A stretch of DNA of 64,000 bases from Halopelagius inordinatus (GTDB lineage: Archaea; Halobacteriota; Halobacteria; Halobacteriales; Haloferacaceae): assembly GCF_900113245.1 (NCBI RefSeq), contig NZ_FOOQ01000002.1, forward strand, positions 656,881-720,880. The letters run 5' to 3'. The notes beneath the pieces were generated by a model. It worked only from the letters and a program-made list of their open reading frames with translations. It was not told where the DNA came from and ran no database searches. The position numbers and the translations under genes were made by a program. Below are positions 1-64,000 of the stretch, in pieces. How positions within the stretch are numbered: position 1 is the stretch's first letter; every line of letters starts with the position of its first letter.

Positions 1-760
1 GGAACGCCGAAACGGGCGTCGGCGCGACCATGGCGTTCGGCAGCCAGAAGTGGAGCGGAACCTGCGCGGACTTGGCGGCGGCGGCGACGACGACGAGGAC
101 GAGTGCCGGGACGAACAGCCCCGACTCGCGCAGGGCGGCCCGCATCGCCTCGTCGTTCGCGAGCATCGCCGTCAGGTCGAACGTCGCCCTGCCGAGAGCG
201 TCCTGCGCCGCCACCGAGAGTACGAGCAGTCCGGCGAGCAGGCACAGGCCGCCGCCGACAGTCACGACCATGGCCATCCGCGCCGAGTAGCGCGAGTCGT
301 CGTCGTCCGTGTAGTGGCCGATGAGCACGAACGAACAGAGGCTCGTCAGTTCCCAAAACAGGAAGACGACCACGAGGTCCGAAGCGAGCGCGACGCCGAG
401 TATCGAACCCATGAACGCGAGTAGCGCCGCGTAGTACCGCGCTAAGCCCTCTTCACCGTGCATGTACCGCGCCGAGTAGACGAACACGAGGACGCCGATA
501 CCGCTGGCTAAGAGCGCAAAGAGGAGCCCCCATCCGTCCACGGTGAACTGGACTCCCACGTCGAGTGCGGGGACCCACGACGCGCTGACGGTGCCGTAAC
601 TGTCGGCCTGCGTCGCCAAGAGCCCGAAACTCGCCGCCGCGACGAGAGCCCCCGCGTAGCCGGTCCGCTCTCCGAGGACGCGATACAGGAGCGGTGAGAG
701 GGCCGCCGCGACGAAGGGCAGCGCGACGATAGTCGAGACGACTGTGAGGTTTGGTGCCAT
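1..760 (-). CDS. mrpA: Mrp/NuoL-like Na+/H+ antiporter subunit A (3' end outside window)
   Basis: Proton-conducting membrane subunit of a multisubunit cation/proton antiporter, of the same family as complex I subunit NuoL. Only the first 253 residues are inside the window; the gene runs off the left edge. Several hydrophobic helices are visible. The family signatures are present: FWELTSLCSFVLIG near residue 136, with the conserved glutamate at 137, and SAQVPLHFWLPNAM near residue 231, with the conserved lysine at 230 just before it. The ATG at 760 begins MAPNLTVVST and is the first plausible start. The other Mrp subunits would lie outside the window to the left. It could also be a hydrogenase-4 or NuoL paralogue, because the visible part does not separate these subfamilies. 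Confidence 0.85.
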   Translation of the reverse strand, partial: MAPNLTVVSTIVALPFVAAALSPLLYRVLGERTGYAGALVAAASFGLLATQADSYGTVSASWVPALDVGVQFTVDGWGLLFALLASGIGVLVFVYSARYMHGEEGLARYYAALLAFMGSILGVALASDLVVVFLFWELTSLCSFVLIGHYTDDDDSRYSARMAMVVTVGGGLCLLAGLLVLSVAAQDALGRATFDLTAMLANDEAMRAALRESGLFVPALVLVVVAAAAKSAQVPLHFWLPNAMVAPTPVSAF

Positions 761-972
761 CGGTGTTCGTCGGTGTCGGCCGGTACTCAGCTGCAGTCGT
801 AGTCGGCCTCTGCCCACCGTTGGACGCCTCCTCCAAAGTACCTGTTGACCAACCCCGGTACCGAACGGCGACGACTCCTCCGAACCGACCCCGACGAGGC
901 AGAGAGTCCGCACCGACGGAGGGACGGCGGGACGGCCAGATAGTACAACTGTCTGTGGCGTCACTACCCTGT

Positions 973-1143
973 ATGGCCGGACTCGTACAACGGACCGCAC
1001 AGTCCATCGACGAGATGTGGCGGTCGGTCTGGGGCGGCTCGAGTCGTGGAGAGAAACTGATCATCGCCGTGTTCCTCCTCGTGACCGGGCTGGCGATACC
1101 GGTGATTCCCATCGTCTTCCTCGCTCGCCTCATCGCGAACTGA
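973..1143 (+). CDS. small single-pass membrane protein (56 aa)
   Basis: A short protein starting MAGLVQRTAQSIDEM, with one hydrophobic segment in its C-terminal half (IIAVFLLVTGLAIPVIPIVF) that ends close to the C-terminus. The N-terminal 30 residues are amphipathic and probably cytoplasmic. It is divergent from the antiporter gene on the left. Similar small membrane proteins are common in haloarchaea, but I do not recognise a family and assign no function. The main support is coding-like composition plus a clean hydrophobic helix. Confidence 0.55.
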   Translation: MAGLVQRTAQSIDEMWRSVWGGSSRGEKLIIAVFLLVTGLAIPVIPIVFLARLIAN

Positions 1144-1355
1144 CCCGCCTGCGACCGCGTGCGTGGCGAGGCCCGCCGACACTGCGATTTTCTCGCTCTC
1201 CGATACCGTCCGTAGCACCGAGAGCCGCGAGCGTCGGCATCGGTCGAGAACCGTAGACAGTGTGTCTCAGCCGACAGTCCACCCGAATCCGGCGGCCTGC
1301 ACATACAGCCACGTCGTTGATGGAACTGATACGCCAACGAAGAGACGGAACGATC

Positions 1356-1844
1356 ATGACCACAGACTCTATCGACGACCTCTTCGTCGAAGGCCTTCAG
1401 GAACTGTACTACGCAGAACAACAACTCGTCGACGCGCTCGAAACGCTGGCGGAGCAGACGGACGACGAGACCGCCAGTCAGGCGTTCTCGGAGCACCGCG
1501 ACGAGACGCAAGAGCAGGTGGACCGACTGGAGCAGGTGTTCGAGCAGATAGGGGAGGAAGCCCGGACCAGAGAAGAGCAGGTCGTGAAAGCCCTCATCGA
1601 CGAACACGAGCAGTTCGCGCAGGAGAACGACGGCGACGTGCTCGACCGGTACAACATGGGCATCGGACAGAAGACCGAACACTACGAGATAGCCGCCTAC
1701 GGAAATCTCGCCTCGCTGGCTCAGAAGACCGGTCGCGACGACGCCGCAGAGATGCTCGCGGAGACGCTCCGCGAGGAAGAGGAGGCGCTCGAAGAGGTCA
1801 CCGAAGCGAGCGAACAGTTCGACGAAGAGCAGGTCGCCGACTGA
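1356..1844 (+). CDS. DUF892 (YciE/YciF) ferritin-like protein
   Basis: A 162-residue helical protein of the DUF892/YciF ferritin-like group, whose bacterial members are stress-induced four-helix-bundle proteins with a di-iron-like core. The N-terminus (LFVEGLQELYYAEQQLVDAL, residues 9-28) is the family signature, and the spaced Glu/His residues (H-x-x-E-T, and EHYEIAAYG in the third helix) fit the metal-ligand pattern. The start is placed at the ATG before TTDSIDD; upstream in-frame codons do not read like this family. It stands alone. Function is inferred from the family (oxidative or general stress); no direct evidence exists in the window. Confidence 0.85.
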   Translation: MTTDSIDDLFVEGLQELYYAEQQLVDALETLAEQTDDETASQAFSEHRDETQEQVDRLEQVFEQIGEEARTREEQVVKALIDEHEQFAQENDGDVLDRYNMGIGQKTEHYEIAAYGNLASLAQKTGRDDAAEMLAETLREEEEALEEVTEASEQFDEEQVAD

Positions 1845-2597
1845 TTCCCCGCCGACTCTCTTTCTTCCGACCGCGCGAGAAGTCCGATGCGGCGACGGTC
1901 GGTTTCTTTCCGCTTACCGGTAGCAGCGACTCCTTTGACACCCGTTCGTCCGGCAAAGCGAGAGTACTGCCGTTCGCCCCTCGGTCGCGTAGATAGCAGA
2001 ATCCGCGTGGCATGTTATCAGCAGCCGACGAACGCGGACGGCACCGGGTTCGGACTCAACATCGTCCGAAACGTCGCCGGAGCCCACGGCTCGACGGTGT
2101 CACTCGCGGAGAGGAGGGAACGACAGGTGTGGATAAAAATAATTGAATCAAAGTTCGATCCGGTCCAGCCAATTATAACGAGATGCCTGATCTGACCTCT
2201 CTTGATTCGTCGGTAGAACTGTCGATACCTTAGATAGAGAGTGCTACAGTATCGCCGAGGGATTCGACGAGCGTACTGGATCAGAGCAATACAAAATACA
2301 CGGTATATACTTCTATTTTCGATTTAAGAACCGGATAGTTGTAATATATTTCATATATGGCCAGTTTTGGACTATATATAGGATATACGTCGAAAAGCAC
2401 TCATTCGTAGCAGAGAAAGGATTATGCAATTAGTAATGTGTACCCAACCACAGCCGAACTCGTCTGAAGTCGGAGCGTCCGCCACAGAGGCGATACGGTC
2501 GTCGAACTGATACCTCAGACCGGAGAAATCGACGACCGTCTGACCGCGTTCGGCGAACGACCGTCGTGGCCATTACACTACTATCGCTGTAATTATT
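1845..2597. other. AT-rich intergenic region with gene debris
   Basis: About 750 bases without an intact gene. The first part holds a short histidine-kinase-like remnant (listed separately). From about 2140 to 2450 the DNA becomes markedly AT-rich compared with its surroundings (runs such as atataggatatac). I see no RNA gene, clear long repeat or complete ORF. It is probably a site of past gene loss, in keeping with the decayed genes just to the right. Confidence 0.5.
2025..2130 (+). pseudogene. remnant of a histidine kinase ATPase domain
   Basis: One reading frame encodes GTGFGLNIVRNVAGAHG at about 2040-2090, which is the G2-box segment of HATPase_c domains (normally GTGLGLSIVRxIAExHG and the GF-type variants common in haloarchaeal kinases). 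Nothing upstream encodes the H, N or G1 boxes, and the similarity fades within about 15 residues downstream. It is therefore a fragment left after deletion of a sensor kinase gene. Confidence 0.55.
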
Positions 2598-3120
2598 TCA
2601 AAGAAGCGAATCGAGGGTTTCGGCTCGTTCGCGCGCGCTCTGTCGTTCGGTTTCGAGTGCCTCGACCAACCACTTGCTGACCCTCTCGAAGTCTACGTGG
2701 TCGCCGCCGTGGACGTCGTCGAAGAACTCGGCGTTCGCCGCCTCGCACTCTTCGACCCACTCGTCGCGGAGACTGTCCGCGCCGTGAAGCGCCCCGGCGA
2801 TACTGCCGACCACCGACGCGACGGTGTCGCAGTCTCGTCCGAAACTGGCCGCCTCGACGAGAGAACGGTCGGTGTCCTCTCCACAGAGGGCGAGGATGCC
2901 GACGGCGGCCGGGAGAATCTCGATGCTGTCCGCGCTGAACACTCTCCCTCGAGCGTGCATCTCGCGGTTCCACTCGACCGCGGGCCACCGCCAGTCGAGA
3001 ACCGGTCGTAGAACCGTTCGACGTACTCCTCTACGGTGTCGCTGTCGTCTGCGAGTCCGAGCGAGAGGTCCATCGCGCGGAACACGGTGTCGGACGACTG
3101 CTCTAGCATCACTTCGACGA
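2598..3120 (-). pseudogene. ADP-ribosylglycohydrolase, 5'-truncated and frameshifted
   Basis: The C-terminal part of a DraG-type ADP-ribosylglycohydrolase. The downstream segment (about 2598-3000) reads EAASFGRDCDTVASVVGSIA, the C-terminal metal-binding signature with its conserved Asp pair. A second segment in another frame (about 3000-3115) reads DLSLGLADDSDTVEEYVERF and continues the same protein, so there is a frameshift near 3000-3010. The N-terminal half, including the first metal-binding Asp cluster, is missing; where it should be, the IclR remnant begins. The product cannot be a working hydrolase as read. Confidence 0.75.
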
Positions 3121-3122
3121 CG

Positions 3123-3428
3123 CTATCGAGCGTCGCGTTCGATAATAGTAACGACCGCCTCCGCCGGTACCCACGCCAACAACACCTTGCCGAACGCCGT
3201 GTTGTGGAGGTATCGCTCCCTGCCGAAGTACTCCGTTCCGTCGAGGGGTCCGCTCGACGACTGGGCGACGAAGACGCTCCGACCCTGCCGGTGGACGGCG
3301 AACAGAGCAGTCGTCTCCGCCTCCCGGGCCAACTTCTCGACTTCACCCTCGACGAGTTCGACGATATCGAACATCGTCTCCAAGGATCCGATCGTCTTCC
3401 CGCCGTTGACCGTGTCAAGACTGTCCAT
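3123..3428 (-). pseudogene. IclR-family regulator lacking its DNA-binding domain and C-terminus
   Basis: An open frame of 101 residues starting MDSLDTVNGGKTIGSLETMF, the usual N-terminal lead-in of haloarchaeal IclR regulators. The roughly 65-residue winged-helix region that should follow is absent: the sequence passes from FDIVEL directly to VEKLAREAETTALFAVH in the ligand-binding domain. It also stops after AFGKVLLAWVPAEAV, well short of a full effector domain. A TATA-like run (rev. of cacaaaaacc, about 3449-3458) sits roughly 28 nt before the ATG, so it may still be transcribed. It was probably once the regulator of the sugar-acid genes to the right. As read it cannot bind DNA in the normal way. 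Confidence 0.75.
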
Positions 3429-3698
3429 ACCACACCACTCGGAGCCATCCCACAAAAACCTCCGTTCGCGGCGACGACCGCCGGTGATGGTTCTGTGGCG
3501 TCGGTTCCCCGCGGACACCGAGGCGGTGGGGTAAGTCTCCGGATGGGACGCATCTCTGTTCGACAGTAGTGAACGGAGAGGGAACTCGTCGAACGCGAAC
3601 GAACGCCGCTTCGTCGGGCCGAATCGACGACGCGCCCGTCCCGAGGAACCGCGGACGTGTGTTTTATGTGTCCGTTCGACGCAGTGAGATCACGTAGC

Positions 3699-3779
3699 AT
3701 GATTCGACCGACGCGCGGAGACCGGTTCGTCTCCGAGGAGACAGCACGCGACGCATCCCTCGGGAGGGATAGCCGATGA
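3699..3779 (+). CDS. possible 26-aa leader ORF coupled to the kinase gene
   Basis: ATG at 3699 opens a 26-codon frame (MIRPTRGDRFVSEETARDAS...) whose TGA at 3777-3779 overlaps the kinase ATG at 3776 in an ATGA arrangement. A TATA-like run (ttttatg, 3662-3668) lies about 34 nt upstream of its ATG. The Shine-Dalgarno-like ggagg at 3763-3767, placed 8 nt before the kinase ATG, lies inside this frame. This fits translational coupling or a leader peptide, but the ORF is short and could be chance. Confidence 0.35.
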   Translation: MIRPTRGDRFVSEETARDASLGRDSR

Positions 3780-5176
3780 GCGAACCGACGGTGGCGTTCT
3801 ACGGCGACGACTTCACCGGGTCGACCGACGTGCTCGAATCGCTGAGTCGCAACGGCGTCGACACCGTCCTCTTTCTCGACGTTCCCGACCGGAGCGACGT
3901 GGAACGGTTCGGAGAGGTGGAGGCAATCGGCGTCGCGGGAACCAGTCGAAGCATGACGCCGGACGAGATGGACGAACGGCTCCCCGCCGTCTTCGAGGCA
4001 CTCGGCGAGTTCGACCCGGAACTCGTTCAGTACAAGGTGTGCTCTACGTTCGACTCCTCACCGACCGTCGGGAGCATCGGCCGAGCGATCGACATCGGGC
4101 AATCGGTCTTCGACTCGCCGTTCGTTCCGGTCGTCGTCTCCGCTCCGTCGCTCGAACCCCGCGGTCGGTACGTTCTGTTCGGGACTCTCTTCGCGACGGT
4201 CGGCGACGAGACGTACCGAATCGACCGCCACCCGACGATGAGCGAACACCCGGTCACGCCGATGACGGAAGCGGACCTCAGAGACCACCTCGGCGAGCAG
4301 ACTGACCGAGATATCGGGTTGCTCGATATCCGGAGCATCGACGGCGAGGAGGGCGCGGACCTCGACGCCGCCCTCGACGACGTCGTCGAAAGCGACGAGA
4401 TAGTCTTCTTCGACGGTCTGAACCGAGACCACCAACGGAAGGTCGGTCGTCTCGTCTGGGAGCGTTGCGAGTCGCGAGGGGAGGACGCGGCCCCGCTGTT
4501 TTCGGCCTCGTCGTCGGGTCTCGACTACGCGCTGACGGAGTACTGGCGGTCGGCCGGAGTGGTCGACGCGTCCGAACCGCCGACGCCAGCGGACGCCGTC
4601 GACCGCATCCTCGTCGTCTCGGGGAGCGCGTCGCCCGTCACCGAGGCGCAGATCGAGTGGGCGGTAGAACGCGGGTTCGAGGGGATACGGCTCGATACCG
4701 AACGACTCGTCGACCCCGAGAAAGCCGACGAGGCCCGCGGGGAGGCGATTCGGGCGGCGTTCGAGGCGTTGAACGCGGGTCGGAGCCCGCTCCTCTACTC
4801 CGCTCGCGGCCCCGACGACCCGGCCATCGAGCGAACGAGGGCCCGCGCCGAGGCGGCGGGCGTCACTCCGGACCGAATCGGCGACAGACTCGGCGACCAA
4901 CAGGGGAAGATAACGCGGACGATATGCGCCGAGGCGGGTCTCGACAGAGTCTGTATCGCAGGCGGCGACACGAGCGGACACGTCGCCCCGCACCTCGACA
5001 TCTTCGCGTTGAAGTTTCTCTCCCGCGTCGGCCCGGGGGGCCCGCTCTGCCGCGCGGCGTCGCGCGAGACGGCGTTCGACGGACTGGAAATCGCGCTCAA
5101 AGGGGGGCAGGTACAGACCACGAGCGACGAGGCGGACTTCTTCGGCGCGGTGATGGAGGGCGGGGCCGCCCGGTGA
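3776..5176 (+). CDS. DUF1537-family acid-sugar kinase
   Basis: ATP-dependent kinase of the four-carbon acid sugar kinase family (DUF1537: OtnK, DtnK, OiaK). The 466-residue length is normal. The N-terminal sugar-binding domain shows YGDDFTGSTDVLESL (residues 9-23, substrate-binding Asp pair) and KVCSTFDSSPTVGSIG (87-102). The C-terminal nucleotide-binding domain shows VCIAGGDTSGH and LEIALKGGQV followed by DFFG. A SD-like ggagg lies 8 nt before the ATG. It is the first full gene of a same-strand cluster with a dehydrogenase, aldolase, TIM paralogue and GntP permease. The SSPxxGSIG variant at 94-102 differs, as I recall it, from the STxxGNIG form of threonate and erythronate kinases and is closer to 3-oxo-isoapionate kinase (OiaK). 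Substrate is not proven. Confidence 0.85.
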   Translation: MSEPTVAFYGDDFTGSTDVLESLSRNGVDTVLFLDVPDRSDVERFGEVEAIGVAGTSRSMTPDEMDERLPAVFEALGEFDPELVQYKVCSTFDSSPTVGSIGRAIDIGQSVFDSPFVPVVVSAPSLEPRGRYVLFGTLFATVGDETYRIDRHPTMSEHPVTPMTEADLRDHLGEQTDRDIGLLDIRSIDGEEGADLDAALDDVVESDEIVFFDGLNRDHQRKVGRLVWERCESRGEDAAPLFSASSSGLDYALTEYWRSAGVVDASEPPTPADAVDRILVVSGSASPVTEAQIEWAVERGFEGIRLDTERLVDPEKADEARGEAIRAAFEALNAGRSPLLYSARGPDDPAIERTRARAEAAGVTPDRIGDRLGDQQGKITRTICAEAGLDRVCIAGGDTSGHVAPHLDIFALKFLSRVGPGGPLCRAASRETAFDGLEIALKGGQVQTTSDEADFFGAVMEGGAAR

Positions 5177-5239
5177 CCCCGCGGACACCCGACCACAAAT
5201 ACTATTCCGCCGCAGTGTGGAGCTGTACCTCGGAAGACA

Positions 5240-6088
5240 ATGGCAACCACAGTCGCGTTGATGGGAGCCGGCGGCAAGATGGGCTGTCGGATAACCGATC
5301 AACTCCGAGACGCCGACCGGTACGAACTCCGCTGCGTCGAACCGAGCAAAGCGGGGCGCGAACGACTGGCCGAGCGCGGACTCTCCGCACGACCCGAACA
5401 CGAGGCGGTATCGGGCGCCGACATCGTACTGCTCGCGGTACCGGACGAACTGATCGGGTCGATAACCGCGGACGTCGTTCCCGAACTCGACGCGGGGACG
5501 ATGGTCGTCTTGCTCGACCCGGCGGCCGCCCACGCCGACGTGCTCTACGACCGCGAGGACGTGACCTACTTCGTCGCGCACCCCTGTCATCCCTCATTTT
5601 TCACCGCCGACACGGGGATGGCCGACGACGATACGGACTGGTTCGGCGGACAGGGGCGAGACGAACAGAACATCGTCTGCGCTCTCCACCGCGGCCCGGA
5701 GAGCGATTACGAACGGGGCGAGGCGATAGCGCGCGACATCTACGCGCCCGTCGGCGACGCCCACCGCGTGACGACAGAACAGATGGCGATGCTCGAACCC
5801 GCCCTCGTCGAATCCCTGTTGGGGTCGTGTCTGTACGCGATTCGCGACGGATACCGGCGCGTCGTCGAGGCGGGCGTCCCGGAGGAGGCCGCCCGGGACT
5901 TCCTGTTCGGTCACTTCCGAATCGAGTTCGGTATCGTCTTCGGACTCACCGACTTCCCGTTCTCCGACGGCGCCCAAGCGGCGATAGAACAGGCCAGAGA
6001 AGACATCTTCACCGACGACTGGGAAGACGAGATATTCGCCCGAGACAACGTCGCACAGAGTGCGGAGGAGATCGTCGCCGATGACTAG
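5240..6088 (+). CDS. NAD-dependent oxidoreductase, ApnO / phosphogluconate-dehydrogenase-C type
   Basis: A 282-residue two-domain dehydrogenase. The Rossmann start TVALMGAGGKMG has the dinucleotide-binding glycines at residues 9-15. A C-terminal all-helical domain contains FGGQGRDEQNIVCALHRGP, and HPCHPSFF lies at about 117-124. This matches the group that includes D-apionate oxidoisomerase (ApnO) of apiose catabolism. The gene follows the DUF1537 kinase by 63 nt; a TATA-like stretch (aaatactatt, about 5195-5204) could give it its own promoter. Pairing of an ApnO-like enzyme with a DUF1537 kinase is known from bacterial apionate pathways. It could act on a different sugar acid. Confidence 0.75.
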   Translation: MATTVALMGAGGKMGCRITDQLRDADRYELRCVEPSKAGRERLAERGLSARPEHEAVSGADIVLLAVPDELIGSITADVVPELDAGTMVVLLDPAAAHADVLYDREDVTYFVAHPCHPSFFTADTGMADDDTDWFGGQGRDEQNIVCALHRGPESDYERGEAIARDIYAPVGDAHRVTTEQMAMLEPALVESLLGSCLYAIRDGYRRVVEAGVPEEAARDFLFGHFRIEFGIVFGLTDFPFSDGAQAAIEQAREDIFTDDWEDEIFARDNVAQSAEEIVADD

Positions 6089-6219
6089 AGACGCCCCTCG
6101 GAGAGTCGTCACAGAAGTAACGTACCGACGCGCCGGAGGGGTTCCGAACGGCGACGAGACGCCGAGTCCCCGCGACCGACCGGTCCCGAAGAACCGACCG
6201 ATACCACGTTCACAAAACG

Positions 6220-7029
6220 ATGTCCACGGAGAAATCGATGACGGGTAGTTTAGGCAGTGCAGTCGTCGTAGCACTCGATCACGGCCTTCACTGGGGGGTC
6301 TTCGACGGGTTCGAGGACCGCCGCCGAACGCTGGAGGCGGTGCTCGAAGGCGGCCCGGACGGAATTCTCGCGAGCGTTCCGTTCTTAGAACAGCACCGAG
6401 ACCTGTTGGACGACCACCCCTCGGTGTACACGATAGGGACGGTGGATATCATCCACGACTCGACGATTCCCGGAGAACAGGCGTCCGACGAGATTCACAG
6501 ACAGGTGTTCGACCTCGAAGACGCGGCGCGGGTCGGCGCGGACGCGGTGAAAGCCTGTCTGATATACGGACGGAACGATCCCGGCGTTCTCGGCGACAAC
6601 CTCGAGTTCGCCGCCCGTATCGCGCGGAACGGGCGGCACCACGGTCTCGAAGTCGTCCTCGAACCCACGCTTTGGGGCCCCCGAATCGAGGACGACCTCG
6701 ACGCGGACCTGATCGGCGAAGCGGCGCGAATCGGGGCCGAACTCGGTCCGGACATCCTGAAACTGTACTACCCCGGCGACGCCGACGCGTTCGCCCCGAT
6801 AGTCGACCGAGCGCCGTCCCCCGTGTACGTCGCGGGAGGGCCGCTAGCCGAATCCGAATCCGCGGTGCTCGAAATGACCGCGGACGCGGTGGACGCCGGC
6901 GCGGACGGTGTGATATACGGCCGCAACGTCTGGCAACACGAAGACCCCGCGAGCGTCGTCGAAGCGCTCAAAGATATCGTTCACGACGGTGCGACGCCCG
7001 ACGAATCGCTCGCTCGCTTCGACAGATGA
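6220..7029 (+). CDS. class I aldolase, archaeal FBA / DhnA-LsrF family
   Basis: A 269-residue (beta/alpha)8 Schiff-base aldolase. Family landmarks are VVALDHGLHWG (Asp20) and the active-site lysine in DILKLYYPGD (Lys181). The C-terminal phosphate-binding region is VYVAGGPLAES and GVIYGRNVWQ. Archaeal members cleave fructose 1,6-bisphosphate or make related C-C bonds; LsrF-type members are thiolases. Here it sits in a sugar-acid cluster and overlaps the next gene by 4 nt (ATGA), so the two are translationally coupled. Its likely task is to cleave the phosphorylated intermediate made by the kinase, giving a triose phosphate for the following TIM-like enzyme. The substrate is inferred only from context. 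Confidence 0.8.
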   Translation: MSTEKSMTGSLGSAVVVALDHGLHWGVFDGFEDRRRTLEAVLEGGPDGILASVPFLEQHRDLLDDHPSVYTIGTVDIIHDSTIPGEQASDEIHRQVFDLEDAARVGADAVKACLIYGRNDPGVLGDNLEFAARIARNGRHHGLEVVLEPTLWGPRIEDDLDADLIGEAARIGAELGPDILKLYYPGDADAFAPIVDRAPSPVYVAGGPLAESESAVLEMTADAVDAGADGVIYGRNVWQHEDPASVVEALKDIVHDGATPDESLARFDR

Positions 7030-7715
7030 GTTTCGAGCCACCGTTCTTCCAGATAAACTACAAACTGTACCCTGATACGTGGGGAGAGGACGGACTCGAG
7101 TTCGCGAAGACGGCCGCGCGCGTCGCAGACGAGTTCGGCGTCGATTTCGTCCTCTCACCGCAGACGGCGGATATCCGACTCGTCGCTCGGGAGACCGACC
7201 TCCCGATTCTGGCGCAAGGGATGTCCCCGCACGAACCCGGTCGGGGACTCGGACACATCCTCGCCGAGTCCCTCCGGGAGGCCGGCGCGACGGGGGTGAT
7301 GATGAACCACCCCGAACGCAGAGAGACGGCTCCGGAGTTAGAGACGAAGATACGCCGGTGCCGCGAAGTCGGTCTCACGTCCGTCGTCTGCGTCGAGAAC
7401 TACGAGTTCGGCAAGGCGGTGTTGGAGTGGGACCCAGACTGGGTCGTCTTCGAGCAACCGGAGTTACTCGGGACGACGACGTCTCTCAACGAGACCGACC
7501 CCGAGGCGGTCGAACGGTTCTCGGAGTTGGTCGCGGAACGGAACCCGCGGACGAACGTCTTTCTGGGAGGCGGCATCTCCTCGGTGGCGGACGTCGAGGC
7601 GGCGTTGGAACTGGCGGACGCCACCGGGTCGGCCTCGTGGATATCGTCGGACGTGCCGGTCGAGGAACGCGAGGAGACTCTCAGAGCGATCGCGGAGGTA
7701 CTGGCGGAGGCCTGA
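7026..7715 (+). CDS. divergent triosephosphate-isomerase paralogue
   Basis: A 229-residue archaeal-type TIM barrel. Asn11 and Lys13 (NYK), catalytic His95 (MMNHPERR) and catalytic Glu143 (FEQPELLG) are conserved, as is GGGIS at 181-185. Two places differ from housekeeping archaeal TIM as I know it: the NHSE motif is NHPE, and the phosphate loop usually read as ASGVAK is SSDVPV near 207-212. It overlaps the aldolase by 4 nt. TIM paralogues inside C4-sugar pathways (EryH, LerI) isomerise erythrulose phosphates, so it may act on a tetrulose phosphate or interconvert trioses produced by the aldolase. It is unlikely to be the only glycolytic TIM. Confidence 0.8.
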   Translation: MSFEPPFFQINYKLYPDTWGEDGLEFAKTAARVADEFGVDFVLSPQTADIRLVARETDLPILAQGMSPHEPGRGLGHILAESLREAGATGVMMNHPERRETAPELETKIRRCREVGLTSVVCVENYEFGKAVLEWDPDWVVFEQPELLGTTTSLNETDPEAVERFSELVAERNPRTNVFLGGGISSVADVEAALELADATGSASWISSDVPVEEREETLRAIAEVLAEA

Positions 7716-7822
7716 CGAACCGCGTCACGGGGCGCTTCTCGACCGCCGTACTTCCGCTACCGAGAGAACAGTTCCGATACTCGGTTGACTCTATCGTCAT
7801 CGGGGGTAGAATCGGAAGTAAC

Positions 7823-7856
7823 AACATAGAACATTAAATTAATTATATTCTATGTT
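7823..7856. promoter_or_regulatory. 9-bp perfect inverted repeat around the gntP TATA element
   Basis: aacatagaa at 7823-7831 is the exact inverse of ttctatgtt at 7848-7856, with a 16-nt AT-only spacer (cattaaattaattata) that holds a TATA-like sequence. The permease ATG follows at 7871, about 30 nt after the TATA centre, so transcription is probably leaderless. A dimeric regulator bound here would cover the TATA box. The nearby IclR remnant could once have been that regulator. Confidence 0.6.
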
Positions 7857-7870
7857 GAACCCCGGTATGC

Positions 7871-9235
7871 ATGGTACTATCTAACCCGATGGTCCCGTTC
7901 GTCGTGGGGTTGCTTGCAGTGGTCCTGCTGTTGGTGTGGTTGAAACTCCCGGCGTTCGTCGGACTCATCATCGCTACGGTCATCGTCGGTGTCGTGACGC
8001 CGGAGGTACCGTTCGCCGAAGTACCGACCACGACGGCGGAGGCGTTCGGGGACGTGTTGGTCGGAATCGGTATCCCCATCCTGATGGCGGCCGTCATCGG
8101 GAAGACGCTGATGGAGAGCGGTGCCGCCGAACGAATCGTCCGCGCGTTCCTCGGCATCACCGGGAACGAGAACTCCGAGTACGCGCTGTTGGGGAGCAGT
8201 TACATCCTGTCGATTCCGGTGTTCTTCGACAACGTGTTCTACCTGCTCGCGCCTATCGGTCGGTCGATGCGGGCGCGAACGGGCGACAAGTTCGCGGTGT
8301 ACATCTCGGTTCTCAGTGCCGGAGCGCTCGGGACGCACATGTTGGTCCCTCCGACCCCCGGTCCGTTGGCGATGGCGGCCGAACTCAACGTGGACCTCGG
8401 AGTCGCGATGGGCGTCGGCGCGTTGGTCGCGATTCCGACGACTCTCGTCGGCGGCGTCGTGTACGGCCGTTGGATCGACCCTCGGATGGATATTCCGCTC
8501 CGCGACGCGATGGGAACGACCGCAGAGAGCGTGAGAGAGAACGCGGACCAACCGATAGACGAACTCCCCGGAATCGTCGAAGCGACGCTGCCCATCGTGG
8601 TCCCCGTCGTGTTCATCGCCTCGAACACCATCGCGGGCGTTCTCCTCTCTGAGGGCGCGTCGATACTCTCCGTGACCGCGTTCTTCGGGGACCCGAACAT
8701 CGCGCTCACGGCGGCGGCTCTGCTATCGTCGTGGACGTTCTACCGGATGAAGGACCTGACCAGGAGAGAACTCGAATCCGAACTGACCGAGGCGCTGAAG
8801 AGCGGTGGCAACATCATCGCGATAACGGCGGCCGGCGGTGCGTTCGGTGCGATGCTCCAGAGCGCGGGAATCGGAGACTACATCGCAGGAAACCTCAGCG
8901 AAGTCGGTATCCCGCTTCTCATGACGGGATGGCTCATCGCCGGGTTGATCCGAATCGCTCAGGGTTCGGGCACCGTCGCAATCCTGACCGGCGCGTCTAT
9001 CATGGCACCGCTTACGGGGCCGCTCTCCGTCCATCCCGTCTACATGATGATGGCGGTCGGCACCGGCGGGATGCTGTTTGCGTGGTACAACGACAGCGGC
9101 TGGTGGATCGTCAAAGAAGTCGCGGGAATCACGCAAGCGGAGACGTTCAAGACGTTCTCCGCGGTTAATTTGGTGATGTCCGTGACCGGGATAACGGTCG
9201 TGTTAGTCCTCTCGACGCTGATGCCCCTCCAGTAA
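7871..9235 (+). CDS. GntP-family sugar-acid:H+ symporter
   Basis: A 454-residue polytopic permease of the GntP family (gluconate, fructuronate and related acids). About 12 hydrophobic segments are visible. Family features include FFDNVFYLLAPIGRSM near residue 120, THMLVPPTPGPLAMA near 158, and the C-terminal RIAQGSGTVAI and WYNDSGWW segments. The start at 7871 gives a short N-terminus before the first helix. It lies 155 nt after the TIM paralogue with its own promoter and inverted repeat. In context it should import the sugar acid used by the upstream enzymes. Confidence 0.9.
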   Translation: MVLSNPMVPFVVGLLAVVLLLVWLKLPAFVGLIIATVIVGVVTPEVPFAEVPTTTAEAFGDVLVGIGIPILMAAVIGKTLMESGAAERIVRAFLGITGNENSEYALLGSSYILSIPVFFDNVFYLLAPIGRSMRARTGDKFAVYISVLSAGALGTHMLVPPTPGPLAMAAELNVDLGVAMGVGALVAIPTTLVGGVVYGRWIDPRMDIPLRDAMGTTAESVRENADQPIDELPGIVEATLPIVVPVVFIASNTIAGVLLSEGASILSVTAFFGDPNIALTAAALLSSWTFYRMKDLTRRELESELTEALKSGGNIIAITAAGGAFGAMLQSAGIGDYIAGNLSEVGIPLLMTGWLIAGLIRIAQGSGTVAILTGASIMAPLTGPLSVHPVYMMMAVGTGGMLFAWYNDSGWWIVKEVAGITQAETFKTFSAVNLVMSVTGITVVLVLSTLMPLQ

Positions 9236-9815
9236 GGGAGAGGCGCGACCTCCCCCGCGAAACCGACGCGGCACTCGTCGGATTCTCCCTCGCCGGTACG
9301 ACGCACGTCCGAGAGCCCGGCCCGTGAGACTCTCGCGGGAGCGCGCCGACTCCAATAGACATCGGAGGGCGGTACCCAGTCGAAACCGTCACCGTGACGG
9401 CCGAGCGAGCGGAAGCCGTCCGTTCCAGAGGCGTCGGGTCACCGTTCGTCGGAACCGACGCTGAAACGCGCACGAGTAGCGCTTCGCCCCATCATAAATA
9501 CAGCAGGTTATGTTAGAAAGATATTTTATCTCAGGTATAAAAGAACATAGCCCAAGTATTTGTAACCTCTATTCTATTTTATTACCCCAGATATATCAGA
9601 AATAAATTGTAGTTTGCGATATTTATGCCACACTAATACCCGACTGTGGAGTTATTTTTCGTTTATCCCCACATTTTTCGGTCTCGTGCGGATTCGTGAT
9701 TATTGTCCGGATGTCAAATTGTGTTTCGGTGGCAAATACCGCACCGAACCCGGGAAATCGGCGTTCGAGATTGCCGCGGAGTTCGCCGAGCGAACGTCAC
9801 CGACGTTCGGAGTGA
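9236..9815. other. 580-base intergenic region with an AT-rich core
   Basis: The part to about 9480 is GC-rich without a convincing ORF. From about 9490 to 9720 it is strongly AT-rich (for example ttagaaagatattttatctc and cctctattctattttatta), with several T-runs that could end transcription from the permease side. I see no RNA gene. A cysteine- and aromatic-rich frame at 9614-9856 is not convincing as a gene. Confidence 0.4.
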
Positions 9816-10592
9816 CTACCACGTCTCCGTCGTCGTTCCCCGGCGAACGGCGTTGACCGCCGCGCCGAACAGTACCACGATGCTGGCGAAGTACAGCCAC
9901 GTGACGAAAAGAAGGACGGCCCCGATTATCCCGTACGCCGCGTAACGACCGGCGTTGGACGCGTAGATTCGGAAGCCGATCTGCAGGAGTACCCACCCGA
10001 CCGCGGCGACGGCCGCCCCCGGCAACACCTCGCCGACCGTCACGTCGACCGGCGGGAGAACGTAGTAAATCGGGAGGAGCGCCAGCGTCAACGCGAGTAT
10101 CAACACGGCGGTTCCGAGGACGTTGGCGAGCGGAATCTGCAGGTTCAAAACCGAGAGCGCGACGCCGACGCCGACGACGAGTGCGACGGCGAGAGCGATG
10201 CCGAGGGTCACGACGAGGGCGTCGCGGACCTGTTCGAGGAGGGAAACGTCGAGGTCGTTCGCGTACACGTTGTCGAACGCCTGCGTGAGGCCGCGAAAGA
10301 GTTTCAGCGCGCTCCACGTCAGCGTGAGAAACCCGACTACGGACGCGGCACCCCGTCCGGTGGTGTTGGTCAGCGTCTCCGTCACGGCGCCTTGCCCCGC
10401 ATCGGAGAGTTGCTGGCTGAGCATGTCGGCGATGCGGGTGGCAAACGCCTCTCCCCCGACGAACGACGCGATAGAGACTGCCAGAAGTATCATCGGGATT
10501 ATCGACACGAACGCGTAGTAGGCGATTCCCGCGGCCAGATAGGTGATATTTCGGTCCCGTGCGAGAGCGACGACGGATCGGGCGGTCGACAT
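9816..10592 (-). CDS. YihY/BrkB family inner-membrane protein
   Basis: A polytopic membrane protein of about 258 residues. It opens with MSTARSVVALARDRNITYLA and continues with GIAYYAFVSIIPMILLAVSI, the family N-terminal signature. Later helices include VVGFLTLTWSALKLFRGLTQ and the C-terminal YAAYGIIGAVLLFVTWLYFA. The family was once called RNase BN in error, and its transport or other role is unclear. I use the ATG at 10592; an ATG at 10601 adds three residues, and longer forms add an improbable tail. It is divergent from the small protein at 10758. Confidence 0.85.
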   Translation of the reverse strand: MSTARSVVALARDRNITYLAAGIAYYAFVSIIPMILLAVSIASFVGGEAFATRIADMLSQQLSDAGQGAVTETLTNTTGRGAASVVGFLTLTWSALKLFRGLTQAFDNVYANDLDVSLLEQVRDALVVTLGIALAVALVVGVGVALSVLNLQIPLANVLGTAVLILALTLALLPIYYVLPPVDVTVGEVLPGAAVAAVGWVLLQIGFRIYASNAGRYAAYGIIGAVLLFVTWLYFASIVVLFGAAVNAVRRGTTTETW

Positions 10593-10757
10593 ACGGAACA
10601 TCAGAACCGCTGTCGTAAACCCGGTTGTGGCCGCGGGGTGCGACGCCGTAGGCGACGAACCCGACGTGAGACCGTCGTTCGCCCCCGGAATGGCCGGAAG
10701 ACGAGCGTCGAACGGCGGGCACAGCACTTAGGGACGGACGGACCCAATCTCGTGCGC

Positions 10758-11000
10758 ATGGAGGCACCCCGACAGTTGCGTTCTGCGGCGGCGGAACGGG
10801 AGGAGATCACCATCGCTCACCGGGAGTACGAGGACGAGAACGTCGTCGCCATCGACTTCGGCCCCGGCGTCGAAGCGACGCTCGATATCGTCGGAGAGAC
10901 GGCCATCGTCGTCGCGGGCGAGAGCCAGTACGAGTTCGAGATTCCGCCCGAAGCGACCGACGTCACGACGAACGACGGTATTCTCCTGATAACGGAGTAA
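10758..11000 (+). CDS. small Hsp20-like conserved haloarchaeal protein (80 aa)
   Basis: Reads MEAPRQLRSAAAERE, then VVAIDFGPGVEATLDIVGET and YEFEIPPEATDVTTNDGILL. The alternating beta pattern ending in a short -GIL-I- motif resembles the C-terminal half of an alpha-crystallin/Hsp20 fold and matches a family (DUF7127, from memory) of short haloarchaeal proteins. The ATG lies 166 nt from the divergent YihY start. No chaperone activity can be claimed from this. Confidence 0.6.
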   Translation: MEAPRQLRSAAAEREEITIAHREYEDENVVAIDFGPGVEATLDIVGETAIVVAGESQYEFEIPPEATDVTTNDGILLITE

Positions 11001-11063
11001 CGGAGAGACGGCGCGCCCGCGGGGCGGAGGCCACGTATCCGGCGTCCGAACCGCCGGCTCGGT

Positions 11064-11609
11064 TCACTCGTCCTCCGCGTCGCGGCGGTGTTCGGAGTCC
11101 TCTCCGAGAGCGACGATGTACTCGTCTATCCACGGGGGTTCCTCGCGGTCCTTCGACCACTCGAACAGGTGGCGCTTCTCGTTCGCGTAGTAGTATCTGT
11201 AGGCGTCGACGTAGTCGTCCGCCTCCCATCGCCCGGTGAGTCGCGGGGGGTCGCTCGTCGCTTCGCTCGGCCACTCGAAGCCGCGGACGGTGTCTGAGTC
11301 GAGCGTCTCGACGGTCGCCCAACAGCCGTGTCTCCGCTCTTCGTCGTGGTCCCAGCGGTACCGCCACTCGCGGTGCGCCGCCTCGGTGTACTCCCTGAGA
11401 TACCGCCAGTTGCCGTGCGACTCCGCGGCCCACCGGGTGAGCGGATGGTGCTGGTGCGTGAAGTAGAGCTCTTCGCCCGCGGCCCCGTTTAACTGCGCCG
11501 CGGTCGTCAGCACCATCGAACACTCGAAGACGCTGCTTGTGACGTGTTTGTCCACGAGCCACGTGACCGCCGTATCCGGGTCGCGGTCGAGCCAGAACGC
11601 GTTGACCAT
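11064..11609 (-). CDS. uncharacterised protein with phage-like 'DKHV' motif (181 aa)
   Basis: Starts MVNAFWLDRDPDTAVTWL and continues VDKHVTSSVFECSMVLTTA, then HPLTRWAAESHGNWRYLREY. This arrangement (a metal-ligand-like D/H/E set followed by H-P and W-x-W segments) resembles an uncharacterised family that I associate with phage and a few prokaryotic genomes. Several His, Asp and Glu residues are spaced like an enzyme active site, but I do not know the function. The ATG at 11609 is preferred because upstream codons have low-complexity composition and would overlap the divergent nuclease gene. Confidence 0.65.
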   Translation of the reverse strand: MVNAFWLDRDPDTAVTWLVDKHVTSSVFECSMVLTTAAQLNGAAGEELYFTHQHHPLTRWAAESHGNWRYLREYTEAAHREWRYRWDHDEERRHGCWATVETLDSDTVRGFEWPSEATSDPPRLTGRWEADDYVDAYRYYYANEKRHLFEWSKDREEPPWIDEYIVALGEDSEHRRDAEDE

Positions 11610-11728
11610 CTCTCGGCGTTCGGGACCGGCGTCAGTTAGTCTCTCGGGCGGAGGAGCGAACTGCGAGGCGGGCGCGGACGTCGGCGGCAGCGGACTCTTG
11701 GTCGTCGCCCGCCAACCGTCTCCTCTCG

Positions 11729-12376
11729 ATGTCACTCTCAGTCGTCGTCGACGACAGGGAACCGCCCGCCGTCGCGGAGGCGGTCCGAGCGCACGCCGAC
11801 GTGGACGCCGTCGCCTCGCGCCGACTCGCGTCCGGAGACGTCGTCGTGGGAGACGTCGGAATCGAGCGAAAGACGCTCTCGGACTACGTGAGCACGCTTC
11901 TGGGGCGGAGCGCGCCGGACCTCTACGACCAAGTGCGTCGGCTGAGCGAGGCGCACCCCCACTCGTATCTCCTCTTGGAGGCCGAACTCCCGGCGGACGG
12001 CGACGAGGGGGTTCCGGCGGCCGCGGTCCGGGGGTCGGCCGCGTCGATAACGGCGCGGTTCGGAACGCCGGTCATCCCGTGTTCGGACCTCGACCGACTC
12101 GTCGATATGGCCGTTCGACTCGGCCGAAAACACGTCGAAGAGCCCTCGACGCCCGCGCTTCCGAACGGGTCCGTGACGACGCTCGGCGCGCCGACCGCGA
12201 AGCGGATGTACGGCTGTATCGACGGCGTCGGAACCGACACTGCGGGCCGACTGTACGAGGCGTACCCCGCCGTCGCGGACGCCGTCGCGGCGTCGCCCGA
12301 GGAGTTGATGCGAATCGACGGCGTCGGTCCGAAACGAGCGGACGCGATATACGCCGCGTTCAGAGACGGGGGGTGA
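11729..12376 (+). CDS. ERCC4-domain nuclease with helix-hairpin-helix
   Basis: A 215-residue structure-specific nuclease of the XPF/Hef type without a helicase. The ERCC4 core is visible: VVDDRE (residues 6-11), GDVVVGDVGIERKTLSDYV (36-54) with the ERKxxxD catalytic signature at 46-52, then a long helical stretch. The C-terminus holds tandem helix-hairpin-helix elements (CIDGVGTDTAGRLY; MRIDGVGPKRADAIY) for DNA binding. In archaea such proteins cut branched DNA at stalled forks and in repair. It is shorter than haloarchaeal Hef, so it is a stand-alone nuclease paralogue. It is divergent from the preceding gene with a 119-nt gap. Confidence 0.9.
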   Translation: MSLSVVVDDREPPAVAEAVRAHADVDAVASRRLASGDVVVGDVGIERKTLSDYVSTLLGRSAPDLYDQVRRLSEAHPHSYLLLEAELPADGDEGVPAAAVRGSAASITARFGTPVIPCSDLDRLVDMAVRLGRKHVEEPSTPALPNGSVTTLGAPTAKRMYGCIDGVGTDTAGRLYEAYPAVADAVAASPEELMRIDGVGPKRADAIYAAFRDGG

Positions 12377-12404
12377 CGACGCTCGCGGGGGCGACCGCCG
12401 GGCG

Positions 12405-12647
12405 TCAGAACAGGTCCGAGCGGAGGCGGAGTTCGTCGTTCTGCGCCGTCGCGAACGCCGACTCCTCGACGGTGTGGGCGTCGTCGTCTTCGGTCCAGTC
12501 GAGTGTCTCTCTGAGGCCCTCGTCGACGTTGTCCCACTCGGGGTCGACGTATGCCCGGCCGCCTCGAACGTCCGTCACCACGCCGATGCGCTCGTTTCCG
12601 CTCACGACCGTCTTCTCGCGGTCGCCTTTCGAGAGTTCGACCGTCAT
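12405..12647 (-). CDS. PRC-barrel-like small protein (80 aa)
   Basis: Starts MTVELSKGDREKTVVSGNER followed by IGVVTDVRGGRAYVDPEWD. The short beta-strand pattern with a G-x-V-x-x-V-x-G core resembles PRC-barrel domains, which occur as small stand-alone proteins in haloarchaea. The acidic C-terminus (DWTEDDDAHTVEESAFA) is typical for the group. Role unknown. Confidence 0.65.
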   Translation of the reverse strand: MTVELSKGDREKTVVSGNERIGVVTDVRGGRAYVDPEWDNVDEGLRETLDWTEDDDAHTVEESAFATAQNDELRLRSDLF

Positions 12648-12731
12648 CTCGGCGACGACGACGCCAGCGACGACAAAAATACCGCCGCCGGGTCGTTCAA
12701 CTGGTTTCCGCCCGTTCTCGCGTCGCCGGTC

Positions 12732-13181
12732 TCACGTGCGTTCGCCGAGTCGGAGGTCGAACAGTTCTCGGACGACGGACTCCGGTGCGACCATGCAGAC
12801 GCCCGCGTTCGTCAGTTCCGGGTTCGTCACGAAGTGCGCCGTAGCGCCCGGTTCGAGGATGGTGACCGTCTCTTCTGTCCCGTCCTCGGACTCGAAGAGG
12901 AACGTGGGCATCTCCACTCGCGTCCCCGGTTCCACGTCGCCCGCGCCCGCAAAGAGCACGCCGTCGTCCTCCTCGAAGAGCGACTCCTCGTTCGTGACGT
13001 AGGCGGCGGGTACCTCCGGGTCGGCCGCCCAATAAACCCGGTCGTCGGCGTCGAGTACGTCGAACTCGAACACCGCGTCCGGGAGGGTGACGCGTCGCTC
13101 TCCCGTCTCGACTCCGCTTCGTCCGAGCCACACTAACGCGTCCTCTGCGTTGCCTGTTACGTCGAGCACACACCGTTCCAC
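12732..13181 (-). CDS. hypothetical acidic protein (about 149 aa)
   Basis: The coding part reads VTGNAEDALVWLGRSGVETG, VYWAADPEVPAAYVTNEESL and TVTILEPGATAHFVTNPELT, with composition typical of haloarchaeal soluble proteins. I do not recognise a family. No ATG fits the 5' end: GTG at 13181 gives 149 residues and GTG at 13169 a slightly shorter form. The open frame continues further upstream but with non-coding-like composition. It converges on nothing and lies 84 nt past the PRC-like gene on the same strand. Confidence 0.5.
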   Translation of the reverse strand: MERCVLDVTGNAEDALVWLGRSGVETGERRVTLPDAVFEFDVLDADDRVYWAADPEVPAAYVTNEESLFEEDDGVLFAGAGDVEPGTRVEMPTFLFESEDGTEETVTILEPGATAHFVTNPELTNAGVCMVAPESVVRELFDLRLGERT

Positions 13182-13299
13182 ACTCCGGAGCGGAAAAAGT
13201 GCTGAGGCGGACGTGTAACGATTCGAGAGAGTTCCCGACCCCGCCCGTCGCTCAGAGACCCGCAAAAGCCAGCAACCGACGTACCTCGTCACCAGACAT

Positions 13300-14160
13300 A
13301 TGAGTGATTCCGCCGAACGCAGAGGACGTATGAACATTCCGACTCGAACCCTGCCAAGCGGCGTCGAGATGCCGCAGGTCGGCGCGGGGACGTGGGACAT
13401 CGGCGGAGAGACTGTCAAAGAGTCCGTCCGGACGGCGCTCGACGCGGGGTACGCCCACGTCGACACGGCCGAGGGGTACAAAAACGAGGCCGAAATCGGC
13501 GAGGTGCTCGCGGAGTACGACCGCGAGGACATCTTCCTGACCTCGAAGGTCCTCCCTTCGAACCTCCACTACGAGTCGGTTCTCGAATCCTGCGAGGCCA
13601 GCCTCGACCGCTTGGGGACTGACTACCTCGACCTCTACTTGATACACTGGCCGAACCCGACCATCTCGCTGCGCGAGACGATACAGGCGCTCGAACGCCT
13701 CCACGAGGAGGGGAAGGTCAAAAACATCGGCGTGAGCAACTTCACGAAGTACCAACTGATGTTCGCGCGGCGCGTGGCGGACGTCCCCATCGCCGTCAAT
13801 CAGGTTGAGTTCCACCCGTGGCTCAACCAAGACGACCTTCTGCAGTACTGCGACGACAACGATATCGTCCTCACCGCGGCCGCCCCGTTGGCCCGAACTG
13901 AAGTGCTCGACGACCCCGTCGTCCGCGACGTGGCCGAGGCGTACGACAGAACGCCGGCGCAGGTCGTCCTGCGCTGGCAGATTCAGAAAGGTATCGTCAC
14001 GATTCCCAAATCCTCGACGCCCGACCACATCCGGTCGAACTTCGAGGTGGGCGAGTGGGAACTCGACGCCGAGGACGCCGCGCGAATCGACGACATCGAC
14101 ACCGAAAAGCGCGTCTACATGATCGACGTCGACGACGAGACGTACGGGATTCCGCGCTGA
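13300..14160 (+). CDS. aldo/keto reductase
   Basis: A NADPH-dependent TIM-barrel oxidoreductase of 286 residues. The catalytic tetrad is visible: Asp55 and Tyr60 (VDTAEGY), Lys83 (LTSKV) and His116 (YLIHWP). The NADP-binding C-terminal part has IPKSSTPDHIRSN. The ATG at 13300 gives the length used here; ATG at 13330 (MNIPTRTLPSG) is nearly as good. A second member of this family lies at 34745-35554. Likely roles are reduction of toxic aldehydes or ketones; substrate unknown. Confidence 0.88.
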   Translation: MSDSAERRGRMNIPTRTLPSGVEMPQVGAGTWDIGGETVKESVRTALDAGYAHVDTAEGYKNEAEIGEVLAEYDREDIFLTSKVLPSNLHYESVLESCEASLDRLGTDYLDLYLIHWPNPTISLRETIQALERLHEEGKVKNIGVSNFTKYQLMFARRVADVPIAVNQVEFHPWLNQDDLLQYCDDNDIVLTAAAPLARTEVLDDPVVRDVAEAYDRTPAQVVLRWQIQKGIVTIPKSSTPDHIRSNFEVGEWELDAEDAARIDDIDTEKRVYMIDVDDETYGIPR

Positions 14161-14175
14161 CGGCGTCGCGCGGCC

Positions 14176-14994
14176 TCAGAGATACGAGTCGTCGTACTCC
14201 TCGGAGTCAGGAGCGTGACTGTTGCCGCACTCGCCGCACTCCAACCGTTCCATGTCGTCCATCTGGACGTCCAGCGACCCGCAGTTGGCGCAGTAGTAGC
14301 CGTACCGTTCGCCCCACTCCTCGTCGAGATACGTCACGAAGAAGGGGGCTTGAGTCCCGGACGCGCCGTCGCTGTCGGTGTCGACGTACACGTTCTGTCC
14401 GTCCTCGGTCGTCGCGGTTCTGACTCCGTCTTCGAGTTCGGTGTCGGGGAAGTCGATGTCGCCGTCGTCGGTCTTCGCGGAGTCGGTCTTGTCGGTCGCC
14501 GCCGAGGGTTCGGTGTAGACGTACTCGACGAACGATTCGTCGCCGAGTTCGACCGTCCGTTCCTCGGTCCGTTCGAGGTCCAGATGCTCGAAGAACTGCT
14601 CGCCCTCGGTGTTTTTCTCCAACGCCGTCGCCTGAATCCGCTCGACGCCCCGTTCTCGGAACGCGTCCATCGCCGCCTCGAACAACTCCGTTCCGATTTC
14701 GAGGCCCCGGTGTTCGGGGTCGACGAACAACCAGCGAACCTCGCCGACGTCGCCGTCTACGCTGCCGAGAACGATGCCGGCGACGGTTGGGTCCGCGTCG
14801 TCGATGCTGTTCTCCGCGACGACGGCGACGGCGTCCTCGTCGTCGAACGTCCGCCGCAGAGCGTCATCTCCGAACTCCTCTTGGGTCACCGCATCTATTT
14901 GCTGCGGACTCAGCCTGTACGACGTGGTCATCGAACTATCGACCATCTGGCGTATCCGGTCTGTGTCCTCCGGGGTCGGGTCGCGGAGTTCCAT
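14176..14994 (-). CDS. GNAT acetyltransferase fused to a zinc ribbon
   Basis: A 272-residue protein with two parts. The N-terminal GNAT domain starts MELRDPTPEDTDRIRQM and has the acetyl-CoA loop WLFVDPEHRGLEIGTELF near residue 100; the usual R-G-x-G-x-G/A loop reads RGLEIGTE here. The C-terminal part carries a four-cysteine zinc ribbon (CANC and CGEC 16 residues apart) within a DUF5816-like segment (name from memory), preceded by an acidic linker. The ATG at 14994 is chosen because the sequence before it does not resemble the family. It overlaps nothing and is divergent from the ATP-grasp gene. Substrate unknown. Confidence 0.85.
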   Translation of the reverse strand: MELRDPTPEDTDRIRQMVDSSMTTSYRLSPQQIDAVTQEEFGDDALRRTFDDEDAVAVVAENSIDDADPTVAGIVLGSVDGDVGEVRWLFVDPEHRGLEIGTELFEAAMDAFRERGVERIQATALEKNTEGEQFFEHLDLERTEERTVELGDESFVEYVYTEPSAATDKTDSAKTDDGDIDFPDTELEDGVRTATTEDGQNVYVDTDSDGASGTQAPFFVTYLDEEWGERYGYYCANCGSLDVQMDDMERLECGECGNSHAPDSEEYDDSYL

Positions 14995-15124
14995 GTTTCT
15001 CACCTCGTCCACAATCGGGATAAGCGCGGGGGCGGAGTTCACGAAATCCGGACGTTCAGGTCCCCAAATCAGAATAGACGAATCCGGCAGAACTCGTATG
15101 TGTGGGCTGTCTGTAGACGGGAGC

Positions 15125-16270
15125 ATGCTCGAACGAATGCGGCGCGCGAGAGAACGCGTCCGGAGGGAGGGAGTCGGGTCGTTCGCCTACGAGGCGGTCA
15201 GGTCGACGCTCCCGTTTCGAGACCGGTTCCGGTTGGATCTCCTTCTCTTCGAGTGGACGAAAGGCCGGACGGTACCGCTCGACCCGTGGAACCGCCTCCG
15301 GATGCTCCGGCACGGCTTTCTCTCCTCGTCGTACTACCTCTACGGCTTCGACGAACGGCGGAACTACGGCGACTACGTCTCGGAGTACGAGAAGATGGCG
15401 TACACCGCCCACATCAACGGTCGGACGCGAACGTACCTCGACGACAAGTTCGAGTTCTACGCGGCGATGCGGAGTCGGGGGTTCGAAGACGCGCTTCCGA
15501 ACCTGTTCGGCGCGATAGGCGGCGGACGGGAGAACGTCGAAGATATCGACGCCGACGACGTGCTCGAACTCCTCGACGGCGGCGAGAAACTCGTCTTGAA
15601 GGGCGCGACGGGCGCGGGCGGAAGCGGCGTCTACATCTGTGAGAGCGACGGCGACGGCTACCTCGTCAACGGCGATACCGTTCCCGCCTCGGCGGTGCGG
15701 TCCGTCGTGGCGTCGGTCCGCGGCTATCTCGTCACGGAGTTCAACGAACAGGCCGAGTACGCCGCGGAGGTGTATCCGAACTCGCCGAACACGGTTCGCG
15801 TCCTGACGATGCATCCCGGGGACGACGACCCGTTCGTCGCCGCCGTCGTCCACCGGTTCGGCGCGGCGGGGTCCGGCGGCGTCGACAACTGGTCGCGGGG
15901 CGGTATCGCCTGCGAGATAGACCGAGAGCGGGGCGAACTGCGTCGGGCGACTCGGTTCCCGTTTGACGGTAAACTACGGTGGTTCGACTCTCACCCCGAC
16001 ACCGGCGCCCGCATCGAGGGGCGGTCGGTCCCGGGGTGGGACCGAATCGAGGCGTCCGTGCTCGAACTCGCCGAGGCGTTTCCCGACATGCCGTACGTCG
16101 GGTGGGACCTGTTGGTCACCGACTCGGGCGAGTTCGTGGTACTGGAGGGGAACAACCAGTGCGACGTCGATCTGATACAGGCGAACGAACCGCTGTTGGC
16201 GGACGACCGGGTGGTCGAGTTCTACGACGAGTTCGTGGACTCCGAGCGGTGGCCGCGGAGCGACTCGTGA
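15125..16270 (+). CDS. ATP-grasp protein of the sugar-transfer-associated type
   Basis: A 381-residue ATP-grasp enzyme. The nucleotide-binding lysine and glycine loop is seen as KLVLKGATGAGGSGVYIC, and the metal-binding end as VLEGNNQCDVDLIQAN. The N-terminal region (YLYGFDERRNYGDYVSEYE) matches ATP-grasp proteins often found in capsule and glycan clusters. Such enzymes join carboxylates to amines or thiols using ATP. A TATA-like agaatag near 15070 would place leaderless transcription close to an in-frame ATG at 15098, which would add nine residues; I use 15125. No polysaccharide genes are nearby. Confidence 0.75.
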   Translation: MLERMRRARERVRREGVGSFAYEAVRSTLPFRDRFRLDLLLFEWTKGRTVPLDPWNRLRMLRHGFLSSSYYLYGFDERRNYGDYVSEYEKMAYTAHINGRTRTYLDDKFEFYAAMRSRGFEDALPNLFGAIGGGRENVEDIDADDVLELLDGGEKLVLKGATGAGGSGVYICESDGDGYLVNGDTVPASAVRSVVASVRGYLVTEFNEQAEYAAEVYPNSPNTVRVLTMHPGDDDPFVAAVVHRFGAAGSGGVDNWSRGGIACEIDRERGELRRATRFPFDGKLRWFDSHPDTGARIEGRSVPGWDRIEASVLELAEAFPDMPYVGWDLLVTDSGEFVVLEGNNQCDVDLIQANEPLLADDRVVEFYDEFVDSERWPRSDS

Positions 16271-16336
16271 CTCGCTCTGTTCGTCGGGTGCGAACAGCCA
16301 CGGACCTCTTCACCCGTCGTCGTGTACGATTCGGAG

Positions 16337-17191
16337 ATGAGTACTGACGACGAGGGAGGGCCGTCCGGGGCGTCGCTCTCCTACAGCAACATCCTCGAAC
16401 GGGAGATGGAGAACGCGCTCAAGGAACTCGGCAGGCCGAGCAAAGGGCTGTTTCTCTCCGGTCTCTCCGCGGGGATGAATCTCAGCTTCGGCGCTCTGTT
16501 CATGGGGATGGTACTGACGTTCTCGACGGAGTTTCCGTCGGACCTCGTAAAGCAGTTCGTCCTCGCGTCGGCGTCGTCCGTGGCGTTTCTGTTCGTCATC
16601 CTCGGGCAGACGGAACTGTACACCGCTCACACGACGCTCGCCGTGTTGCCGGTGCTCGACGGACGGACCGCCCTCCGCGAACTCGGACGCCTCTGGGGGA
16701 TAGTGTACGTCGCGAATCTCTCCGGCTGTGCGGTGTTCGCCGGTCTCATCGCCGTTCTCGGACCCCAACTCGGAATCGTCGCCCCGTCGGCGTTCGACAG
16801 TCTCGCGCGGACGCTCTTGGCTCACCCGTGGTGGGTCATCCTCCTGTCGGGAGTCGTCGCCGGATGGTTGATGGGTCTCGTCACGTGGCTCGTCGCCGCC
16901 AGTCGCGACACCATCGGACGAGTCGTCATCACGCTCGTCGTCACCGCCGCCATCGGCTTCGGTCCGTTCCACCACGCCATCTTGGGGACGACGGAAGTTC
17001 TCGGAGCGATGTTTCTCGGAACCGGCGTCGGCCTCGGCGAGTTCGGAACGTTCCTGCTCTGGACGACGGTCGGTAACACCCTCGGCGGCGGCGTGTTCGT
17101 CGCCGGTCTCAACTACGGTCACGCCGCCCTCGCGGGCGAAGAGAAAGACGTCACCATCGAACCGGGTTCGGACGCCATGGAAGAGGACTGA
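16337..17191 (+). CDS. formate/nitrite transporter (FNT) family channel
   Basis: A polytopic protein of 284 residues. The N-terminus (YSNILEREMENALKELGRPS) and first helix (GLFLSGLSAGMNLSFGALFM) are the FNT signature. The later helices (GQTELYTAHTTLA, TTVGNTLGGGVFVAGLNYGH) contain the conserved pore and filter segments, including the last-helix NTLGG motif. FNT channels carry small monovalent anions such as formate, nitrite or hydrosulfide. The halophilic acidic tail is short. The specific ion cannot be read from the sequence. I use ATG 16337; another in-frame ATG is at 16322. Confidence 0.9.
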   Translation: MSTDDEGGPSGASLSYSNILEREMENALKELGRPSKGLFLSGLSAGMNLSFGALFMGMVLTFSTEFPSDLVKQFVLASASSVAFLFVILGQTELYTAHTTLAVLPVLDGRTALRELGRLWGIVYVANLSGCAVFAGLIAVLGPQLGIVAPSAFDSLARTLLAHPWWVILLSGVVAGWLMGLVTWLVAASRDTIGRVVITLVVTAAIGFGPFHHAILGTTEVLGAMFLGTGVGLGEFGTFLLWTTVGNTLGGGVFVAGLNYGHAALAGEEKDVTIEPGSDAMEED

Positions 17192-17296
17192 CAGTCGTCG
17201 CGTCGGGACGCGCCGGCCGCGGGCGGCCCGTTCGTCTCCCGTCGAGGACGGAGGGGCCCAAACGCACTTCCTCGCGGGAGGGCAAGTACGTGTGTC

Positions 17297-18091
17297 ATGA
17301 GTCTGAGAGCATTCTTCCGGAACGACGCGGTCGAAGAGACGGTCGAAGCGGCGGCGGAAGAGGCGATAGAAGACGACAGCGAAGGCCAGTCGGAGGCGGC
17401 GCGGACCGTGCGGTCGGTCGCGTCGCAACTCCCGCGTAAGGTTCTGCTCCTCGGCGGCGGAGCGGCCGCGTTGGCGTACTTCGCCACCCGCCGCGCGGGG
17501 TCCGGCGCGTCGGCTCCGTCCGCCGACGAGGTTCGCGAGACGGTCGAAGAAGCGCGAGAAGACCCAAAGAGCGTCGTCTCCGCCGAGGGGTCGGACGACG
17601 AAACTGAGGGAGACGACAGCGAACGAGAACGAGAGGAGATGGAGGTCGAGACGGAGATAGAGATAGAGACGGGCGAAGGCGTGGAGGTAGAAGTCGAAGC
17701 GGAGACCGAACTCGAACGAGAGGGAGAGAACGAAATCGAAGTCGAGTCGGAAGTCGAAGTGACGGCCGAACGGACGGACGACGAGGACGAAGCGAGCGAC
17801 GACGAAGCGAGCGACGACGAAGAAGCGGAGGCGGACGACGACGAGGCCGACGAGGAAACGGTCGAAACTGAGGAGGACATCGGAGAGACGGACGACGAAG
17901 ACGGCGAGAAAGAAGCAGAGACCGACGAGGAAGACGGCGAAGACGACCTCCCCGGAGAGGAGCGAACCGACGAGGAGATAAACGAACGGGCGGCCGAAGA
18001 CGTCGAATCGGAGTCTCCGGACCCGGGCGAGATGAACGTCGACGACGAGGCGGTGACTGAAATCGTGGGCGAAGAGCGCTCCGAGGAGTAG
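17297..18091 (+). CDS. membrane-anchored, extremely acidic low-complexity protein (264 aa)
   Basis: The N-terminal 45 residues are ordinary (MSLRAFFRNDAVEETVEAAA). One hydrophobic segment follows (KVLLLGGGAAALAYFATRR, about 48-66). From about residue 95 to the end it is almost entirely Glu and Asp with repeated E-V-E and D-D-E units. The tail probably forms a highly charged disordered region in the cytoplasm or outside. I do not recognise a family. The DNA is compositionally biased by GAG/GAC codons, which is why apparent ORFs exist in the other frames. Confidence 0.75.
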   Translation: MSLRAFFRNDAVEETVEAAAEEAIEDDSEGQSEAARTVRSVASQLPRKVLLLGGGAAALAYFATRRAGSGASAPSADEVRETVEEAREDPKSVVSAEGSDDETEGDDSEREREEMEVETEIEIETGEGVEVEVEAETELEREGENEIEVESEVEVTAERTDDEDEASDDEASDDEEAEADDDEADEETVETEEDIGETDDEDGEKEAETDEEDGEDDLPGEERTDEEINERAAEDVESESPDPGEMNVDDEAVTEIVGEERSEE

Positions 18092-18347
18092 TCGGCAGGT
18101 AGTCGTCGCCGGCCGTCCGCGGCGGTTCGACGCCCCGCGGGAGCGTCGTTCGGGGTGAACCGGGGCGAAAATTGAGGTTCCTTCGACAACCGGCGGGTTC
18201 TTCTGAGGAGTCGTCCGCGCCCGCGCGGCGTACGCGCCGGGCGAGCAATCACGGAGGGACGATTCGAGGGCGGGACGGTCGAATCGAGGTGGAATATGAG
18301 TCTACTGGCCCACCTCTCAAGCGGGTGGAGGACGAAGCGCCGACAGT

Positions 18348-19592
18348 ATGGAGATAGACGGAGTTGTCTCGACGGACTACGTCGAACAAGACGCCAAGAC
18401 ACCTGTGTCGAAACTCCGCGGTGCGTTCGATACGAACGAAGACCGCGTCATCGTGATCACGAACGGAGGCTCGTTCGAGGGCGTCGTCTCGCAGAAACAA
18501 CTGCTGTCGTCGCACCACCCGCCCGAGGAGACGGCGCTGAACGTCGCCACCGCGCCGCCGAAGGTATCTCGACACGAGGACGTCCGCGAAGTCGCCCGAC
18601 TGATGGTCGAGAACGAACTGAAGATGCTCCCCGTCTTCGACGAGGGAGAGAAGTTCGTCGGCGTCGTGAAGGCGATGAATCTCGTCGACGAGGTACAGGA
18701 GAATCTCAACGCACTCGACGTCGAAGACGTCTACACGCAGGACCTCATCTCGGTCGAACGCGAGACGACGGTCGGACAGGTCATAAATCACCTCCTCGAA
18801 AACCGCATCTCGCGCGTGCCGGTCGTCGAAGACGGGGCCGCAGAGGGGATGGTCAGCATGTCCGACCTCGTCGAGTTCACCGTCCGGCAGGTGGACCAAG
18901 AACAGGGCGGAAACGCGGACGGGTTCGACGGCCACGGCGGCGAAGGTTCGACCGCCGACTTCCGGGCGTCGAGCGGCGGATACGGCGAACGCGCCGGGGA
19001 CTCGGCGCGGTTGCTCGACCTCCCCGCGAGAGACGTGATGACGCCAGCCGCCTACACGACGACGCCCCGAGCGCAACTCGGCGACGCCATCGGAGAGATG
19101 CTGGAGAAGAACTGTTCTTCGCTGATCGTCGTCGAAGAGGAGACGGACGACGTCGTCGGTATCGTGACCGTGACCGACGCCCTCGACGCCCTCACGAACA
19201 GCGACGAAGAGCGCATCCCGGTCCAAATCTTCAACGTGAAGATGCTGGACACCCTCTCGCGGGAGGACGTCGCGAGGCGAATCGAGGAGATAGACGCGAA
19301 ACACGCCGAGATGGATATCCTCGAAGCGAAAGTCGTCTTCCACGAACACGAGGAACGCCTCCGGGGGATGCCCCTCGTCGAGACGACGGTCAGACTGTTC
19401 ACCGACAGGGGTCGGTTCTTCGGGTCCGCCGAGGAGTACGGCGCGGAGTCGTCGTTCGGCACGGCGAGCGAAATCGTAGAGGAGAACGTCCTCGAAGACA
19501 AGAGCCGAGACGTGACGTCGCGGAACGACCGGCCGACGCCGGAGAAGCGAGAGGAAGTAGAGAGCGTCGTCGATTGGTGGGTCGAAGGCTGA
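18348..19592 (+). CDS. four-CBS protein with C-terminal HPF/RaiA-like domain
   Basis: A 414-residue protein. CBS motifs are seen at about 1-58, 64-118, 121-180 (VPVVEDGAAEGMVSMSDLVE) and 228-285 (SLIVVEEETDDVVGIVTVTD), with a Gly-rich linker at 186-222. The last part (about 290-387: VQIFNVKMLDTLSREDVARR ... VETTVRLFTDRGRFFGSAEE) has the beta-alpha-beta-beta-beta-alpha pattern and the H/R-x-x-A/G-S-A-E signature of ribosome hibernation-promoting factors (HPF/RaiA). CBS pairs sense adenosine nucleotides, so the design suggests energy-dependent ribosome inactivation. The HPF call is by eye. Other CBS roles such as channel or enzyme control are possible. Confidence 0.8.
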   Translation: MEIDGVVSTDYVEQDAKTPVSKLRGAFDTNEDRVIVITNGGSFEGVVSQKQLLSSHHPPEETALNVATAPPKVSRHEDVREVARLMVENELKMLPVFDEGEKFVGVVKAMNLVDEVQENLNALDVEDVYTQDLISVERETTVGQVINHLLENRISRVPVVEDGAAEGMVSMSDLVEFTVRQVDQEQGGNADGFDGHGGEGSTADFRASSGGYGERAGDSARLLDLPARDVMTPAAYTTTPRAQLGDAIGEMLEKNCSSLIVVEEETDDVVGIVTVTDALDALTNSDEERIPVQIFNVKMLDTLSREDVARRIEEIDAKHAEMDILEAKVVFHEHEERLRGMPLVETTVRLFTDRGRFFGSAEEYGAESSFGTASEIVEENVLEDKSRDVTSRNDRPTPEKREEVESVVDWWVEG

Positions 19593-19642
19593 CCCCCGCG
19601 GCTCCGGGTTCTCGGCGCTGACCGAACCGGCGGGATATCGAC

Positions 19643-21286
19643 CTACCGCGCCGTCGCCCGCGTCGCCGCCGCGACGCGCGACTCGTTCGACGCCGCCTCG
19701 GCCGTCGCAGTCTCGTTCGCGTTCGTCTCGCTTTCCGCCGTCCCGCTGTTTTCCGTCTCTCCGACGACGTAGCGTTGCCCCACCATCGGGTCGAGCAAGC
19801 TATCGACGGGCGCTCTGTCGTCGCGGAGAACCGGCACGTCGTCGGTCCGTTCCTCGTTGCGGTACGACGCTATCTCCTCTGTGAGGTCGATTCCGATGTC
19901 GCGCCGTTCGTTGCGCGCTCTGAGTTCCGATTCGGAGATGCGCGTGCCGTTCTTCGTCGCCACGACTTCGATGTTCTGAACGACGATACCCTGCTGTGTC
20001 GGGAAACTGTACACCTGCGGGAACACCTGCGACATCGTCTTGTACTGCGCGCGGTAGAACTGCGAGGCCGGGCCACTCGGCGCGGAGATGACGTTCGCAA
20101 AGAGGATGCCGTCTTCGGTGAGTCTGTCGCTGGCGAGTTCCATGAACTCTACCGTCGTCAACTGGAACGGCACTTTGTCCTTCTTGTACGCGTCGAGGAC
20201 GATGAGGTCGTACGTCTCGTCTGTCTCTCGGAGGAACTGCCGTCCGCCCGTGGTGTGGATGGTCAGGTTCTCCGACTCCTCGACTTCGAAGTACCGCTTT
20301 GCCACGTCGACGACTTCGGGGTCGATTTCGGCGACGTCCACCTCGACGTCGTACTCCTCGGCGAATCGCTTCGGACCGGTGAACCCGCCGCCGCCGATGA
20401 ACAGCACTCGGTCCACGTCGTCTGTCATCAAGAGTGGGAGGTGAAAGTACGGCGTGTAGTCGAAGACGTGGGCCGTCGGGTCCGCTACATTCATCGCGCT
20501 GTGGGGTTGCCCGTCGAGGTACAGCGTGCGCGTGTCGCCGCTATCGACCACCTCTAACTCCTGATACGGCGTCTGCGTCTGGTAGACGGTGTCGCCCGTC
20601 GCTGAGAGTCCGACGCCGCCGGACGCGGCGGCGACGACGAGGAGGAGGGCGACGACCAGACTCCGTCCCGCGCGTTGCCGTCCGAGTTTCGGGGCGGCGA
20701 CGTACACCGCGGTGGCGACGGAGAGAAGACCGAAGACGAGTCCGATCTGTTCGACGCTCAAAGAGGGGATGAGAAAGTACGTCGTCGCGAACGCGCCGAC
20801 GATGCTGCCGACGGTTCCGACGGCGTAGACGTGCCCCGACGCCTCGCCGGTCCCCTCTTTCGCCGAGAGTTCCGCGGCGTAAGGACTGATGAACCCGAGC
20901 AGGTACGTCGGCGGGCCGAAAAGAAGCGTGATAGCCGGAAGCGAGGCGAACCGACTCGGAAGGGGGAACGCCACCGCCGCCTGCAGCATGACGTCGCCGA
21001 AGAAGATGACCCCGGCCACGTAGAGCGCAGTTGCCAAAAACAGTTTCACCATCCGGTCGTTCGAGGCCTGCGAGTCGGCGTGCCGCCCTCCGTGGTGGTA
21101 ACCGAGACTGAGGGCGGCGAGAAACACGCCGATGATGCTACCCCACGTGTAGATGCTACTGCCGAACTGGGGCGCGATCATCCGTCCGGCCAGAATCTCC
21201 AACCCCATGCTGGCCACGCCGGAGGAGAACACCGCGACTTCCGGTTTCGACAGTCGGAGAGCAGACCGAGAGAGCGTCGACGCCAT
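19643..21286 (-). CDS. membrane-bound spermidine-synthase-like methyltransferase-fold protein
   Basis: A 547-residue protein. The N-terminal half has about seven to eight hydrophobic helices (GLEILAGRMIAPQFGSSIYT at 28-47). The C-terminal half is a spermidine-synthase fold: VLFIGGGGFTGPKRFAEEYD, VDVAEIDPEVVDVAKRYFEV (aminopropyl donor acid residues) and YDLIVLDAYKKDKVP. An acidic-polar tail follows. This fusion is common in haloarchaea and actinobacteria, where the role is uncertain (polyamine synthesis or a related transfer at the membrane). The residue after IDPE and the DAY motif suggests substrate differences from soluble SpeE. No polyamine genes are adjacent. Confidence 0.85.
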   Translation of the reverse strand: MASTLSRSALRLSKPEVAVFSSGVASMGLEILAGRMIAPQFGSSIYTWGSIIGVFLAALSLGYHHGGRHADSQASNDRMVKLFLATALYVAGVIFFGDVMLQAAVAFPLPSRFASLPAITLLFGPPTYLLGFISPYAAELSAKEGTGEASGHVYAVGTVGSIVGAFATTYFLIPSLSVEQIGLVFGLLSVATAVYVAAPKLGRQRAGRSLVVALLLVVAAASGGVGLSATGDTVYQTQTPYQELEVVDSGDTRTLYLDGQPHSAMNVADPTAHVFDYTPYFHLPLLMTDDVDRVLFIGGGGFTGPKRFAEEYDVEVDVAEIDPEVVDVAKRYFEVEESENLTIHTTGGRQFLRETDETYDLIVLDAYKKDKVPFQLTTVEFMELASDRLTEDGILFANVISAPSGPASQFYRAQYKTMSQVFPQVYSFPTQQGIVVQNIEVVATKNGTRISESELRARNERRDIGIDLTEEIASYRNEERTDDVPVLRDDRAPVDSLLDPMVGQRYVVGETENSGTAESETNANETATAEAASNESRVAAATRATAR

Positions 21287-21606
21287 AGAGGGTCTACGGA
21301 CGACGAGCCATTAAGTGTTGAACGAGTGGCGAAGCGGCCGGACGTGTCACATATCTGATTTCGAGACAGTTCACCGCCAGAAACGGGTAATTATCTGATT
21401 CGCGACATAGATAGAAACACGATCGGAACACATATTGTTTAGAAATAATTTATCTTTGTCCGACTATAAACGGGAGAACAAGCTCGTCTATGGGGCTGTC
21501 CGTCCCTAGCATAACGCGTTACTACCGAGATATACGCTCGAATATGTGTGTATAGTTAGACACATTATAAAAATAATTATATTGACAGCCAATCTTCATA
21601 TGTGGC
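21287..21606. other. 320-base AT-rich intergenic region / divergent promoter
   Basis: AT-rich DNA between the divergent genes at 21286 and 21607. It contains cattataaaaataattata (about 21563-21581), which provides a good TATA element about 30-35 nt before the PhoX-like start, and a short 5-bp inverted repeat (tgtgt 21546-21550 / acaca 21560-21564). No ORF or RNA gene is seen. A phosphate-responsive site is possible but I do not recognise one. Confidence 0.45.
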
Positions 21607-23802
21607 ATGGTAGAATTCAGCAGGCGACAGCTCATGGCGACGTCGGTCGCCGCATCGCTCGGAGCGACCGTACCAGGCGTGGTGGCCGCCGAAGAAGTAG
21701 AGGAGAGCGACACACCGGGCGCACCGAGTGTCAAGGGTGATCTCAAGCGATTCTCGACGACCGCGTTCGGAGCGGAGGTGACGGGGCCGTTCGTCTTCGA
21801 GGACGGGTCGTTGCTGTACAGCCTCCAGCACCCGTCCGAAGAGAACGGCGACCCGTTCGGGCGGGCGGCCGTCGGCTACTTCAGCGGGTTCCAGTTCGAC
21901 TTCGACGGCGACAACGACGACTTCGATGAGATCGGAATACCGGAAACCGAGGAGGAACAACGCGACGTCCGCGCGGGAAGCGGGGACTACGAGATCCTCT
22001 TTTACGGGCGCGAACCGATCAACGGCGGCGACGAACTCCTCGGCGTCACCCAGACGCCGGACGGGACCGACATCATGCGCGAAAGTCCCGAGGACCCCGA
22101 ACGCGAGGAACGGCCGTACTTCGCGGGCACGCAGTACGGACTCGCCGCGAGCAACCCCGACTGCAACCAGTTCGTTCCGTCGAACGACGAGGGGACCGAA
22201 GGATATCTGTTCACGAACTGGGAGAACAGTCCCGGCTCCGTCTCTCGGGTTCCCATCAGTCAAGACGAGGACGGAGAGTGGCACGCCGACCTCGAAAACG
22301 CGATGAACCTGACCAACACGGAGTCGCTTCGCGCCCACGGCGGTACGCGGATCAACTGTTACGGCGACCTCTCCCCGTGGGGGACGATGGTCTCCGCCGA
22401 AGAGAACTACTCGCACCCGCGCGTCAACTTGACGGCGAAAGTGAGCGACATCGCCGAGGCGGGCTCCGGGTTGGGACTCGTCGGCGCGGCCCACTTCTGG
22501 AACCGACCGAACCCCAGCGAGATATCGGACGCGATATCGACGTACGCCGAGGAAGACTACCTCGACGAGGACTTCAGCCCGCAGGGCTACTGGTCGCTGA
22601 CCGGCGTCGAGTTCCTCGCGTACTACCTCGGCTCCGACCAGAACGACCAGGTCGACGACCAGAACCTCAGGACGTCGCCGATAGACGACGTCTACCCGAA
22701 CCCGTACCGCTACGGCTACTTCGTCGATTTCCGCGAACCGACGGCCGACGAGCCCGAAGCGGTCAAGTACTACGTGATGGGTCGGGCCGCCTGGGAAGCG
22801 CCGGACTTCGAGGGCGACCTCAAGACCGTGTACGGCTGTTCGGACGGCGACAGCAAGGGGATCTACAAGTTCGTCGCCGACGAGCCCATCCCCGACTACG
22901 ACGACCCGATGGACGTCGCCGGAACGCTCTACGCGCCCAAGATCACGAACGACGAGGCGAGCGTCGAGGACTCGGGCCAACGGAACTCCCCGGCGGACGT
23001 TCCGCTCGAAGTGGAGTGGCTGGAACTCGGACACGCGACGAACGCGGAAGTCGAGTCGTGGATCGACGACTACGACAACGTCACGCAGGTCGACTACCTC
23101 GAAGCCCACGCCGAGACCAACTGGGCCGACGACCCGGCGACGGCGTTGCGAGAGGCCGACCTCGAAGTCATCCACAACGGTAACTCGAACTACATCGACA
23201 ACAGGGACATCGTCAGGTGGGCCGAACAGTACGAGGAGAACGGGCCGAACGGCGTCGACGAGGAGCTCCGGCGCGTCCCGTTCTTGGAGACCCGAGCGGC
23301 CGCAAAAGAGGTCGGTGCCTCTATCGAGTTCAACAAGGCCGAGGGCGTCGACAGCGTCGACGACGCCGGACCCGGCGACTACGTCTACTTCGGCATCTCT
23401 GAGTTCAACGATGCCCTCGCCGACGACGAGGGCGACGTCCAGATGGACCGCGTCGACGGCGGCGTCGTCTACCGCGCCGAACTCGAAGACGACTACAACG
23501 TCTCGGAACTCGAACCCGTCATCGTCGGCCCGGACTTCACCGACCCGCCGGAGGACGCCGACGACGCACTCCGAAACATCGACAACGTCTACACGATGCG
23601 CGACGGCCGCGTCCTCTGCTGCGAGGACGGATTCGGCGGGCCCGCCCGGTCGTACCCGAACGACGGACTCTACGTCTACCAGCCCGAGAGCGTCGGCAAG
23701 ACGGTCTCCGACTACCTGAGCCAGAGCGACGAGGACGACGACGAAGATGGCGACGAGGACGGCGACCATGAGGGTGACGACGAAGGGGGCGACGAGGACT
23801 GA
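21607..23802 (+). CDS. Tat-exported PhoX-like (DUF839) alkaline phosphatase
   Basis: A 731-residue secreted protein. The N-terminus SRRQLMATSVAASLGATVPG is a twin-arginine signal, so it is exported folded. The DUF839/PhoX core includes WGTMVSAEENY near residue 258, the Ca/Fe ligand region of the family, and GRVLCCEDGFGG near the end. The last 35 residues are an Asp/Glu/Gly tail. PhoX enzymes are phosphomonoesterases using Fe and Ca and work in phosphate scavenging outside the cell. A strong TATA element sits upstream in AT-rich DNA. Phosphate control is likely from family habit, not from a seen site. Confidence 0.85.
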   Translation: MVEFSRRQLMATSVAASLGATVPGVVAAEEVEESDTPGAPSVKGDLKRFSTTAFGAEVTGPFVFEDGSLLYSLQHPSEENGDPFGRAAVGYFSGFQFDFDGDNDDFDEIGIPETEEEQRDVRAGSGDYEILFYGREPINGGDELLGVTQTPDGTDIMRESPEDPEREERPYFAGTQYGLAASNPDCNQFVPSNDEGTEGYLFTNWENSPGSVSRVPISQDEDGEWHADLENAMNLTNTESLRAHGGTRINCYGDLSPWGTMVSAEENYSHPRVNLTAKVSDIAEAGSGLGLVGAAHFWNRPNPSEISDAISTYAEEDYLDEDFSPQGYWSLTGVEFLAYYLGSDQNDQVDDQNLRTSPIDDVYPNPYRYGYFVDFREPTADEPEAVKYYVMGRAAWEAPDFEGDLKTVYGCSDGDSKGIYKFVADEPIPDYDDPMDVAGTLYAPKITNDEASVEDSGQRNSPADVPLEVEWLELGHATNAEVESWIDDYDNVTQVDYLEAHAETNWADDPATALREADLEVIHNGNSNYIDNRDIVRWAEQYEENGPNGVDEELRRVPFLETRAAAKEVGASIEFNKAEGVDSVDDAGPGDYVYFGISEFNDALADDEGDVQMDRVDGGVVYRAELEDDYNVSELEPVIVGPDFTDPPEDADDALRNIDNVYTMRDGRVLCCEDGFGGPARSYPNDGLYVYQPESVGKTVSDYLSQSDEDDDEDGDEDGDHEGDDEGGDED

Positions 23803-23936
23803 ACCGGAACCGAAGCGAGCGAGCGAACCGACTCCGACGACCGACGCGGGCCAGAGAGACGACCGACGCGGGACGAGGCGCCGCGGGCCGCGTTCCCGCC
23901 GGTAGCCGTCTTTCTCCCACTTACAGAGACACGAAG

Positions 23937-24374
23937 ATGTCACGAACAAACGAACGAGCCGAAAGCGAACAGACCGCCGTCCCGACCGATTCAGTCCACC
24001 GCGACTACGTCCTCGACGTCCGCATCGTCGAGCGAACGACCGCGGGAGACGACACCGTCTACCGGTTCGAGGCACCGCACCACGCGGGCATCGAGTTCGA
24101 GGACCCGGCGACGGCCGAGTTGTACGCCGACGTCTACTTCGACGTCAACGGATTTCAAGAGGCGGGAACGGGCGAACGCGGCGTGCCGCCGGAGATAATC
24201 CAGGCCGGGCGAGACACGCTCGTGGGCTACTTCCTCACGCAACCGCGCGTGGACGTCGAGTGGGTCGCCTCCTACTACGGCGAGAAACCCGAGAAGGTAG
24301 AACGGTACGCCAATCGGGTGCGGAAGCGAGCCGAGAAGATACGCGAGGGGGTGATGGAGATGGGCGAGGAGTAA
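23937..24374 (+). CDS. conserved haloarchaeal protein (145 aa)
   Basis: Starts MSRTNERAESEQTAVPTDSV and has ordered segments VYRFEAPHHAGIEFEDPATA and TLVGYFLTQPRVDVEWVASY. Two helices near the C-terminus contain KPEKVERYANRVRKRAEKIR. I do not recognise a named domain. The protein lacks membrane segments and is probably cytoplasmic. It sits between the phosphatase and the ion channel on the same strand with short gaps. Confidence 0.6.
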   Translation: MSRTNERAESEQTAVPTDSVHRDYVLDVRIVERTTAGDDTVYRFEAPHHAGIEFEDPATAELYADVYFDVNGFQEAGTGERGVPPEIIQAGRDTLVGYFLTQPRVDVEWVASYYGEKPEKVERYANRVRKRAEKIREGVMEMGEE

Positions 24375-24454
24375 TCCGACGCTCTCCCCTCTCGCGTTCG
24401 GCGTCGGTGCGAGACGCCGTCACGCTATTCCCCTGGTACCGTAACTGATACCTC

Positions 24455-25294
24455 ATGGGCGGTCAGGCGTACCCCTCCGAGGAGATGGACCTCCGCGAGA
24501 CGGTTCGGTTCTACCTCCTCGACCACCGGACGAGAGTCGGGAAGGCGATAGACGTCGCGTTGCTCCTCGGGAACCTCCTCTTCGTCGGTATCGTCGTCGC
24601 CGAGACGTACCTCGTATCGGCGGAGACTCGGACGGTTCTGTGGCGCGCGGAAGTGGGTATCGCGGTGCTGTTTCTCGCGGAGTACCTGCTTCGACTGTAC
24701 GGCGCGCGCGACACCGCCGCCGAGTTTCTGAGTCCGTACACGGTGGTCGACCTTCTCGCCATCCTGCCGACGTTCGCGGTGTTGCTGTTACCGACGCCCC
24801 TCGCCGCGAGCATCGGATTCCTCCGCGTGCTTCGAGTTGTCAGAATCCTGCGGTTCTTCCGGTTCACGCAGAACGAGGAGTTCTTCTTCGGCACCGTCTC
24901 CGTGGAGACGCTTCGAGTGATGAAGCTACTGTTGACGGTGATGTCTATCTTCTTCGTCTCCGCGGGACTGTTCTACAGCGTCGAACGCGGGGCGAACCCC
25001 AACGTCTCGAACTTCGGCGACGCCTTCTACTTCGCCGTCGTCGGCCTCACCACCGTCGGATTCGGCGACATCGTGCCGGTAACGTCGACGGGTCGGTTGG
25101 TGACCGTCGTGTCGATTCTTGCGGCCATCGTCCTCGTCCCGTGGCAGGCGAGCAAGATAGTCCGCGAGTGGTCGAACAAGGAGAAGGTGAACGTCACCTG
25201 CCCGAACTGCGGCCTCTCGCATCACGACCCGGACGCCTCACACTGCAAGTCGTGCGGTCACGTCGTCTATCAGGAGTACGATTCGCGGCGGTGA
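24455..25294 (+). CDS. voltage-gated-type K+ channel with C-terminal zinc ribbon
   Basis: A 279-residue six-helix channel subunit. S4 carries regularly spaced arginines (Arg124, 127, 130, 133 and 136; RVLRVVRILRFFR). The selectivity filter is TTVGFGD (199-205), typical of K+ channels. The final 30 residues form an unusual cytoplasmic zinc ribbon with Cys249, Cys252, Cys264 and Cys267. ATG 24455 is used; ATG 24485 would remove ten residues. The zinc ribbon may link channel state to a partner protein or metal and redox conditions, which is inference. It converges on the nucleoside hydrolase with a 6-nt gap. Confidence 0.9.
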   Translation: MGGQAYPSEEMDLRETVRFYLLDHRTRVGKAIDVALLLGNLLFVGIVVAETYLVSAETRTVLWRAEVGIAVLFLAEYLLRLYGARDTAAEFLSPYTVVDLLAILPTFAVLLLPTPLAASIGFLRVLRVVRILRFFRFTQNEEFFFGTVSVETLRVMKLLLTVMSIFFVSAGLFYSVERGANPNVSNFGDAFYFAVVGLTTVGFGDIVPVTSTGRLVTVVSILAAIVLVPWQASKIVREWSNKEKVNVTCPNCGLSHHDPDASHCKSCGHVVYQEYDSRR

Positions 25295-25300
25295 CTGGAT

Positions 25301-26260
25301 TCAGAGCGGCTTTTCTGGCGCGCCCTCCGCGAGCATCCGCACGAACATCTCGCGGAACGTCTCCTCGTCGACCGATTCGACGACTCGCGTCCGGGGGTCC
25401 CCGTCGGTGATTCCCAACTCGTCGACGAGGCTGTACCCGCGGGTCATCCCCTCGCGTTCGTCCACGTCGACGAAGTACTCCGAGGACTCGGTTATCAGTC
25501 CGTCGTCGGCGACGAGACAGGCGGCGGTCAGAGAGTCCGGTTGGGTGGTGGTGTCCTCGCCGTAGCGCTTCTGGCTGAACCGACGGACCTGCTCGTTCGC
25601 CGTCTGATAGAACTCGGCGTACTCGGAGTCTATCGACTCCAGTCGGTCGAGGAACTCCGCCTCGAACGTCGCGTCTCGAACCGTCAGACCCCAATCGACG
25701 AGGGTCACGTCGAGTTCTCGCATCACCATCTTCGCGGCTTCCGGGTCGACCCAGAAGTTGTACTCCGCGGAGGGAGTGTCGTTGCCGAGGGTGTTGACCG
25801 CTCCGCCCATCACCCACACCTCGTCCAGGAGTTCGTTCAGATTCGGCTCTCGGCGGAGGGCGAGAGCGACGTTCGTCAACGGCGCGATACAACAGAGGGT
25901 TATCTCGCCGGGCGACTCGCGGGCCGCCTCGACGATGGCGTCCGGCGCGAACCCCTCCGCGGAGTCGATGCCCGTGTCGGGGAAGAAGTCGCCGCCGAGT
26001 CCGCCCTCGCCGTGGATGTGCGAGACGTGTTCGTGGTCTTTGACGAGTGGTCGGCGCGCGCCCTCGTAGACGGGCACCTCGTCGGCCGCGTCGGCCACCT
26101 CGAGGGTGTACTTCGCGTTCTCGACGTGGTAGTCGAACTCGACGTTTCCGGCGGCGATGGTGACCGCCTCCAACTCGACGGAGTCGGCCGTCGCCAAGAG
26201 CAAGATGGCCTGCGTGTCGTCGCCCGCGGTGTCGGTATCGACGATAACTCGACGAGACAT
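25301..26260 (-). CDS. inosine/uridine-preferring nucleoside hydrolase
   Basis: A hydrolase of 319 residues that cleaves ribonucleosides to base and ribose. The Ca-binding N-terminus IVDTDTAGDDTQA is the family hallmark. The segments LCCIAPLTNVALAL and VWVMGGAVNTLGND are conserved substrate-site loops, and the C-terminal histidine-type position lies before VDVDEREGMTRGY. The preferred start at 26260 omits three residues before MSRRVIVD. It supports nucleoside salvage or catabolism. Stand-alone gene. Confidence 0.9.
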   Translation of the reverse strand: MSRRVIVDTDTAGDDTQAILLLATADSVELEAVTIAAGNVEFDYHVENAKYTLEVADAADEVPVYEGARRPLVKDHEHVSHIHGEGGLGGDFFPDTGIDSAEGFAPDAIVEAARESPGEITLCCIAPLTNVALALRREPNLNELLDEVWVMGGAVNTLGNDTPSAEYNFWVDPEAAKMVMRELDVTLVDWGLTVRDATFEAEFLDRLESIDSEYAEFYQTANEQVRRFSQKRYGEDTTTQPDSLTAACLVADDGLITESSEYFVDVDEREGMTRGYSLVDELGITDGDPRTRVVESVDEETFREMFVRMLAEGAPEKPL

Positions 26261-26470
26261 ACCCCCCAATCGGGACGGACGTTCTTAATTACCGTGATTT
26301 GACAGACCGCCGCTCCGACCGCGGAACGTCGGCCCGCGTGTCGATTTCGATGGGGGCGTAGGGAGAACCATCTAATCACGCTACGGTTGGACCGCTACGC
26401 TACAGTTCGATTATCAGTTTCGAGAGCAAGTGAAAACAGATATGGGCCGGAGCGACGGGGAGGCAACCGG

Positions 26471-27601
26471 ATGAACGAGACGTCGCTTCGCGAGATACTC
26501 GACCGACGGCCCGACAGGGAGGGCGCGCGCGTCGTCCGTCGGATGTGGGAGGCTCGCGGCTACGAGACGGCGATTCGGTTCAGCGGACCGGACCTGTACG
26601 TCGAGGCGAGAGGGCGGACGGACGACGGCGCGTCTCGGCGGATTCGCTCGTGGATTTCGGCCGGCGGTCGAATCGACCGCCGGAGGATGCGGGTGTTCGC
26701 GGACGCCTGCGAACGGGACGGCGTCGAACCGCACGTCGTCACGCTCGGACCCGCGGAGATAGACGACGACGCCCACGTGCCGAGCGTCTGGGAGTTCGAC
26801 GCCGCGCGCCTCGCAGTCGAAGTCCGCGAGGCGGGCGTCGAGTCGGCGGTCCGCGCCCTCGAATCCGACTCCGACCCCGAGACGGAAACGGAGACGGTCG
26901 AAGACTGGTTCGGAGACCCGGTCGAAGAGAGCGAGAGCGACGGAGACGACGGGGAACGCGACGAGGGAGACGACGACGCGGACGGAGACGAAGAGGAGCA
27001 GTTGACTCGACGCGACGCCGTCCGAATCGCCGGGAAGTACGTCGTCGGTGGCTTGGTGACGTACCTGTTCGTCGAGGGACTGTCCGACGCGGTGCGCGCG
27101 TCGCCCGAACTCCGGCGGGCCGTTCGAGAGCGGGCGGCACCGCTCCGGAATCGTCTCCCGACGATACCCGCGGGCGGCGTGGGGTCTCCGTCCGCGTCCG
27201 GGGGCGACGCGACGGCCCGGACGCCGACCTACGGGAATCCGACGAGCGGACGGCGAGTCGAGAACGCGACGGCGATACCGTACGACGAACTCGCCGCCGA
27301 CCCGGAGTCACGCGCCGGGCACGCCGTCCGATACGACGGGACGGTCCGGCGAACCGTCGAGGGCGTCACCGAACGCGGTATCCGCCTCGCGGTGACCCGC
27401 GGTCCGAACGGGACGTGGGTCGACGACGTCGCCTGTCGGTGGCCCTCCGGACGGTTGTACGAGGACGCCGTGCAGTTTCGCTTACTCGACGGAGAGCGAG
27501 TGCAGGTGTGGGGAACCGTCCGCGGGGCCACCGAAGCGACGAGGACCGAACGGTCGATTCCGCTCGTGGAAGTCGTCGGCATCGCGCCGGTCGAGACGTA
27601 G
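26471..27601 (+). CDS. membrane protein with restriction-endonuclease-like N-terminus
   Basis: A 376-residue protein. The N-terminal part (REGARVVRRMWEARGYETAI and SGPDLYVEARGR) resembles PD-(D/E)xK restriction-type domains (Mrr-like), with Asp42 and Glu46 as possible catalytic acids, although the expected lysine is not clearly placed. A long Asp/Glu linker follows (about 138-180). One transmembrane segment (KYVVGGLVTYLFVEGL) follows, then a C-terminal beta-rich part (RAGHAVRYDGTVRRTVEGVT ... GERVQVWGTVRG) like an OB fold. The combination is unusual. Start ATG 26471 follows a SD-like region. Function unknown; DNA defence is a speculation. Confidence 0.7.
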   Translation: MNETSLREILDRRPDREGARVVRRMWEARGYETAIRFSGPDLYVEARGRTDDGASRRIRSWISAGGRIDRRRMRVFADACERDGVEPHVVTLGPAEIDDDAHVPSVWEFDAARLAVEVREAGVESAVRALESDSDPETETETVEDWFGDPVEESESDGDDGERDEGDDDADGDEEEQLTRRDAVRIAGKYVVGGLVTYLFVEGLSDAVRASPELRRAVRERAAPLRNRLPTIPAGGVGSPSASGGDATARTPTYGNPTSGRRVENATAIPYDELAADPESRAGHAVRYDGTVRRTVEGVTERGIRLAVTRGPNGTWVDDVACRWPSGRLYEDAVQFRLLDGERVQVWGTVRGATEATRTERSIPLVEVVGIAPVET

Positions 27602-27623
27602 CGCGACGGGCGACTGCGGCGTC

Positions 27624-27839
27624 TCAGTTCAGCGCGTCGACTTCGTCCGTGAGGTCGCTCGCGTCGTCCACCGGGCCGTTGACGAACAGACCGTGTCCGA
27701 TGAACGCGGCGGAGACGAGGCCGAACCCCGCGACGGAGACGCTCGGCGGTATCGAGGTGAACAGACCGACGAGGACGCCGAGAGCCATGCTGACGAACAC
27801 GCCGATGAGAATCACGTCGTAGTACTGCCAGGTGTACAT
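27624..27839 (-). CDS. small membrane protein (71 aa), two hydrophobic segments
   Basis: Starts MYTWQYYDVILIGVFVSMAL and has a second helix SVSVAGFGLVSAAFIGHGLF, then an acidic tail. Both helices are well defined. No family recognised. It faces the gene at 26471 (3' to 3'). Confidence 0.6.
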   Translation of the reverse strand: MYTWQYYDVILIGVFVSMALGVLVGLFTSIPPSVSVAGFGLVSAAFIGHGLFVNGPVDDASDLTDEVDALN

Positions 27840-27961
27840 GCTCACATCGAGCGCCGCCAACCCCGAAGTTCTGGCGGTGGAACGCGCTCGAACGGCGCGG
27901 GCGAACTACCTGCGAGCGAGTACCACGGAACTCCTATGGGCCGGGAGATACTGAGACAGGT

Positions 27962-28570
27962 ATGGAGTACACTAGTTCTCTCGACCGAGCGTTCGAGGAT
28001 CTCCCGGACCGCTCGCAAGAAGAGTCTCGGCTCACGATTCCCGACCCGGAGGGGGAGACGGACGGGGCGTTCACCCGACTGACGAACCTCGGCGCCATCG
28101 CCGACGCCCTCTCTCGGAAACCCGAACACGTCCACAGTTTCATCCAGCGGACGCTCGGGACCAGCGGGCAACTCGACGAAAAGCGCGCGCGGTACAGCGG
28201 GTCGTTCTCGGTGGCCGACTTCGACGAGGCCCTCGAAGACTACGTCGCGGAGTACGTCACCTGCTCCGAGTGCGGACTGCCCGACACCCGTCTCGTGACC
28301 GAAGACGGCGTGGACATGCTCCGCTGTGAGGCCTGCGGTGCGTTCCGCCCCGTCCAGAAGCGCTCCTCGCAGTCGCAGACGCAGTCCCAAGAGGCGGTCG
28401 AGGAGGGTCGCACCTACGAAGTGAAGATCACCGGAACCGGTCGCAAAGGCGACGGCGTCGCCGAGAAAGGCAAGTACACGATATTCGTCCCCGGCGCACA
28501 GGAGGGGCAGGTCGTCCGCATCATCATAGAGAACGTGAGCGGCACCCTCGCGTTCGCCCGCCTCGTCTGA
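27962..28570 (+). CDS. translation initiation factor aIF2 beta with TRAM domain
   Basis: A 202-residue subunit of the archaeal initiation factor that delivers Met-tRNAi to the ribosome. After the helical N-terminus the core FIQRTLGTSGQLDEKRARYS is followed by a C2-C2 zinc ribbon (Cys101, Cys104, Cys122, Cys125). The final 55 residues (YEVKITGTGRKGDGVAEKGK ... VRIIIENVSGTLAF) are a TRAM-type nucleic-acid-binding domain. The fusion is known in haloarchaea. It would join aIF2 alpha and gamma, which are not in the window. TATA-like spacing fits a leaderless start. Confidence 0.95.
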   Translation: MEYTSSLDRAFEDLPDRSQEESRLTIPDPEGETDGAFTRLTNLGAIADALSRKPEHVHSFIQRTLGTSGQLDEKRARYSGSFSVADFDEALEDYVAEYVTCSECGLPDTRLVTEDGVDMLRCEACGAFRPVQKRSSQSQTQSQEAVEEGRTYEVKITGTGRKGDGVAEKGKYTIFVPGAQEGQVVRIIIENVSGTLAFARLV

Positions 28571-28706
28571 GCGCTCGCTCCGACGTTCGCCGATTTTCGA
28601 CCGTGCCGCGCCTGTGAGAACCACCCCCGTACAGAAGAGAGCGACGGCACCGCGGCCGAGAAACTGGTAACAGGATTTTATCAGGCGTCCGGTTCGACTC
28701 GCGATT

Positions 28707-29363
28707 ATGGTCCCTCATCGTTCGCTCGCGTGGGCGTCCCTCCCCTCGGCGTTCGTCCCCGCGACGGCGACTGCACAGTTCGCCCCCGACTCGCTGAGAC
28801 TCGGTGCCGGAACCGCCGAACTCGTCGTCCTCGGATTACTGGGGTACGCGGTCTACGTCGCGGTCTCAGTCGTATTCTGCGGGCTCGTCGTTGCCGTCTC
28901 GGAGTTCGTCTCCTCCGGGTCGTACGTCCGGGACGCGGAGAAGCGACTCTACGCTCGGCCCGTTCGGACCGGAGCGCTCGGCATCGGCGTGGTCGTCGGC
29001 GGCATCGCCGGAACCGTCCTCCTCGCGGTGGTGCTTCTCGTTCTCGTGAACGCGGGCGCTCCGGAACCGCTCAGTTTGGTCGCCGCCGTTCCCGTCTTCG
29101 GCGGACTGCTGTTTCTGTCCGTCGCGTCCGCGGTCGGAACGGTCGTGCTCGGGTCCGCCCTGCTCCGGAGGGTGCGCGGCGGGGAACCGAGCCTCTGGGT
29201 CGCGCTCGTGGTCGGGTCGCTGGTCGTCAACGTGCCGCTACTCAATCTCGTGTTCGGGGCTCTCGTCGCCGTCCTCGGCGCCGGAGCGATAGTCGGACGG
29301 TGGTGGGAAAACCGGCGGGACGGACCGTCCGGACCGGCCCCGGGGCGTCCGACCGACGGGTGA
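28707..29363 (+). CDS. polytopic membrane protein (218 aa)
   Basis: Starts MVPHRSLAWASLPSAFVPAT, possibly signal-like, and then has about four hydrophobic segments (VLGLLGYAVYVAVSVVFCGL; LGIGVVVGGIAGTVLLAVVL; VPVFGGLLFLSVASAVGTVV; VNVPLLNLVFGALVAVLGAG). A conserved soluble strip, YVRDAEKRLYARPVRTG, lies between helices. It resembles haloarchaeal membrane proteins of unknown role. I assign no function. Confidence 0.65.
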   Translation: MVPHRSLAWASLPSAFVPATATAQFAPDSLRLGAGTAELVVLGLLGYAVYVAVSVVFCGLVVAVSEFVSSGSYVRDAEKRLYARPVRTGALGIGVVVGGIAGTVLLAVVLLVLVNAGAPEPLSLVAAVPVFGGLLFLSVASAVGTVVLGSALLRRVRGGEPSLWVALVVGSLVVNVPLLNLVFGALVAVLGAGAIVGRWWENRRDGPSGPAPGRPTDG

Positions 29364-29407
29364 GTATCGTCGGCTCGCGGCCGGAGAACGGCGTCCGAGA
29401 GTCGGAC

Positions 29408-29800
29408 TCAGTCGTACGTCTGCGAGGACGCCGAACCCACGTCGACTCTGACGAGGACGTTCTCGTCCCACGCGTCCGAATCGACGCCGTACTTTTCGTT
29501 TATCTTTCGGGTCGCCGCCCGCGTCTCCGTCTCGTCCTCTACGACGGTGGCGGTGCCGAGGAGCGTCACCATCCACTTCGCGTGTCCGCCCTCGTCTTTC
29601 TGCACCGACAGCGCCACCTTCGGGTTCTCGCGGACGTTCCGCAGTTTCGTACCGGTGGTGACGAGTTCCACGACGCCGTCCTCGTAGCGGTACCAGAGGG
29701 GGGCGACGTGCGGGCGGCCGTCGCGACACGTCGCCAGGTGGGCCATGAGCGGTTCGCTCGTCAGCAGTTCCTCCGTCTCCGAATCGACGGCGTCGGACAT
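29408..29800 (-). CDS. pyridoxamine 5'-phosphate oxidase-like flavin protein
   Basis: A 130-residue split-barrel protein of the PNPOx-like group. The conserved FMN-region pieces are LMAHLATCRDGRPHVAPLWY and LRNVRENPKVALSVQ. Family members bind FMN, F420 or haem and carry out reductive or oxidative steps; F420 is plausible because this organism makes it (cof genes in the window). ATG 29800 begins MSDAVDSETEELL. It is convergent with the gene at 28707. Confidence 0.85.
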   Translation of the reverse strand: MSDAVDSETEELLTSEPLMAHLATCRDGRPHVAPLWYRYEDGVVELVTTGTKLRNVRENPKVALSVQKDEGGHAKWMVTLLGTATVVEDETETRAATRKINEKYGVDSDAWDENVLVRVDVGSASSQTYD

Positions 29801-29951
29801 ACGACGGAGGAGACGCCCCGGCGGCAAAACGGTTCGGCGCGGGCGTCCGCGACCGGTCCGACCGAGTGACAGTCGCCAGCGCCCGCCCGAACGCTTCTGT
29901 CGGTCGCGCGTGTAGCTCTCGGTCCGCGGACCGTATCTGCGAACTCACACT

Positions 29952-30623
29952 ATGTCATCCGAACACGACGGTTCGACAGACGAGGCACAGCGACTCTCCG
30001 TCCACTTGACGAACGGCCCCACCGTGACCTGCGGGAACTTCAAAGCCATCGCGGAGGGCGTTCTCCTTTTTGCGGACCCGGGACGAGAGCGCGTCTCCGG
30101 GTTCGTCCCCTACGACGAACTCCGGTTCGTCCTCCCGACGGGCGAGAGCGGAGAGGCGGACGGAGGCGAGGAGACCGATGGGCGTGACGACGGAGAGGCG
30201 ACGGACGCGGACGTCGATGTCCGGGGCGCGGCGGCGGCCGCCGAGGCGGAAGCGCGGGAACCGAACCCGACGGAGGAGACGGGAGAGACCGGAGGCGGAG
30301 ACGAGGAGACGACGTCGGAAGCGTCCGCCCGGTCCCAAGCGACGGTGGAAGGAGAGACGGGCGCCGACGCCGATAGGAGAGCCTCGACGGCGGAGGACGA
30401 ACCCCTGACCGCGGTTACGGGAATCGGCGGGGCGTACGCCAGCGTCCTCGGAGACGCGGGTCTCGACTCACTCGACGCCCTCGCCGCCGCGGACGCGACG
30501 GACGTGAGCGAGGCCGCTGGCGTCAGTCCGGAACGGGCAGAACAGTGGATTGCCGACGCCGCCGAGGCGTCCGAAGCGGACGTTCCGGAAGACGACGCCG
30601 ACGACACCGGCGCGGAGGCGTAG
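29952..30623 (+). CDS. acidic protein with C-terminal helix-hairpin-helix (223 aa)
   Basis: N-terminal part: SVHLTNGPTVTCGNFKAIAE and YDELRFVLPTGESG, a small beta-rich domain. The middle (about 55-145) is low complexity Glu/Gly/Ala/Asp. The C-terminus (AVTGIGGAYASVLGDAGLDS followed by SEAAGVSPERAEQWIADA) is a Gly-Ile-Gly HhH pair, as found in DNA-binding proteins. It may bind nucleic acid, but partners are unknown. Confidence 0.65.
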   Translation: MSSEHDGSTDEAQRLSVHLTNGPTVTCGNFKAIAEGVLLFADPGRERVSGFVPYDELRFVLPTGESGEADGGEETDGRDDGEATDADVDVRGAAAAAEAEAREPNPTEETGETGGGDEETTSEASARSQATVEGETGADADRRASTAEDEPLTAVTGIGGAYASVLGDAGLDSLDALAAADATDVSEAAGVSPERAEQWIADAAEASEADVPEDDADDTGAEA

Positions 30624-30629
30624 GCGGGG

Positions 30630-31655
30630 TCAGTCCGCGAGTCCCCGGTTCGCCGCGACGAACGCCTCGGTCGTCTCGCGCCACGACTCGACGAGTTCGT
30701 CCTCGAACGGATCCGTCTCCATCGACTCGACGGCATCTCTCTCGGTCAACCACTCGACGGTCCGGCGGACGCCCGTCTCGAAGTCGACGGTGTACTCGAA
30801 CCCCAACTCGCGTTTGGCCTTCTCGTTTTCGAAGACTGTGCTGTACTGGAAGTGGTCCCGGAGCATCCGCGTCCGTTCGGGCGCGACGGCGGTGAGAACC
30901 GCGGTCGGCACGTGGACCAACTCCGGTTCGGGCGCATCGAGCGCAGACGCGACGCGCCTGTGGTACTGGTTCCACGTCATCGTCTCGTCGCTCGTAACGT
31001 TGTACGCCTCGCCGTGGGCGTCCTCGTTCCCGACGGCGCCGACGAACGCCGCGGCCACGTCGTCGCGGTGGCACGGCCCCCAAAGCGACGTGCCGTCGCC
31101 GTGGACGACGATGGGCGCGCCCTCGCGGATTCTATCGACGTAGGACGACCCCATCCCGAAGGTGTGGACGAGCGTTCCGCCCTCGCCGTAGGTGTTCCAC
31201 GGGCGGAGGACGGTCACGTCGAACGCCTCCCCGTGAACGTCGAAGAAGACGTCTTCGGCGGCGGTTTTGCCCGCGGCGTAGTCGCTGACGGGCGGGCGAC
31301 GAGGGGCCTCTTCGGTCACCGGGTTTCGCGGCGGCGGCCGGTGGTAGACGTCGATGGTGCTACAGAAGACGTACTGGTCGATTCGGCCGCGGAAGGCGCG
31401 GACGGCGCTCTCGGCTTCCGCCTCGGTAAAACAGACCATGTCGATTACGCAGTCGGGTGCGGGGTCCAGTTCGCGCATCTGCGCTTCGAACCGGTCGAAG
31501 TCGGTCCGGTCGCCCCGGACGGCCGAGACGGTTTCGGGAATCTCGGCCTCCGTTTCGCCGCGGTTGTAGACGGTGACGTCGTGGCCCGAATCCACCAACT
31601 GTCGGGTGATTTCGGTGCTTATCAGACCGGTTCCGCCGACGACGAGAACGTGCAT
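30630..31655 (-). CDS. NAD-dependent epimerase/dehydratase (extended SDR)
   Basis: A 341-residue SDR enzyme. The nucleotide-binding loop is VGGTGLISTEITRQL, close to the GGTG variant of CSP41-like proteins. The catalytic Tyr and Lys are in DYAAGKTAAE, preceded by the Ser/Thr-containing YVFCSTIDVYHR. Near the C-terminus WESP-like features lie at YNVTSDETMTW. Such enzymes alter sugar nucleotides or act on RNA. Its neighbours give no pathway link, and the substrate is unknown. ATG 31655 is the natural start. Confidence 0.85.
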   Translation of the reverse strand: MHVLVVGGTGLISTEITRQLVDSGHDVTVYNRGETEAEIPETVSAVRGDRTDFDRFEAQMRELDPAPDCVIDMVCFTEAEAESAVRAFRGRIDQYVFCSTIDVYHRPPPRNPVTEEAPRRPPVSDYAAGKTAAEDVFFDVHGEAFDVTVLRPWNTYGEGGTLVHTFGMGSSYVDRIREGAPIVVHGDGTSLWGPCHRDDVAAAFVGAVGNEDAHGEAYNVTSDETMTWNQYHRRVASALDAPEPELVHVPTAVLTAVAPERTRMLRDHFQYSTVFENEKAKRELGFEYTVDFETGVRRTVEWLTERDAVESMETDPFEDELVESWRETTEAFVAANRGLAD

Positions 31656-31723
31656 AGGTCCGGGCCGTCCCCGGGAGGTAAAAACCTCGGCGTCCCGGCC
31701 AGAAACGACGACGCGAGCGACGA

Positions 31724-32515
31724 CTACCCGAGCGTGACGTCGAGATAGAGCATGACGGCGACGCCGACCATGAGACCGATGGTGGCGACGTGTTCGTGGC
31801 CGCGCGCGTGCGTCTCGGGAACGATCTCGTGGCTGATGACGAACAGCATTCCGCCCGCGGCAAAGCCCATCGCGTAGGGGACGACGGGCGCGACGAACGC
31901 CGCGGCGACGGCGCCGACGACGGCCAGCGGAATCTCGACGAGACCGGCGCGTATCCCCGCGATACCGGCGTAGAAGTACGACCCGAGGCCGGCGCTCCGG
32001 GCGGCGAGTGAGACGGCCAGACCCTCGGGGACGTTCTGCGCGCCGATGGCGAGCATGAGGGCGACGGCGTTGCCGATATCGCCGGACCCGAATCCGACCC
32101 CGACGGCGAGTCCCTCCGGCATGTTGTGGAGGGTGATGGCGACGATAAAGAGGACGACGGACGCCATCCTGCCGTCCGAGGGATCGACTCGGCGGCCGGT
32201 GACGACCTGTTGGACGTTCGGCGCCCAGTCGTCGGCCTTGTCGAGGAGGACAACGCCGAGTGCGAAGCCGACGAACACCGGAAACGGCCCGCCGAGTTCG
32301 ATGCCCGGGAGCAGGAGACTCGTGAAACTCGCAGAGAGCATGACGCCCGCGGCGAAGCCGAGTGCGGCGTCTAACGTCCGTTCGCTCGGATTCGGGTAGA
32401 CGACGATGGCGAGTGCGCCCACCGTGTTACAGAGCGCGATGAACGCGCCCCCGGCCAGTCCGAGTATCAGGGGGTCGGTCCCGAACAGGGAGACGAAAAG
32501 TTCCGCGGCGTTCAT
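31724..32515 (-). CDS. ZIP-family divalent metal transporter
   Basis: A 263-residue membrane transporter with about eight helices. The binding-site helices are visible: ITLHNMPEGLAVGVG and AIGAQNVPEGLAVSLA, with the conserved His-Asn-x-Pro-Glu and Asn-x-Pro-Glu motifs. The metal loop near the end is SHEIVPETHARGHEHV. ZIP proteins import Zn2+, Fe2+ or Mn2+ from outside. The specific metal is not evident. Divergent from the UspA gene. Confidence 0.9.
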   Translation of the reverse strand: MNAAELFVSLFGTDPLILGLAGGAFIALCNTVGALAIVVYPNPSERTLDAALGFAAGVMLSASFTSLLLPGIELGGPFPVFVGFALGVVLLDKADDWAPNVQQVVTGRRVDPSDGRMASVVLFIVAITLHNMPEGLAVGVGFGSGDIGNAVALMLAIGAQNVPEGLAVSLAARSAGLGSYFYAGIAGIRAGLVEIPLAVVGAVAAAFVAPVVPYAMGFAAGGMLFVISHEIVPETHARGHEHVATIGLMVGVAVMLYLDVTLG

Positions 32516-32638
32516 CTTTTTCGATGGTCGGTCGGCGGGTACGTGTACCTTCCGCCGACCGTGAGCGCGCGGGTATCACCCAGCGAAAACGGAAGCGAGG
32601 ATATAGGCGTCCCGGGCGCAAACGCCCGACTGAGGGAT

Positions 32639-33076
32639 ATGTTCCAGCGAATCCTGTTGCCCACGGACGGAACCGAGTCGATGCAGACGGTCGTCGAAAC
32701 AGCCGCGGACATCGCCACGCGGAGAGACGCGGAGGTACACGTCCTCTACGTCGTCGACGACCGAGCCTTTCTGACACTCCAAGAGGAGATGCAAGCGGAC
32801 GTACTCGCCGAACTCGAAGGCGAGGCCGAAACCGCGACCGACCGTGCGGCGACCCGCCTCTCCGAGGCGGGCATCTCCGTCACCGAAGCCGTACGGAAGG
32901 GAGACCCCGCCGACGAGATTCTCGCGTACGCCGACGAGATGGACGCCGACCTGATAACGATGGGGACGCGCCGCGGCGACTACACGAAGAACCTCATCGG
33001 AAGCGTCTCGCAGAAAGTCGTCGCCGGGTCGAGCGTTCCGGTCTTGACCGCGAACCTCAACGGCGACGGGGAGTGA
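32639..33076 (+). CDS. universal stress protein, UspA type
   Basis: A 145-residue single USP domain. It begins MFQRILLPTDGTESMQTVVE (the conserved strand-loop-Asp) and ends SVPVLTANLNGDGE. The ATP-binding G-2x-G-9x-G-S motif is altered: the sequence at the site is GTRRGDYTKNLIGS, one residue shorter than usual and with Arg where the second Gly is expected. It may not bind ATP. The ATG at 32639 is chosen since upstream codons are non-coding in character. Confidence 0.9.
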   Translation: MFQRILLPTDGTESMQTVVETAADIATRRDAEVHVLYVVDDRAFLTLQEEMQADVLAELEGEAETATDRAATRLSEAGISVTEAVRKGDPADEILAYADEMDADLITMGTRRGDYTKNLIGSVSQKVVAGSSVPVLTANLNGDGE

Positions 33077-33112
33077 GCCGATACCGGCGGGCGGTTCTCT
33101 GCGTCGGCGTCG

Positions 33113-33529
33113 TCAGTTCTCGTCGCTCTCGAAGTCGATGGCGACGGAGTTGATGCAGTAGCGTTTCCCGGTGGGGTCCGGGCCGTCGTCGAAGACGTGT
33201 CCGAGGTGGCCGCCGCAGTTCTTACAGAGCACCTCGATGCGGCGCATCCCGTGGCGGGTGTCCGTCTCCGTCTCGACGTTGTCGTCGTTCGCGGCGAAGA
33301 AGGCAGGCCACCCGCATCCGGAGTCGTACTTCGTCTCGGAGTCGAACAGTTCCGCGCCGCACCCCGCACAGAGATACTGGCCGTCCTCGGAGCGGTCCAG
33401 ATGCTCGCCGCTGAACCGAGGTTCGGTCCCGCGTTCTCGCAGAATCTCGTACTCTTCGTCGCTCAGTCGTTCGCGCCACTGGTCTTCGCTGTTCGGCACG
33501 TCGTCTGTCTCCGTCGCGCGTTCGCTCAT
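33113..33529 (-). CDS. msrB: peptide-methionine (R)-S-oxide reductase MsrB
   Basis: A 138-residue repair enzyme that reduces methionine R-sulfoxide in proteins. The structural Zn site is formed by Cys54-x2-Cys57 and Cys102-x2-Cys105; the catalytic Cys125 is in GKRYCINSVAIDF. RFSGEHLDRSEDGQYLCAG is the family opening. The haloarchaeal acidic C-terminus is short. Start ATG 33529 begins MSERATETDD. Stand-alone gene. Confidence 0.95.
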   Translation of the reverse strand: MSERATETDDVPNSEDQWRERLSDEEYEILRERGTEPRFSGEHLDRSEDGQYLCAGCGAELFDSETKYDSGCGWPAFFAANDDNVETETDTRHGMRRIEVLCKNCGGHLGHVFDDGPDPTGKRYCINSVAIDFESDEN

Positions 33530-33570
33530 ACACGTGGTACGCGCCGCGGACGGAAAACGGCTTTCCGCGC

Positions 33571-33978
33571 CTACTCGTCGCGCCGGAGACGCGACGGGAG
33601 ACGGAGCATCTCCAGTTCGTCGACGTCGAGTTCGAGCATCGACGCCCGCGTCACCGCCTTCGGGACGTCCGCCGGCGTCTGGTCGACGTCCAAGTTCGGC
33701 GGCGCCTTCGGCGTCCCGTCCTCGTCGACGAGAGCGTCCCACATCTCCGCGTCCGTGTCGAAGTCGCCGCGGACGTCTTGGACCTGCCTGCGGCCTTCGT
33801 TGTACGCCAAATCGAGGACGCTCCGCTGGTAGGCGGTGCTCGTGAGACGCCGGATGCGCGTCCGTTCGTCGGGGAACTCGTGGCCGAGTTCGCTGGCGAT
33901 ACCGAGCGCGTACATCCGTCTGAGAGCGTCCTCCGCTTCGAGAGTCTGCCAATCGGTGTCGAAGACCTGGTCGTACAT
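33571..33978 (-). CDS. conserved haloarchaeal protein (135 aa)
   Basis: Starts MYDQVFDTDWQTLEAEDALR and contains YALGIASELGHEFPDERTRI and TSTAYQRSVLDLAYNEGRRQ, predicted mainly helical. The C-terminus has ELDVDELEMLRLPSRLRRDE. It is 4 nt after the stop of the RAD55-like gene on the same strand, so it may share an operon. No named domain recognised. Confidence 0.6.
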   Translation of the reverse strand: MYDQVFDTDWQTLEAEDALRRMYALGIASELGHEFPDERTRIRRLTSTAYQRSVLDLAYNEGRRQVQDVRGDFDTDAEMWDALVDEDGTPKAPPNLDVDQTPADVPKAVTRASMLELDVDELEMLRLPSRLRRDE

Positions 33979-33982
33979 GGGC

Positions 33983-34687
33983 CTACAGGTCCACGCGCTT
34001 TGTCGGGTCGACCACCAACCCCTCGTCGGAGAATTCGAGAGAGCGGATGTCGCAGTCGATATCGGTCCCGCGCATCTTCACGACCTGTATCCCGCGCGTC
34101 ATCCCCGTCGCTTCGAGGTAGTTGTGGAAGAAGACGACGCCGTGTGCGAGGTAGTGTTCGTCCGAGTACGAACTCGGGTCGGTCATCTCCGAGATGAGAA
34201 GCGTCGTCGCCTCCCCTTGTTTCAACGCCGTGAGGAACCTCGTCATCTCCTCGTCGCCGTCGGCGAAAAAGAGCCGAAGCAGCATCGTCGAATCGACGAC
34301 GAGGCGGTCGACCTGCCGTGAGTTGACGAACGCCACGATCTTGTCGGTGAGACTCTGGACGCTCGAAGGGTTGTTCCCCTGCGAGAACTGGTTCAGCAGG
34401 TGCTTTCCCTTCTGGCTCACGAGATTGATGAACCGGAACTGCTCGGAGGACGTGAGCGTCTCGAAGCCGAAGTCGTACCCCGACATGTCGTTTACCAGTT
34501 CCTCTTGCGTCTCGTGCATCGTAATGTACATGCAGTTTTCGCCGTTACGAAGCCCCTCGGCGATGAACTGCGCCGTGAACGTGGTCTTTCCACTTCCCGG
34601 CGGACCTGACAACACGTAGAGTCGTTGGGGGAGGAACCCACCTTCGATGAGGTGGTCGAACCCGCTAACCCCACTCGGAATCCGCAT
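33983..34687 (-). CDS. RAD55/KaiC-like P-loop ATPase
   Basis: A 234-residue RecA-fold ATPase of the archaeal RadA-paralogue/KaiC type. Walker A is GPPGSGKTT (residues 28-36), and the Walker B-like segment is RLVVDSTMLLRLFF near 126. It contains a single ATPase domain. Haloarchaeal members are often regulators of signalling or motility (KaiC-like, GvpD-like), or recombination mediators. It is followed at 4 nt by a small conserved gene. Start ATG 34687 begins MRIPSGVSGFDHL, the canonical opening of the family. Confidence 0.85.
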   Translation of the reverse strand: MRIPSGVSGFDHLIEGGFLPQRLYVLSGPPGSGKTTFTAQFIAEGLRNGENCMYITMHETQEELVNDMSGYDFGFETLTSSEQFRFINLVSQKGKHLLNQFSQGNNPSSVQSLTDKIVAFVNSRQVDRLVVDSTMLLRLFFADGDEEMTRFLTALKQGEATTLLISEMTDPSSYSDEHYLAHGVVFFHNYLEATGMTRGIQVVKMRGTDIDCDIRSLEFSDEGLVVDPTKRVDL

Positions 34688-34744
34688 AGAGATATTCTCC
34701 GAAGACTGGGTTATAACGATTCCGGGGACGGCGAGGCGAACCCG

Positions 34745-35554
34745 TCACTCGGGGTACAGTTCGACCTCGCGTTCGACGGCGTCGATGCGCGCTACGTCCG
34801 CCTCGTCGAGAGCGAGACCGGTCGCCGCATCGAGGTTCGCGCGGAGGTGCGGCGTCGAACTCGACTTCGGAACGACCGCCATCCCCTTGGCTCGGAGCCA
34901 CGCCAGACTGACCGCCTGCGGCGTCGTCCCGTGTTTCTCCGCCACCGCGACGACGTCGTCTACCTCCGTCACCTTCCCGCCCGCCATCGGCGAGTACGCC
35001 ACCGGGACGGTTCCGTGTTCCCGCGCGTCTTCGAGGAGTTCGGGCCGAGAGAAAAGCGGGTGGTACTCCGTCTGGTGGGCCGCGATGGGCGCGTCGAGGT
35101 GGGCGCGCGCCGTCGCCAACTCCGCCACCTCGAAGTTGCTCACGCCGACGTGGCGAATCAGGCCCTCGTCGCGGAGGCGGTCGAACGCCGAGAGCGTCTC
35201 CGCGGGGTCGTACGCGTCGATGGGGCGGTGGACGTACAGCAGGTCGAGGTAGTCCACGCCGAGTCTGTCCATGCTCTCGCGCGTGCTCTCGATGACGTCG
35301 TCGTACGCGAGGTTGTCCGCCCACACCTTCGTCGCGAGGAACACGTCTTCGCGCGGAACGTCGGAGACGGCTATCGCGTCGCCGACGACGGACTCGTTGC
35401 CGTAAATCTGTGCGGTGTCCACGTGTCGATAGCCCATCTCCACGGCCGCCGTCACCGCCTCGGCGTCCGACGGCGTGTCGAGACCCATCGTTCCCAGTCC
35501 GACCGCGGGGACGTTCGCGTCTCCGAGCGTCCGAATCTCCGGTTCGTCGTCCAT
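34745..35554 (-). CDS. aldo/keto reductase
   Basis: A 269-residue member of the same family as 13300-14160. The tetrad Asp46, Tyr51 (VDTAQIY), Lys76 (LATKVWAD) and His109 (YVHRP) is intact. The NADP region shows VPKSSSTPHLRANL. Compared with the other copy the loop after YVH is shorter. The start ATG 35554 begins MDDEPEIRTLG. Substrate unknown; probably NADPH-dependent carbonyl reduction. Confidence 0.88.
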   Translation of the reverse strand: MDDEPEIRTLGDANVPAVGLGTMGLDTPSDAEAVTAAVEMGYRHVDTAQIYGNESVVGDAIAVSDVPREDVFLATKVWADNLAYDDVIESTRESMDRLGVDYLDLLYVHRPIDAYDPAETLSAFDRLRDEGLIRHVGVSNFEVAELATARAHLDAPIAAHQTEYHPLFSRPELLEDAREHGTVPVAYSPMAGGKVTEVDDVVAVAEKHGTTPQAVSLAWLRAKGMAVVPKSSSTPHLRANLDAATGLALDEADVARIDAVEREVELYPE

Positions 35555-35718
35555 ACCCGTTGCGCGGACCGCAGGGGTTTCAGCTGTGGGGTTCGCGCCC
35601 GAACCGTAATGCGGGACGGGACCGTAGACCGGTCTATGAGACGTCCGAGCGAACGGCACGACCGCGAGCAGCCGAATCGGGAGTCGAGAGTCGAGCCGAG
35701 AGACTGCGAGGGGCGGGC

Positions 35719-36756
35719 GTGACGAGACGCGTCGGAGTCGTCGGCGCGGGAGTGGCGGGGGTCGGTGCCGCGCACGCACTGGCCGACGCGGACGCCGAGG
35801 TGACGATTCTGGAGAAAAGCGGCGGCGTCGGCGGGCGGGCCGCGACGCGGCGACGACACGACTGCCACTACGACCACGGCGCGAACTACGTGAAGAACGT
35901 GGACGAACGGACCGAATCGCTCATCTCTGACCTCGGGGCGGACGGCTTGACGACTATCGAGGAACCGGTGTGGACGTTCGACGCCGCGGGCGAACTCTCA
36001 GAGAGCGACCGCGCGGAGAACGAGTCCCGAAAGTGGACGTGGACCGAGGGAATCACGCAACTGGCGAAACGCCTTCTCGACCGGACGGACGCCGACCTCC
36101 ACCTGCGAACGCGAATCGAGACAGTCGCACAGGAGGACGGCGCGTGGACGCTCTCGGAGAGCGACGGCGAGGAGTTCGGCCCGTTCGACGACGTCCTCCT
36201 GACGCCGCCCGCGCCGCAGACGGCAGCGCTCCTCGATATGACCCGCTGGGACGACGACCGGTTGGACGAGGTCAGACGCGCCGTCGGTGCCGTGCCGTAT
36301 CGGACCATCAGAACCGTCGTCCTCCACTACCCGTTCGCAGAGGAGTATCCGTGGTACGGCCTCGTGAACGCCGACAAGGAACACGAGATAGGGTGGCTCT
36401 CCCGCGAGGAGTGCAAAGACGGCCACGTCCCCGACGGCGAGAGCCTCCTCGTCGCGCAGATGAGTCCCGAGTGGTCCGCCGAACGGTACGCCGAACCCCT
36501 CGACGAAGTCGGTCCCGCCGCGGCCGGACTCGTGGCCGAACTCCTCGGCGAGGACCGGTACCGCGCGCCGGACTGGACGGACGACCAAGGCTGGCGACTC
36601 GCGCTTCCCGACGAGGGCGTCGACGAAGCGGTACTCCGTTCGACGGCGGACGCCGGGCTTCACTTCGCGGGCGATTGGGTCGTCGGCGAGGGACGCGTGC
36701 AACGCGCCCTCTGGAACGGGTACGACGCGGGCGAGCGAATCGCGGACCGCGACTGA
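35719..36756 (+). CDS. FAD-dependent amine-oxidase/renalase-like oxidoreductase
   Basis: A 345-residue flavoprotein. The N-terminal dinucleotide loop is VGVVGAGVAGVGAAHALA, followed by the second FAD signature EKSGGVGGRAATRRR. The motif YDHGANYVKN and C-terminal FAGDWVVGEGRVQRALWNGY are of the renalase/NAD(P)H oxidoreductase group. GTG 35719 is used as the start because no ATG fits. Likely catalyses oxidation of a small reduced substrate; no partner is seen. Confidence 0.85.
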   Translation: MTRRVGVVGAGVAGVGAAHALADADAEVTILEKSGGVGGRAATRRRHDCHYDHGANYVKNVDERTESLISDLGADGLTTIEEPVWTFDAAGELSESDRAENESRKWTWTEGITQLAKRLLDRTDADLHLRTRIETVAQEDGAWTLSESDGEEFGPFDDVLLTPPAPQTAALLDMTRWDDDRLDEVRRAVGAVPYRTIRTVVLHYPFAEEYPWYGLVNADKEHEIGWLSREECKDGHVPDGESLLVAQMSPEWSAERYAEPLDEVGPAAAGLVAELLGEDRYRAPDWTDDQGWRLALPDEGVDEAVLRSTADAGLHFAGDWVVGEGRVQRALWNGYDAGERIADRD

Positions 36757-36759
36757 GCG

Positions 36760-37269
36760 TTACTCGGCCGTCTCGGGTTCGGCGGTCCGTTCGACCGCGT
36801 CTCTGACCTCCGACGCCAACTCGTCGAAGTCGGGGTTGTCGCCCTCGCGGACCCACCGGTACGTCACGGTTCCCTCCGAGTCGAGCACGAAGACGCTCCG
36901 TTGTGCGGCCTCGAACAGGTCGTACATGTCGTCGAGGACCACGTCGTACGCGCGGATGACCTCGTGGTCCCAGTCCGAGAGCATCGGGAACTGGAGGTCG
37001 TTCTCCATCATCCAGACGTTCTGTGCGGGCGGGAGATCGACGCTCACCCCGTACACGTCGGCGTCGAGTCCGTCGAACTCGTCCATCCGGTCGCGGAACG
37101 TGCACATCTCCTCCGTGCATCCGCTGGTGAACGCCGCGGGGTAGAACGCGAGGACGACCGGTCCGTTCCCCAACGCGTCCGAGAGGGTGAACTCGTCGAT
37201 GTCGTTGTACGCGTCGCCGCCTGCTTTCGGCACCGTAAAGTCCGGTGCGCTGTCGCCTTCGCGAACCAT
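36760..37269 (-). CDS. BCP-type peroxiredoxin
   Basis: A 169-residue thiol peroxidase. The peroxidatic Cys51 is in PAAFTSGCTEEMC and the likely resolving Cys56 is five residues later (1-Cys or atypical 2-Cys BCP layout). The opening MVREGDSAPDFTVPKAGGDA is typical. It removes peroxides using thioredoxin-like partners. Converges with the FAD protein (3-nt gap). ATG 37269. Confidence 0.9.
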   Translation of the reverse strand: MVREGDSAPDFTVPKAGGDAYNDIDEFTLSDALGNGPVVLAFYPAAFTSGCTEEMCTFRDRMDEFDGLDADVYGVSVDLPPAQNVWMMENDLQFPMLSDWDHEVIRAYDVVLDDMYDLFEAAQRSVFVLDSEGTVTYRWVREGDNPDFDELASEVRDAVERTAEPETAE

Positions 37270-37324
37270 ATCTCTCCCTGTGCGCCCGGACACATGAGCG
37301 TTGGCCGTCTCCGGGCCACCCGCG

Positions 37325-39070
37325 TCACGACTCGTGAATCTTCTCTCCGCGGTGGAGGCGCGAGGCGATAGTGAACGTCTGTTCGCGTTCCCGTCTGGTC
37401 GGAAAGTGCGCGGCGAGATACCGCGCGACGGCGACGCAGAGCGTCCGCACCTCCTCGGGGTCGTCTCGGAGTTCGGCCTGCCCGAATCCGGCTTCGAGCG
37501 ACTGAAACGCGTGGAACCCGGCGTCCTCTCGAAGAAGCCCCCGCCCGAGTCGTTCGCGGAGTCGCGCGGGGTCGCCGCCGCGGTCCAGAAAGTGCGCGGC
37601 GTGCCGTCCGGCGGCGTTCACTTCGCCCTCCACGTCGAAAGCGGAGAGAAGTTCGTCGAGGTGCGTCTCGGAGTCTCCGTCGCCCTCCGGCATCTCCGGC
37701 AGCGGTGCGGGTGGGGTGTTCAGGAACCGGTCGAGGTAGACGTTCGTTGCCGCGTCGAACACGCCGCGGTAGAGTTCTCGCGCCCCCGTTCGCCGCGCCA
37801 GTCGGTGGAGCGCGTTGGCGTAGGTGAACGTGTGGTGGACGGTGTTCCAGTCGCTGAACTCGTTGACCGTCGCGAACCGGGCGACTCGCGTCCCCGCGGC
37901 GTACGCGACTTCGCCCGCGAGTTCGTCCACCGTCGCGCCGTCGGCTATCGCCGACGTGAGCGCCGAGAAGACGGTCTCTGGGTCGTCAGCGCGGAGCGTC
38001 TCGGCGAACCCCTCGGGGGCGGACCACGTCTTCGACTCGCCCGCCGCGACGAGTTCGTCCAGTTCGGCGAACGTCGCTTCGAGCATCGACGCGAGGTTCA
38101 CGGGTTGCCGCCACGACGACCGTTCCTCGGCGCGGTCGGCCGTCGCGAGGCCGCGGACCAGACTCGGGAGGACCGCCTCCGCGCGGTCCCAGCCGACGGT
38201 ATCGAGCGCTTCGCACGCCTTGTTGACGAAATCGAGCGTGTGACCGGCGTTCAGGTAGCGGTGGTCCGTCGCCGCCGCGGCCAGCATCTCGGCCAGTCGG
38301 GCGTCAGAGCAGTCGTTCGCTATCGCCGTCCGGAGGACGCGTTCGGCCCCGTCGGCGTCTCGAACCTCGACGTTCTCGCGGAACCACGACTTCAACCGGT
38401 CGTACGAGACGTCGCGCGCGCCGAACGCCTCCTGGTCGAAGCGCGGCGGTTCGCCCGCGCAGTCGTCGGCGACTCGGACGAGGCCCTGATACAGCGCGCG
38501 TCTCCGGTCCTCCGCGCGGAGGTCAGAGAGGACGTTCGCCATCGCCGTCAGGACGGTCACGCCCGGACCCCACCCCGCCTCTCTGTAGCGCGCGCCGAAC
38601 GCGATTCCCGTCTCGACTACCTCCGCGGGCGGGACGCCCGCGTCTTCGAGGCCGATGACCGACTTGGCGACGACGAGTGCGAGGTTCCGTTCGAGTCCGT
38701 CCTCCAGTCGCCCGGCCCAGTGGTCCGCGGGCGGTTCGTCCGGGGCGGGACGCGGACCGACGTAGACGTCGCCGTCGCGCACCTCGGTGGGGTACGTCTG
38801 CACGTCGTCCGCCCACGGGTCGAAGGTGTCGCCACAGGAGAGTTCGAACCGGGCGTGGTGCCAGTGACACGTGAGGACGCCCTCGTCCACGCTCCCCTCC
38901 GCCAGCGGAAATCCCATGTGCGGGCACCGGTTGTCCGTCGCGAACACCTCGCCCTCGTGGTAGAAGACGGCAAGCGGCGTCCCCGGACGACTGACGACTC
39001 TCCGACCGTCCTCCCGTAGGTCGTCGAGAGCGCACGCGTACACGAACTCGTCCCGCGGTTCGGAAGCCAT
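37325..39070 (-). CDS. Rieske [2Fe-2S] domain fused to a large helical domain (581 aa)
   Basis: The N-terminal Rieske domain (about 5-112) carries ligands Cys49 and His51 (CPHMGFPLAEG) and Cys68 and His71 (LTCHWHHARF). The remaining 460 residues are mainly alpha-helical, with DWNTVHHTFTYANALHRLAR near 400 and HFPTRREREQTFTIASRLHR near the end. I see no typical oxygenase ligand set, although repeated His residues could bind metal. There is no partner reductase nearby. The likely role is oxidation or electron transfer, possibly a questin-oxidase-like enzyme, but this is only a suggestion. ATG 39070 (MASEPRDEF) is preferred to an upstream ATG. Confidence 0.75.
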   Translation of the reverse strand: MASEPRDEFVYACALDDLREDGRRVVSRPGTPLAVFYHEGEVFATDNRCPHMGFPLAEGSVDEGVLTCHWHHARFELSCGDTFDPWADDVQTYPTEVRDGDVYVGPRPAPDEPPADHWAGRLEDGLERNLALVVAKSVIGLEDAGVPPAEVVETGIAFGARYREAGWGPGVTVLTAMANVLSDLRAEDRRRALYQGLVRVADDCAGEPPRFDQEAFGARDVSYDRLKSWFRENVEVRDADGAERVLRTAIANDCSDARLAEMLAAAATDHRYLNAGHTLDFVNKACEALDTVGWDRAEAVLPSLVRGLATADRAEERSSWRQPVNLASMLEATFAELDELVAAGESKTWSAPEGFAETLRADDPETVFSALTSAIADGATVDELAGEVAYAAGTRVARFATVNEFSDWNTVHHTFTYANALHRLARRTGARELYRGVFDAATNVYLDRFLNTPPAPLPEMPEGDGDSETHLDELLSAFDVEGEVNAAGRHAAHFLDRGGDPARLRERLGRGLLREDAGFHAFQSLEAGFGQAELRDDPEEVRTLCVAVARYLAAHFPTRREREQTFTIASRLHRGEKIHES

Positions 39071-39287
39071 GGTATCATACACCACGGCTCGGACCGTAAA
39101 CGTTCGCCGAATCGAATATAAGTAATAAGTTCGACATCTATCGAACGGACGCCGCGCGGACGGACCTAACTGTGGCGAGAGAGCCCCGAGAGCGGGTTAA
39201 TCTGCTATTTACCCGGTTGGTCTGGCGTGCGCAGCGCTGACACTCGTCTGCCGATAGCTTTTACTTGAGGAGAGCGAACGGTACCCC

Positions 39288-40064
39288 GTGTCTGCCCTCA
39301 CCGTCCGAATCGACCCACACGTTCACTCGGAGGCGTCGTACGACGGCTCCGACCCGGTGGAGTTGATTCTCGAGCAGGCGGCCGAAATCGGGCTCGACGC
39401 CGTCGTCATCACGGACCACGACGTCATCCACGAGTCGGTTCGGGCCGCGGAACTCGCGCCGATGTACGGGCTCGTCGGTATCCCCGGGGTGGAGGTATCG
39501 ACGGCGGACGGTCACCTTCTCGCCCTCGGCGTCGAGTCGATGCCGCCGCGGGGCGAACCGCTCGGCGAGACGGTCGAGTGGATTCGCGACCACGGCGGCG
39601 TCGCCATCGTTCCGCATCCGTTCCAGCGGAGTCGCCACGGCGTCCGCAAGAGCCAACTGACGGACGCCGACGCCATCGAAGTCTACAACTCGTGGCTGTT
39701 CACCGGCTGGAAGAACCGCCGCGCGCGTCGCTTCGCGCGCGAGTACGGCTACCCCGGCGTCGCGGGGAGCGACGCGCACAAGGTCGGATACGTCGGCCGC
39801 GCGTACACCGAGATAGACGTGCCCGACGTGACCCGCGCGACACTCACCGCGCGCGACGTTCTCGACGCCATCTACCACGGGACGACGCGCGTCGAAGGAC
39901 GTCGAACGCCGATTCCGACGAGCACTCGCCACTACGGCGGCGCGGCCGCCCGAAAGAGCGGCTACTACGCGAAGGTCGGTGCGATAAAGAGCGGGTCGCT
40001 CGCGAAGGCGAGCGTCGTGCAAGCGGCGCGGACGATAGCGCGCGCCGGGCCGTTCTCGCGGTGA
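39288..40064 (+). CDS. PHP-domain metal-dependent phosphoesterase
   Basis: A 258-residue phosphoesterase of the PHP superfamily. Metal ligands are seen in DPHVHSEASYDG (His11, His13), ITDHDVIHE (Asp43, His44), VPHPF and GSDAHKVGY. A C-terminal basic-polar tail follows. GTG 39288 is the start. PHP proteins of this type act on nucleotides (such as pAp) or other phosphate esters; substrate unknown. A 6-bp inverted repeat (gttcga/tcgaac) at 39129-39146 lies upstream, of unclear meaning. Confidence 0.88.
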   Translation: MSALTVRIDPHVHSEASYDGSDPVELILEQAAEIGLDAVVITDHDVIHESVRAAELAPMYGLVGIPGVEVSTADGHLLALGVESMPPRGEPLGETVEWIRDHGGVAIVPHPFQRSRHGVRKSQLTDADAIEVYNSWLFTGWKNRRARRFAREYGYPGVAGSDAHKVGYVGRAYTEIDVPDVTRATLTARDVLDAIYHGTTRVEGRRTPIPTSTRHYGGAAARKSGYYAKVGAIKSGSLAKASVVQAARTIARAGPFSR

Positions 40065-40097
40065 CGCGCCGTATTCGGCTCCCTCGCGGGATGCCGT

Positions 40098-40444
40098 TCA
40101 CTCCGCCGACGGCCGAGTCGCGAAGGGAGACCAGAACTCGTCTCTCGTCCTCGCCAGCGAGAAGAACTCCACGGGGTCGAGGGGTTTCGTGAGGTACGCG
40201 TTCGCACCGCGGTCGTACGCCTTTTCGACGTCGTCGTGATCGGTCGAACTCGACGGGACGGGTATCCTCCGGAGCGTCGGTTTCGAGTTCGTCGAGCAGT
40301 TCTCCGCCGTCCGAACAGGAGGTCGGAAGCGTCCTCTCCCTCTCGGGCGACACGGACGCGGAACTCCGTTTCGCACTCGCCGAACGCGACTTGCACGAGA
40401 CGGCAGTCCCCCGGATTGGCCTCGACCGACAGAATCGTGGGGTT
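40098..40444 (-). pseudogene. response-regulator receiver domain, broken
   Basis: Reading from 40444 leftwards, one frame encodes PTILSVEANPGDCRLVQVAF, the start of a CheY-like receiver domain. The frame then shifts twice; the end reads YDRGANAYLTKPLDPVEFFS, the conserved Lys-Pro region. The segment that should carry the phospho-accepting Asp and its loop is missing. It lies 20 nt after the histidine kinase stop on the same strand, so it is likely the dead partner gene. Confidence 0.8.
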
Positions 40445-40466
40445 CTCGCTCGTCTGCGGGTCCGAC

Positions 40467-41945
40467 TCAGACGACCTCTGTCGCGTCCTCGTCGGGAACG
40501 GTGAACGAGAACGTCGACCCCTCGTCGGGTTCGGACTCCGCCCAGATTCGGCCGCGGTGGATGGTGACGATCCGGTGACAGATGGCGAGGCCGATGCCCG
40601 ACCCCTCGTACTCGTCGGGCGTGTGCAGGCGCGTGAACACGTCGAATATCTCTTCCGTCCTCTCGGGACTGATACCGATTCCGTCGTCCGTGACGGAGAA
40701 CACCCACTCGCCGTCGCCGCGTTTCGCGCCGACGTGGATTCGCGGGGGGTCGTCGCCGGCGTACGTGATGGCGTTGTCGAGCAGATTCTGAAATAGCTGC
40801 ACCAGTTGCGTCCCGTCGCCTCTGACCGCCGGCAGTTCGTCCGACGTGATCACGGCACCGCTCTCTTCGACGGCGACTTCGAGGTTCGCCACCGCCTCGT
40901 CGAGGGCGGCGACACAGTCGACCTGCTCGAACTTCTCGGGGGTTCGGTCGAGGCGAGAGTACGCCAAAAGCCCGTCTATCATCTCGCGCATCCGGTCGGC
41001 GCCGTCGACGGCGAAGTCGATGTACTCTCGGGCGTCAGAGTCGAGGGCGTCGGCGTAGCGGTGTTCCAGCAGTTGGAGGTAGCTCGATATCATCCGCAAC
41101 GGCTCTTGGAGGTCGTGAGAGGCGGCGTGTGCGAACCGCTTCAACTCGGCGTTGGACCGTTCGAGTCGCGCCACGGTCTCTTCGAGTTCCGCGGTGCGCT
41201 CCTCTAACTCGGTCTTCGTGTCGGTTTGCTCCACCAGCGTGTTCAGTAATCGCGTGACCTCGCGTTCCGACTTGTCGGGGCCGAAGAACTCGCTGGGAGG
41301 CGTGTAGTAGACGTTGTGACTGACCCTGTTGTCGTGGACGAGGAGAGGGTGGGTGCTGATGACGTCCCGGATGACATCCGACGGGAAGCGCGTTCGGTTG
41401 TACTGACAGAGTGCGACGCCGTCGGCCTCGTCGAAGAGGTAGTTGGCCTTGGCCTCACACTTGACGAGTTCCGCGCCCTCCGGGTCCTCCTGCAGGACAC
41501 TACTCATCTCTCCGGTCACGCGCAACGCCTCGTACTGCTCGCTGGCCTCCTCGATGGCGGAATCGAGGAACGAAATCGTGTCGTCGGCGTCGAACGTCGC
41601 GTTCCGGAGGTAGGTCTCTCGCTCGGTGTGAACGGAGAGTGCGCCCGAATCGAGGGCGGCGTCCACGTCGATTCCACCCTCGCGCATCGCTTCGAGTACG
41701 TCCTCTCGGGAGTTCTCGTAGGCGATGTACAGGCAGCGTTCGCCCCGTTCGAGTCCCTGACGCACGAACGGAACGACGGCGGCGAACTGCTCTTCTCGGT
41801 TCTCGTAGACGAGCGCGAAGTGGTCGTTCGCGTGGGAGTGGTCGGGAGCGCGGACCGGTCCGCGAAACTCCGGACTCTGGCGTAACGTGTCGAGTGCACA
41901 CTCGGCGGTTTCGTCTCGGTGAGTACTCGACTCAGTCTGGCTCAC
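40467..41945 (-). CDS. MEDS-domain sensor histidine kinase
   Basis: A 492-residue soluble kinase. The N-terminal MEDS domain (about 40-190, FALVYENREEQFAAVVPFVR) is a sensory domain known from methanogen and haloarchaeal proteins (DcmR relatives). A coiled coil follows (about 240-270), then the HisKA domain with phospho-acceptor His277 in HAASHDLQEPLR. The HATPase domain shows FQNLLDNAITY, DDGIGISPERTEEIFD and GSGIGLAICHRI. Its obvious cognate receiver gene (immediately downstream) is broken. No membrane segment, so it senses a cytoplasmic signal. ATG 41945. Confidence 0.9.
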   Translation of the reverse strand: MSQTESSTHRDETAECALDTLRQSPEFRGPVRAPDHSHANDHFALVYENREEQFAAVVPFVRQGLERGERCLYIAYENSREDVLEAMREGGIDVDAALDSGALSVHTERETYLRNATFDADDTISFLDSAIEEASEQYEALRVTGEMSSVLQEDPEGAELVKCEAKANYLFDEADGVALCQYNRTRFPSDVIRDVISTHPLLVHDNRVSHNVYYTPPSEFFGPDKSEREVTRLLNTLVEQTDTKTELEERTAELEETVARLERSNAELKRFAHAASHDLQEPLRMISSYLQLLEHRYADALDSDAREYIDFAVDGADRMREMIDGLLAYSRLDRTPEKFEQVDCVAALDEAVANLEVAVEESGAVITSDELPAVRGDGTQLVQLFQNLLDNAITYAGDDPPRIHVGAKRGDGEWVFSVTDDGIGISPERTEEIFDVFTRLHTPDEYEGSGIGLAICHRIVTIHRGRIWAESEPDEGSTFSFTVPDEDATEVV

Positions 41946-42001
41946 AGCGGTTTCTCGCTCGCGGGGTAGTTAAGGGTACAGATAACCCACCGACCCGGAA
42001 C

Positions 42002-43054
42002 TCACCCGCCTCGTTCGGCCGATCCGACCAACGCCTCGTACCGCGCGCCGGTCTGTTTCAGCGTCGCCGTCGAGTAGAGGCGTTCGTGGTCGAACGGGAG
42101 GTGGTCCGCCGCGAGTTCGTCTATCTTCTCGTCCACCGCGTCGGCCTCGCGCCCGTGAATCATCGTAAACAGGTTGTAGTTCCAGTCGAGTTCCTCTCTG
42201 CGTGGTCGGTGATAACAGAGCGTCACGAACGGGAGGCGGCCGACGGCCTCGCCGCGCGCGTCGAGTTCGTCGTCGGGCACGTCCCAGACGACCATGCAGT
42301 TCGAGTCGAACCCGGTGACGACGTGGTTGACGACGCAGCCGATTCGCTTGATACAGCCGTCGTCGCGGAGTCGGCCGACGGCGGCGACGACGTCCTCCGT
42401 GTCGGCGCCGACTGCCGCCGCGACGTCCGCGTACGGCGTCTCAGAGAGCGGAAAGCCGTCCTGAATCTCGACGAGGAGGTCGGCTTCGAGCGTCGAGAGG
42501 TCGCCGGTCGCCTCCTCTGAGATGCGCGTCGCCGAGACGTCCGTCGCGTCGAGACTCTCGCGGGCGAAGCGGTCCTCGTTCACCACGGGAAACTCCAGGT
42601 CGATGTAGTAGTCCGTGAGCATCGGGAGCGTCAGCACCGTACACCCGGTTTTCGCCTCGATTTCGGCGAGAATCTCGTCGCGGCGTTCGCGCGAGGCGGC
42701 GGTGACGACGAACCACATGTTCCACTCGTGGTCCCGGCGGTAGTTGTGGTTCACCTGCCGGTAGCCGTTTATCACCTCGGCCACCTCGTCGAACCGCGAT
42801 TCGGGGGCGCTGACGGCCGCGAGCGTCGAGCTTCCGATGACGGGCGGGTTCAACACCGCGCCGAATCGCCGGAACACCTTCTTCTCGCGCAGTCGCCGCA
42901 CGCGTTCGACCGCTTCGGACTCTTCGATGCCCAGTTCCCCGGCCACCGCGCGGAACGGTCGCGGTTCGACGGGGAATCCGCTCTGGTACTCGTCGATGAG
43001 GGCGGCATCCACGTCGTCCAGTTCCGCACGCCAATCACCCTCCAGTGCGCTCAT
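42002..43054 (-). CDS. siroheme decarboxylase, AhbA-AhbB fused
   Basis: A 350-residue protein with two tandem AsnC/Lrp-like winged-helix/RAM halves (about 1-170 and 185-350). It catalyses decarboxylation of siroheme to didecarboxysiroheme in the archaeal (Ahb) haem pathway. Conserved His/Arg segments VNHNYRRDHEWNMW and CYHRPRREELDWNYNLFTMI are typical of this family rather than DNA-binding Lrp regulators. In most archaea AhbA and AhbB are separate; fusion is known in halophiles. ahbC and ahbD are not in the window. Confidence 0.88.
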   Translation of the reverse strand: MSALEGDWRAELDDVDAALIDEYQSGFPVEPRPFRAVAGELGIEESEAVERVRRLREKKVFRRFGAVLNPPVIGSSTLAAVSAPESRFDEVAEVINGYRQVNHNYRRDHEWNMWFVVTAASRERRDEILAEIEAKTGCTVLTLPMLTDYYIDLEFPVVNEDRFARESLDATDVSATRISEEATGDLSTLEADLLVEIQDGFPLSETPYADVAAAVGADTEDVVAAVGRLRDDGCIKRIGCVVNHVVTGFDSNCMVVWDVPDDELDARGEAVGRLPFVTLCYHRPRREELDWNYNLFTMIHGREADAVDEKIDELAADHLPFDHERLYSTATLKQTGARYEALVGSAERGG

Positions 43055-43222
43055 TACGTAGCGGTAGGTGCGAGCGAACCTACCGGTTTCGGATTCCCGA
43101 CGGCGCGCCGGAGGACGGCGTTGCCCGTCCGGGTCGTCCGCGGGGGGTGCGAGAGTGGTGCGACCGGCGGACTCCGGACGGCGAACGGACTACTTTTGTC
43201 GGACGCACGCCAACGTGACAGC

Positions 43223-44308
43223 ATGGCTCAAGCGTCCGAAACGTCCGAGTTCGGGGAGTGGCCGCTGAAGCGCCTCATGACCGAAGTGGTCGGCTCCGGT
43301 ACCAAGTCCGCGGAGGACATGACGCGCGAACAGGCGCAGGATGCGATTCGCCGCATCTTCGCGGGCGAACCCGACCCGACCACCCTCGGCGCCTTCTGGC
43401 TCGCGAACCGCTGGAAACACAACAACGCCGAGGAACTCGCCGCGTACACCGACGTGATGTGCGAACACGTCGAGTACGCCGAACCCGACGCAGACCCCGT
43501 CGATTGCGGCGCGAACTACGACGGGAAGGGGAAGACGGCGATTCTCGGCGCGGCGGCGGGCATCGTCGCCGCCGCCGCGGGGACGCCCGTCGTCGTCCAC
43601 TCGGGCGACCGAGTGCCGACGCAGAAACAGGACGCCTACAAGCAGGTGTTGGACGAACTCGGCGTCCGGACGGAACTCGAACCGCGCGAGAGCGCCGACA
43701 TGGTTGACGACACCGGCTTCGGCTTCTACTACCAGCCGAACTTCAACCCGGTCGTCCACGACCTATGGGACCGCCGCGACCAGATGGGCGTCCGCACGTT
43801 CGTAAACACGGTCGAGACCATCGCGAACCCCGCCAACGCCGACGTGCACCTCGGGTCGTTCTACCACCTCGCGTTCGCGAAGAAGATGATAGACACCTTC
43901 GAGCAGTCAGAACACCACGACCTGCGGCGCGTCCTCATGTTCCAGGGGATGGAGGGCTACGACGACATCCGGCCCGGCTACACGAAGGTGGCGGAGTGGA
44001 CGCAGACCGACGAGGGAAGCGAGTTCGACGACTTCGAGATAGAGACGGCGGAGTACGGGATGGACTTCGAGTACGACGACTTGGGCGTAGACGAGAGCGA
44101 CGTGGCGGGCGACTCCGCGGAGATAACGGAGTCTGTCCTCGCGGGCGAACGCGACGACCGGTTCGCCGACGCCGTCGCACTCAACGCGGCGCTCCGAATC
44201 TACGCCCGCGAGGACGCAGACAGCATCGACGAGGGACTGAAAGCGGCCCGCGACGCGATAGAGAGCGGCGACGCCGAAGCGGTCCTCGAGGACCTGCGCG
44301 CGTTCTGA
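43223..44308 (+). CDS. TrpD2-like phosphoribosyltransferase
   Basis: A 361-residue glycosyltransferase of the anthranilate phosphoribosyltransferase fold. The glycine-rich PRPP region is DCGANYDGKGKTAILGAAAG rather than the GTGGD form of classical TrpD, so this is a YbiB/TrpD2-type homologue. In other organisms TrpD2 binds nucleic acids and its role is unclear. No tryptophan genes adjoin it. ATG 43223 begins MAQASETSEFGEWPLKRLM. Divergent from the siroheme decarboxylase. Confidence 0.8.
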   Translation: MAQASETSEFGEWPLKRLMTEVVGSGTKSAEDMTREQAQDAIRRIFAGEPDPTTLGAFWLANRWKHNNAEELAAYTDVMCEHVEYAEPDADPVDCGANYDGKGKTAILGAAAGIVAAAAGTPVVVHSGDRVPTQKQDAYKQVLDELGVRTELEPRESADMVDDTGFGFYYQPNFNPVVHDLWDRRDQMGVRTFVNTVETIANPANADVHLGSFYHLAFAKKMIDTFEQSEHHDLRRVLMFQGMEGYDDIRPGYTKVAEWTQTDEGSEFDDFEIETAEYGMDFEYDDLGVDESDVAGDSAEITESVLAGERDDRFADAVALNAALRIYAREDADSIDEGLKAARDAIESGDAEAVLEDLRAF

Positions 44309-44335
44309 GGCGGGCGTCGACCCGCCGGGCCTTCT

Positions 44336-45340
44336 TCACTCCACGCCGTCGCGTAACGGAAGCGCGACGCCGACGAGGGTCTCTCCGGCGGTGACCGTCG
44401 CCTCGCGCGCGATGGAGTAGACGAACCCCGCGCGGTCGGCGGTCACCTCCTGAAGCACCTCGTAGGTCGTCGGGTCGTAGACGCGTCCGAGGTGGTCGCC
44501 CTCGGCGACGGTTTCGCCCAGGGCGGTGTCGGGTCCGGGGTGGAACAGTCCGGAGTCGGCGGCGGTGACGCGCCCGAGGTGGTTCCGCGCCGTCGTCAGG
44601 TTCGAGGGTATCTCCGGCTCTCCAGAGAGCATGTCGAGTTCCTTCATGACGTTCTGCACGCCGCGGACGCCGGTTTCTATCGCGGGTTCGACGAGTTGCT
44701 TGTTGTGGGCCAACTCGGGCGTGAGAGAGGGGATACCCTCGCGGGTGGCCGCGACGCGGAGTTTGCCGCCGAAGTTCCGCTCCGTCCACTCCGTGTCCGC
44801 CTCGTCGCCCGCCGCTTCCGCGAGGAGCAGGTCCGACCCGAACGCCGCCGCGAGACGCCGCGATTCGTCGTCTCCCTTCAGGTAGACGGTGTGCGTGAGC
44901 ATGTCCGGACTGCCGGTGTGGAGGTCGATGATCGCGTCCGCTTCGCCCGCGTACTCCCAGAGGGCCGCCGCCATCCGTTCGTGGATCGACCCCTCGTCGT
45001 CGCCCGGCCAGACGCGGTTCATGTTCGAGTTGACGGCGTCTATCTCCTCGGACGTGGTGTAGGAGACGCGGTCGAACGTGAGAGGGTCGGCCACGGGAAC
45101 GGTCACGAGAGTTCCGGAGACGGCCTCGTGGTCGAGTCGTTCGTGGACGCGGCGGAGGACTTCCGTCCCGTTGACCTCGCGCCCGTGTTGGGCCGCCTGT
45201 ACGTACAGCGTCGGACCGCCGCCGGGCGCGGCCTGGCCCGTCGAGCCCTGTTCTGCGGCGTCGCCGTACGTGTGGACGGTGGTACGGACGGGAACGCCGG
45301 ACGGAAGGCGTGCGAGGGTGAGCGTCTCGGCCGTGTGCAT
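44336..45340 (-). CDS. succinylglutamate desuccinylase/aspartoacylase-family protein
   Basis: A 334-residue M14-related zinc hydrolase. Metal-site segments include [15 protein letters not shown] and [20 protein letters not shown], matching the His-Glu-His arrangement of AspA/AstE proteins. The C-terminal part ([20 protein letters not shown]) is the usual beta-rich domain. The enzyme removes an acyl group from an N-acyl amino acid; the exact substrate is unknown. ATG 45340 begins [13 protein letters not shown]. Confidence 0.85.
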
Positions 45341-45427
45341 ACCCGCACCTGGGGCGGGTGCGTCTTGTATCATGTGGGGGCGACCCGCGAAGGCACGGTT
45401 TTTGTACCCGACGACCTACCATCCGCT

Positions 45428-45967
45428 ATGGTAGACGAATCCGCGATGGACGACCCCGAGAATCCGGTCGCGACGCTTCACACGAACCGAGGCGACATCG
45501 TCGTCGAACTGTTCGAGCAACGCGCCCCGCGAACCGTCGAGAACTTCGTCGGCCTCGCGACGGGCGACAAAGAGTGGAGCGACCCCGAGTCGGGCGAGAC
45601 GCGGACGGATTCGCTGTACGACGGCACGGTCTTTCACCGCATCATCGACGGCTTCATGATTCAGGGCGGCGACCCCGAGGGAACCGGTCGCGGCGGCCCG
45701 GGCTACACGTTCGACGACGAGTTCCACGACGACCTGAACCACGACAGCGCGGGGAAACTGTCGATGGCCAACCGCGGCCCCAACACGAACGGGTCGCAGT
45801 TCTTCATCACCCTTGACGCCCAACCCCACCTCGACGGCAAGCACGCCGTCTTCGGAGAGGTTCGCGAGGGGATGGACGTCGTCGAAGAGATAGGCAACCT
45901 CCCGACGGACCGAAACGACGAACCGATGAAGGACGTCGTCCTCGAATCGGTCGAAATCGACGAGTAA
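45428..45967 (+). CDS. cyclophilin-type peptidyl-prolyl isomerase
   Basis: A 179-residue PPIase. The catalytic and substrate-binding segments are seen: [30 protein letters not shown] and [17 protein letters not shown]. It speeds folding around proline bonds in the cytoplasm. A TATA-like ttttttgta sits about 28 nt before the ATG at 45428. Another ATG lies at 45446. Acidic N-terminus as usual for halophiles. Confidence 0.93.
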
Positions 45968-45981
45968 GCGCCTTTCCGGCC

Positions 45982-45992
45982 TGTTTTTCTTC
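45982..45992 (+). terminator. T-tract transcription terminator after the PPIase
   Basis: tgtttttcttc follows 14 nt after the stop codon at 45967, in otherwise GC-rich DNA. Archaeal termination at such T-runs is well known. No stem is needed and none is seen. Confidence 0.4.
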
Positions 45993-46085
45993 GAGACCGC
46001 TCGCGACCCGAGAGCCGACGGTCCGACTCTCTCGGAGCGCCGACAACCGACAGCGCAAAGTCCGGTGCCCCGCTAGGCGCACCCG

Positions 46086-46442
46086 ATGAGCGAGTCCGAG
46101 GAATCAGACGGGGGGCCGGTCCGCGCGAGCGATATCGGAAGCGACGAGGACGCGCCGCCGATAGCGGAGAAGCCGTACAAGATAATCTTCGAGGCGAACA
46201 AATGCTTCGCTGCGGGGCGGTGCGCCGAAGTCGCAGACAACTGGGAGATGGACCTCGCGACGAACCTCGCCAAGCCGAAGTCGTACTTCGTCGGCGAGGA
46301 CGAACTGGAGGAGAACATCCGGGCGGCGGAAATCTGCCCCGCGAAGAAGGGACGGGGAGTCATCCACGTCGTGGACCGCCGGACGGACGAGGAGATAGCG
46401 CCCGACCCGAACGGCGACGGAACGCTCAGCGTGGACTGGTAA
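46086..46442 (+). CDS. three-cysteine ferredoxin (3Fe-4S-like)
   Basis: A 118-residue small redox protein with only three cysteines: Cys40 and Cys46 (NKCFAAGRC) and Cys84 (AEICPAKKGRG). The spacing C-x5-C ... C-P fits the 3Fe-4S-type ferredoxins used as partners of cytochrome P450 and other oxidases, and differs from four-Cys ferredoxin. The segment around 60-80 is acidic and polar. The electron acceptor is unknown. It stands alone before the tRNA gene. Confidence 0.85.
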   Translation: MSESEESDGGPVRASDIGSDEDAPPIAEKPYKIIFEANKCFAAGRCAEVADNWEMDLATNLAKPKSYFVGEDELEENIRAAEICPAKKGRGVIHVVDRRTDEEIAPDPNGDGTLSVDW

Positions 46443-46515
46443 TCGGTCCGCGGCGCGGCGTCTCCGAAGAGAGAAACGAAACCATCTTTGGGGCGTCTCC
46501 GAAAGAGGATGACGC

Positions 46516-46600
46516 GCGGGGGTGGCTGAGCCAGGCCAAAAGCGGCGGACTTAAGATCCGCTCCCGTAGGGGTTCGCGAGTTCGAATCTCGTCCCCCGCA
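46516..46600 (+). tRNA. tRNA-Leu (anticodon UAA)
   Basis: A class II tRNA of 85 nt. The acceptor 7-bp stem is gcggggg (46516-46522) with cccccgc (46593-46599) and discriminator A at 46600. Anticodon stem gcgga (46545-46549)/tccgc (46557-46561) encloses the loop cttaaga with anticodon TAA at 46552-46554. The long variable arm and the T-arm (gcgag-ttcgaat-ctcgt) are intact. No intron and no encoded CCA. Confidence 0.97.
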
Positions 46601-46764
46601 TTCTCCGAGCCGTGAGTTCTCTGCGGAGTTCCGCGACCGACGTCACCGAACCGGGGGAGAATCGGTCGGCGACGGAGGCGGCGTTCGCAACGACTGAGAA
46701 ACACGCACGGAGCCTGAACCGGCCCTAACTTATTCGTGGCTGCCTAATTAGATGTAATTACGCA

Positions 46765-46950
46765 ATGAGCCAACGACCGCCCGCGGGGCCGACCCGATAC
46801 GACTACCAACTCGGCGCGATGGGGATGAGTCTCGCAAGCGGCGGCGTGGTCGGTCTCCTCTCTTCGATTCCGCTGTACGTCGCCGGGAGTCTCGGCGCGT
46901 TGGTGGCGGCGGTCGTCGTCGTCGTCGGGACGGCCACCGAACTCGCCTGA
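46765..46950 (+). CDS. small membrane protein (61 aa)
   Basis: Starts MSQRPPAGPTRYDYQLGAMG and then has two hydrophobic stretches (MSLASGGVVGLLSSIPLYVA and GSLGALVAAVVVVVGTATEL). Likely a two-helix membrane protein. No family recognised. Confidence 0.5.
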   Translation: MSQRPPAGPTRYDYQLGAMGMSLASGGVVGLLSSIPLYVAGSLGALVAAVVVVVGTATELA

Positions 46951-47020
46951 GAGCCGCCCCGATTATCGCCGTTGATTCCCGCCGGGATACCACTAAATAT
47001 CGAACGGTCGACCGCTCTCC

Positions 47021-49291
47021 ATGAGAGAGTTTGACGTTCTTCCGCGTTTCGTCCGGAAGAGTCAGTTCAGGAAGTACGCTCTCGTTCTCCTGTTGCTCGT
47101 CGGTCTGATGGTGGGCTACGGGTTCTACACCCAAGAGCGAGTGGGCGAGGAGTTGACCCGAAACCAGCACGGCCAACTGCAGATGACGGCGGAAGTGGAG
47201 GCGAAGGAACTCGGCCGGTGGATAGACGCAAACGAGAACCGAGCGCGGATGCTTTCGGAACACCGAGGGCTCCAGACCGACGACCCGGACGAAGCCGACA
47301 GGGCGCTTTTGGCGGAACTCGGACAACTCCCGAGCGACGTCTACGCCATCCACTACGTCGACATAGGGGACGGGAGCGTCGTCCGCAGTACCGCGAGTCA
47401 GATGGAGACCAAGACGCTCTCGGACGCGGACGTCGAGTGGGTCGGCGGCGACCGGTCGATGTCGCAGTCGACGGACGTGGCGATGACCGAAGTGTACCGC
47501 AACGGCGGACTCGAACTCGTCGGCTTTCTCAGCCCCGTTCCGGGCACCGACAGGGGCGTGATGGTAGTCCTCGACGCGACGCAACACGCGAAAGCCTTTC
47601 GCGAACCGGTCGAGGGGACGCGCACGCAGGTCGTCCGAACCGACGGGACGGTGTTGCTCGACCGGTACGGCAAGAACGTCCTCACGCAGTACCGCGAGAG
47701 CGAGACGTCGCCCGGACTGGACGCCGCAAACGAGGATAGCAGTCTCGACGGTGGCGGCGTCGTGGAACGGTCGTCCGACGACAGGGTCGTCGCGTACGCA
47801 CCCGTCGGCGGAACCGACTGGGTGGTTCTCGTGCAAGCGCCCCGAGAGAACGTCTTCGCCATCCTGACGGAGGTACAGACCAACCTCGTCGGCCTCATCG
47901 GTGCGGCCGTCTTCGGGTTCGTCGTCGTGGGACTCACGCTCGGCCGAAGCACGGTGGTGTCGCTTCGACGCCTCCGGACGCGGGCGGACCGACTCTCCGA
48001 GGGGGATTTAGACGTCGACCTGACGACCCGGAAGGTAGACGAGTTCGGGTCGCTCTACGCGGCGTTCGACGAGATGCGCGAGTCGCTTCGCGAACGGATT
48101 CGCGACTCCGAGGAGACGGCGTCGGCACTCGAACGGGCGGCCACGGAGTACGGCGAGACGATGGACGCCGCCGCCGAGGGCGACCTGACCGTCCGCATGG
48201 ACGCCGACGCGGCGGGCGACGCCGAGGCGATGGCGACTGTCGGCCGCCGGTTCAACGCGATGATGGACGAACTGGAGGCGACGATGGCGGAGGTGGCGAA
48301 CTTCGCGGACCGGGCGGCCGCCGCGAGTGCGCGCGTCGACGCCGGGGCGCGAGAGGTGACGACGGCGAGCGAACAGGTGAGTCGGTCCACGCAGGAGATT
48401 TCTGACGGGTCCGCTGACCAACTCGACGCGCTACGGACCGTCTCCGACGAGATGAGCGAACTGTCGGCGACCGTCGAGGAGATAGCCGCCTCCACCGACG
48501 AACTCTCCGAACTCTCAGAACGGGCGGCGACCCGCGGCGACGACGGGCGAGAGGCCGCGATGGCGGCGCTCTCGGAGATGGAAGCCATCGAATCTCGCGT
48601 CGAGACGGCGACCGAACGGGTCCGGCGTCTCGACGACGAAGTCGCGGACATCGAAACCGTGGTCGGCCTCATCGACGGCATCGCAGAGCAGACGAACATC
48701 CTCGCGTTGAACGCGCAGATAGAGGCGGCGCGGGCGGGCGAGGCGGGCGAGGGGTTCGCCGTCGTCGCAGAGAGCGTCAAAGACCTCGCAGCGGAGACGG
48801 CGGCGGCGACGGACGACATCGCGTCGTCTATCGATACCGTCCGCGACGCGACGGAGGACACCGTCTCCGAGATGGACGCGATGAGCGAGAGAGTCGACGA
48901 CGGCGCGAGTACGATAGCGGAGGGAGCCGAAGCCATCCGCGAGACGGTCGATACCGTCGAGGACGTGGACGTGGGCGTCCAGTCTATCGACGACGCGACG
49001 GATTCGCAGGCCTCCTCGACGCAGGACGCCGCCGTGCAGACGGACGACGCGGCCGGAATCGCCGAACAGACGCACGCGGAAGCCGAACGCGTCGCCGCCG
49101 CCGCCCGACAGCAGACGGCGTCGATGGACACCGTCGCAGACGAGATAGACACCCTCTCGGAACGGACGCACGAACTCGTCACGTTGGTCGAGGGGTTCGA
49201 CGTCGACTGCGACGGGGACGGCGGGGCCGCGACGGGCGAGACGGATTCGGAGGTGACGGCGGACGCAACGACGGCACTGGGCGACGACTGA
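47021..49291 (+). CDS. methyl-accepting transducer (Htr) with dCache, HAMP and signalling domains
   Basis: A 756-residue membrane receptor for taxis. First helix near 20-36 ([20 protein letters not shown]), then an extracellular sensor (about 40-285) of the dCache type, second helix near 290-310. HAMP-like linker [20 protein letters not shown] follows, with a further HAMP-like segment, and the cytoplasmic tip is [19 protein letters not shown]. Glu/Gln-rich methylation heptads flank the tip. It would signal through CheA/CheW to the archaellum, and the ligand is unknown. No che genes are adjacent, as often for scattered haloarchaeal transducers. ATG 47021. Confidence 0.93.
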
Positions 49292-49451
49292 CGACTCTCT
49301 GCGATTCTTTCGTTTGTACCGGTTCCTTCGTGCGAACTGCAGGGAGAAGCCGTCGGACGCGGGCCGAGTCGGTTCGAGTCCGCATAGAAGACGTCTCTCG
49401 GGGACGAGACGGTATCGTCGGCCGACGGAGTCGGAACTCGGCGCGTAGTAA

Positions 49452-49550
49452 GTGGGAAAAGGTAGCGGCCGGCCGGGAACAGCCCGGCGAGCCGCTGCCG
49501 CCCTGAATTGGTCCCCGCTGACGCTTCGGCCCTCCAAAGCGAAGCGTCAC
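49452..49550 (-). ncRNA. candidate structured RNA with two strong hairpins
   Basis: Minus-strand reading gives two stable stems. Stem A is 10 bp perfect (tgacgcttcg 49519-49528 with cgaagcgtca 49540-49549) and an 11-nt loop. Stem B pairs agcggc (49464-49469) with gccgct (49491-49496), and inside gccggg (49472-49477) with cccggc (49483-49488) around a 5-nt loop. A TATA-like cttttaag (49573-49580, minus strand) lies about 25 nt upstream of 49550 and a T-run (rev. of aaaa, 49457-49460) marks the end. No ORF reads through. This looks like an own transcription unit. Family not recognised; it does not match RNase P or SRP RNA. Confidence 0.55.
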
Positions 49551-49704
49551 TTTCTGGGTTGGCTGGGAGCGACTTAAAAGTGCCGCACTAGCCTCGAAAG
49601 AGCCCCGATATCCGATTCGTCCGAGGAGCATCCACGCCGGAAGACCGCGGGCGGCGCGGTTCGGACACGAGGGGCTTTTGCCCCGTCGAACCCTTCTATC
49701 GACC

Positions 49705-50208
49705 ATGAGCGACGTATCCGGACGCGTTCGGCGAGCTTTCGGCGACCACAACTCCTTCGAGAACAGAGACGGCGGGACGTTCGAATCGACGGCGACGGCG
49801 TTCGACGGCCGCGTCGGCGTCAAAGAGGACGGCGCGGAGGTGACGTTCGACGTGACGGTTCGCGTGCCGATGCTGGACGCCGTCGTCGAAGGCGACGTGG
49901 CCGACGTGGTCGAAGACGGGTGGTACGAGACGTTCGCACTCCGCACGGAGGACATCGGCGGCGTGACGAAAGCCGACCGCGACCTGACGGTGGACGTGCG
50001 AAGAGAGGGCGAGGAGGCGGTGGTCGAAACCTCGTTCAGCGACGTGAACGAACGCCGCGGCGTCGACGACGCCGGCGCGGTCATCGACTACGTCGAGGGG
50101 ACGTACGTACAGGGCGTCATCCCGGGGTACGAGTACACCGACCCGGTGGCGAGTCTCATCAGTCGGGCGAGCGAAGCGGCGGGCAGCGATAGCGGAACGC
50201 CTCTTTAA
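49705..50208 (+). CDS. DUF5813-like conserved haloarchaeal protein (167 aa)
   Basis: Reads MSDVSGRVRRAFGDHNSFEN, FDGRVGVKEDGAEVTFDVTV and WYETFALRTEDIGGVTKADR, a beta-rich layout. I recall this as the DUF5813 family found across haloarchaea, with unknown function. ATG 49705 matches the family start; upstream MPRRTLLST is unlikely to be used. Divergent from the candidate RNA. Confidence 0.65.
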   Translation: MSDVSGRVRRAFGDHNSFENRDGGTFESTATAFDGRVGVKEDGAEVTFDVTVRVPMLDAVVEGDVADVVEDGWYETFALRTEDIGGVTKADRDLTVDVRREGEEAVVETSFSDVNERRGVDDAGAVIDYVEGTYVQGVIPGYEYTDPVASLISRASEAAGSDSGTPL

Positions 50209-50260
50209 ACCGCGCAGAAACCCTGCAACCGAGAGAAACCGAGTCGAGGCGGCGCGCGGG

Positions 50261-50491
50261 TCAGTCCATCGCCATGTACGTCCGGGTGTCTTCGATGCCG
50301 TCGATTTCGTGGATGCCCGCCGCGATGGTTTTCACCTCCGCGGGGGAGCCCACCTCGGCTTTGACGACGAAATCGACGTCTCCGGCGACGATGCTGACGC
50401 TCTGTACGCCGTCGTCGAGCGACAACATCGCCTCTTTCAGGCGGTCGACCTCCCCGGTGGAGGCTTTCACCATCACGTACGAGGTGACCAT
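50261..50491 (-). CDS. stand-alone AsnC/Lrp ligand-binding (RAM) protein
   Basis: A 76-residue RAM domain without a helix-turn-helix: VTSYVMVKASTGEVDRLKEA and VQSVSIVAGDVDFVVKAEVG, ending GIEDTRTYMAM. RAM domains bind amino acids or other effectors and form oligomers. The ATG at 50491 leaves a 1-nt gap after the trkA stop, so the two are one operon. Another ATG at 50500 would overlap trkA. Confidence 0.85.
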   Translation of the reverse strand: MVTSYVMVKASTGEVDRLKEAMLSLDDGVQSVSIVAGDVDFVVKAEVGSPAEVKTIAAGIHEIDGIEDTRTYMAMD

Positions 50492-50492
50492 C

Positions 50493-51176
50493 TCAGGCAC
50501 CCCCCGTCGCCGCCGACAGTTCCTCGCCGACGACGAGTTGCCGAACCTCGTCCAACACCGAGAAGTCAGCGAGAATCGCCACTCTATCGCCCGATTCGAG
50601 CGAGTGGTCCGGCATCGGCAGTCCCATCGGTTCGTCCGCCTTCCCGAACGCGAGGATGCGCGAGTTCGCCGGGAGAGCCACCTCGTCGATGGTGTAGCCG
50701 TGCATCGGCGACTTCTCCGAGACGGTCATGAGGACGACTTGGAGATGCTGTGCGATGTCGGCGATAGCGCGGATCGACCCCCCGAGAAGGGCGTTTTTCG
50801 CGCCGATGGCACCGAGGCGTTCGGGGTAGACGACCTCGTCAACCTCGTTTGCGTACTGTTGGTACACCTCCTCTCGGTAGTCTTCGTCCACGCGGAGGAC
50901 CGTCCGGAGTCCGTAGTGTTTTCCGATGGAACAGGCGGCGAAGTTCACGTTCAGATCGCTCGTGAGGCCGCCGAGAGCGTCGGCGTCTTCGATGCCCGCC
51001 TCTTCGAGAATCTCCTCGTGAGAGCCGTCGCCCTCCACCACCTCGAACCCCGCGTCTCTGGCCCTGTCGATTCGGTCCCGGTCTAACTCGACGAGGGTCA
51101 CCTCGTGTCCCTCCTCTTTGAGCACCCGGGCCGTTCGGAGACCGACACGTCCGGCACCAATGATAACGAACCGCAT
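50493..51176 (-). CDS. trkA: TrkA-type K+ uptake regulator (RCK_N + RCK_C)
   Basis: A 227-residue cytoplasmic regulator of K+ channels or transporters. The Rossmann RCK_N domain starts MRFVIIGAGRVGLRTARVLK and has ELDRDRIDRARDAGFEVVEG, the NAD/ATP-binding acid at the second strand. The C-terminal RCK_C domain is at about 140-220 (GYTIDEVALPANSRILAFGK). No channel gene is adjacent. It is flanked on both sides by RAM-only proteins, and the left one is co-transcribed with it. Confidence 0.9.
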   Translation of the reverse strand: MRFVIIGAGRVGLRTARVLKEEGHEVTLVELDRDRIDRARDAGFEVVEGDGSHEEILEEAGIEDADALGGLTSDLNVNFAACSIGKHYGLRTVLRVDEDYREEVYQQYANEVDEVVYPERLGAIGAKNALLGGSIRAIADIAQHLQVVLMTVSEKSPMHGYTIDEVALPANSRILAFGKADEPMGLPMPDHSLESGDRVAILADFSVLDEVRQLVVGEELSAATGGA

Positions 51177-51261
51177 GGAACAGCGTACGCCGCGTGAGAT
51201 GAATAACCTTGCCCCGGTCGTCGGCGCAAACGCTTTGGGTCGATGCGTGCATACGAATACC

Positions 51262-51495
51262 ATGGTTCACGCCTTCATCATGGTGAAGACCGCCGCGGGC
51301 GAGTCGGAACGACTGCTCGACCCCATCCGAAAACTCTCCCGAGTCACGGAGGGGCACGTCGTCGCGGGCGACTACGACATCATCGCCGAAGTGGAGTCCG
51401 AGGAGGTGTACGAGGTTCTGAAGACGGCGTCAAGCGGGATACAGGGGCTTGAGGGTGTGACTGACACGAAGACGTACATCTCGATGGAAGAGTAA
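51262..51495 (+). CDS. stand-alone AsnC/Lrp ligand-binding (RAM) protein
   Basis: A 77-residue RAM domain: VHAFIMVKTAAGESERLLDP and VTEGHVVAGDYDIIAEVESE, ending VTDTKTYISMEE. It is a clear paralogue of the protein at 50261-50491. Divergent from trkA with an 85-nt gap. No DNA-binding domain. Confidence 0.85.
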   Translation: MVHAFIMVKTAAGESERLLDPIRKLSRVTEGHVVAGDYDIIAEVESEEVYEVLKTASSGIQGLEGVTDTKTYISMEE

Positions 51496-51513
51496 GCGGG
51501 GCGTTCTCGCGCG

Positions 51514-52560
51514 TCAGCGGTCGAGTTCGTTCGGGTCGTGCCGTGAGAGGTAGTCGTGCATCGCCGCCCGTTGTCGCTCGATATCGGGCGAGAGCGACTC
51601 GTAGGCGTGGTCGAACACGTCGTCGGGGTCCGCGGGCGGGACGGATTCGGCCTCCTCGACGGCCGCCTTCAGTTCCGCCTCCGTCTCCTCGCGGACCGCC
51701 TCGACGAACTCGTCGTCTATCGCTCCCTCCTCGCGCAGGAACTCCTCGTACCGTTCGAGCGGGTCGCGCGTCCGCCACTCCGGTAAGTCGGGGTCGTCGT
51801 CGCGGTAGACGCTCGGGTCGTCCGCCGTCGTGTGCGGCCCCCGCCGGTAGGTCAGACTCTCCACGAGGACGGGGTCGCCGTCCCGCGCCGACGCCAACGC
51901 CTCCGTCACCGTCTCGCGGACGGCGAGAGGGTCGTTCCCGTCCACCTGCACCCCCTCGAAGCCGTACGCCTCGGCTTTGACCGCGATGGAGTCGCTCGCG
52001 GTCTGTCGCTCCCGGGGCATCGAGATGGCCCAGTCGTTGTTCTCACAGAAGAAGACGACCGGCGCGTCGAAGACGCCCGCGAAGTTCAGCCCCTCGTGGA
52101 AGTCGCCTTCGCTCGTCGCGCCGTCGCCGAAGCAGACGAGAATCGCGTGGTCCTCCTCGCGGTAGTTCGCCGCCATCCCCGCGCCCGTCGCGAGCGGTAT
52201 CTGCGTGGCGATGGGCACCGCCTGCGGGAAGACCGGGATATCGTGATCCGAGCGGTACTCCGCGTGGCCCCGACGGAAGAGCAGGATGTCGCTCATCGGA
52301 ACGCCGCGGGCCAGTTGGAGGGCGTTCGAGCGGTAGGTGGGAAACAGCCAGTCGTCCTCTCGAAGCGCGTGTCCCGCGCCGACCTGCGACGCCTCCTGCC
52401 CGCGGAACGGCGGATACCCGCTCATCCATCCGCGTCGCTGGAGGGCGAGAGCGCGGTCGTCGAACCGTCGCGTTCGGACCATATCGCGGAAGGCGGCGCG
52501 AGCGTCGGTGTCGGTGAGCCACGTCTCTTCGAGCGACCGTTCACCGAGGAGTCGGTGCAT
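51514..52560 (-). CDS. 2-oxo acid dehydrogenase E1 alpha subunit (orphan)
   Basis: A thiamine-diphosphate enzyme subunit of 348 residues. The ThDP-Mg motif GDGATSEGDFHEGLNFAG ends with ENN, and the phosphorylation-loop region YRRGPHTTADDPSVYRDDD is present. It begins MHRLLGERSLEETWL; a TATA-like ctttatg lies about 29 nt upstream, so ATG 52560 is favoured over an ATG at 52587. E1 alpha needs an E1 beta partner, which is absent nearby, so the beta, E2 and E3 subunits must be elsewhere if it is active. Substrate (pyruvate or branched 2-oxo acid) unresolved. Confidence 0.88.
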   Translation of the reverse strand: MHRLLGERSLEETWLTDTDARAAFRDMVRTRRFDDRALALQRRGWMSGYPPFRGQEASQVGAGHALREDDWLFPTYRSNALQLARGVPMSDILLFRRGHAEYRSDHDIPVFPQAVPIATQIPLATGAGMAANYREEDHAILVCFGDGATSEGDFHEGLNFAGVFDAPVVFFCENNDWAISMPRERQTASDSIAVKAEAYGFEGVQVDGNDPLAVRETVTEALASARDGDPVLVESLTYRRGPHTTADDPSVYRDDDPDLPEWRTRDPLERYEEFLREEGAIDDEFVEAVREETEAELKAAVEEAESVPPADPDDVFDHAYESLSPDIERQRAAMHDYLSRHDPNELDR

Positions 52561-52665
52561 GATCGAGTTCTCGCCGCGACCCGTCATAAAGTTCCGCGGT
52601 CCGGCGGCGAGCGACTTCGTCGCGAAACCCGGGAGTGTAAAGTTCGGTGGCGACGTACACCGAGT

Positions 52666-52986
52666 ATGGTCTCGGTCATCAACCTCGTGTTGTTCGGGGC
52701 GGTCCTCGTCGGCCACACCCTCGTCGCGGCGGTGTTGACCCGGTTTTTCCGCATCCGACTGAAAACGCAGTGGGGATACGTCGTCTACGCGTTCGCTCTG
52801 ATTCCGGTCGTCCTCGGAGTCTCGACGCTCGTGTTCTTCGGGGTGTTTCCCATCGGCGCGGGGTTGAACCTCAACGTTCCGGCGTTGCTCGGCGCGTCGG
52901 TAGGGATGCCGCTGGCTCTCGGGTTCGCCATCGACACGCTGTACGTGCCGCCGCCGGAGGAGTACGAGATGCCGGACACGCGCTGA
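52666..52986 (+). CDS. small membrane protein (106 aa)
   Basis: Starts MVSVINLVLFGAVLVGHTLV and has about three hydrophobic segments (VVYAFALIPVVLGVSTLVFF; GASVGMPLALGFAIDTLYVP). The loop TRFFRIRLKTQWG is basic. It ends in a short polar tail. Conserved in haloarchaea as far as I can judge; unknown function. Divergent from the E1 alpha gene. Confidence 0.65.
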   Translation: MVSVINLVLFGAVLVGHTLVAAVLTRFFRIRLKTQWGYVVYAFALIPVVLGVSTLVFFGVFPIGAGLNLNVPALLGASVGMPLALGFAIDTLYVPPPEEYEMPDTR

Positions 52987-53001
52987 GGGGCCGTCACGGC
53001 C

Positions 53002-53604
53002 TCACTCGCGCCGGTCGTGTTCTCGGACGAGTCGTTCGACGCTCCGTTCGACCATCTCCACCACGTCCTCCGGCGGTTCCGTCGCGTCGACGCGGACGAA
53101 CCGCTCCGGGTTCGCGTCGATGAGTTCCTCGTAGTTGTCTCGGACCTCCGCGAGGTACTCCGCTCGCTCGAACTTGTTCGTCGCGCCCGCCCGGGAGGCG
53201 GCCGTCTCGGGGTCCACGTCGAGATAGACGGTGGCGTCCGGGGGACGGGAGAACGCCGCGTGAATCCCCTGCACGTATTCGAGCGGTCGGGTGACGTCCG
53301 TCCGCGAGAGCGTGGCAGCCTGATAGGCGAACCGGGAGTCCGAGTACCGGTCGGAGACGACGAGTTTTCCGGCGTCGAGCGCCGGTCGGACCACCCGCGA
53401 AAGGTGGTCGGCGTGGTCTGCGGTGAAGAGAAACAGCTCGGCCAACGGGTCGGCGTCTTCGTCGGACATCGACCGAGAGACGGCGTCGCCGTACCACGAC
53501 TCCGTCGGTTCGCGGGTGAACACCGCGTCGGGGTAGACGTCGTGCAACGCCTCCCAGACGGTCGTCTTCCCGCTTCCGTCGAGTCCTTCGAGCGTGATGA
53601 GCAT
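53002..53604 (-). CDS. tmk: thymidylate kinase
   Basis: A 200-residue P-loop kinase that phosphorylates dTMP to dTDP. Walker A is [11 protein letters not shown], the DR-Y/H type motif is [14 protein letters not shown] and the Lid follows the AASRAG region. Length and order fit TMK. Converges with the gene at 52666. ATG 53604 begins [10 protein letters not shown]. Confidence 0.93.
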
Positions 53605-53729
53605 ACTCCGACGTGGTGCGTCGGAGGAGTAAAGCGTCGCGGGATGAGTCCGACCGTCCGGCGGTACGAGATGGAGCGAAACCGCGGGATGGGAGTAGAT
53701 TTACCCGTCCAGAATCCGACGTAGACGGC

Positions 53730-54623
53730 ATGAACGTACTCGTCGTTGGCGGAAGCGGGTTCATCGGCGGTCATCTGTGTCGAGAACTGGACGGTCGCGG
53801 GCACGAGGTGACGGCCCTCTCGCGGAGTCCCGGCGACGACGACTTGCCGGAGGGGGTGGAAAGCGCGATGGGGAACGTCAGAGCCTACGACTCCATCAAA
53901 GACGCGTTCGCGGGGGTAGACGCCGTGTTCAATCTGGTCGCGCTCTCGCCGTTGTTCAAGCCCAAAGGCGGCAACGAGATGCACGACCAGGTGCACAGAC
54001 AGGGAACCGAGAACGTCGTCCGCGCCGCGGAGAACAACGACGTGGACCGCTACGTCCACCTGAGCGCGTTGGGTGCGGACTCAGACGGCCCCACGGCGTA
54101 CATTCGCGCAAAGGGACGCGCCGAGGAGGTAGTGACCGACTCGGACCTCGACTACACGATTTTCCGGCCGTCGGTGGTGTTCGGTGAGGGCGGAGAGTTC
54201 CTCTCCTTTACGAAACTGCTCGCGCCGCCGTACGTGAGTCCGCTTCCCGGCGGCGGTCGGACGCGCTTTCAGCCGCTCTGGGTCGGTGACTTCGTCCCGA
54301 TGCTCGCCGACGCGGCGGAAGACGACAGACACGCGGGAGAGATTTACGAAGTCGCCGGGCCGGACCAACTCACCCTCGCGGAGATAGCGAAACTCATCCA
54401 CGAGTCCGAGGGGCGCTCTACGACCGTCGTGCCGATTCCGATGGGACTCGCGCGAATCGGACTCTCCGTCGGCGGGGCGATTCCGGGGTTCCCGATGGGG
54501 GCCGATCAGTACCGGTCGCTTCAGTTCGACAACACGACTGACGACAACGACGTGGACGCGTTCGGCGTCAGCGTCGCCGACCTCACGACACTGCGCGCGT
54601 ACCTCCACCGCCGGAGTGAGTGA
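53730..54623 (+). CDS. NAD(P)-binding SDR, complex I NDUFA9-like
   Basis: A 297-residue atypical SDR. The Rossmann start MNVLVVGGSGFIGGHLCREL and the AYIRAKGRAEE segment match NDUFA9-like and NmrA-related proteins with a non-standard active site (Tyr-x-x-x-Lys reads YIRAK). Such proteins act as NADPH sensors or are accessory to respiratory complex I, or are sugar epimerases. It is divergent from tmk with a 125-nt gap. Confidence 0.85.
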   Translation: MNVLVVGGSGFIGGHLCRELDGRGHEVTALSRSPGDDDLPEGVESAMGNVRAYDSIKDAFAGVDAVFNLVALSPLFKPKGGNEMHDQVHRQGTENVVRAAENNDVDRYVHLSALGADSDGPTAYIRAKGRAEEVVTDSDLDYTIFRPSVVFGEGGEFLSFTKLLAPPYVSPLPGGGRTRFQPLWVGDFVPMLADAAEDDRHAGEIYEVAGPDQLTLAEIAKLIHESEGRSTTVVPIPMGLARIGLSVGGAIPGFPMGADQYRSLQFDNTTDDNDVDAFGVSVADLTTLRAYLHRRSE

Positions 54624-54792
54624 GGAGTAAATCGACCCTCGTTCTCCGACGGCCGGCCGAAGCATATATATGAAATAGGATGTTCATCCTCGATTAACTG
54701 ACATCAGTCGGCGTAACGACTCGTTAAGATCACCGCCACGTCCAGCGGTTTGCACCGTTATTTATCCCCTGAAACGACATTTTAGCATCACA

Positions 54793-54827
54793 AGGTTTAT
54801 GTCCACGTTGGTGTTGGCATATATCCA
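54793..54827 (+). promoter_or_regulatory. cetZ promoter region with two TATA-like elements
   Basis: A TATA-like ggtttatg (54794-54801) lies about 30 nt before the ATG of a mini-ORF at 54828. A second AT run, catatatcc (54819-54827), lies about 28 nt before the cetZ ATG at 54851. Either or both may serve the gene. The upstream 200 bases (54624-54792) are AT-rich and hold no ORF. Confidence 0.45.
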
Positions 54828-54854
54828 ATGGTGAGGGGACTGGAGAAACGATGA
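54828..54854 (+). CDS. possible 8-aa leader ORF coupled to cetZ
   Basis: atggtgagg... encodes MVRGLEKR and stops with TGA at 54852-54854, overlapping the cetZ ATG (54851) as ATGA. It also contains ggag (54842-54845), a weak ribosome-binding site for cetZ. This could be a leader peptide that couples translation of cetZ to leaderless initiation. It is very short and may be chance. Confidence 0.3.
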   Translation: MVRGLEKR

Positions 54855-56035
54855 AGCTCGCAATGATCGGATTCGGGCAGGCTGGGGGAAAAGTAGTCGA
54901 CAAATTCGTCGAATACGACAAGCGGCAAGGGTCGGGCATCGTTCGCGCGGCCGTAGCCGTCAATTCGGCGAAGGCGGACTTGATGGGACTCGAACACATT
55001 CCGCAGGACCAACGCGTGCTCATCGGGCAGTCGCGCGTGAAGGGCCACGGTGTCGGTGCCGACAACGAACTCGGCGCCGAGATCGCAGAGGAGGACATCG
55101 ACGAAGTTCAAGGGGCCATCGACTCGATTCCCGTCCACGAAGTGGACGCGTTCTTGGTCGTCTCCGGACTCGGCGGCGGGACCGGGAGCGGCGGCGCGCC
55201 CGTCTTGGCGAAACACCTGAAACGAATCTACACCGAACCCGTGTACGGTCTCGGCATCCTGCCGGGCAGCGACGAAGGGGGTATCTACACCCTCAACGCC
55301 GCGCGGTCGTTCCAGACGTTCGTCCGTGAGGTGGACAACCTCATGGTGTTCGACAACGACGCGTGGCGGAAAACCGGAGAGTCCGTACAGGGCGGCTACG
55401 ACGAGATAAACGAGGAGATAGTCAACCGCTTCGGCGTCCTCTTCGGCGCCGGAGAGGTCGAACAGGGAGGCGAAGTCGCAGAGAGCGTCGTCGACTCCTC
55501 CGAGATAATCAACACGCTCGCGGGCGGTGGCGTCTCCACCGTCGGCTACGCCTCCGAGACGGTCGAGGAAGCGGGCGGTTCCAGCGGGGGACTGCTCTCT
55601 CGGCTCACCGGCGGCGAAGAGGACACGAATCTCGACACCGCCCACACGACGAACCGCATCACGTCGCTCGTGCGGAAGGCCGCGCTCGGACGCCTCACGC
55701 TCCCCTGTGAGATAGAGGGCACCGAACGCGCGCTTTTGGTGATGGCCGGCCCGCCGGAGCATCTCAACCGGAAAGGCATAGAGCGCGGGCGGAAGTGGAT
55801 CGAGGAGCAGACCGGCAGCATGGAAGTCCGCGGCGGCGACTACCCCATCAAAGGGGCCGGGAAAGTCGCGTCCGTCATCCTGCTTTCGGGGGTCACGAAC
55901 GTCCCCCGCATCAAGGAGCTCCAGCAGGTCGCAATCGAGGCGCAAGACAACATCGACGAGATCCGAGAGGAGAGCAACGACAACTTGCAGAACCTAATCA
56001 ACGATGACGAAGACGAGCTGGAATCGCTGTTCTAA
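54851..56035 (+). CDS. cetZ: CetZ tubulin-like cytoskeletal GTPase
   Basis: A 394-residue protein of the archaeal CetZ family. The tubulin/FtsZ signature is present as GLGGGTGSGGAPVLAK near residue 110, with the T7-like loop and the C-terminal domain (IEGTERALLVMAGPPEHLNR). The N-terminal GFGQAGGKVVDKFVEYDKR is typical of CetZ rather than FtsZ. CetZ1 in Haloferax controls cell shape and swimming morphology; high similarity here suggests the same, but the paralogue number cannot be fixed without alignment. The 3' end overlaps the next gene by 32 nt, indicating a fixed partner. Confidence 0.92.
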   Translation: MKLAMIGFGQAGGKVVDKFVEYDKRQGSGIVRAAVAVNSAKADLMGLEHIPQDQRVLIGQSRVKGHGVGADNELGAEIAEEDIDEVQGAIDSIPVHEVDAFLVVSGLGGGTGSGGAPVLAKHLKRIYTEPVYGLGILPGSDEGGIYTLNAARSFQTFVREVDNLMVFDNDAWRKTGESVQGGYDEINEEIVNRFGVLFGAGEVEQGGEVAESVVDSSEIINTLAGGGVSTVGYASETVEEAGGSSGGLLSRLTGGEEDTNLDTAHTTNRITSLVRKAALGRLTLPCEIEGTERALLVMAGPPEHLNRKGIERGRKWIEEQTGSMEVRGGDYPIKGAGKVASVILLSGVTNVPRIKELQQVAIEAQDNIDEIREESNDNLQNLINDDEDELESLF

Positions 56036-56798
56036 GCTCGCCGTGGCCTGTCTGCTCGTCCTCTCGCTGGCGGCCGCTCCGGCGGCAGCCGTGTCGGTCG
56101 GGGACGACGACGTTCCCGCCGAGAGCGAAGTCGACAAGCAGGTCACCGCGACGGTGACGCTCGACGAACTGTACCAAGACCCGCAACTGGAGTCGTGGAC
56201 GCTCGCGGGCTCCACCGAACTGACGGACGTGACGTGGACCGTCGTCTACTACGACCAGACCGGCGCGAAAGTCGGGCAAGACGAGTTCGACGGGCAGAAC
56301 TTCACCGGGGCGGATATCTCGGCCGCCGACGGGACGAGCGACGTCGAAGTGACCGTCACCGGCACCGTCCCCGAGGTGGAGTCGTACAGCTACGACCCCG
56401 CCCAGGAGTTCACCGCGATGGAACTGACGCAGACGCGGGAGGGCGGCTCCTCGAACGAGATAGAGACGTGGACGGCCCACCACTTCACGTCCGAGAGCGA
56501 CGAGGCGCGTACCGCGCTCGACGACGCGCGAGCCGCCATCGAGAGCGCTTCGGGCGCGAACACGCAAGAGGCCGAACAGCAGCTCGCCAACGCGGTGGAG
56601 GCCTACGAGGGCGGCGAGTTCAACCTCGCGGCGAACCTCGCGAACGAAGCACAGACGAAAGCGGAGAACGCACAGCAGTCGAGTGAGACGAAACAGCTCG
56701 CCATGTACGGCGTCGGCGGTCTGCTCGTCGTCGCCCTGCTCGTCGGTGGATTCCTCTACTGGCGGTCACAGCAGGACAGCTACGACAAGCTGGGATAG
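56004..56798 (+). CDS. exported, membrane-anchored protein partner of CetZ
   Basis: A 264-residue protein. A signal peptide is seen ([20 protein letters not shown]), then a beta-rich extracellular part ([20 protein letters not shown]), a helical Ala/Glu/Asn-rich segment ([20 protein letters not shown]) and a C-terminal membrane helix ([20 protein letters not shown]). It starts inside cetZ. I recall this gene following cetZ1 in other haloarchaea. It could connect the cytoskeleton to the envelope, but this is inference. Confidence 0.85.
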
Positions 56799-56820
56799 CT
56801 CCGCCCCGAACACACTTTCT

Positions 56821-57459
56821 ATGCGCGTCGTCGTCCCATACGACGGTCACGACCCGAAGAGCCGACTCGCCGGTCGCCTCGACGAGTCCGAGCGACGGGC
56901 GTTCTCCCGGGCGATGTTGCGTGACGTCCTCGATGCGGTCGAACGCGCGGGGCACGACCCGACCGTCCTCGCGACGGAGGCCGTCTCGGTTTCGAACGCC
57001 GACGTCGTCGTCGACGATAGACCGCTCACGGCCGCGGTCAACGGCGTTCTCGACGGCTTCGAGTGGTCCGACGCGGCCGACGACGGAGAAGTGGCGGTGG
57101 TGATGGCGGACCTCGCACTCGCGACGCCGGACGCTATCCGCCGACTCGCGGACGCCGAGGGCGACGTCGTCGTCGCCCCCGGACGCGGCGGCGGGACGAA
57201 CGCGCTCGTCGTCCGCCACCCGTCGTTCCGCGTCGACTACCACGGCGCGTCGTACCGGGACCACCGCCGCATCGCAGAGGAGGTGGGCGCGTCCGTCGGC
57301 GTCGTCGATTCGATGCGCCTCGCGACGGACGTGGACGAACCGTCGGACCTCGCGGAGGTGTTGCTCCACGGCCGCGGCGAGTCGCGGCGGTGGTTGGTCG
57401 ACGCCGGATTCGAACTGGCCGTCTCCGAAGGGCGCGTCGGCGTCACTCGCGAGTCGTAG
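56821..57459 (+). CDS. cofC: 2-phospho-L-lactate guanylyltransferase CofC
   Basis: A 212-residue nucleotidyltransferase of coenzyme F420 biosynthesis, activating 2-phospho-L-lactate (or a related substrate) with GTP. It starts [40 protein letters not shown] carries the metal-binding Asp and [19 protein letters not shown] the GTP-site loop. 22 nt after the preceding gene. cofG and cofH follow in the window. F420 is a haloarchaeal redox cofactor. Confidence 0.92.
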
Positions 57460-57722
57460 ACGACCCTACATACTCTGCCAGTAAAGACATATGCGTAGAG
57501 TGAGTGTATCGAAACGCGTGGCAGACCTGGTCGTCCGGAATACCGGCTGACCGCACTGTCGCGCGTCGCCCCATCCCCTGTCTTCGTGGCGGACTTCCAC
57601 CGTCCGTCTCTCGGGGCCGCCGCGTTTCCCCCGTCCCGCGGCGGCCCTCCCGCGGTTGTACGCTCCCCGCTCCCCCTCGGGGAGTGTGCATCCTTTTGTG
57701 CCCCCGGGACGCACCCGGACGC

Positions 57723-58880
57723 ATGGTCTCCGGCACCGACGAGTACGACGTGTCCATCCGGGTTTCGGAGGACGATGTCGAACGACTGCTCGACGCCTCG
57801 CCCGACGACGTGGACGCGGCGCCGGAACTCACCTTCTCTCGGAACGTCTTCCTACCGTTGACGACGGCCTGTCGGTACACCTGCACGTACTGCACCTACT
57901 ACGACGTGCCGGGAGAGGCGTCGCTTCTCTCCCCCGAGGAGGTCAGAGAGCGACTCCGAGTCGGCGCGGACGCCGGATGTACGGAGGCGCTGTTTACCTT
58001 CGGCGACGAACCCGACGAACGCTACGAACAGATACACGCGCAGTTGGCAGAGTGGGGGTACGACGACGTCCTCGGATATCTGCGAGACGTCTGCGAGATG
58101 GCGATAGAGGAGGGGCTACTGGCCCACAGCAACCCCGGCGACCTGACCGAAGCGGAGTTCGAATCGCTCGCTCCGGTCAACGCCAGTATGGGCGTGATGC
58201 TCGAGACGACGGCGGACGTGCGGGCGCACTCGGGGAATCGCCGGAAGACGCCCGGCCAGCGGTTGAACACGATTCGGGCCGCGGGCGAGGCGGGCGTCCC
58301 CTTCACCACGGGCATCCTCGTCGGCATCGGCGAGACGTGGCGCGACAGAGCGGAGAGTCTGCTCGCGATTCGGGACCTTCACGAACGGTACGGCCACGTA
58401 CAGGAGGTCATCGTCCAGAACGTCGTCCCGAACGAACGGTCGGACTTCGAACGGCCCTCCGTGGAGACGATGCGTCGAGTGGTCTCGATGGCGCGCGTCG
58501 GTCTCCCCGAGGAGGTGTCGGTGCAGGTGCCGCCGAACCTCTCGCCGACGCGGGAACTGCTCGACTGCGGCGTCGACGACTTGGGCGGCGTCTCGCCCGT
58601 GACGGACGACTACATCAACCCCGACTACGAGTGGCCCGCCCTCCGAGAACTGCGCGACATCGCGACGGAGGCGGGCGTTCCCCTCCACGAACGCCTCCCC
58701 GTCTACGACCGGTATCTCCCCGACGACCACCGGCGCGAGGACTTCGGCGGACGACCGGCCCCCGGAGAGTGGCTCTCTCCGGCGGTGACGAACGCGTTGG
58801 AGGCCGACGACGTTCACGGAGAACGATACCGCGGCGTCGCGCGCCGAGACGGCCCCCTCGCCGTCGGTGCCGACGACTGA
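57723..58880 (+). CDS. cofG: FO synthase subunit 1, CofG
   Basis: A 385-residue radical-SAM enzyme that makes the 7,8-didemethyl-8-hydroxy-5-deazariboflavin (FO) part of F420 with CofH. The [4Fe-4S] cysteines are Cys50, Cys54 and Cys57 (ACRYTCTYC). Other family segments are LFTFGDEPDERYEQ and VIVQNVVPNERSDF. It lies 263 nt after cofC, and the gap holds no convincing gene. ATG 57723 begins MVSGTDEYDVS. Confidence 0.93.
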   Translation: MVSGTDEYDVSIRVSEDDVERLLDASPDDVDAAPELTFSRNVFLPLTTACRYTCTYCTYYDVPGEASLLSPEEVRERLRVGADAGCTEALFTFGDEPDERYEQIHAQLAEWGYDDVLGYLRDVCEMAIEEGLLAHSNPGDLTEAEFESLAPVNASMGVMLETTADVRAHSGNRRKTPGQRLNTIRAAGEAGVPFTTGILVGIGETWRDRAESLLAIRDLHERYGHVQEVIVQNVVPNERSDFERPSVETMRRVVSMARVGLPEEVSVQVPPNLSPTRELLDCGVDDLGGVSPVTDDYINPDYEWPALRELRDIATEAGVPLHERLPVYDRYLPDDHRREDFGGRPAPGEWLSPAVTNALEADDVHGERYRGVARRDGPLAVGADD

Positions 58881-58915
58881 GAGCGACGCGCGAAGGGGGT
58901 TCGATTTAGACGGGG

Positions 58916-59464
58916 TCAGATTCCGAGGACGTCCGGGACGCGCTTTCTGAACACCGTGTAGACGAGTGCGACGGCGACGCCCGAGAGGACGACGATGCGG
59001 ACGCCGCCGTCGAAGACGTAGGCGGCGGGGGCGGCGAGGACGACGGTCAGGAGGAAATCCTCCGGCGCACCGTCGTAGCGGACGACGTACTTCGGTCGAA
59101 GCCACCGCCGGAGGGGGTGGACGTAGACGGCGCGCGGCGACGTTCGCTCCCACGGACGGAGTTCCTCGCCCGCGCCGAACCAGTCGGAAGCGGAGTGGAC
59201 GCCCGCAGAGAGCAGACAAAGCGAGAGGGCCACGGACAGTGGCGTCGGCACCGCGACGGCGACGCCCGCGGCCACCACCCCGGCGACGGTGTAGTACACC
59301 GGAAAGTGGAGCGTTCTGCGGTGGACGCCGACGAACAGGTCGACGTCCGGAAGGACGCCGCCCGCGAGAGCGCCGACGACGGCCGGGACGGCGAGTTCCG
59401 GGGCCGCCACCGCGACGGGTATCGCGAGGAGGAGTCCCGCCGCCGCGTGCGTCGTGACCATCAT
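58916..59464 (-). CDS. membrane-bound metal-dependent hydrolase (YdjM/DUF457-like)
   Basis: A 182-residue membrane protein. It begins MMVTTHAAAGLLLAIPVAVA and continues GALAGGVLPDVDLFVGVHRR, LHFPVYYTVAG and SAGVHSASDWF: the H-x-H/D pattern of the YdjM family, thought to bind metal within the membrane. About five hydrophobic helices. Its start is 14 nt after the cofH stop, so it is likely co-transcribed with cofH. Confidence 0.8.
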   Translation of the reverse strand: MMVTTHAAAGLLLAIPVAVAAPELAVPAVVGALAGGVLPDVDLFVGVHRRTLHFPVYYTVAGVVAAGVAVAVPTPLSVALSLCLLSAGVHSASDWFGAGEELRPWERTSPRAVYVHPLRRWLRPKYVVRYDGAPEDFLLTVVLAAPAAYVFDGGVRIVVLSGVAVALVYTVFRKRVPDVLGI

Positions 59465-59478
59465 GGCGTATCGAAGCC

Positions 59479-60873
59479 TCAATCGTCGGCGCGCGCGGGC
59501 GAGTTCGTCTCCTCGGGGTGGCCGTCGAGCATCGGCGTCCCGTCGGCGCGGGGTCCGAGCGTCGGACCGTGCGGGGCGTCGTCGGGGTCCAAGCGGCGAC
59601 GTTTCCGGTAGTCCGTCGACCGTTCGACGGGCGTGCGACCGATGGCGGACACCATCTCGACGTAGTCGTCGAACGACCGATACTCCCCGAACCCGCCGCC
59701 GGCGCGCTTCGTAATCTCCTCGGAAAGTATCGTCCCCATGAAGTCGTTCGCGCCGCAGTTCAGCAGTTTCAGCGACTTCGCGTTCCCGAACTTCACCCAC
59801 GACGACTGCACGTTGTCGACGTTGTCGAGGAACAGTCGCGAGACGGCTATCATCAGTTCGTCCTCGTCGTCCGACGCGCCCTCGGTGACGAGTCCCCGGT
59901 CGTACAGCGGGGTGTTCCGGTGGACGAACGAGAGCGGGACGAACTCGGTGATTCCCCCCGTTCGGTCCTGTAGGTCACGAATCACCTTCAGATGCATGAC
60001 GCGGTGGGCCTCGTTCTCGACGTGGCCGTACATGATGGTCGCCGTCACGTCTAAGCCGGCGGCCACCGCGCCCTCCATCCCTTCGACCCACTCGTCTGTG
60101 CCTATCTTCCCGGGGCAGATGACATCTCGCACCTCGGGAACCAGAATCTCCGCGGCGGTGCCGGGCGCAGAGGAGAGACCGGCCGCCTTCAGTTCGCGGT
60201 ACACCTTCTCGTAGGACCAGTCGGTGCCGCGACGGGCGTGGTACGCCTCCTCCGGGGTCATCGAGTGGAGGTGCGCGCCGCCGACGGACATCGCGCGCAT
60301 CTGTTCGACGTAGGTGCCGGGGTCTTTGTCGTACGCTTCGGGCGGTTTGTAGTCCACCTCGGCGTACGGGTCGTCGTGCGCTTCGAGAATCTCGCGGTGG
60401 TCCTCGTTCAGGACGAACGCGGGGTGGAGTCCGGAGACGGAGGTGACTTCGTAGACGCCCGCTTCGAGGGCGTCTTCGACGACGCTGCGTGACTCCTCGG
60501 GCGTCTTCGTAAAGCCCGTGTGCTCTTCGTCGTGGTCGGACTCGAACTGGTGGGCGGTGTTCTTGAAGTTACAGAACAGACAGCCGGTGTTGCAGGCCGT
60601 CGTGACGTTGTTGTTCACGTTGGCGACGAACGTCACGTCGTCGCCGACCACCTCCGCCCGGCGTCGGTCCGCGGCTTCCAGGACCTGCTCTTTTCGGACG
60701 GGGTCGATTTCGGGCGACTCCGTCCCCGCCGTCATCAGTTCGATTCCGTCGGCGACGGTGAGGCGGACGCCGTCTCGCGCCTTCGCCAACGCGTTCTCGA
60801 ACGACTGGTCCGTCTCGGGCGTGTGCTCGAAGTCGAACTGGTCGTCCGAGTCCGGCGCCGACGCGTCGGTCAT
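59479..60873 (-). CDS. cofH: FO synthase subunit 2, CofH
   Basis: A 464-residue radical-SAM partner of CofG. Cysteines Cys94, Cys98 and Cys101 (ACNTGCLFC) bind the cluster. GKIGTDEWVEGMEGAVAAGL and WVKFGNAKSLKLLNCGAND are typical CofH segments. It runs on the opposite strand to cofG, with the hydrolase gene between. A C-terminal acidic tail is present. Confidence 0.93.
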   Translation of the reverse strand: MTDASAPDSDDQFDFEHTPETDQSFENALAKARDGVRLTVADGIELMTAGTESPEIDPVRKEQVLEAADRRRAEVVGDDVTFVANVNNNVTTACNTGCLFCNFKNTAHQFESDHDEEHTGFTKTPEESRSVVEDALEAGVYEVTSVSGLHPAFVLNEDHREILEAHDDPYAEVDYKPPEAYDKDPGTYVEQMRAMSVGGAHLHSMTPEEAYHARRGTDWSYEKVYRELKAAGLSSAPGTAAEILVPEVRDVICPGKIGTDEWVEGMEGAVAAGLDVTATIMYGHVENEAHRVMHLKVIRDLQDRTGGITEFVPLSFVHRNTPLYDRGLVTEGASDDEDELMIAVSRLFLDNVDNVQSSWVKFGNAKSLKLLNCGANDFMGTILSEEITKRAGGGFGEYRSFDDYVEMVSAIGRTPVERSTDYRKRRRLDPDDAPHGPTLGPRADGTPMLDGHPEETNSPARADD

Positions 60874-61023
60874 GCTACGAGGACACGATTGGCAGACACA
60901 AAAGTGAGGCGGTCGCGGAAGAGGACCGACGGACGGCGTCGGGGCGAGTCGGTCGACGTCGCGGAATGGGACGGGACGCGAGACGTGAGAGCGGTTATTG
61001 TCGCAGAGCGCGTAGTACGGAGT

Positions 61024-61506
61024 ATGAGCACAGACCCTACGATAGAAACGGAGTGGTCAGACGTCGGCACCGACGACGCGGGAACCGGATTTTGGGTGAG
61101 CGCGCTTCTCGGCGCACTCGTCAGCATCGTCGCGTCGTTCGTCCCGTTCTCGCCCGTCCTCGGCGGGGGCGTCGCGGGCTATCTCTACCGCGGAACCCGC
61201 GAGGAGGGCGTGAAAGTCGGCGCCGTCTCGGGAGCCATCGCCGCCGTCCCCATCGTGGCGGTTCTGACCCTGGTGTTCGCCGGACTCGGACTGTTCACCG
61301 TCATAGAGAACGCCTTCGCCGGGACGCTGCTTTTCGTCGCACTCTTGGGCATCTCCGTCTCGGTGACGCTTCTGCTCTCGGCGGGGCTTTCTGCGCTCGG
61401 CGGATACGTCGGCGTCTACCTCCGCGAGGAGACGGACGGCGGCGAACCGCCGCGGGCGAGAGACGCACCCGGCGAGGAGGCCGACAGAGAGCGCTCGTCC
61501 GCGTGA
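61024..61506 (+). CDS. DUF5518-like membrane protein (160 aa)
   Basis: Starts MSTDPTIETEWSDVGTDDAG and has about four hydrophobic helices (GFWVSALLGALVSIVASFVP; GGVAGYLYRGTREEGVKVGA between; AVPIVAVLTLVFAGLGLFTV). The Gly-rich G-x-x-A-G-Y-L motif matches haloarchaeal DUF5518 proteins as I remember them. Function unknown. Divergent from cofH. Confidence 0.75.
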   Translation: MSTDPTIETEWSDVGTDDAGTGFWVSALLGALVSIVASFVPFSPVLGGGVAGYLYRGTREEGVKVGAVSGAIAAVPIVAVLTLVFAGLGLFTVIENAFAGTLLFVALLGISVSVTLLLSAGLSALGGYVGVYLREETDGGEPPRARDAPGEEADRERSSA

Positions 61507-61566
61507 GAGACGAGACGCGTCGCTGGCGGTGGGGTCGGGTCGGCCGCGGACGAACGTCGACCGGTC

Positions 61567-62343
61567 TCAGGCCGACCGCTTTGCGGCCAGTCTCGCTTCG
61601 ACCATCTCGGCGAGTGCCGGAAGCGCCGTCGTCGCGTCGTCGCGGACGACGTGGTGGGCGAGTCGGTCTTTTTCGGTCGCTCCGAGGTTGACGACGGCGA
61701 GTTCGCCGCCGAACCGCGACGCTTCCTCGGGAAGCGACGCGGCGGGGTCTACGGTCAGAGACGACCCGACGACGATAAACAGGTCGCTCTCGCGGGCCAT
61801 CCGACGCGCGGCGTCGAACGGGTGGTAGGGGAGTTCCTCGCCGAACAGCACCACGTCCGGCTTCATGAGGCCGTCGCAGGCGGGACACCGCGGCGTCTCG
61901 TCCGCCCGAACCGCCTCGAACGCCTCCTCGGCGGGCACCGTCGCGTCGCACGAGACGCAGGCCGCCCGCGAGGCGTTGCCGTGGAGTTCGATGAGGCGTC
62001 CGGTGCCCGCGTCGTCGTGCAAGCCGTCGGTGTTCTGCGTCACGACGGCGTCTATGACGCCCCGTTCTTCGAGTCGGACGAGTGCGTCGTGCGCCGCGTT
62101 CGGTTCCGGGTCGTCGGCGTACATCCGTTCGTGTAACTGGAGTCGGTCCCGCCAGAAGCCGTCCGGGTCGGCTCTGAATCGGTCGATGCCGACGTCGTCC
62201 GGGTCGAACTCGTCGTTCCAGATGCCGTCTTCTCCGCGGAACGAGGGGATGCCAGACGCCGTGCTAACACCCGCACCCGTCATCACGGCCGCACTGTCGG
62301 CGGCCGCCAACGCGTCCGCAACCTCGGCTAACTCATCATCCAT
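61567..62343 (-). CDS. NAD-dependent protein deacylase (sirtuin, Sir2)
   Basis: A 258-residue NAD-dependent deacylase. The NAD site is MTGAGVSTASGIPSFRGEDG; QNTDGLHDDAG is the second NAD motif. Catalytic His121 (LIELHGNAS) and the zinc Cys129, Cys132, Cys153 and Cys156 are intact. It deacetylates or deacylates lysines on proteins such as Alba or acetyl-CoA synthetase in other archaea. ATG 62343 begins MDDELAEVADAL. Confidence 0.95.
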   Translation of the reverse strand: MDDELAEVADALAAADSAAVMTGAGVSTASGIPSFRGEDGIWNDEFDPDDVGIDRFRADPDGFWRDRLQLHERMYADDPEPNAAHDALVRLEERGVIDAVVTQNTDGLHDDAGTGRLIELHGNASRAACVSCDATVPAEEAFEAVRADETPRCPACDGLMKPDVVLFGEELPYHPFDAARRMARESDLFIVVGSSLTVDPAASLPEEASRFGGELAVVNLGATEKDRLAHHVVRDDATTALPALAEMVEARLAAKRSA

Positions 62344-62492
62344 ACTACCCGTAGAGAGTCCTAGATGAAAAACGTCGCGCCGCCCGTTTAACGACCCCAT
62401 AACCACGAACGTGCATATAAAATCCATCGTTAACGGGGTTGGTGAGCACGGAAGTGGAAGCTTACTTGTGCGATGGGGAACCACCGACGCGC

Positions 62493-63515
62493 ATGACCAG
62501 CGTGAAGGAGTTCCGAGTCGAGGAGACGCCGACGCCCGACGAACTCGGACGGGGGCGGTTCGTCTTCACCGACCAGTACTCCGTGTTCGACTGGGGAGAG
62601 ATGCCCGACCACGTCGGTGGGAAGGGCGCGTCCCTCTGTACGATGGGCGCGCACAACTTCGAACTCCTCGACGTGAACCACGTTCCGACGCACTACGTGG
62701 GCGTAATCGAAGACGGCGAGGTGAGAGAACTCGGCGAGTGCAAGCGGCCGCCGACGGAGATGGCTATCGAACTCACGCAGGTGCCCGACCTGCCGTTCCT
62801 CGGAGACGGTGCGTACGACTACGACGCCTACCGCGAGGCGGCGGGCGAGAACTACCTGATTCCGCTCGAAATCGTCTTCCGCAACACCGTCCCCGTCGGG
62901 TCGAGTCTCCGCACGCGAGGGTCGCCCCGAGAGTACGGCCTCGATTCGACCGAATGGCCCGACGAGGCGGTCGAACTCCCCGAACCGGTCGTCGAGTTCT
63001 CCACCAAGTACGAAGAGAGAGACCGCTATCTGGACCGCGAGGAGGCGGACCGAATCGCCGGTGCCGCCGACGTCGACCGACTCGAAGAACTCGCTCTCGC
63101 CGTCAACCACATCCTCAACGGCCGCGCGGAACGCGGCGGGTTCGTCCACGAAGACGGGAAGATAGAGTGTCTGTACCACGAGGGGACGATCAAAGTCGCG
63201 GACGTGGTCGGAACATTCGACGAGAACCGCTTTTCCTACGACGGTCAGGAGGTGTCGAAAGAGGTCGTCCGCCAGTACTACAAGCGCGCGGACCCCGAGT
63301 GGGTCGAAGCCGTCTCCGAGGCGAAGTCGCGCGCCGACGCCGAGGGCGTCGCCGACTGGCGGTCGCTCTGCGAACGCGACCCCGACCCCTTGCCGGCGGA
63401 CGTCCTCGACGCGGTTTCGGAGATGTACGCCGCCGGGACGAACGCCTACACGGGCGCGGAGTGGTTCGACGCGCCAGACATCGCCGACGCCGTCGAACGC
63501 GTCCGAAGCCTCTGA
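62493..63515 (+). CDS. purC: phosphoribosylaminoimidazolesuccinocarboxamide synthase PurC
   Basis: A 340-residue SAICAR synthase that joins CAIR and aspartate with ATP in purine biosynthesis. It begins [20 protein letters not shown]. Segments include [37 protein letters not shown] (substrate site) and [15 protein letters not shown]. It is longer than bacterial PurC, as is usual in haloarchaea. ATG 62493 is preferred over an upstream GTG/ATG that would give [10 protein letters not shown]. Confidence 0.9.
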
Positions 63516-63519
63516 GACG

Positions 63520-63756
63520 CTACTCGACCCACGACTGGACGAGGCGGACCGCTCTCTCGCCCAGTCCGGCGGCACCGACGACGGTGAGAACGCCCGCACC
63601 GGCGAGGGCCGTCCACGGCAGAACGTCGAGTCTGGGGGCGAAACTGGCGTGCGCGCCGACGAGTAGTACGGTGACGAACAGCCATCCGCCGTAGAGGACG
63701 AACGCGAGTCGGCGGAGTCCGGAGTTCACGACAGGGTCTAGCCGTTCGCTCGGCAA
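63520..63756 (-). CDS. small membrane protein (78 aa)
   Basis: Starts MPSERLDPVVNSGLRRLAFV and has two hydrophobic helices (FVLYGGWLFVTVLLVGAHAS; DVLPWTALAGAGVLTVVGAA) with a short tail. It converges with purC (4-nt gap). No family recognised. Confidence 0.6.
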   Translation of the reverse strand: MPSERLDPVVNSGLRRLAFVLYGGWLFVTVLLVGAHASFAPRLDVLPWTALAGAGVLTVVGAAGLGERAVRLVQSWVE

Positions 63757-63812
63757 ATGCGTGGCGACGACGTGACAGAAGAGCTTTCACTCCGTTATTC
63801 GAGCGTGTGTTC

Positions 63813-64000
63813 GTGTGTCCGCTATCCCGCCGCCGCGCCCTCGCCGCCGTCGGAAGCGCCGCCGCTTTCGGGACCGCGGGCTGTCTCGGCCTGCGCGACC
63901 GCTACGTCCCACGCACGCACGAACGAGACGCCGACCTGTCGGGCGACGACGGCCCCTGGCCGACGCTGGGTCACGACGCCCGCCGGACAGCGTCGGTCGC
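63813..64000 (+). CDS. Tat lipoprotein with PQQ-type beta-propeller (3' end outside window)
   Basis: GTG 63813 opens the frame VCPLSRRRALAAVGSAAAFG and then TAGC, a twin-arginine signal followed by a lipobox. After it, DGPWPTLGHDARRTAS is the first blade of a PQQ-like beta-propeller (W-P-x-x-G-x-x-x-R-T pattern), as in haloarchaeal BamB-like proteins. It would be exported folded and anchored to the membrane by lipid. The rest of the gene is outside the window. GTG 63807 is another possible start. Confidence 0.7.
   Translation, partial: MCPLSRRRALAAVGSAAAFGTAGCLGLRDRYVPRTHERDADLSGDDGPWPTLGHDARRTASV

Follow-up and report, generated by a model that had tools for sequence, protein, structure and literature searches.

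HibA is an archaeal ribosome hibernation factor that consists of four CBS domains followed by an HPF/RaiA domain, and it is present in 47% of archaeal genomes (PMC13324472, Nat Commun, April 2026). The C-terminal domain of HibA occupies the mRNA/tRNA channel of the 30S subunit, while its CBS module adopts three positions on the 50S subunit; HibA inhibits translation in vitro, and its deletion results in lower 70S pools and delayed regrowth (PMC13324472). In Thermococcales, HibA has also been physically linked with DNA recombination proteins (as cited in PMC13324472). A haloarchaeal member, HVO_2384, had already been recognized as a protein in which tandem CBS domains precede a hibernation-factor domain at the C terminus (mBio 2025, PMC12607858). 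Haloarchaeal paralogues are not a subject of the main text of the HibA paper (PMC13324472). Two further groups are of relevance here. Dri of Pyrobaculum and SriA-D of Methanosarcina are ribosome-bound CBS modules without an HPF/RaiA domain, and the bacterial HPF/RaiA proteins (PF02482) carry no CBS module.

The DNA analyzed here (the window) is a 64,000-nucleotide stretch of the Halopelagius inordinatus genome. Positions 18348-19592 on the plus strand constitute a 414-residue open reading frame with no interruption, and its start agrees with the M-D-I-x-D... starts of its relatives. In a PDB sequence search, the encoded protein aligns with P. abyssi HibA (9sr9_H; E 5e-34) over segments 3-176 and 211-385, and a profile built from its relatives finds the same protein with an E value of 1e-64. 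The alignment with HibA from P. abyssi and Thermococcus barophilus runs end to end, with the same order of four CBS domains and then HPF/RaiA. Hence, the earlier note, which read the gene as a hibernation factor combining a CBS tetrad with an HPF/RaiA-like domain, was right in kind, and the protein is a HibA homologue. The note also held the fusion itself to be the unusual feature; this is wrong, since the combination is known both from HibA (PMC13324472) and from HVO_2384 (PMC12607858). Collectively, the PDB alignments, the predicted fold, and the position in the tree (see below) make us confident that the gene product is a ribosome hibernation factor of the HibA family and, more precisely, the second, long-loop paralogue found in some Halobacteria.

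The CBS tetrad is recovered as four stretches matching PF00571 in Pfam (E 6e-33) and as four CBS units in an AlphaFold2 model (47 homologues as input, mean pLDDT 82), in which they are followed by a C-terminal domain and a helix, with a disordered segment at residues 181-218. On the basis of Pfam, the model and motif counts, CBS1 covers approximately residues 1-55 (18348-18512, plus strand as for all parts of the gene) and lacks the ribose-site Asp/Asn; CBS2 covers approximately residues 62-116 (18531-18695) and has a degenerate site (KAMN). CBS3 corresponds to approximately residues 121-179 (18708-18884; best Pfam stretch 125-177) with an intact S-x-x-D (S170, D173), and CBS4 to approximately residues 222-285 (19011-19202) with an intact T-x-x-D (T274, D277). 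Between CBS3 and CBS4 lies a Gly-rich loop (residues 181-218, 18888-19001), which is delimited by the alignment, loop lengths, and a pLDDT below 50. The HPF/RaiA-type domain spans residues 291-385 (19218-19502), as judged by the model topology and profile matches, and a C-terminal helix, seen in the alignment and in the model, spans residues 398-413 (19539-19586). Neither the loop nor this helix was mentioned in the earlier note. The helix is absent from P. abyssi and T. barophilus HibA; it is partly conserved in the long-loop clade, where it terminates in GWW/WW. The folds nearest to the CBS module are the ribosome-bound SriA and Dri, together with AMP-bound CBS proteins. The window protein as a Dri, that is two fused CBS modules and no HPF domain, was considered and ruled out, as it has one CBS module and an HPF domain.

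The assignment of the C-terminal domain deserves some comment, because a Pfam search with the window protein gives no match to PF02482 (Ribosomal_S30AE) above the gathering cut-off. This comparison had been proposed as a check, and it is negative for the window protein itself while its relatives do match: PF02482 is found, weakly, in six of 19 full-length long-loop relatives and in 23 of 29 related C-terminal domains across archaea (best E value 8.7e-6). A profile of the domain searched against PDB sequences returns the two HibA chains first and then mostly bacterial hibernation factors, the latter individually weak [6qbz (E 0.028), 5njt, 6s0x, 5myj, 5nd8, 8uu4, and 9sda]. Moreover, the structure prediction places strands at residues 292-295, 324-338, 341-352, and 355-364 and helices at 305-318 and 366-383. 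This order, strand-helix-strand-strand-strand-helix, is the HPF/RaiA topology, and the pLDDT in the region is approximately 89-96. (The domain folded alone from its single sequence gave a poor model, pLDDT 49, and that result was set aside.) The domain thus has its topology and a remote profile similarity in common with bacterial HPF/RaiA, although its own sequence is beneath Pfam detection, and the matches of the relatives and the predicted fold together make a convincing case that it is an HPF domain. By analogy with HibA, it is predicted to bind in the 30S mRNA/tRNA channel. One detail had been misread: FGSAEE is not typical of HPF proteins, the family consensus at this site being G/A-S-G-E-G-Y/W-G, from which the subclade of the window protein strays (A361 and E363 in the alignment).

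In P. abyssi HibA, a single AMP/ATP site is located between CBS3 and CBS4, with affinities in the order AMP > ADP > ATP (PMC13324472). The window protein and nearly all its haloarchaeal relatives retain an intact S/T-x-x-D/N motif in both CBS3 and CBS4, and the motif is mostly missing from their CBS1 and CBS2. Because the intact motifs match the P. abyssi site, the CBS3/CBS4 interface of the window protein probably binds AMP or ATP. The suggestion that the energy state controls ribosome silencing finds no such backing, as neither AMP nor ATP clearly changed the binding of P. abyssi HibA to the ribosome, and its conformational landscape on the ribosome was largely unchanged by both nucleotides (PMC13324472).

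The H. inordinatus genome (14 contigs, 99.9% complete) encodes a second HibA of 380 residues (C2:555259-556398). It has the same architecture and is 42-43% identical to the window protein; this copy, the window copy, and the gene for uL5 are all on one 943-kb contig. In a tree of 84 sequences, the haloarchaeal HibA proteins fall into two clades (support 98/95 and 98/98), and the split persists when the CBS module alone, with the loop removed, is used (support 95 and 89). This split, with a distinct long-loop clade, is what is new here and the part that is worth a specialist's follow-up. The two clades differ in the length of the CBS3-CBS4 loop, which in the same alignment columns comprises 26-40 residues in the long-loop clade compared with 13-16 in the short-loop clade and the outgroups. 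P. abyssi and T. barophilus HibA also have a loop at this position, the "PTC loop" in the former; that of the window protein is Gly-rich and exceeds the loop of short-loop homologues and of these two proteins by approximately 22-24 residues. The glycines at both ends of the long loop are invariant or near-invariant.

The distribution of the two forms is also different. Short-loop HibA (HVO_2384 type; loop of approximately 15 residues) is slower evolving and nearly universal, being present in 61 of 64 good-quality genomes, whereas the long-loop clade is patchy and found in about 22 of the 64. The long-loop relatives were gathered with an alignment as the query; the single window protein used as the query returned no related loci. 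Among 40 haloarchaeal plasmid records with near-full-length HibA, a single one can clearly be assigned to the short-loop type, namely that of Natronorubrum bangense (58% to the short-loop query). Judged from these sequence records, the long-loop form is the accessory paralogue, often residing on megaplasmids. The gene neighborhoods differ as well: across 80 named loci, 19 of the 41 short-loop genes and none of the 39 long-loop genes have radB at a distance of up to 6 kb, and a universal stress protein gene is near 16 of the 39 long-loop genes compared with one of the 41 short-loop genes. In H. inordinatus, a RadB-like gene is likewise in the neighborhood of the short-loop copy (locus L009, 5260-7439). 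A suspected frame break in the locus of one relative (L137) was rejected, as it proved to be the ordinary stop of the gene.

A homologue from Haloferax mediterranei provides a link to the ribosome. The window protein aligns over residues 1-392 with PDB chain 9l96_a (E 6e-90), and the same chain is present in 9l98, 9l9c, and 9l9v. The chain is the product of the H. mediterranei pHME505 gene (WP_004060604.1; 100% identity over the 388 residues compared) and places in the long-loop clade. It has the same architecture and loop position as the window protein and is approximately 41% identical to it; however, it belongs to another sub-branch and is encoded on a megaplasmid. The content of the PDB entries was probed by sequence search with the H. 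inordinatus ribosomal proteins uL5, uS12, and uS7 and with aIF6. A haloarchaeal uL5 chain was found in 9l94, 9l95, 9l96, 9l98, 9l9c, 9l9j, 9l9k, and 9l9v, and haloarchaeal uS12 and uS7 chains were found nowhere in the PDB copy searched. Consequently, the four HibA-containing entries are apparently large-subunit particles, and 9l96 as a 70S structure is ruled out as far as the deposited models are concerned. A haloarchaeal aIF6 chain is present in 9l9c, 9l9j, and 9l9v and hence in two of the four HibA-containing entries (9l9c and 9l9v). aIF6 is an anti-association factor that blocks subunit joining. The composition of these entries points to an association of long-loop HibA with free 50S subunits. 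A focused map in which the 30S subunit was present and not modeled would weaken this for the two entries that lack aIF6. For P. abyssi HibA, a 50S-HibA particle was not seen (PMC13324472). A literature search found neither a paper on 9l96, 9l98, 9l9c, or 9l9v nor a published experiment on any long-loop member. With regard to its surroundings, the pHME505 gene adjoins a universal stress protein gene (locus L175, 6001-8481), and genes for a ribonucleotide reductase, a superoxide dismutase, and an IS1595 transposase are close by.

By its membership in this family, long-loop HibA would be expected to silence and protect idle ribosomes. In which form the ribosome is engaged is another matter. In 36 matched genome pairs, the HPF domain of the short-loop protein is better kept than its CBS module (identity 0.75 vs 0.64), whereas in the long-loop protein the two are alike (0.51 vs 0.50). 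This pattern fits a weaker selection on 30S binding, and it could also be due to a faster evolution in general. In the window protein, some near-invariant HibA positions are changed (R379 to E, G363 to E, and G361 to A), the first two being retained in P. abyssi and T. barophilus HibA. The surrounding subclade (Halomarina, Halobacteriales QS_8_69_26, Halorussus, and Halocatena) has lost G363 and mostly R379. The HPF domain of the window protein is, in addition, unusually acidic, and its net charge of -9 is among the lowest of 73 long-loop rows. Given the lost conserved positions and this acidity, its binding to the 30S subunit may be weakened.

These data raise the possibility, to which we give somewhat less than an even chance, that the long-loop paralogue is specialized for free 50S subunits, those bound by aIF6 included, with the CBS disk and the Gly-rich loop capping the PTC or the tunnel entrance and the HPF domain under relaxed constraint. 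In this scenario, its role would be the storage of unjoined large subunits or a late step in the maturation of the 50S subunit, and 70S ribosomes would be left to the short-loop paralogue; this refines the assignment as a hibernation factor and does not deny it. In favor are the occurrence of the H. mediterranei homologue together with uL5, and in two cases aIF6, in entries for which no haloarchaeal uS12 or uS7 chain exists in the PDB copy, the loss of the preferential conservation of the HPF domain, and the extra loop with its conserved end glycines as the defining insertion of the clade. However, the argument depends on the sequence membership of the entries, where 30S chains may have been omitted from a focused map, the relaxed constraint could reflect a faster evolution overall, and the sub-branch of the H. 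mediterranei protein is not that of the window protein. A more tentative formulation is that Halobacteria possess an additional, accessory HibA, frequently encoded on megaplasmids, whose role has moved away from the silencing of 70S ribosomes and toward the capping of free 50S subunits that carry aIF6. The enlarged Gly-rich loop and the relaxed HPF domain would be the signs of this change, and the window protein would be a chromosomal and further diverged member of the clade.

The divergence of the window copy can also be read as decay, in which a duplicate that is partly redundant with short-loop HibA is losing its ribosome binding. Its end branch is long (0.5), it departs from the family at 12 of 76 conserved columns (median 2), and the changes include K to V, R to E, and G to E. 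We nevertheless consider decay unlikely, since the 414-residue frame is intact, the CBS3/CBS4 nucleotide-site motifs are retained, and several of the changes are common to relatives with 60-61% identity (Halomarina halobia and an uncultured Halobacteriales). Less probable still is a CBS-domain regulator acting off the ribosome, on transcription, transport, or metabolic enzymes, in the manner of HhpR. NCBIfam models for CBS regulators do match the CBS part, far under their cut-offs, but the homology to HibA is full length and includes the HPF domain, a homologue is present in 50S entries, and a separate stand-alone four-CBS protein in the same genome fits HhpR better. The latter (C1:54918-55637; locus L004, 1510-2352) is matched by the HhpR model from end to end (E 6e-44, under the cut-off) and is likely of the CM-3 type. 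For the window protein itself, we favor a HibA-type factor that would act on the ribosome.

The presence of two paralogues provides a setting to ask whether different hibernation factors store 70S ribosomes and free 50S subunits, and it raises the further question of whether an accessory replicon can bring a hibernation factor. H. mediterranei is genetically tractable and a known carrier of the long-loop gene. With respect to genomic context, a comparison of the window with 42 long-loop loci revealed no conserved gene neighborhood. Directly upstream of the window gene (17297-18091, plus strand) is a gene for an extremely acidic protein of 264 residues, with 75 Glu and 33 Asp and without a Pfam match. 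The convergent gene downstream (19643-21286, minus strand) encodes a spermine/spermidine synthase-like domain (PF01564), and the region is flanked by a formate/nitrite transporter family gene (16322-17191, plus strand) and a PhoX-like phosphatase gene (21607-23802, plus strand).

Follow-up and report, generated by a model that had tools for sequence, protein, structure and literature searches.

The closest described relative of the RNA gene considered here is sRNAhts10 (HVO_2213s) of Haloferax volcanii, a 161 nt RNA that was found by sequencing and prediction at positions 2078656-816 of the chromosome, on the forward strand. The part of the source available to us lists it in 18 other haloarchaeal genomes, attributes mild effects to its deletion, such as a longer lag on acetate, and states that, of the 27 sRNA genes studied in H. 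volcanii, 22 are confined to this species (PMC3956466). A second small intergenic RNA of this species, rancRNA_s194 (PMC6104027, seen in part), is of similar length (97 nt) to the RNA described below. Identity of the two was considered and rejected, as rancRNA_s194 lies at another locus (HVO_2011s2) and is reported as not conserved, whereas the RNA presented here is class-wide.

The window, by which we mean the whole stretch of 64,000 nucleotides of Halopelagius inordinatus that was analyzed, carries its RNA gene between a DUF5813 gene and a methyl-accepting chemotaxis receptor gene. Haloferax marisrubri and the window share the gene order CetZ ... TrkA, Lrp, DUF5813, RNA, receptor. The part of PMC10927574 that we could consult gives HVO_2204 as CetZ1, and by a count of predicted ORFs from CetZ1 the RNA falls between 2213 and 2214, in the forward orientation. 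Given the same gene order and strand, together with this count, the window therefore holds the counterpart of sRNAhts10, an identification made by gene order and strand and not by the H. volcanii sequence. Both RNAs occupy the same place, from DUF5813 to the receptor gene, and lie on the same strand, but the H. volcanii RNA is listed at 161 nt and that of the window is inferred to be about 95 nt long. That the syntenic place in H. volcanii yields a known transcript (PMC3956466, seen in part) supports the reading of this stretch as an RNA gene.

An earlier note, made from the letters of this stretch, had described a minus-strand element with a perfect 10-bp stem, a second stem with an inner 6-bp helix, a TATA-like element about 25 nt upstream and a terminal run of T. 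All four features are present, and their positions are collected in Table 1 with those of the neighboring genes.

Table 1. Parts of the small RNA gene and its two neighbors, in window coordinates.
Feature	Position	Strand	Remarks
Small RNA, ~95 nt	49455..49549	-	Start inferred from distance to TATA box, end from T-run
TATA box TTTTAAG	49573..49579	-	~26 nt before inferred RNA start
Hairpin P1	49519..49549	-	10 bp; arms 49540-49549 and 49519-49528
P1 loop CUUUGGAGGGC	49529-49539	-	Purine-rich
Unpaired linker GCGGGGACC	49510..49518	-	Nearly invariant; departures confined to some of the diverged extra copies
Hairpin P2	49454..49503	-	Inner helix GCCGGG/CCCGGC; sequence free, shape kept
T-run TTTT	49457..49460	-	Presumed terminator
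DUF5813 gene	49705..50208	+	Divergent neighbor; Pfam PF19130, E 2.2e-55; synteny
Methyl-accepting chemotaxis receptor gene	47021..49291	+	Convergent neighbor; Pfam PF00015 and PF00672

The tail that follows the linker, AAUUCAGGGCGGCA, extends into P2, the lower stem of which starts in the AGGGCGG of the tail. The remark in the earlier note that no ORF passes through is not literally right, as three mechanical ORFs cross the stretch (49179-50084 and 48515-49537 on the minus strand, 49330-49506 on the plus strand), and all three lack support as genes. Single-base differences separate the copies in the 5' part of the P1 loop (CUUU in 50, CUU in 27 and UCU in 23 of 111 unique copies), and thus no reading frame is conserved across the RNA. 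For the RNA there is no Rfam 15 family at or above gathering, nor a credible weak match. The sole Rfam and ARAGORN match of the window is a tRNA-Leu (taa) at 46516-46600.

Folding by itself is weak evidence for an RNA gene, and it is unconvincing here because the minus strand of the RNA stretch has a fold z of -2.58 and the plus strand does equally well (-2.64). In an alignment of 22 rows chosen for divergence (A3), the pairing of P1 is kept in 93.1% of cells, compared with 34-44% for slid controls. Changes on both sides occur in 5 of the 10 pairs, a number reached by 2 of 500 shuffles, and in 11 cells, a number reached by none of 500. The compensatory changes in relatives, the absence of which the earlier note had named as refuting the RNA, were thus sought and found in P1. 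The pairs at the two outermost positions of this helix are frequently open, in 8 and in 7 of the 22 rows. P2 was followed in 111 unique copies, which is the number to which 152 copies were merged for duplicates of one place fetched twice. The fold energy of P2 averages -30.0 kcal/mol, compared with -18.8 kcal/mol for chimeras that join halves of two copies, and of 500 such swaps 2.6% attain the median of the true folds; its loop is U-rich (59%, compared with 26% for the tail). A stable hairpin at the 3' end with a T-run behind it, the pattern of an intrinsic terminator, is found throughout much of the set, with z < -2 for the P2 region in 97% of the copies and a T-run at the P2 end in 90 of the 111. 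Upstream, 100 of these copies have TTWA in the expected interval, compared with 1 copy in each of two control intervals. As the 111 copies had to match the core through the end of GGGGACC, the identity of the linker among them is partly by construction and its variation is understated; variation is seen in the diverged extra copies L152, L153, L182 and L183. Judged from these alignments, P1 conserves both pairing and letters, and P2 pairing only. Because the letters of P1 are kept while P2 of the same molecule drifts, P1 is held by more than folding.

The distribution of the gene is wide within the haloarchaea. With a DNA query of 201 bases the RNA was detected in 55 of 60 relatives. R1, a covariance model for its 5' part (57 positions, built from 22 rows), has a match in 387 of the 391 class genomes, and in 375 of the 377 of good quality. 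The class genomes that lack a match belong to two families (f9 and f11), and a search at loose threshold of six genomes of f2, f9 and f11 gave nothing better than E 0.04. In a sample of 196 genomes of the phylum, 33 match R1, 32 of them in the order of the window; the single match outside this order is weak (E 0.0048 per genome), which is about the chance expectation over so many genomes. Copy counts at E near 0.003 include chance matches, such as L154 and L166. An exact pattern scan of viral contigs for the RNA gave 0 matches, and blastn of phages with the RNA core gave none. The proposal of the earlier note, a small RNA with structure that is encoded by itself on the minus strand, is strongly supported by the spread of the gene and by the retention of its TATA box and T-run. 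Comparison shows a class-wide, duplicated haloarchaeal RNA gene with a kept structure.

Genomes outside the family of the window mostly have one R1 match and those within it mostly two. Among the fetched loci, the commonest setting comprises DUF7117, the RNA, often an Amphi-Trp gene and then a PadR gene on the strand of the RNA. This PadR adjoins the RNA in most families and is unusually conserved, being 76-94% identical to the reference across families (e.g., L108:8600-8893). We take the PadR-side locus as the probable ancestral RNA locus. The second locus, from DUF5813 to a receptor or ferredoxin gene, occurs among the fetched loci only in the family of the window, with the DUF5813 gene as its syntenic marker, and the copy in the window is a duplicate special to its own family. 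The other copy of the H. inordinatus genome sits at the ancestral locus (G000:C2:56062-56118; L031). Some fetched loci, for instance L005, L006, L028, L043 and L120, have neither setting.

Further diverged copies are found on plasmids and at scattered sites, and these relocated copies retain P1 and mostly the linker, with the tail lost. Five plasmid-type loci (L048, L152, L153, L174 and L187) have a TRAM-domain gene downstream of the RNA and on its strand, 415-423 nt from the RNA start; in L055 and L150 the TRAM gene is 2.3 and 3.6 kb from the RNA. The TRAM proteins of the five loci are just 54-68% identical to that of L150, which served as query, and since the spacing is nonetheless kept, the arrangement is old and probably one arrangement by descent. 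Chance nearness is unlikely because the six genomes checked have only 3-11 TRAM matches each. The arrangement is absent at the chromosomal RNA loci scanned. The window itself has a weak TRAM-domain match with one TGA in frame at about 28349-28570 (G000:C2:685229-685450; E 1.3e-6), far from the RNA.

Two other associations of the extra copies were considered. The gene of a 325-aa protein, P325 (L150:5262-6236 and relatives), is close to the RNA in L047, L048, L055, L150, L151, L152, L174, L182 and L187, and is partial in L047 and L048. The protein is found in 68 plasmid records, has no Pfam match and belongs to PHROG 35116, of unknown function; a search of phages for P325 gave no match. A constant link to the RNA is unsupported, with the RNA at E < 0.1 in 0 of 10 further P325 loci. 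On some plasmids (L195, L196, L200) P325 is near TBP or TFB genes. Two extra RNA copies lie inside BREX loci, one near BrxC (L188:3548-3604) and one between PglX and BrxA (L189:4968-5024). A general link to BREX defense is also unsupported, as among 30 BrxA loci examined, out of 63 genomes with BrxA, the RNA is in the flanking sequence covered for one, which is the same place as L189.

We consider it somewhat better than an even chance that the gene encodes a stand-alone, class-wide haloarchaeal small RNA, with its own TATA box and a hairpin and T-run end, the 5' domain of which docks a conserved partner in trans. Transcription would proceed from the TATA box and end at the hairpin plus T-run, with P2 serving as terminator and stabilizer. 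P1 with its loop UUGGAGGGC and the linker GCGGGGACC would together form one sequence-specific docking surface, through which the RNA would act in trans. The retention of P1 and most of the linker in copies that have moved and lost the tail argues for this docking role. The partner would most likely be an RNA-binding protein, in an RNP or with the RNA sequestering the protein, and a target RNA paired by loop and linker is less likely. CsrB and RsmZ are protein-binding RNAs with purine-rich loops. The RNA of the window resembles them in the display of a purine-rich motif in a hairpin loop and in possible sequestration, but has no more than two such motifs; for H. volcanii, the portion of PMC6104027 available to us reports that CsrA is absent.

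An alternative is antisense regulation, in which the exposed loop, rich in purines, and the linker, rich in G, would pair with C-rich sites of several mRNAs and alter their translation or stability. We regard it as possible but unlikely. Like seeds, the loop and the linker stay unpaired and nearly without variation, and the genome has the complement of the linker at four further positions. These four sites, however, share no evident setting at gene starts, and the exact complement is barely more frequent than the reversed control, with 6 occurrences in the genome, two of them at the RNA genes, versus 2. A search for long complements of the tail or the linker gave, besides the two RNA genes, one match with 2 mismatches, and a long antisense target of the tail was rejected. 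Moreover, a seed leaves the conserved letters of the P1 stem unexplained.

We give a low chance to a specific version of the docking model, in which the 5' domain would be a class-wide handle for a TRAM-type RNA chaperone in a housekeeping RNP, with plasmids carrying a diverged pair of RNA and TRAM gene by which they tap or mimic this RNP. In methanogens, proteins with a single TRAM domain bind RNA and have chaperone activity, as stated in the accessible part of PMC8576121. The TRAM protein as partner is a lead and not a result, drawn from the gene neighborhood of the plasmid-type copies only.

An improbable alternative is an RNA linked to the ribosome, which would aid ribosome assembly or tune initiation, its loop GGAGG pairing with CCUCC at the 16S rRNA end and its linker with GUCCCUGCU in 16S rRNA. 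In accordance with such pairing, CACCUCCU is found at the 16S end and AGCGGGGAC can pair over 9 bases, including one G-U, with 16S rRNA at position 1149 of the rRNA contig, and ribosome-bound sRNAs are described for Haloferax in the parts of PMC6104027 and PMC12482152 that we could consult. Runs of this kind are, however, reached by 55-98% of 200 shuffles against the one 4658-base rRNA contig. More doubtful again is a DNA element, in which the inverted repeat would be the operator of a regulator such as the neighboring PadR and the RNA reading would be secondary. P1 is indeed an inverted repeat and PadR adjoins the ancestral copy in most families, but the asymmetric loop and linker are as conserved as the arms, the TATA box at fixed distance, P2 and T-run are all kept, and the syntenic H. 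volcanii place gives the transcript cited above.

A guide RNA of the H/ACA type, suggested by the earlier note, or of the C/D type, in either case of unusual form, is highly improbable: the RNA shares with H/ACA guides the build of a small archaeal RNA from hairpins, it is transcribed on its own and haloarchaea possess guide protein machinery (PMC2584109, seen in part), but P1 is a continuous 10-bp helix without the internal loop of a guide pocket, no ANA box follows P1 (GCGGGGACC stands there instead) or P2, whose flank varies, neither a C box RUGAUGA nor a D box CUGA was read by eye in the 95 nt, the sequence of P2 is unconserved, complementarity to rRNA is not above shuffles on the one 4658-base contig, and no Rfam family matches. 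A kink-turn or k-loop, as bound by L7Ae, is not evident by eye in the predicted fold.

The docking of a conserved partner by the 5' domain, which we favor, has to be set against the mild phenotype of the published single hts10 deletion (PMC3956466, in the part available). The DUF5813-side copy is present in 12 other Haloferax genomes, and a second copy is found in this genus at the PadR locus (L034, L107). Because Haloferax has two copies, as in H. marisrubri (L097, L034), a single deletion could not show the role, and the second paralogue may explain the mild phenotype.

The open-licence literature, as far as its text was accessible, holds no description of this RNA family, its consensus, structure, paralogue or class-wide spread; the definition of the family is new, and the first detection is not. 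In summary, the haloarchaea hold a class-wide RNA with a nearly unchanged 5' half and no Rfam family, in contrast to the 22 of 27 sRNA genes of H. volcanii described as species-confined in the accessible part of PMC3956466. The family has a paralogue in the genetically tractable model genus Haloferax, and its role is thus directly testable.
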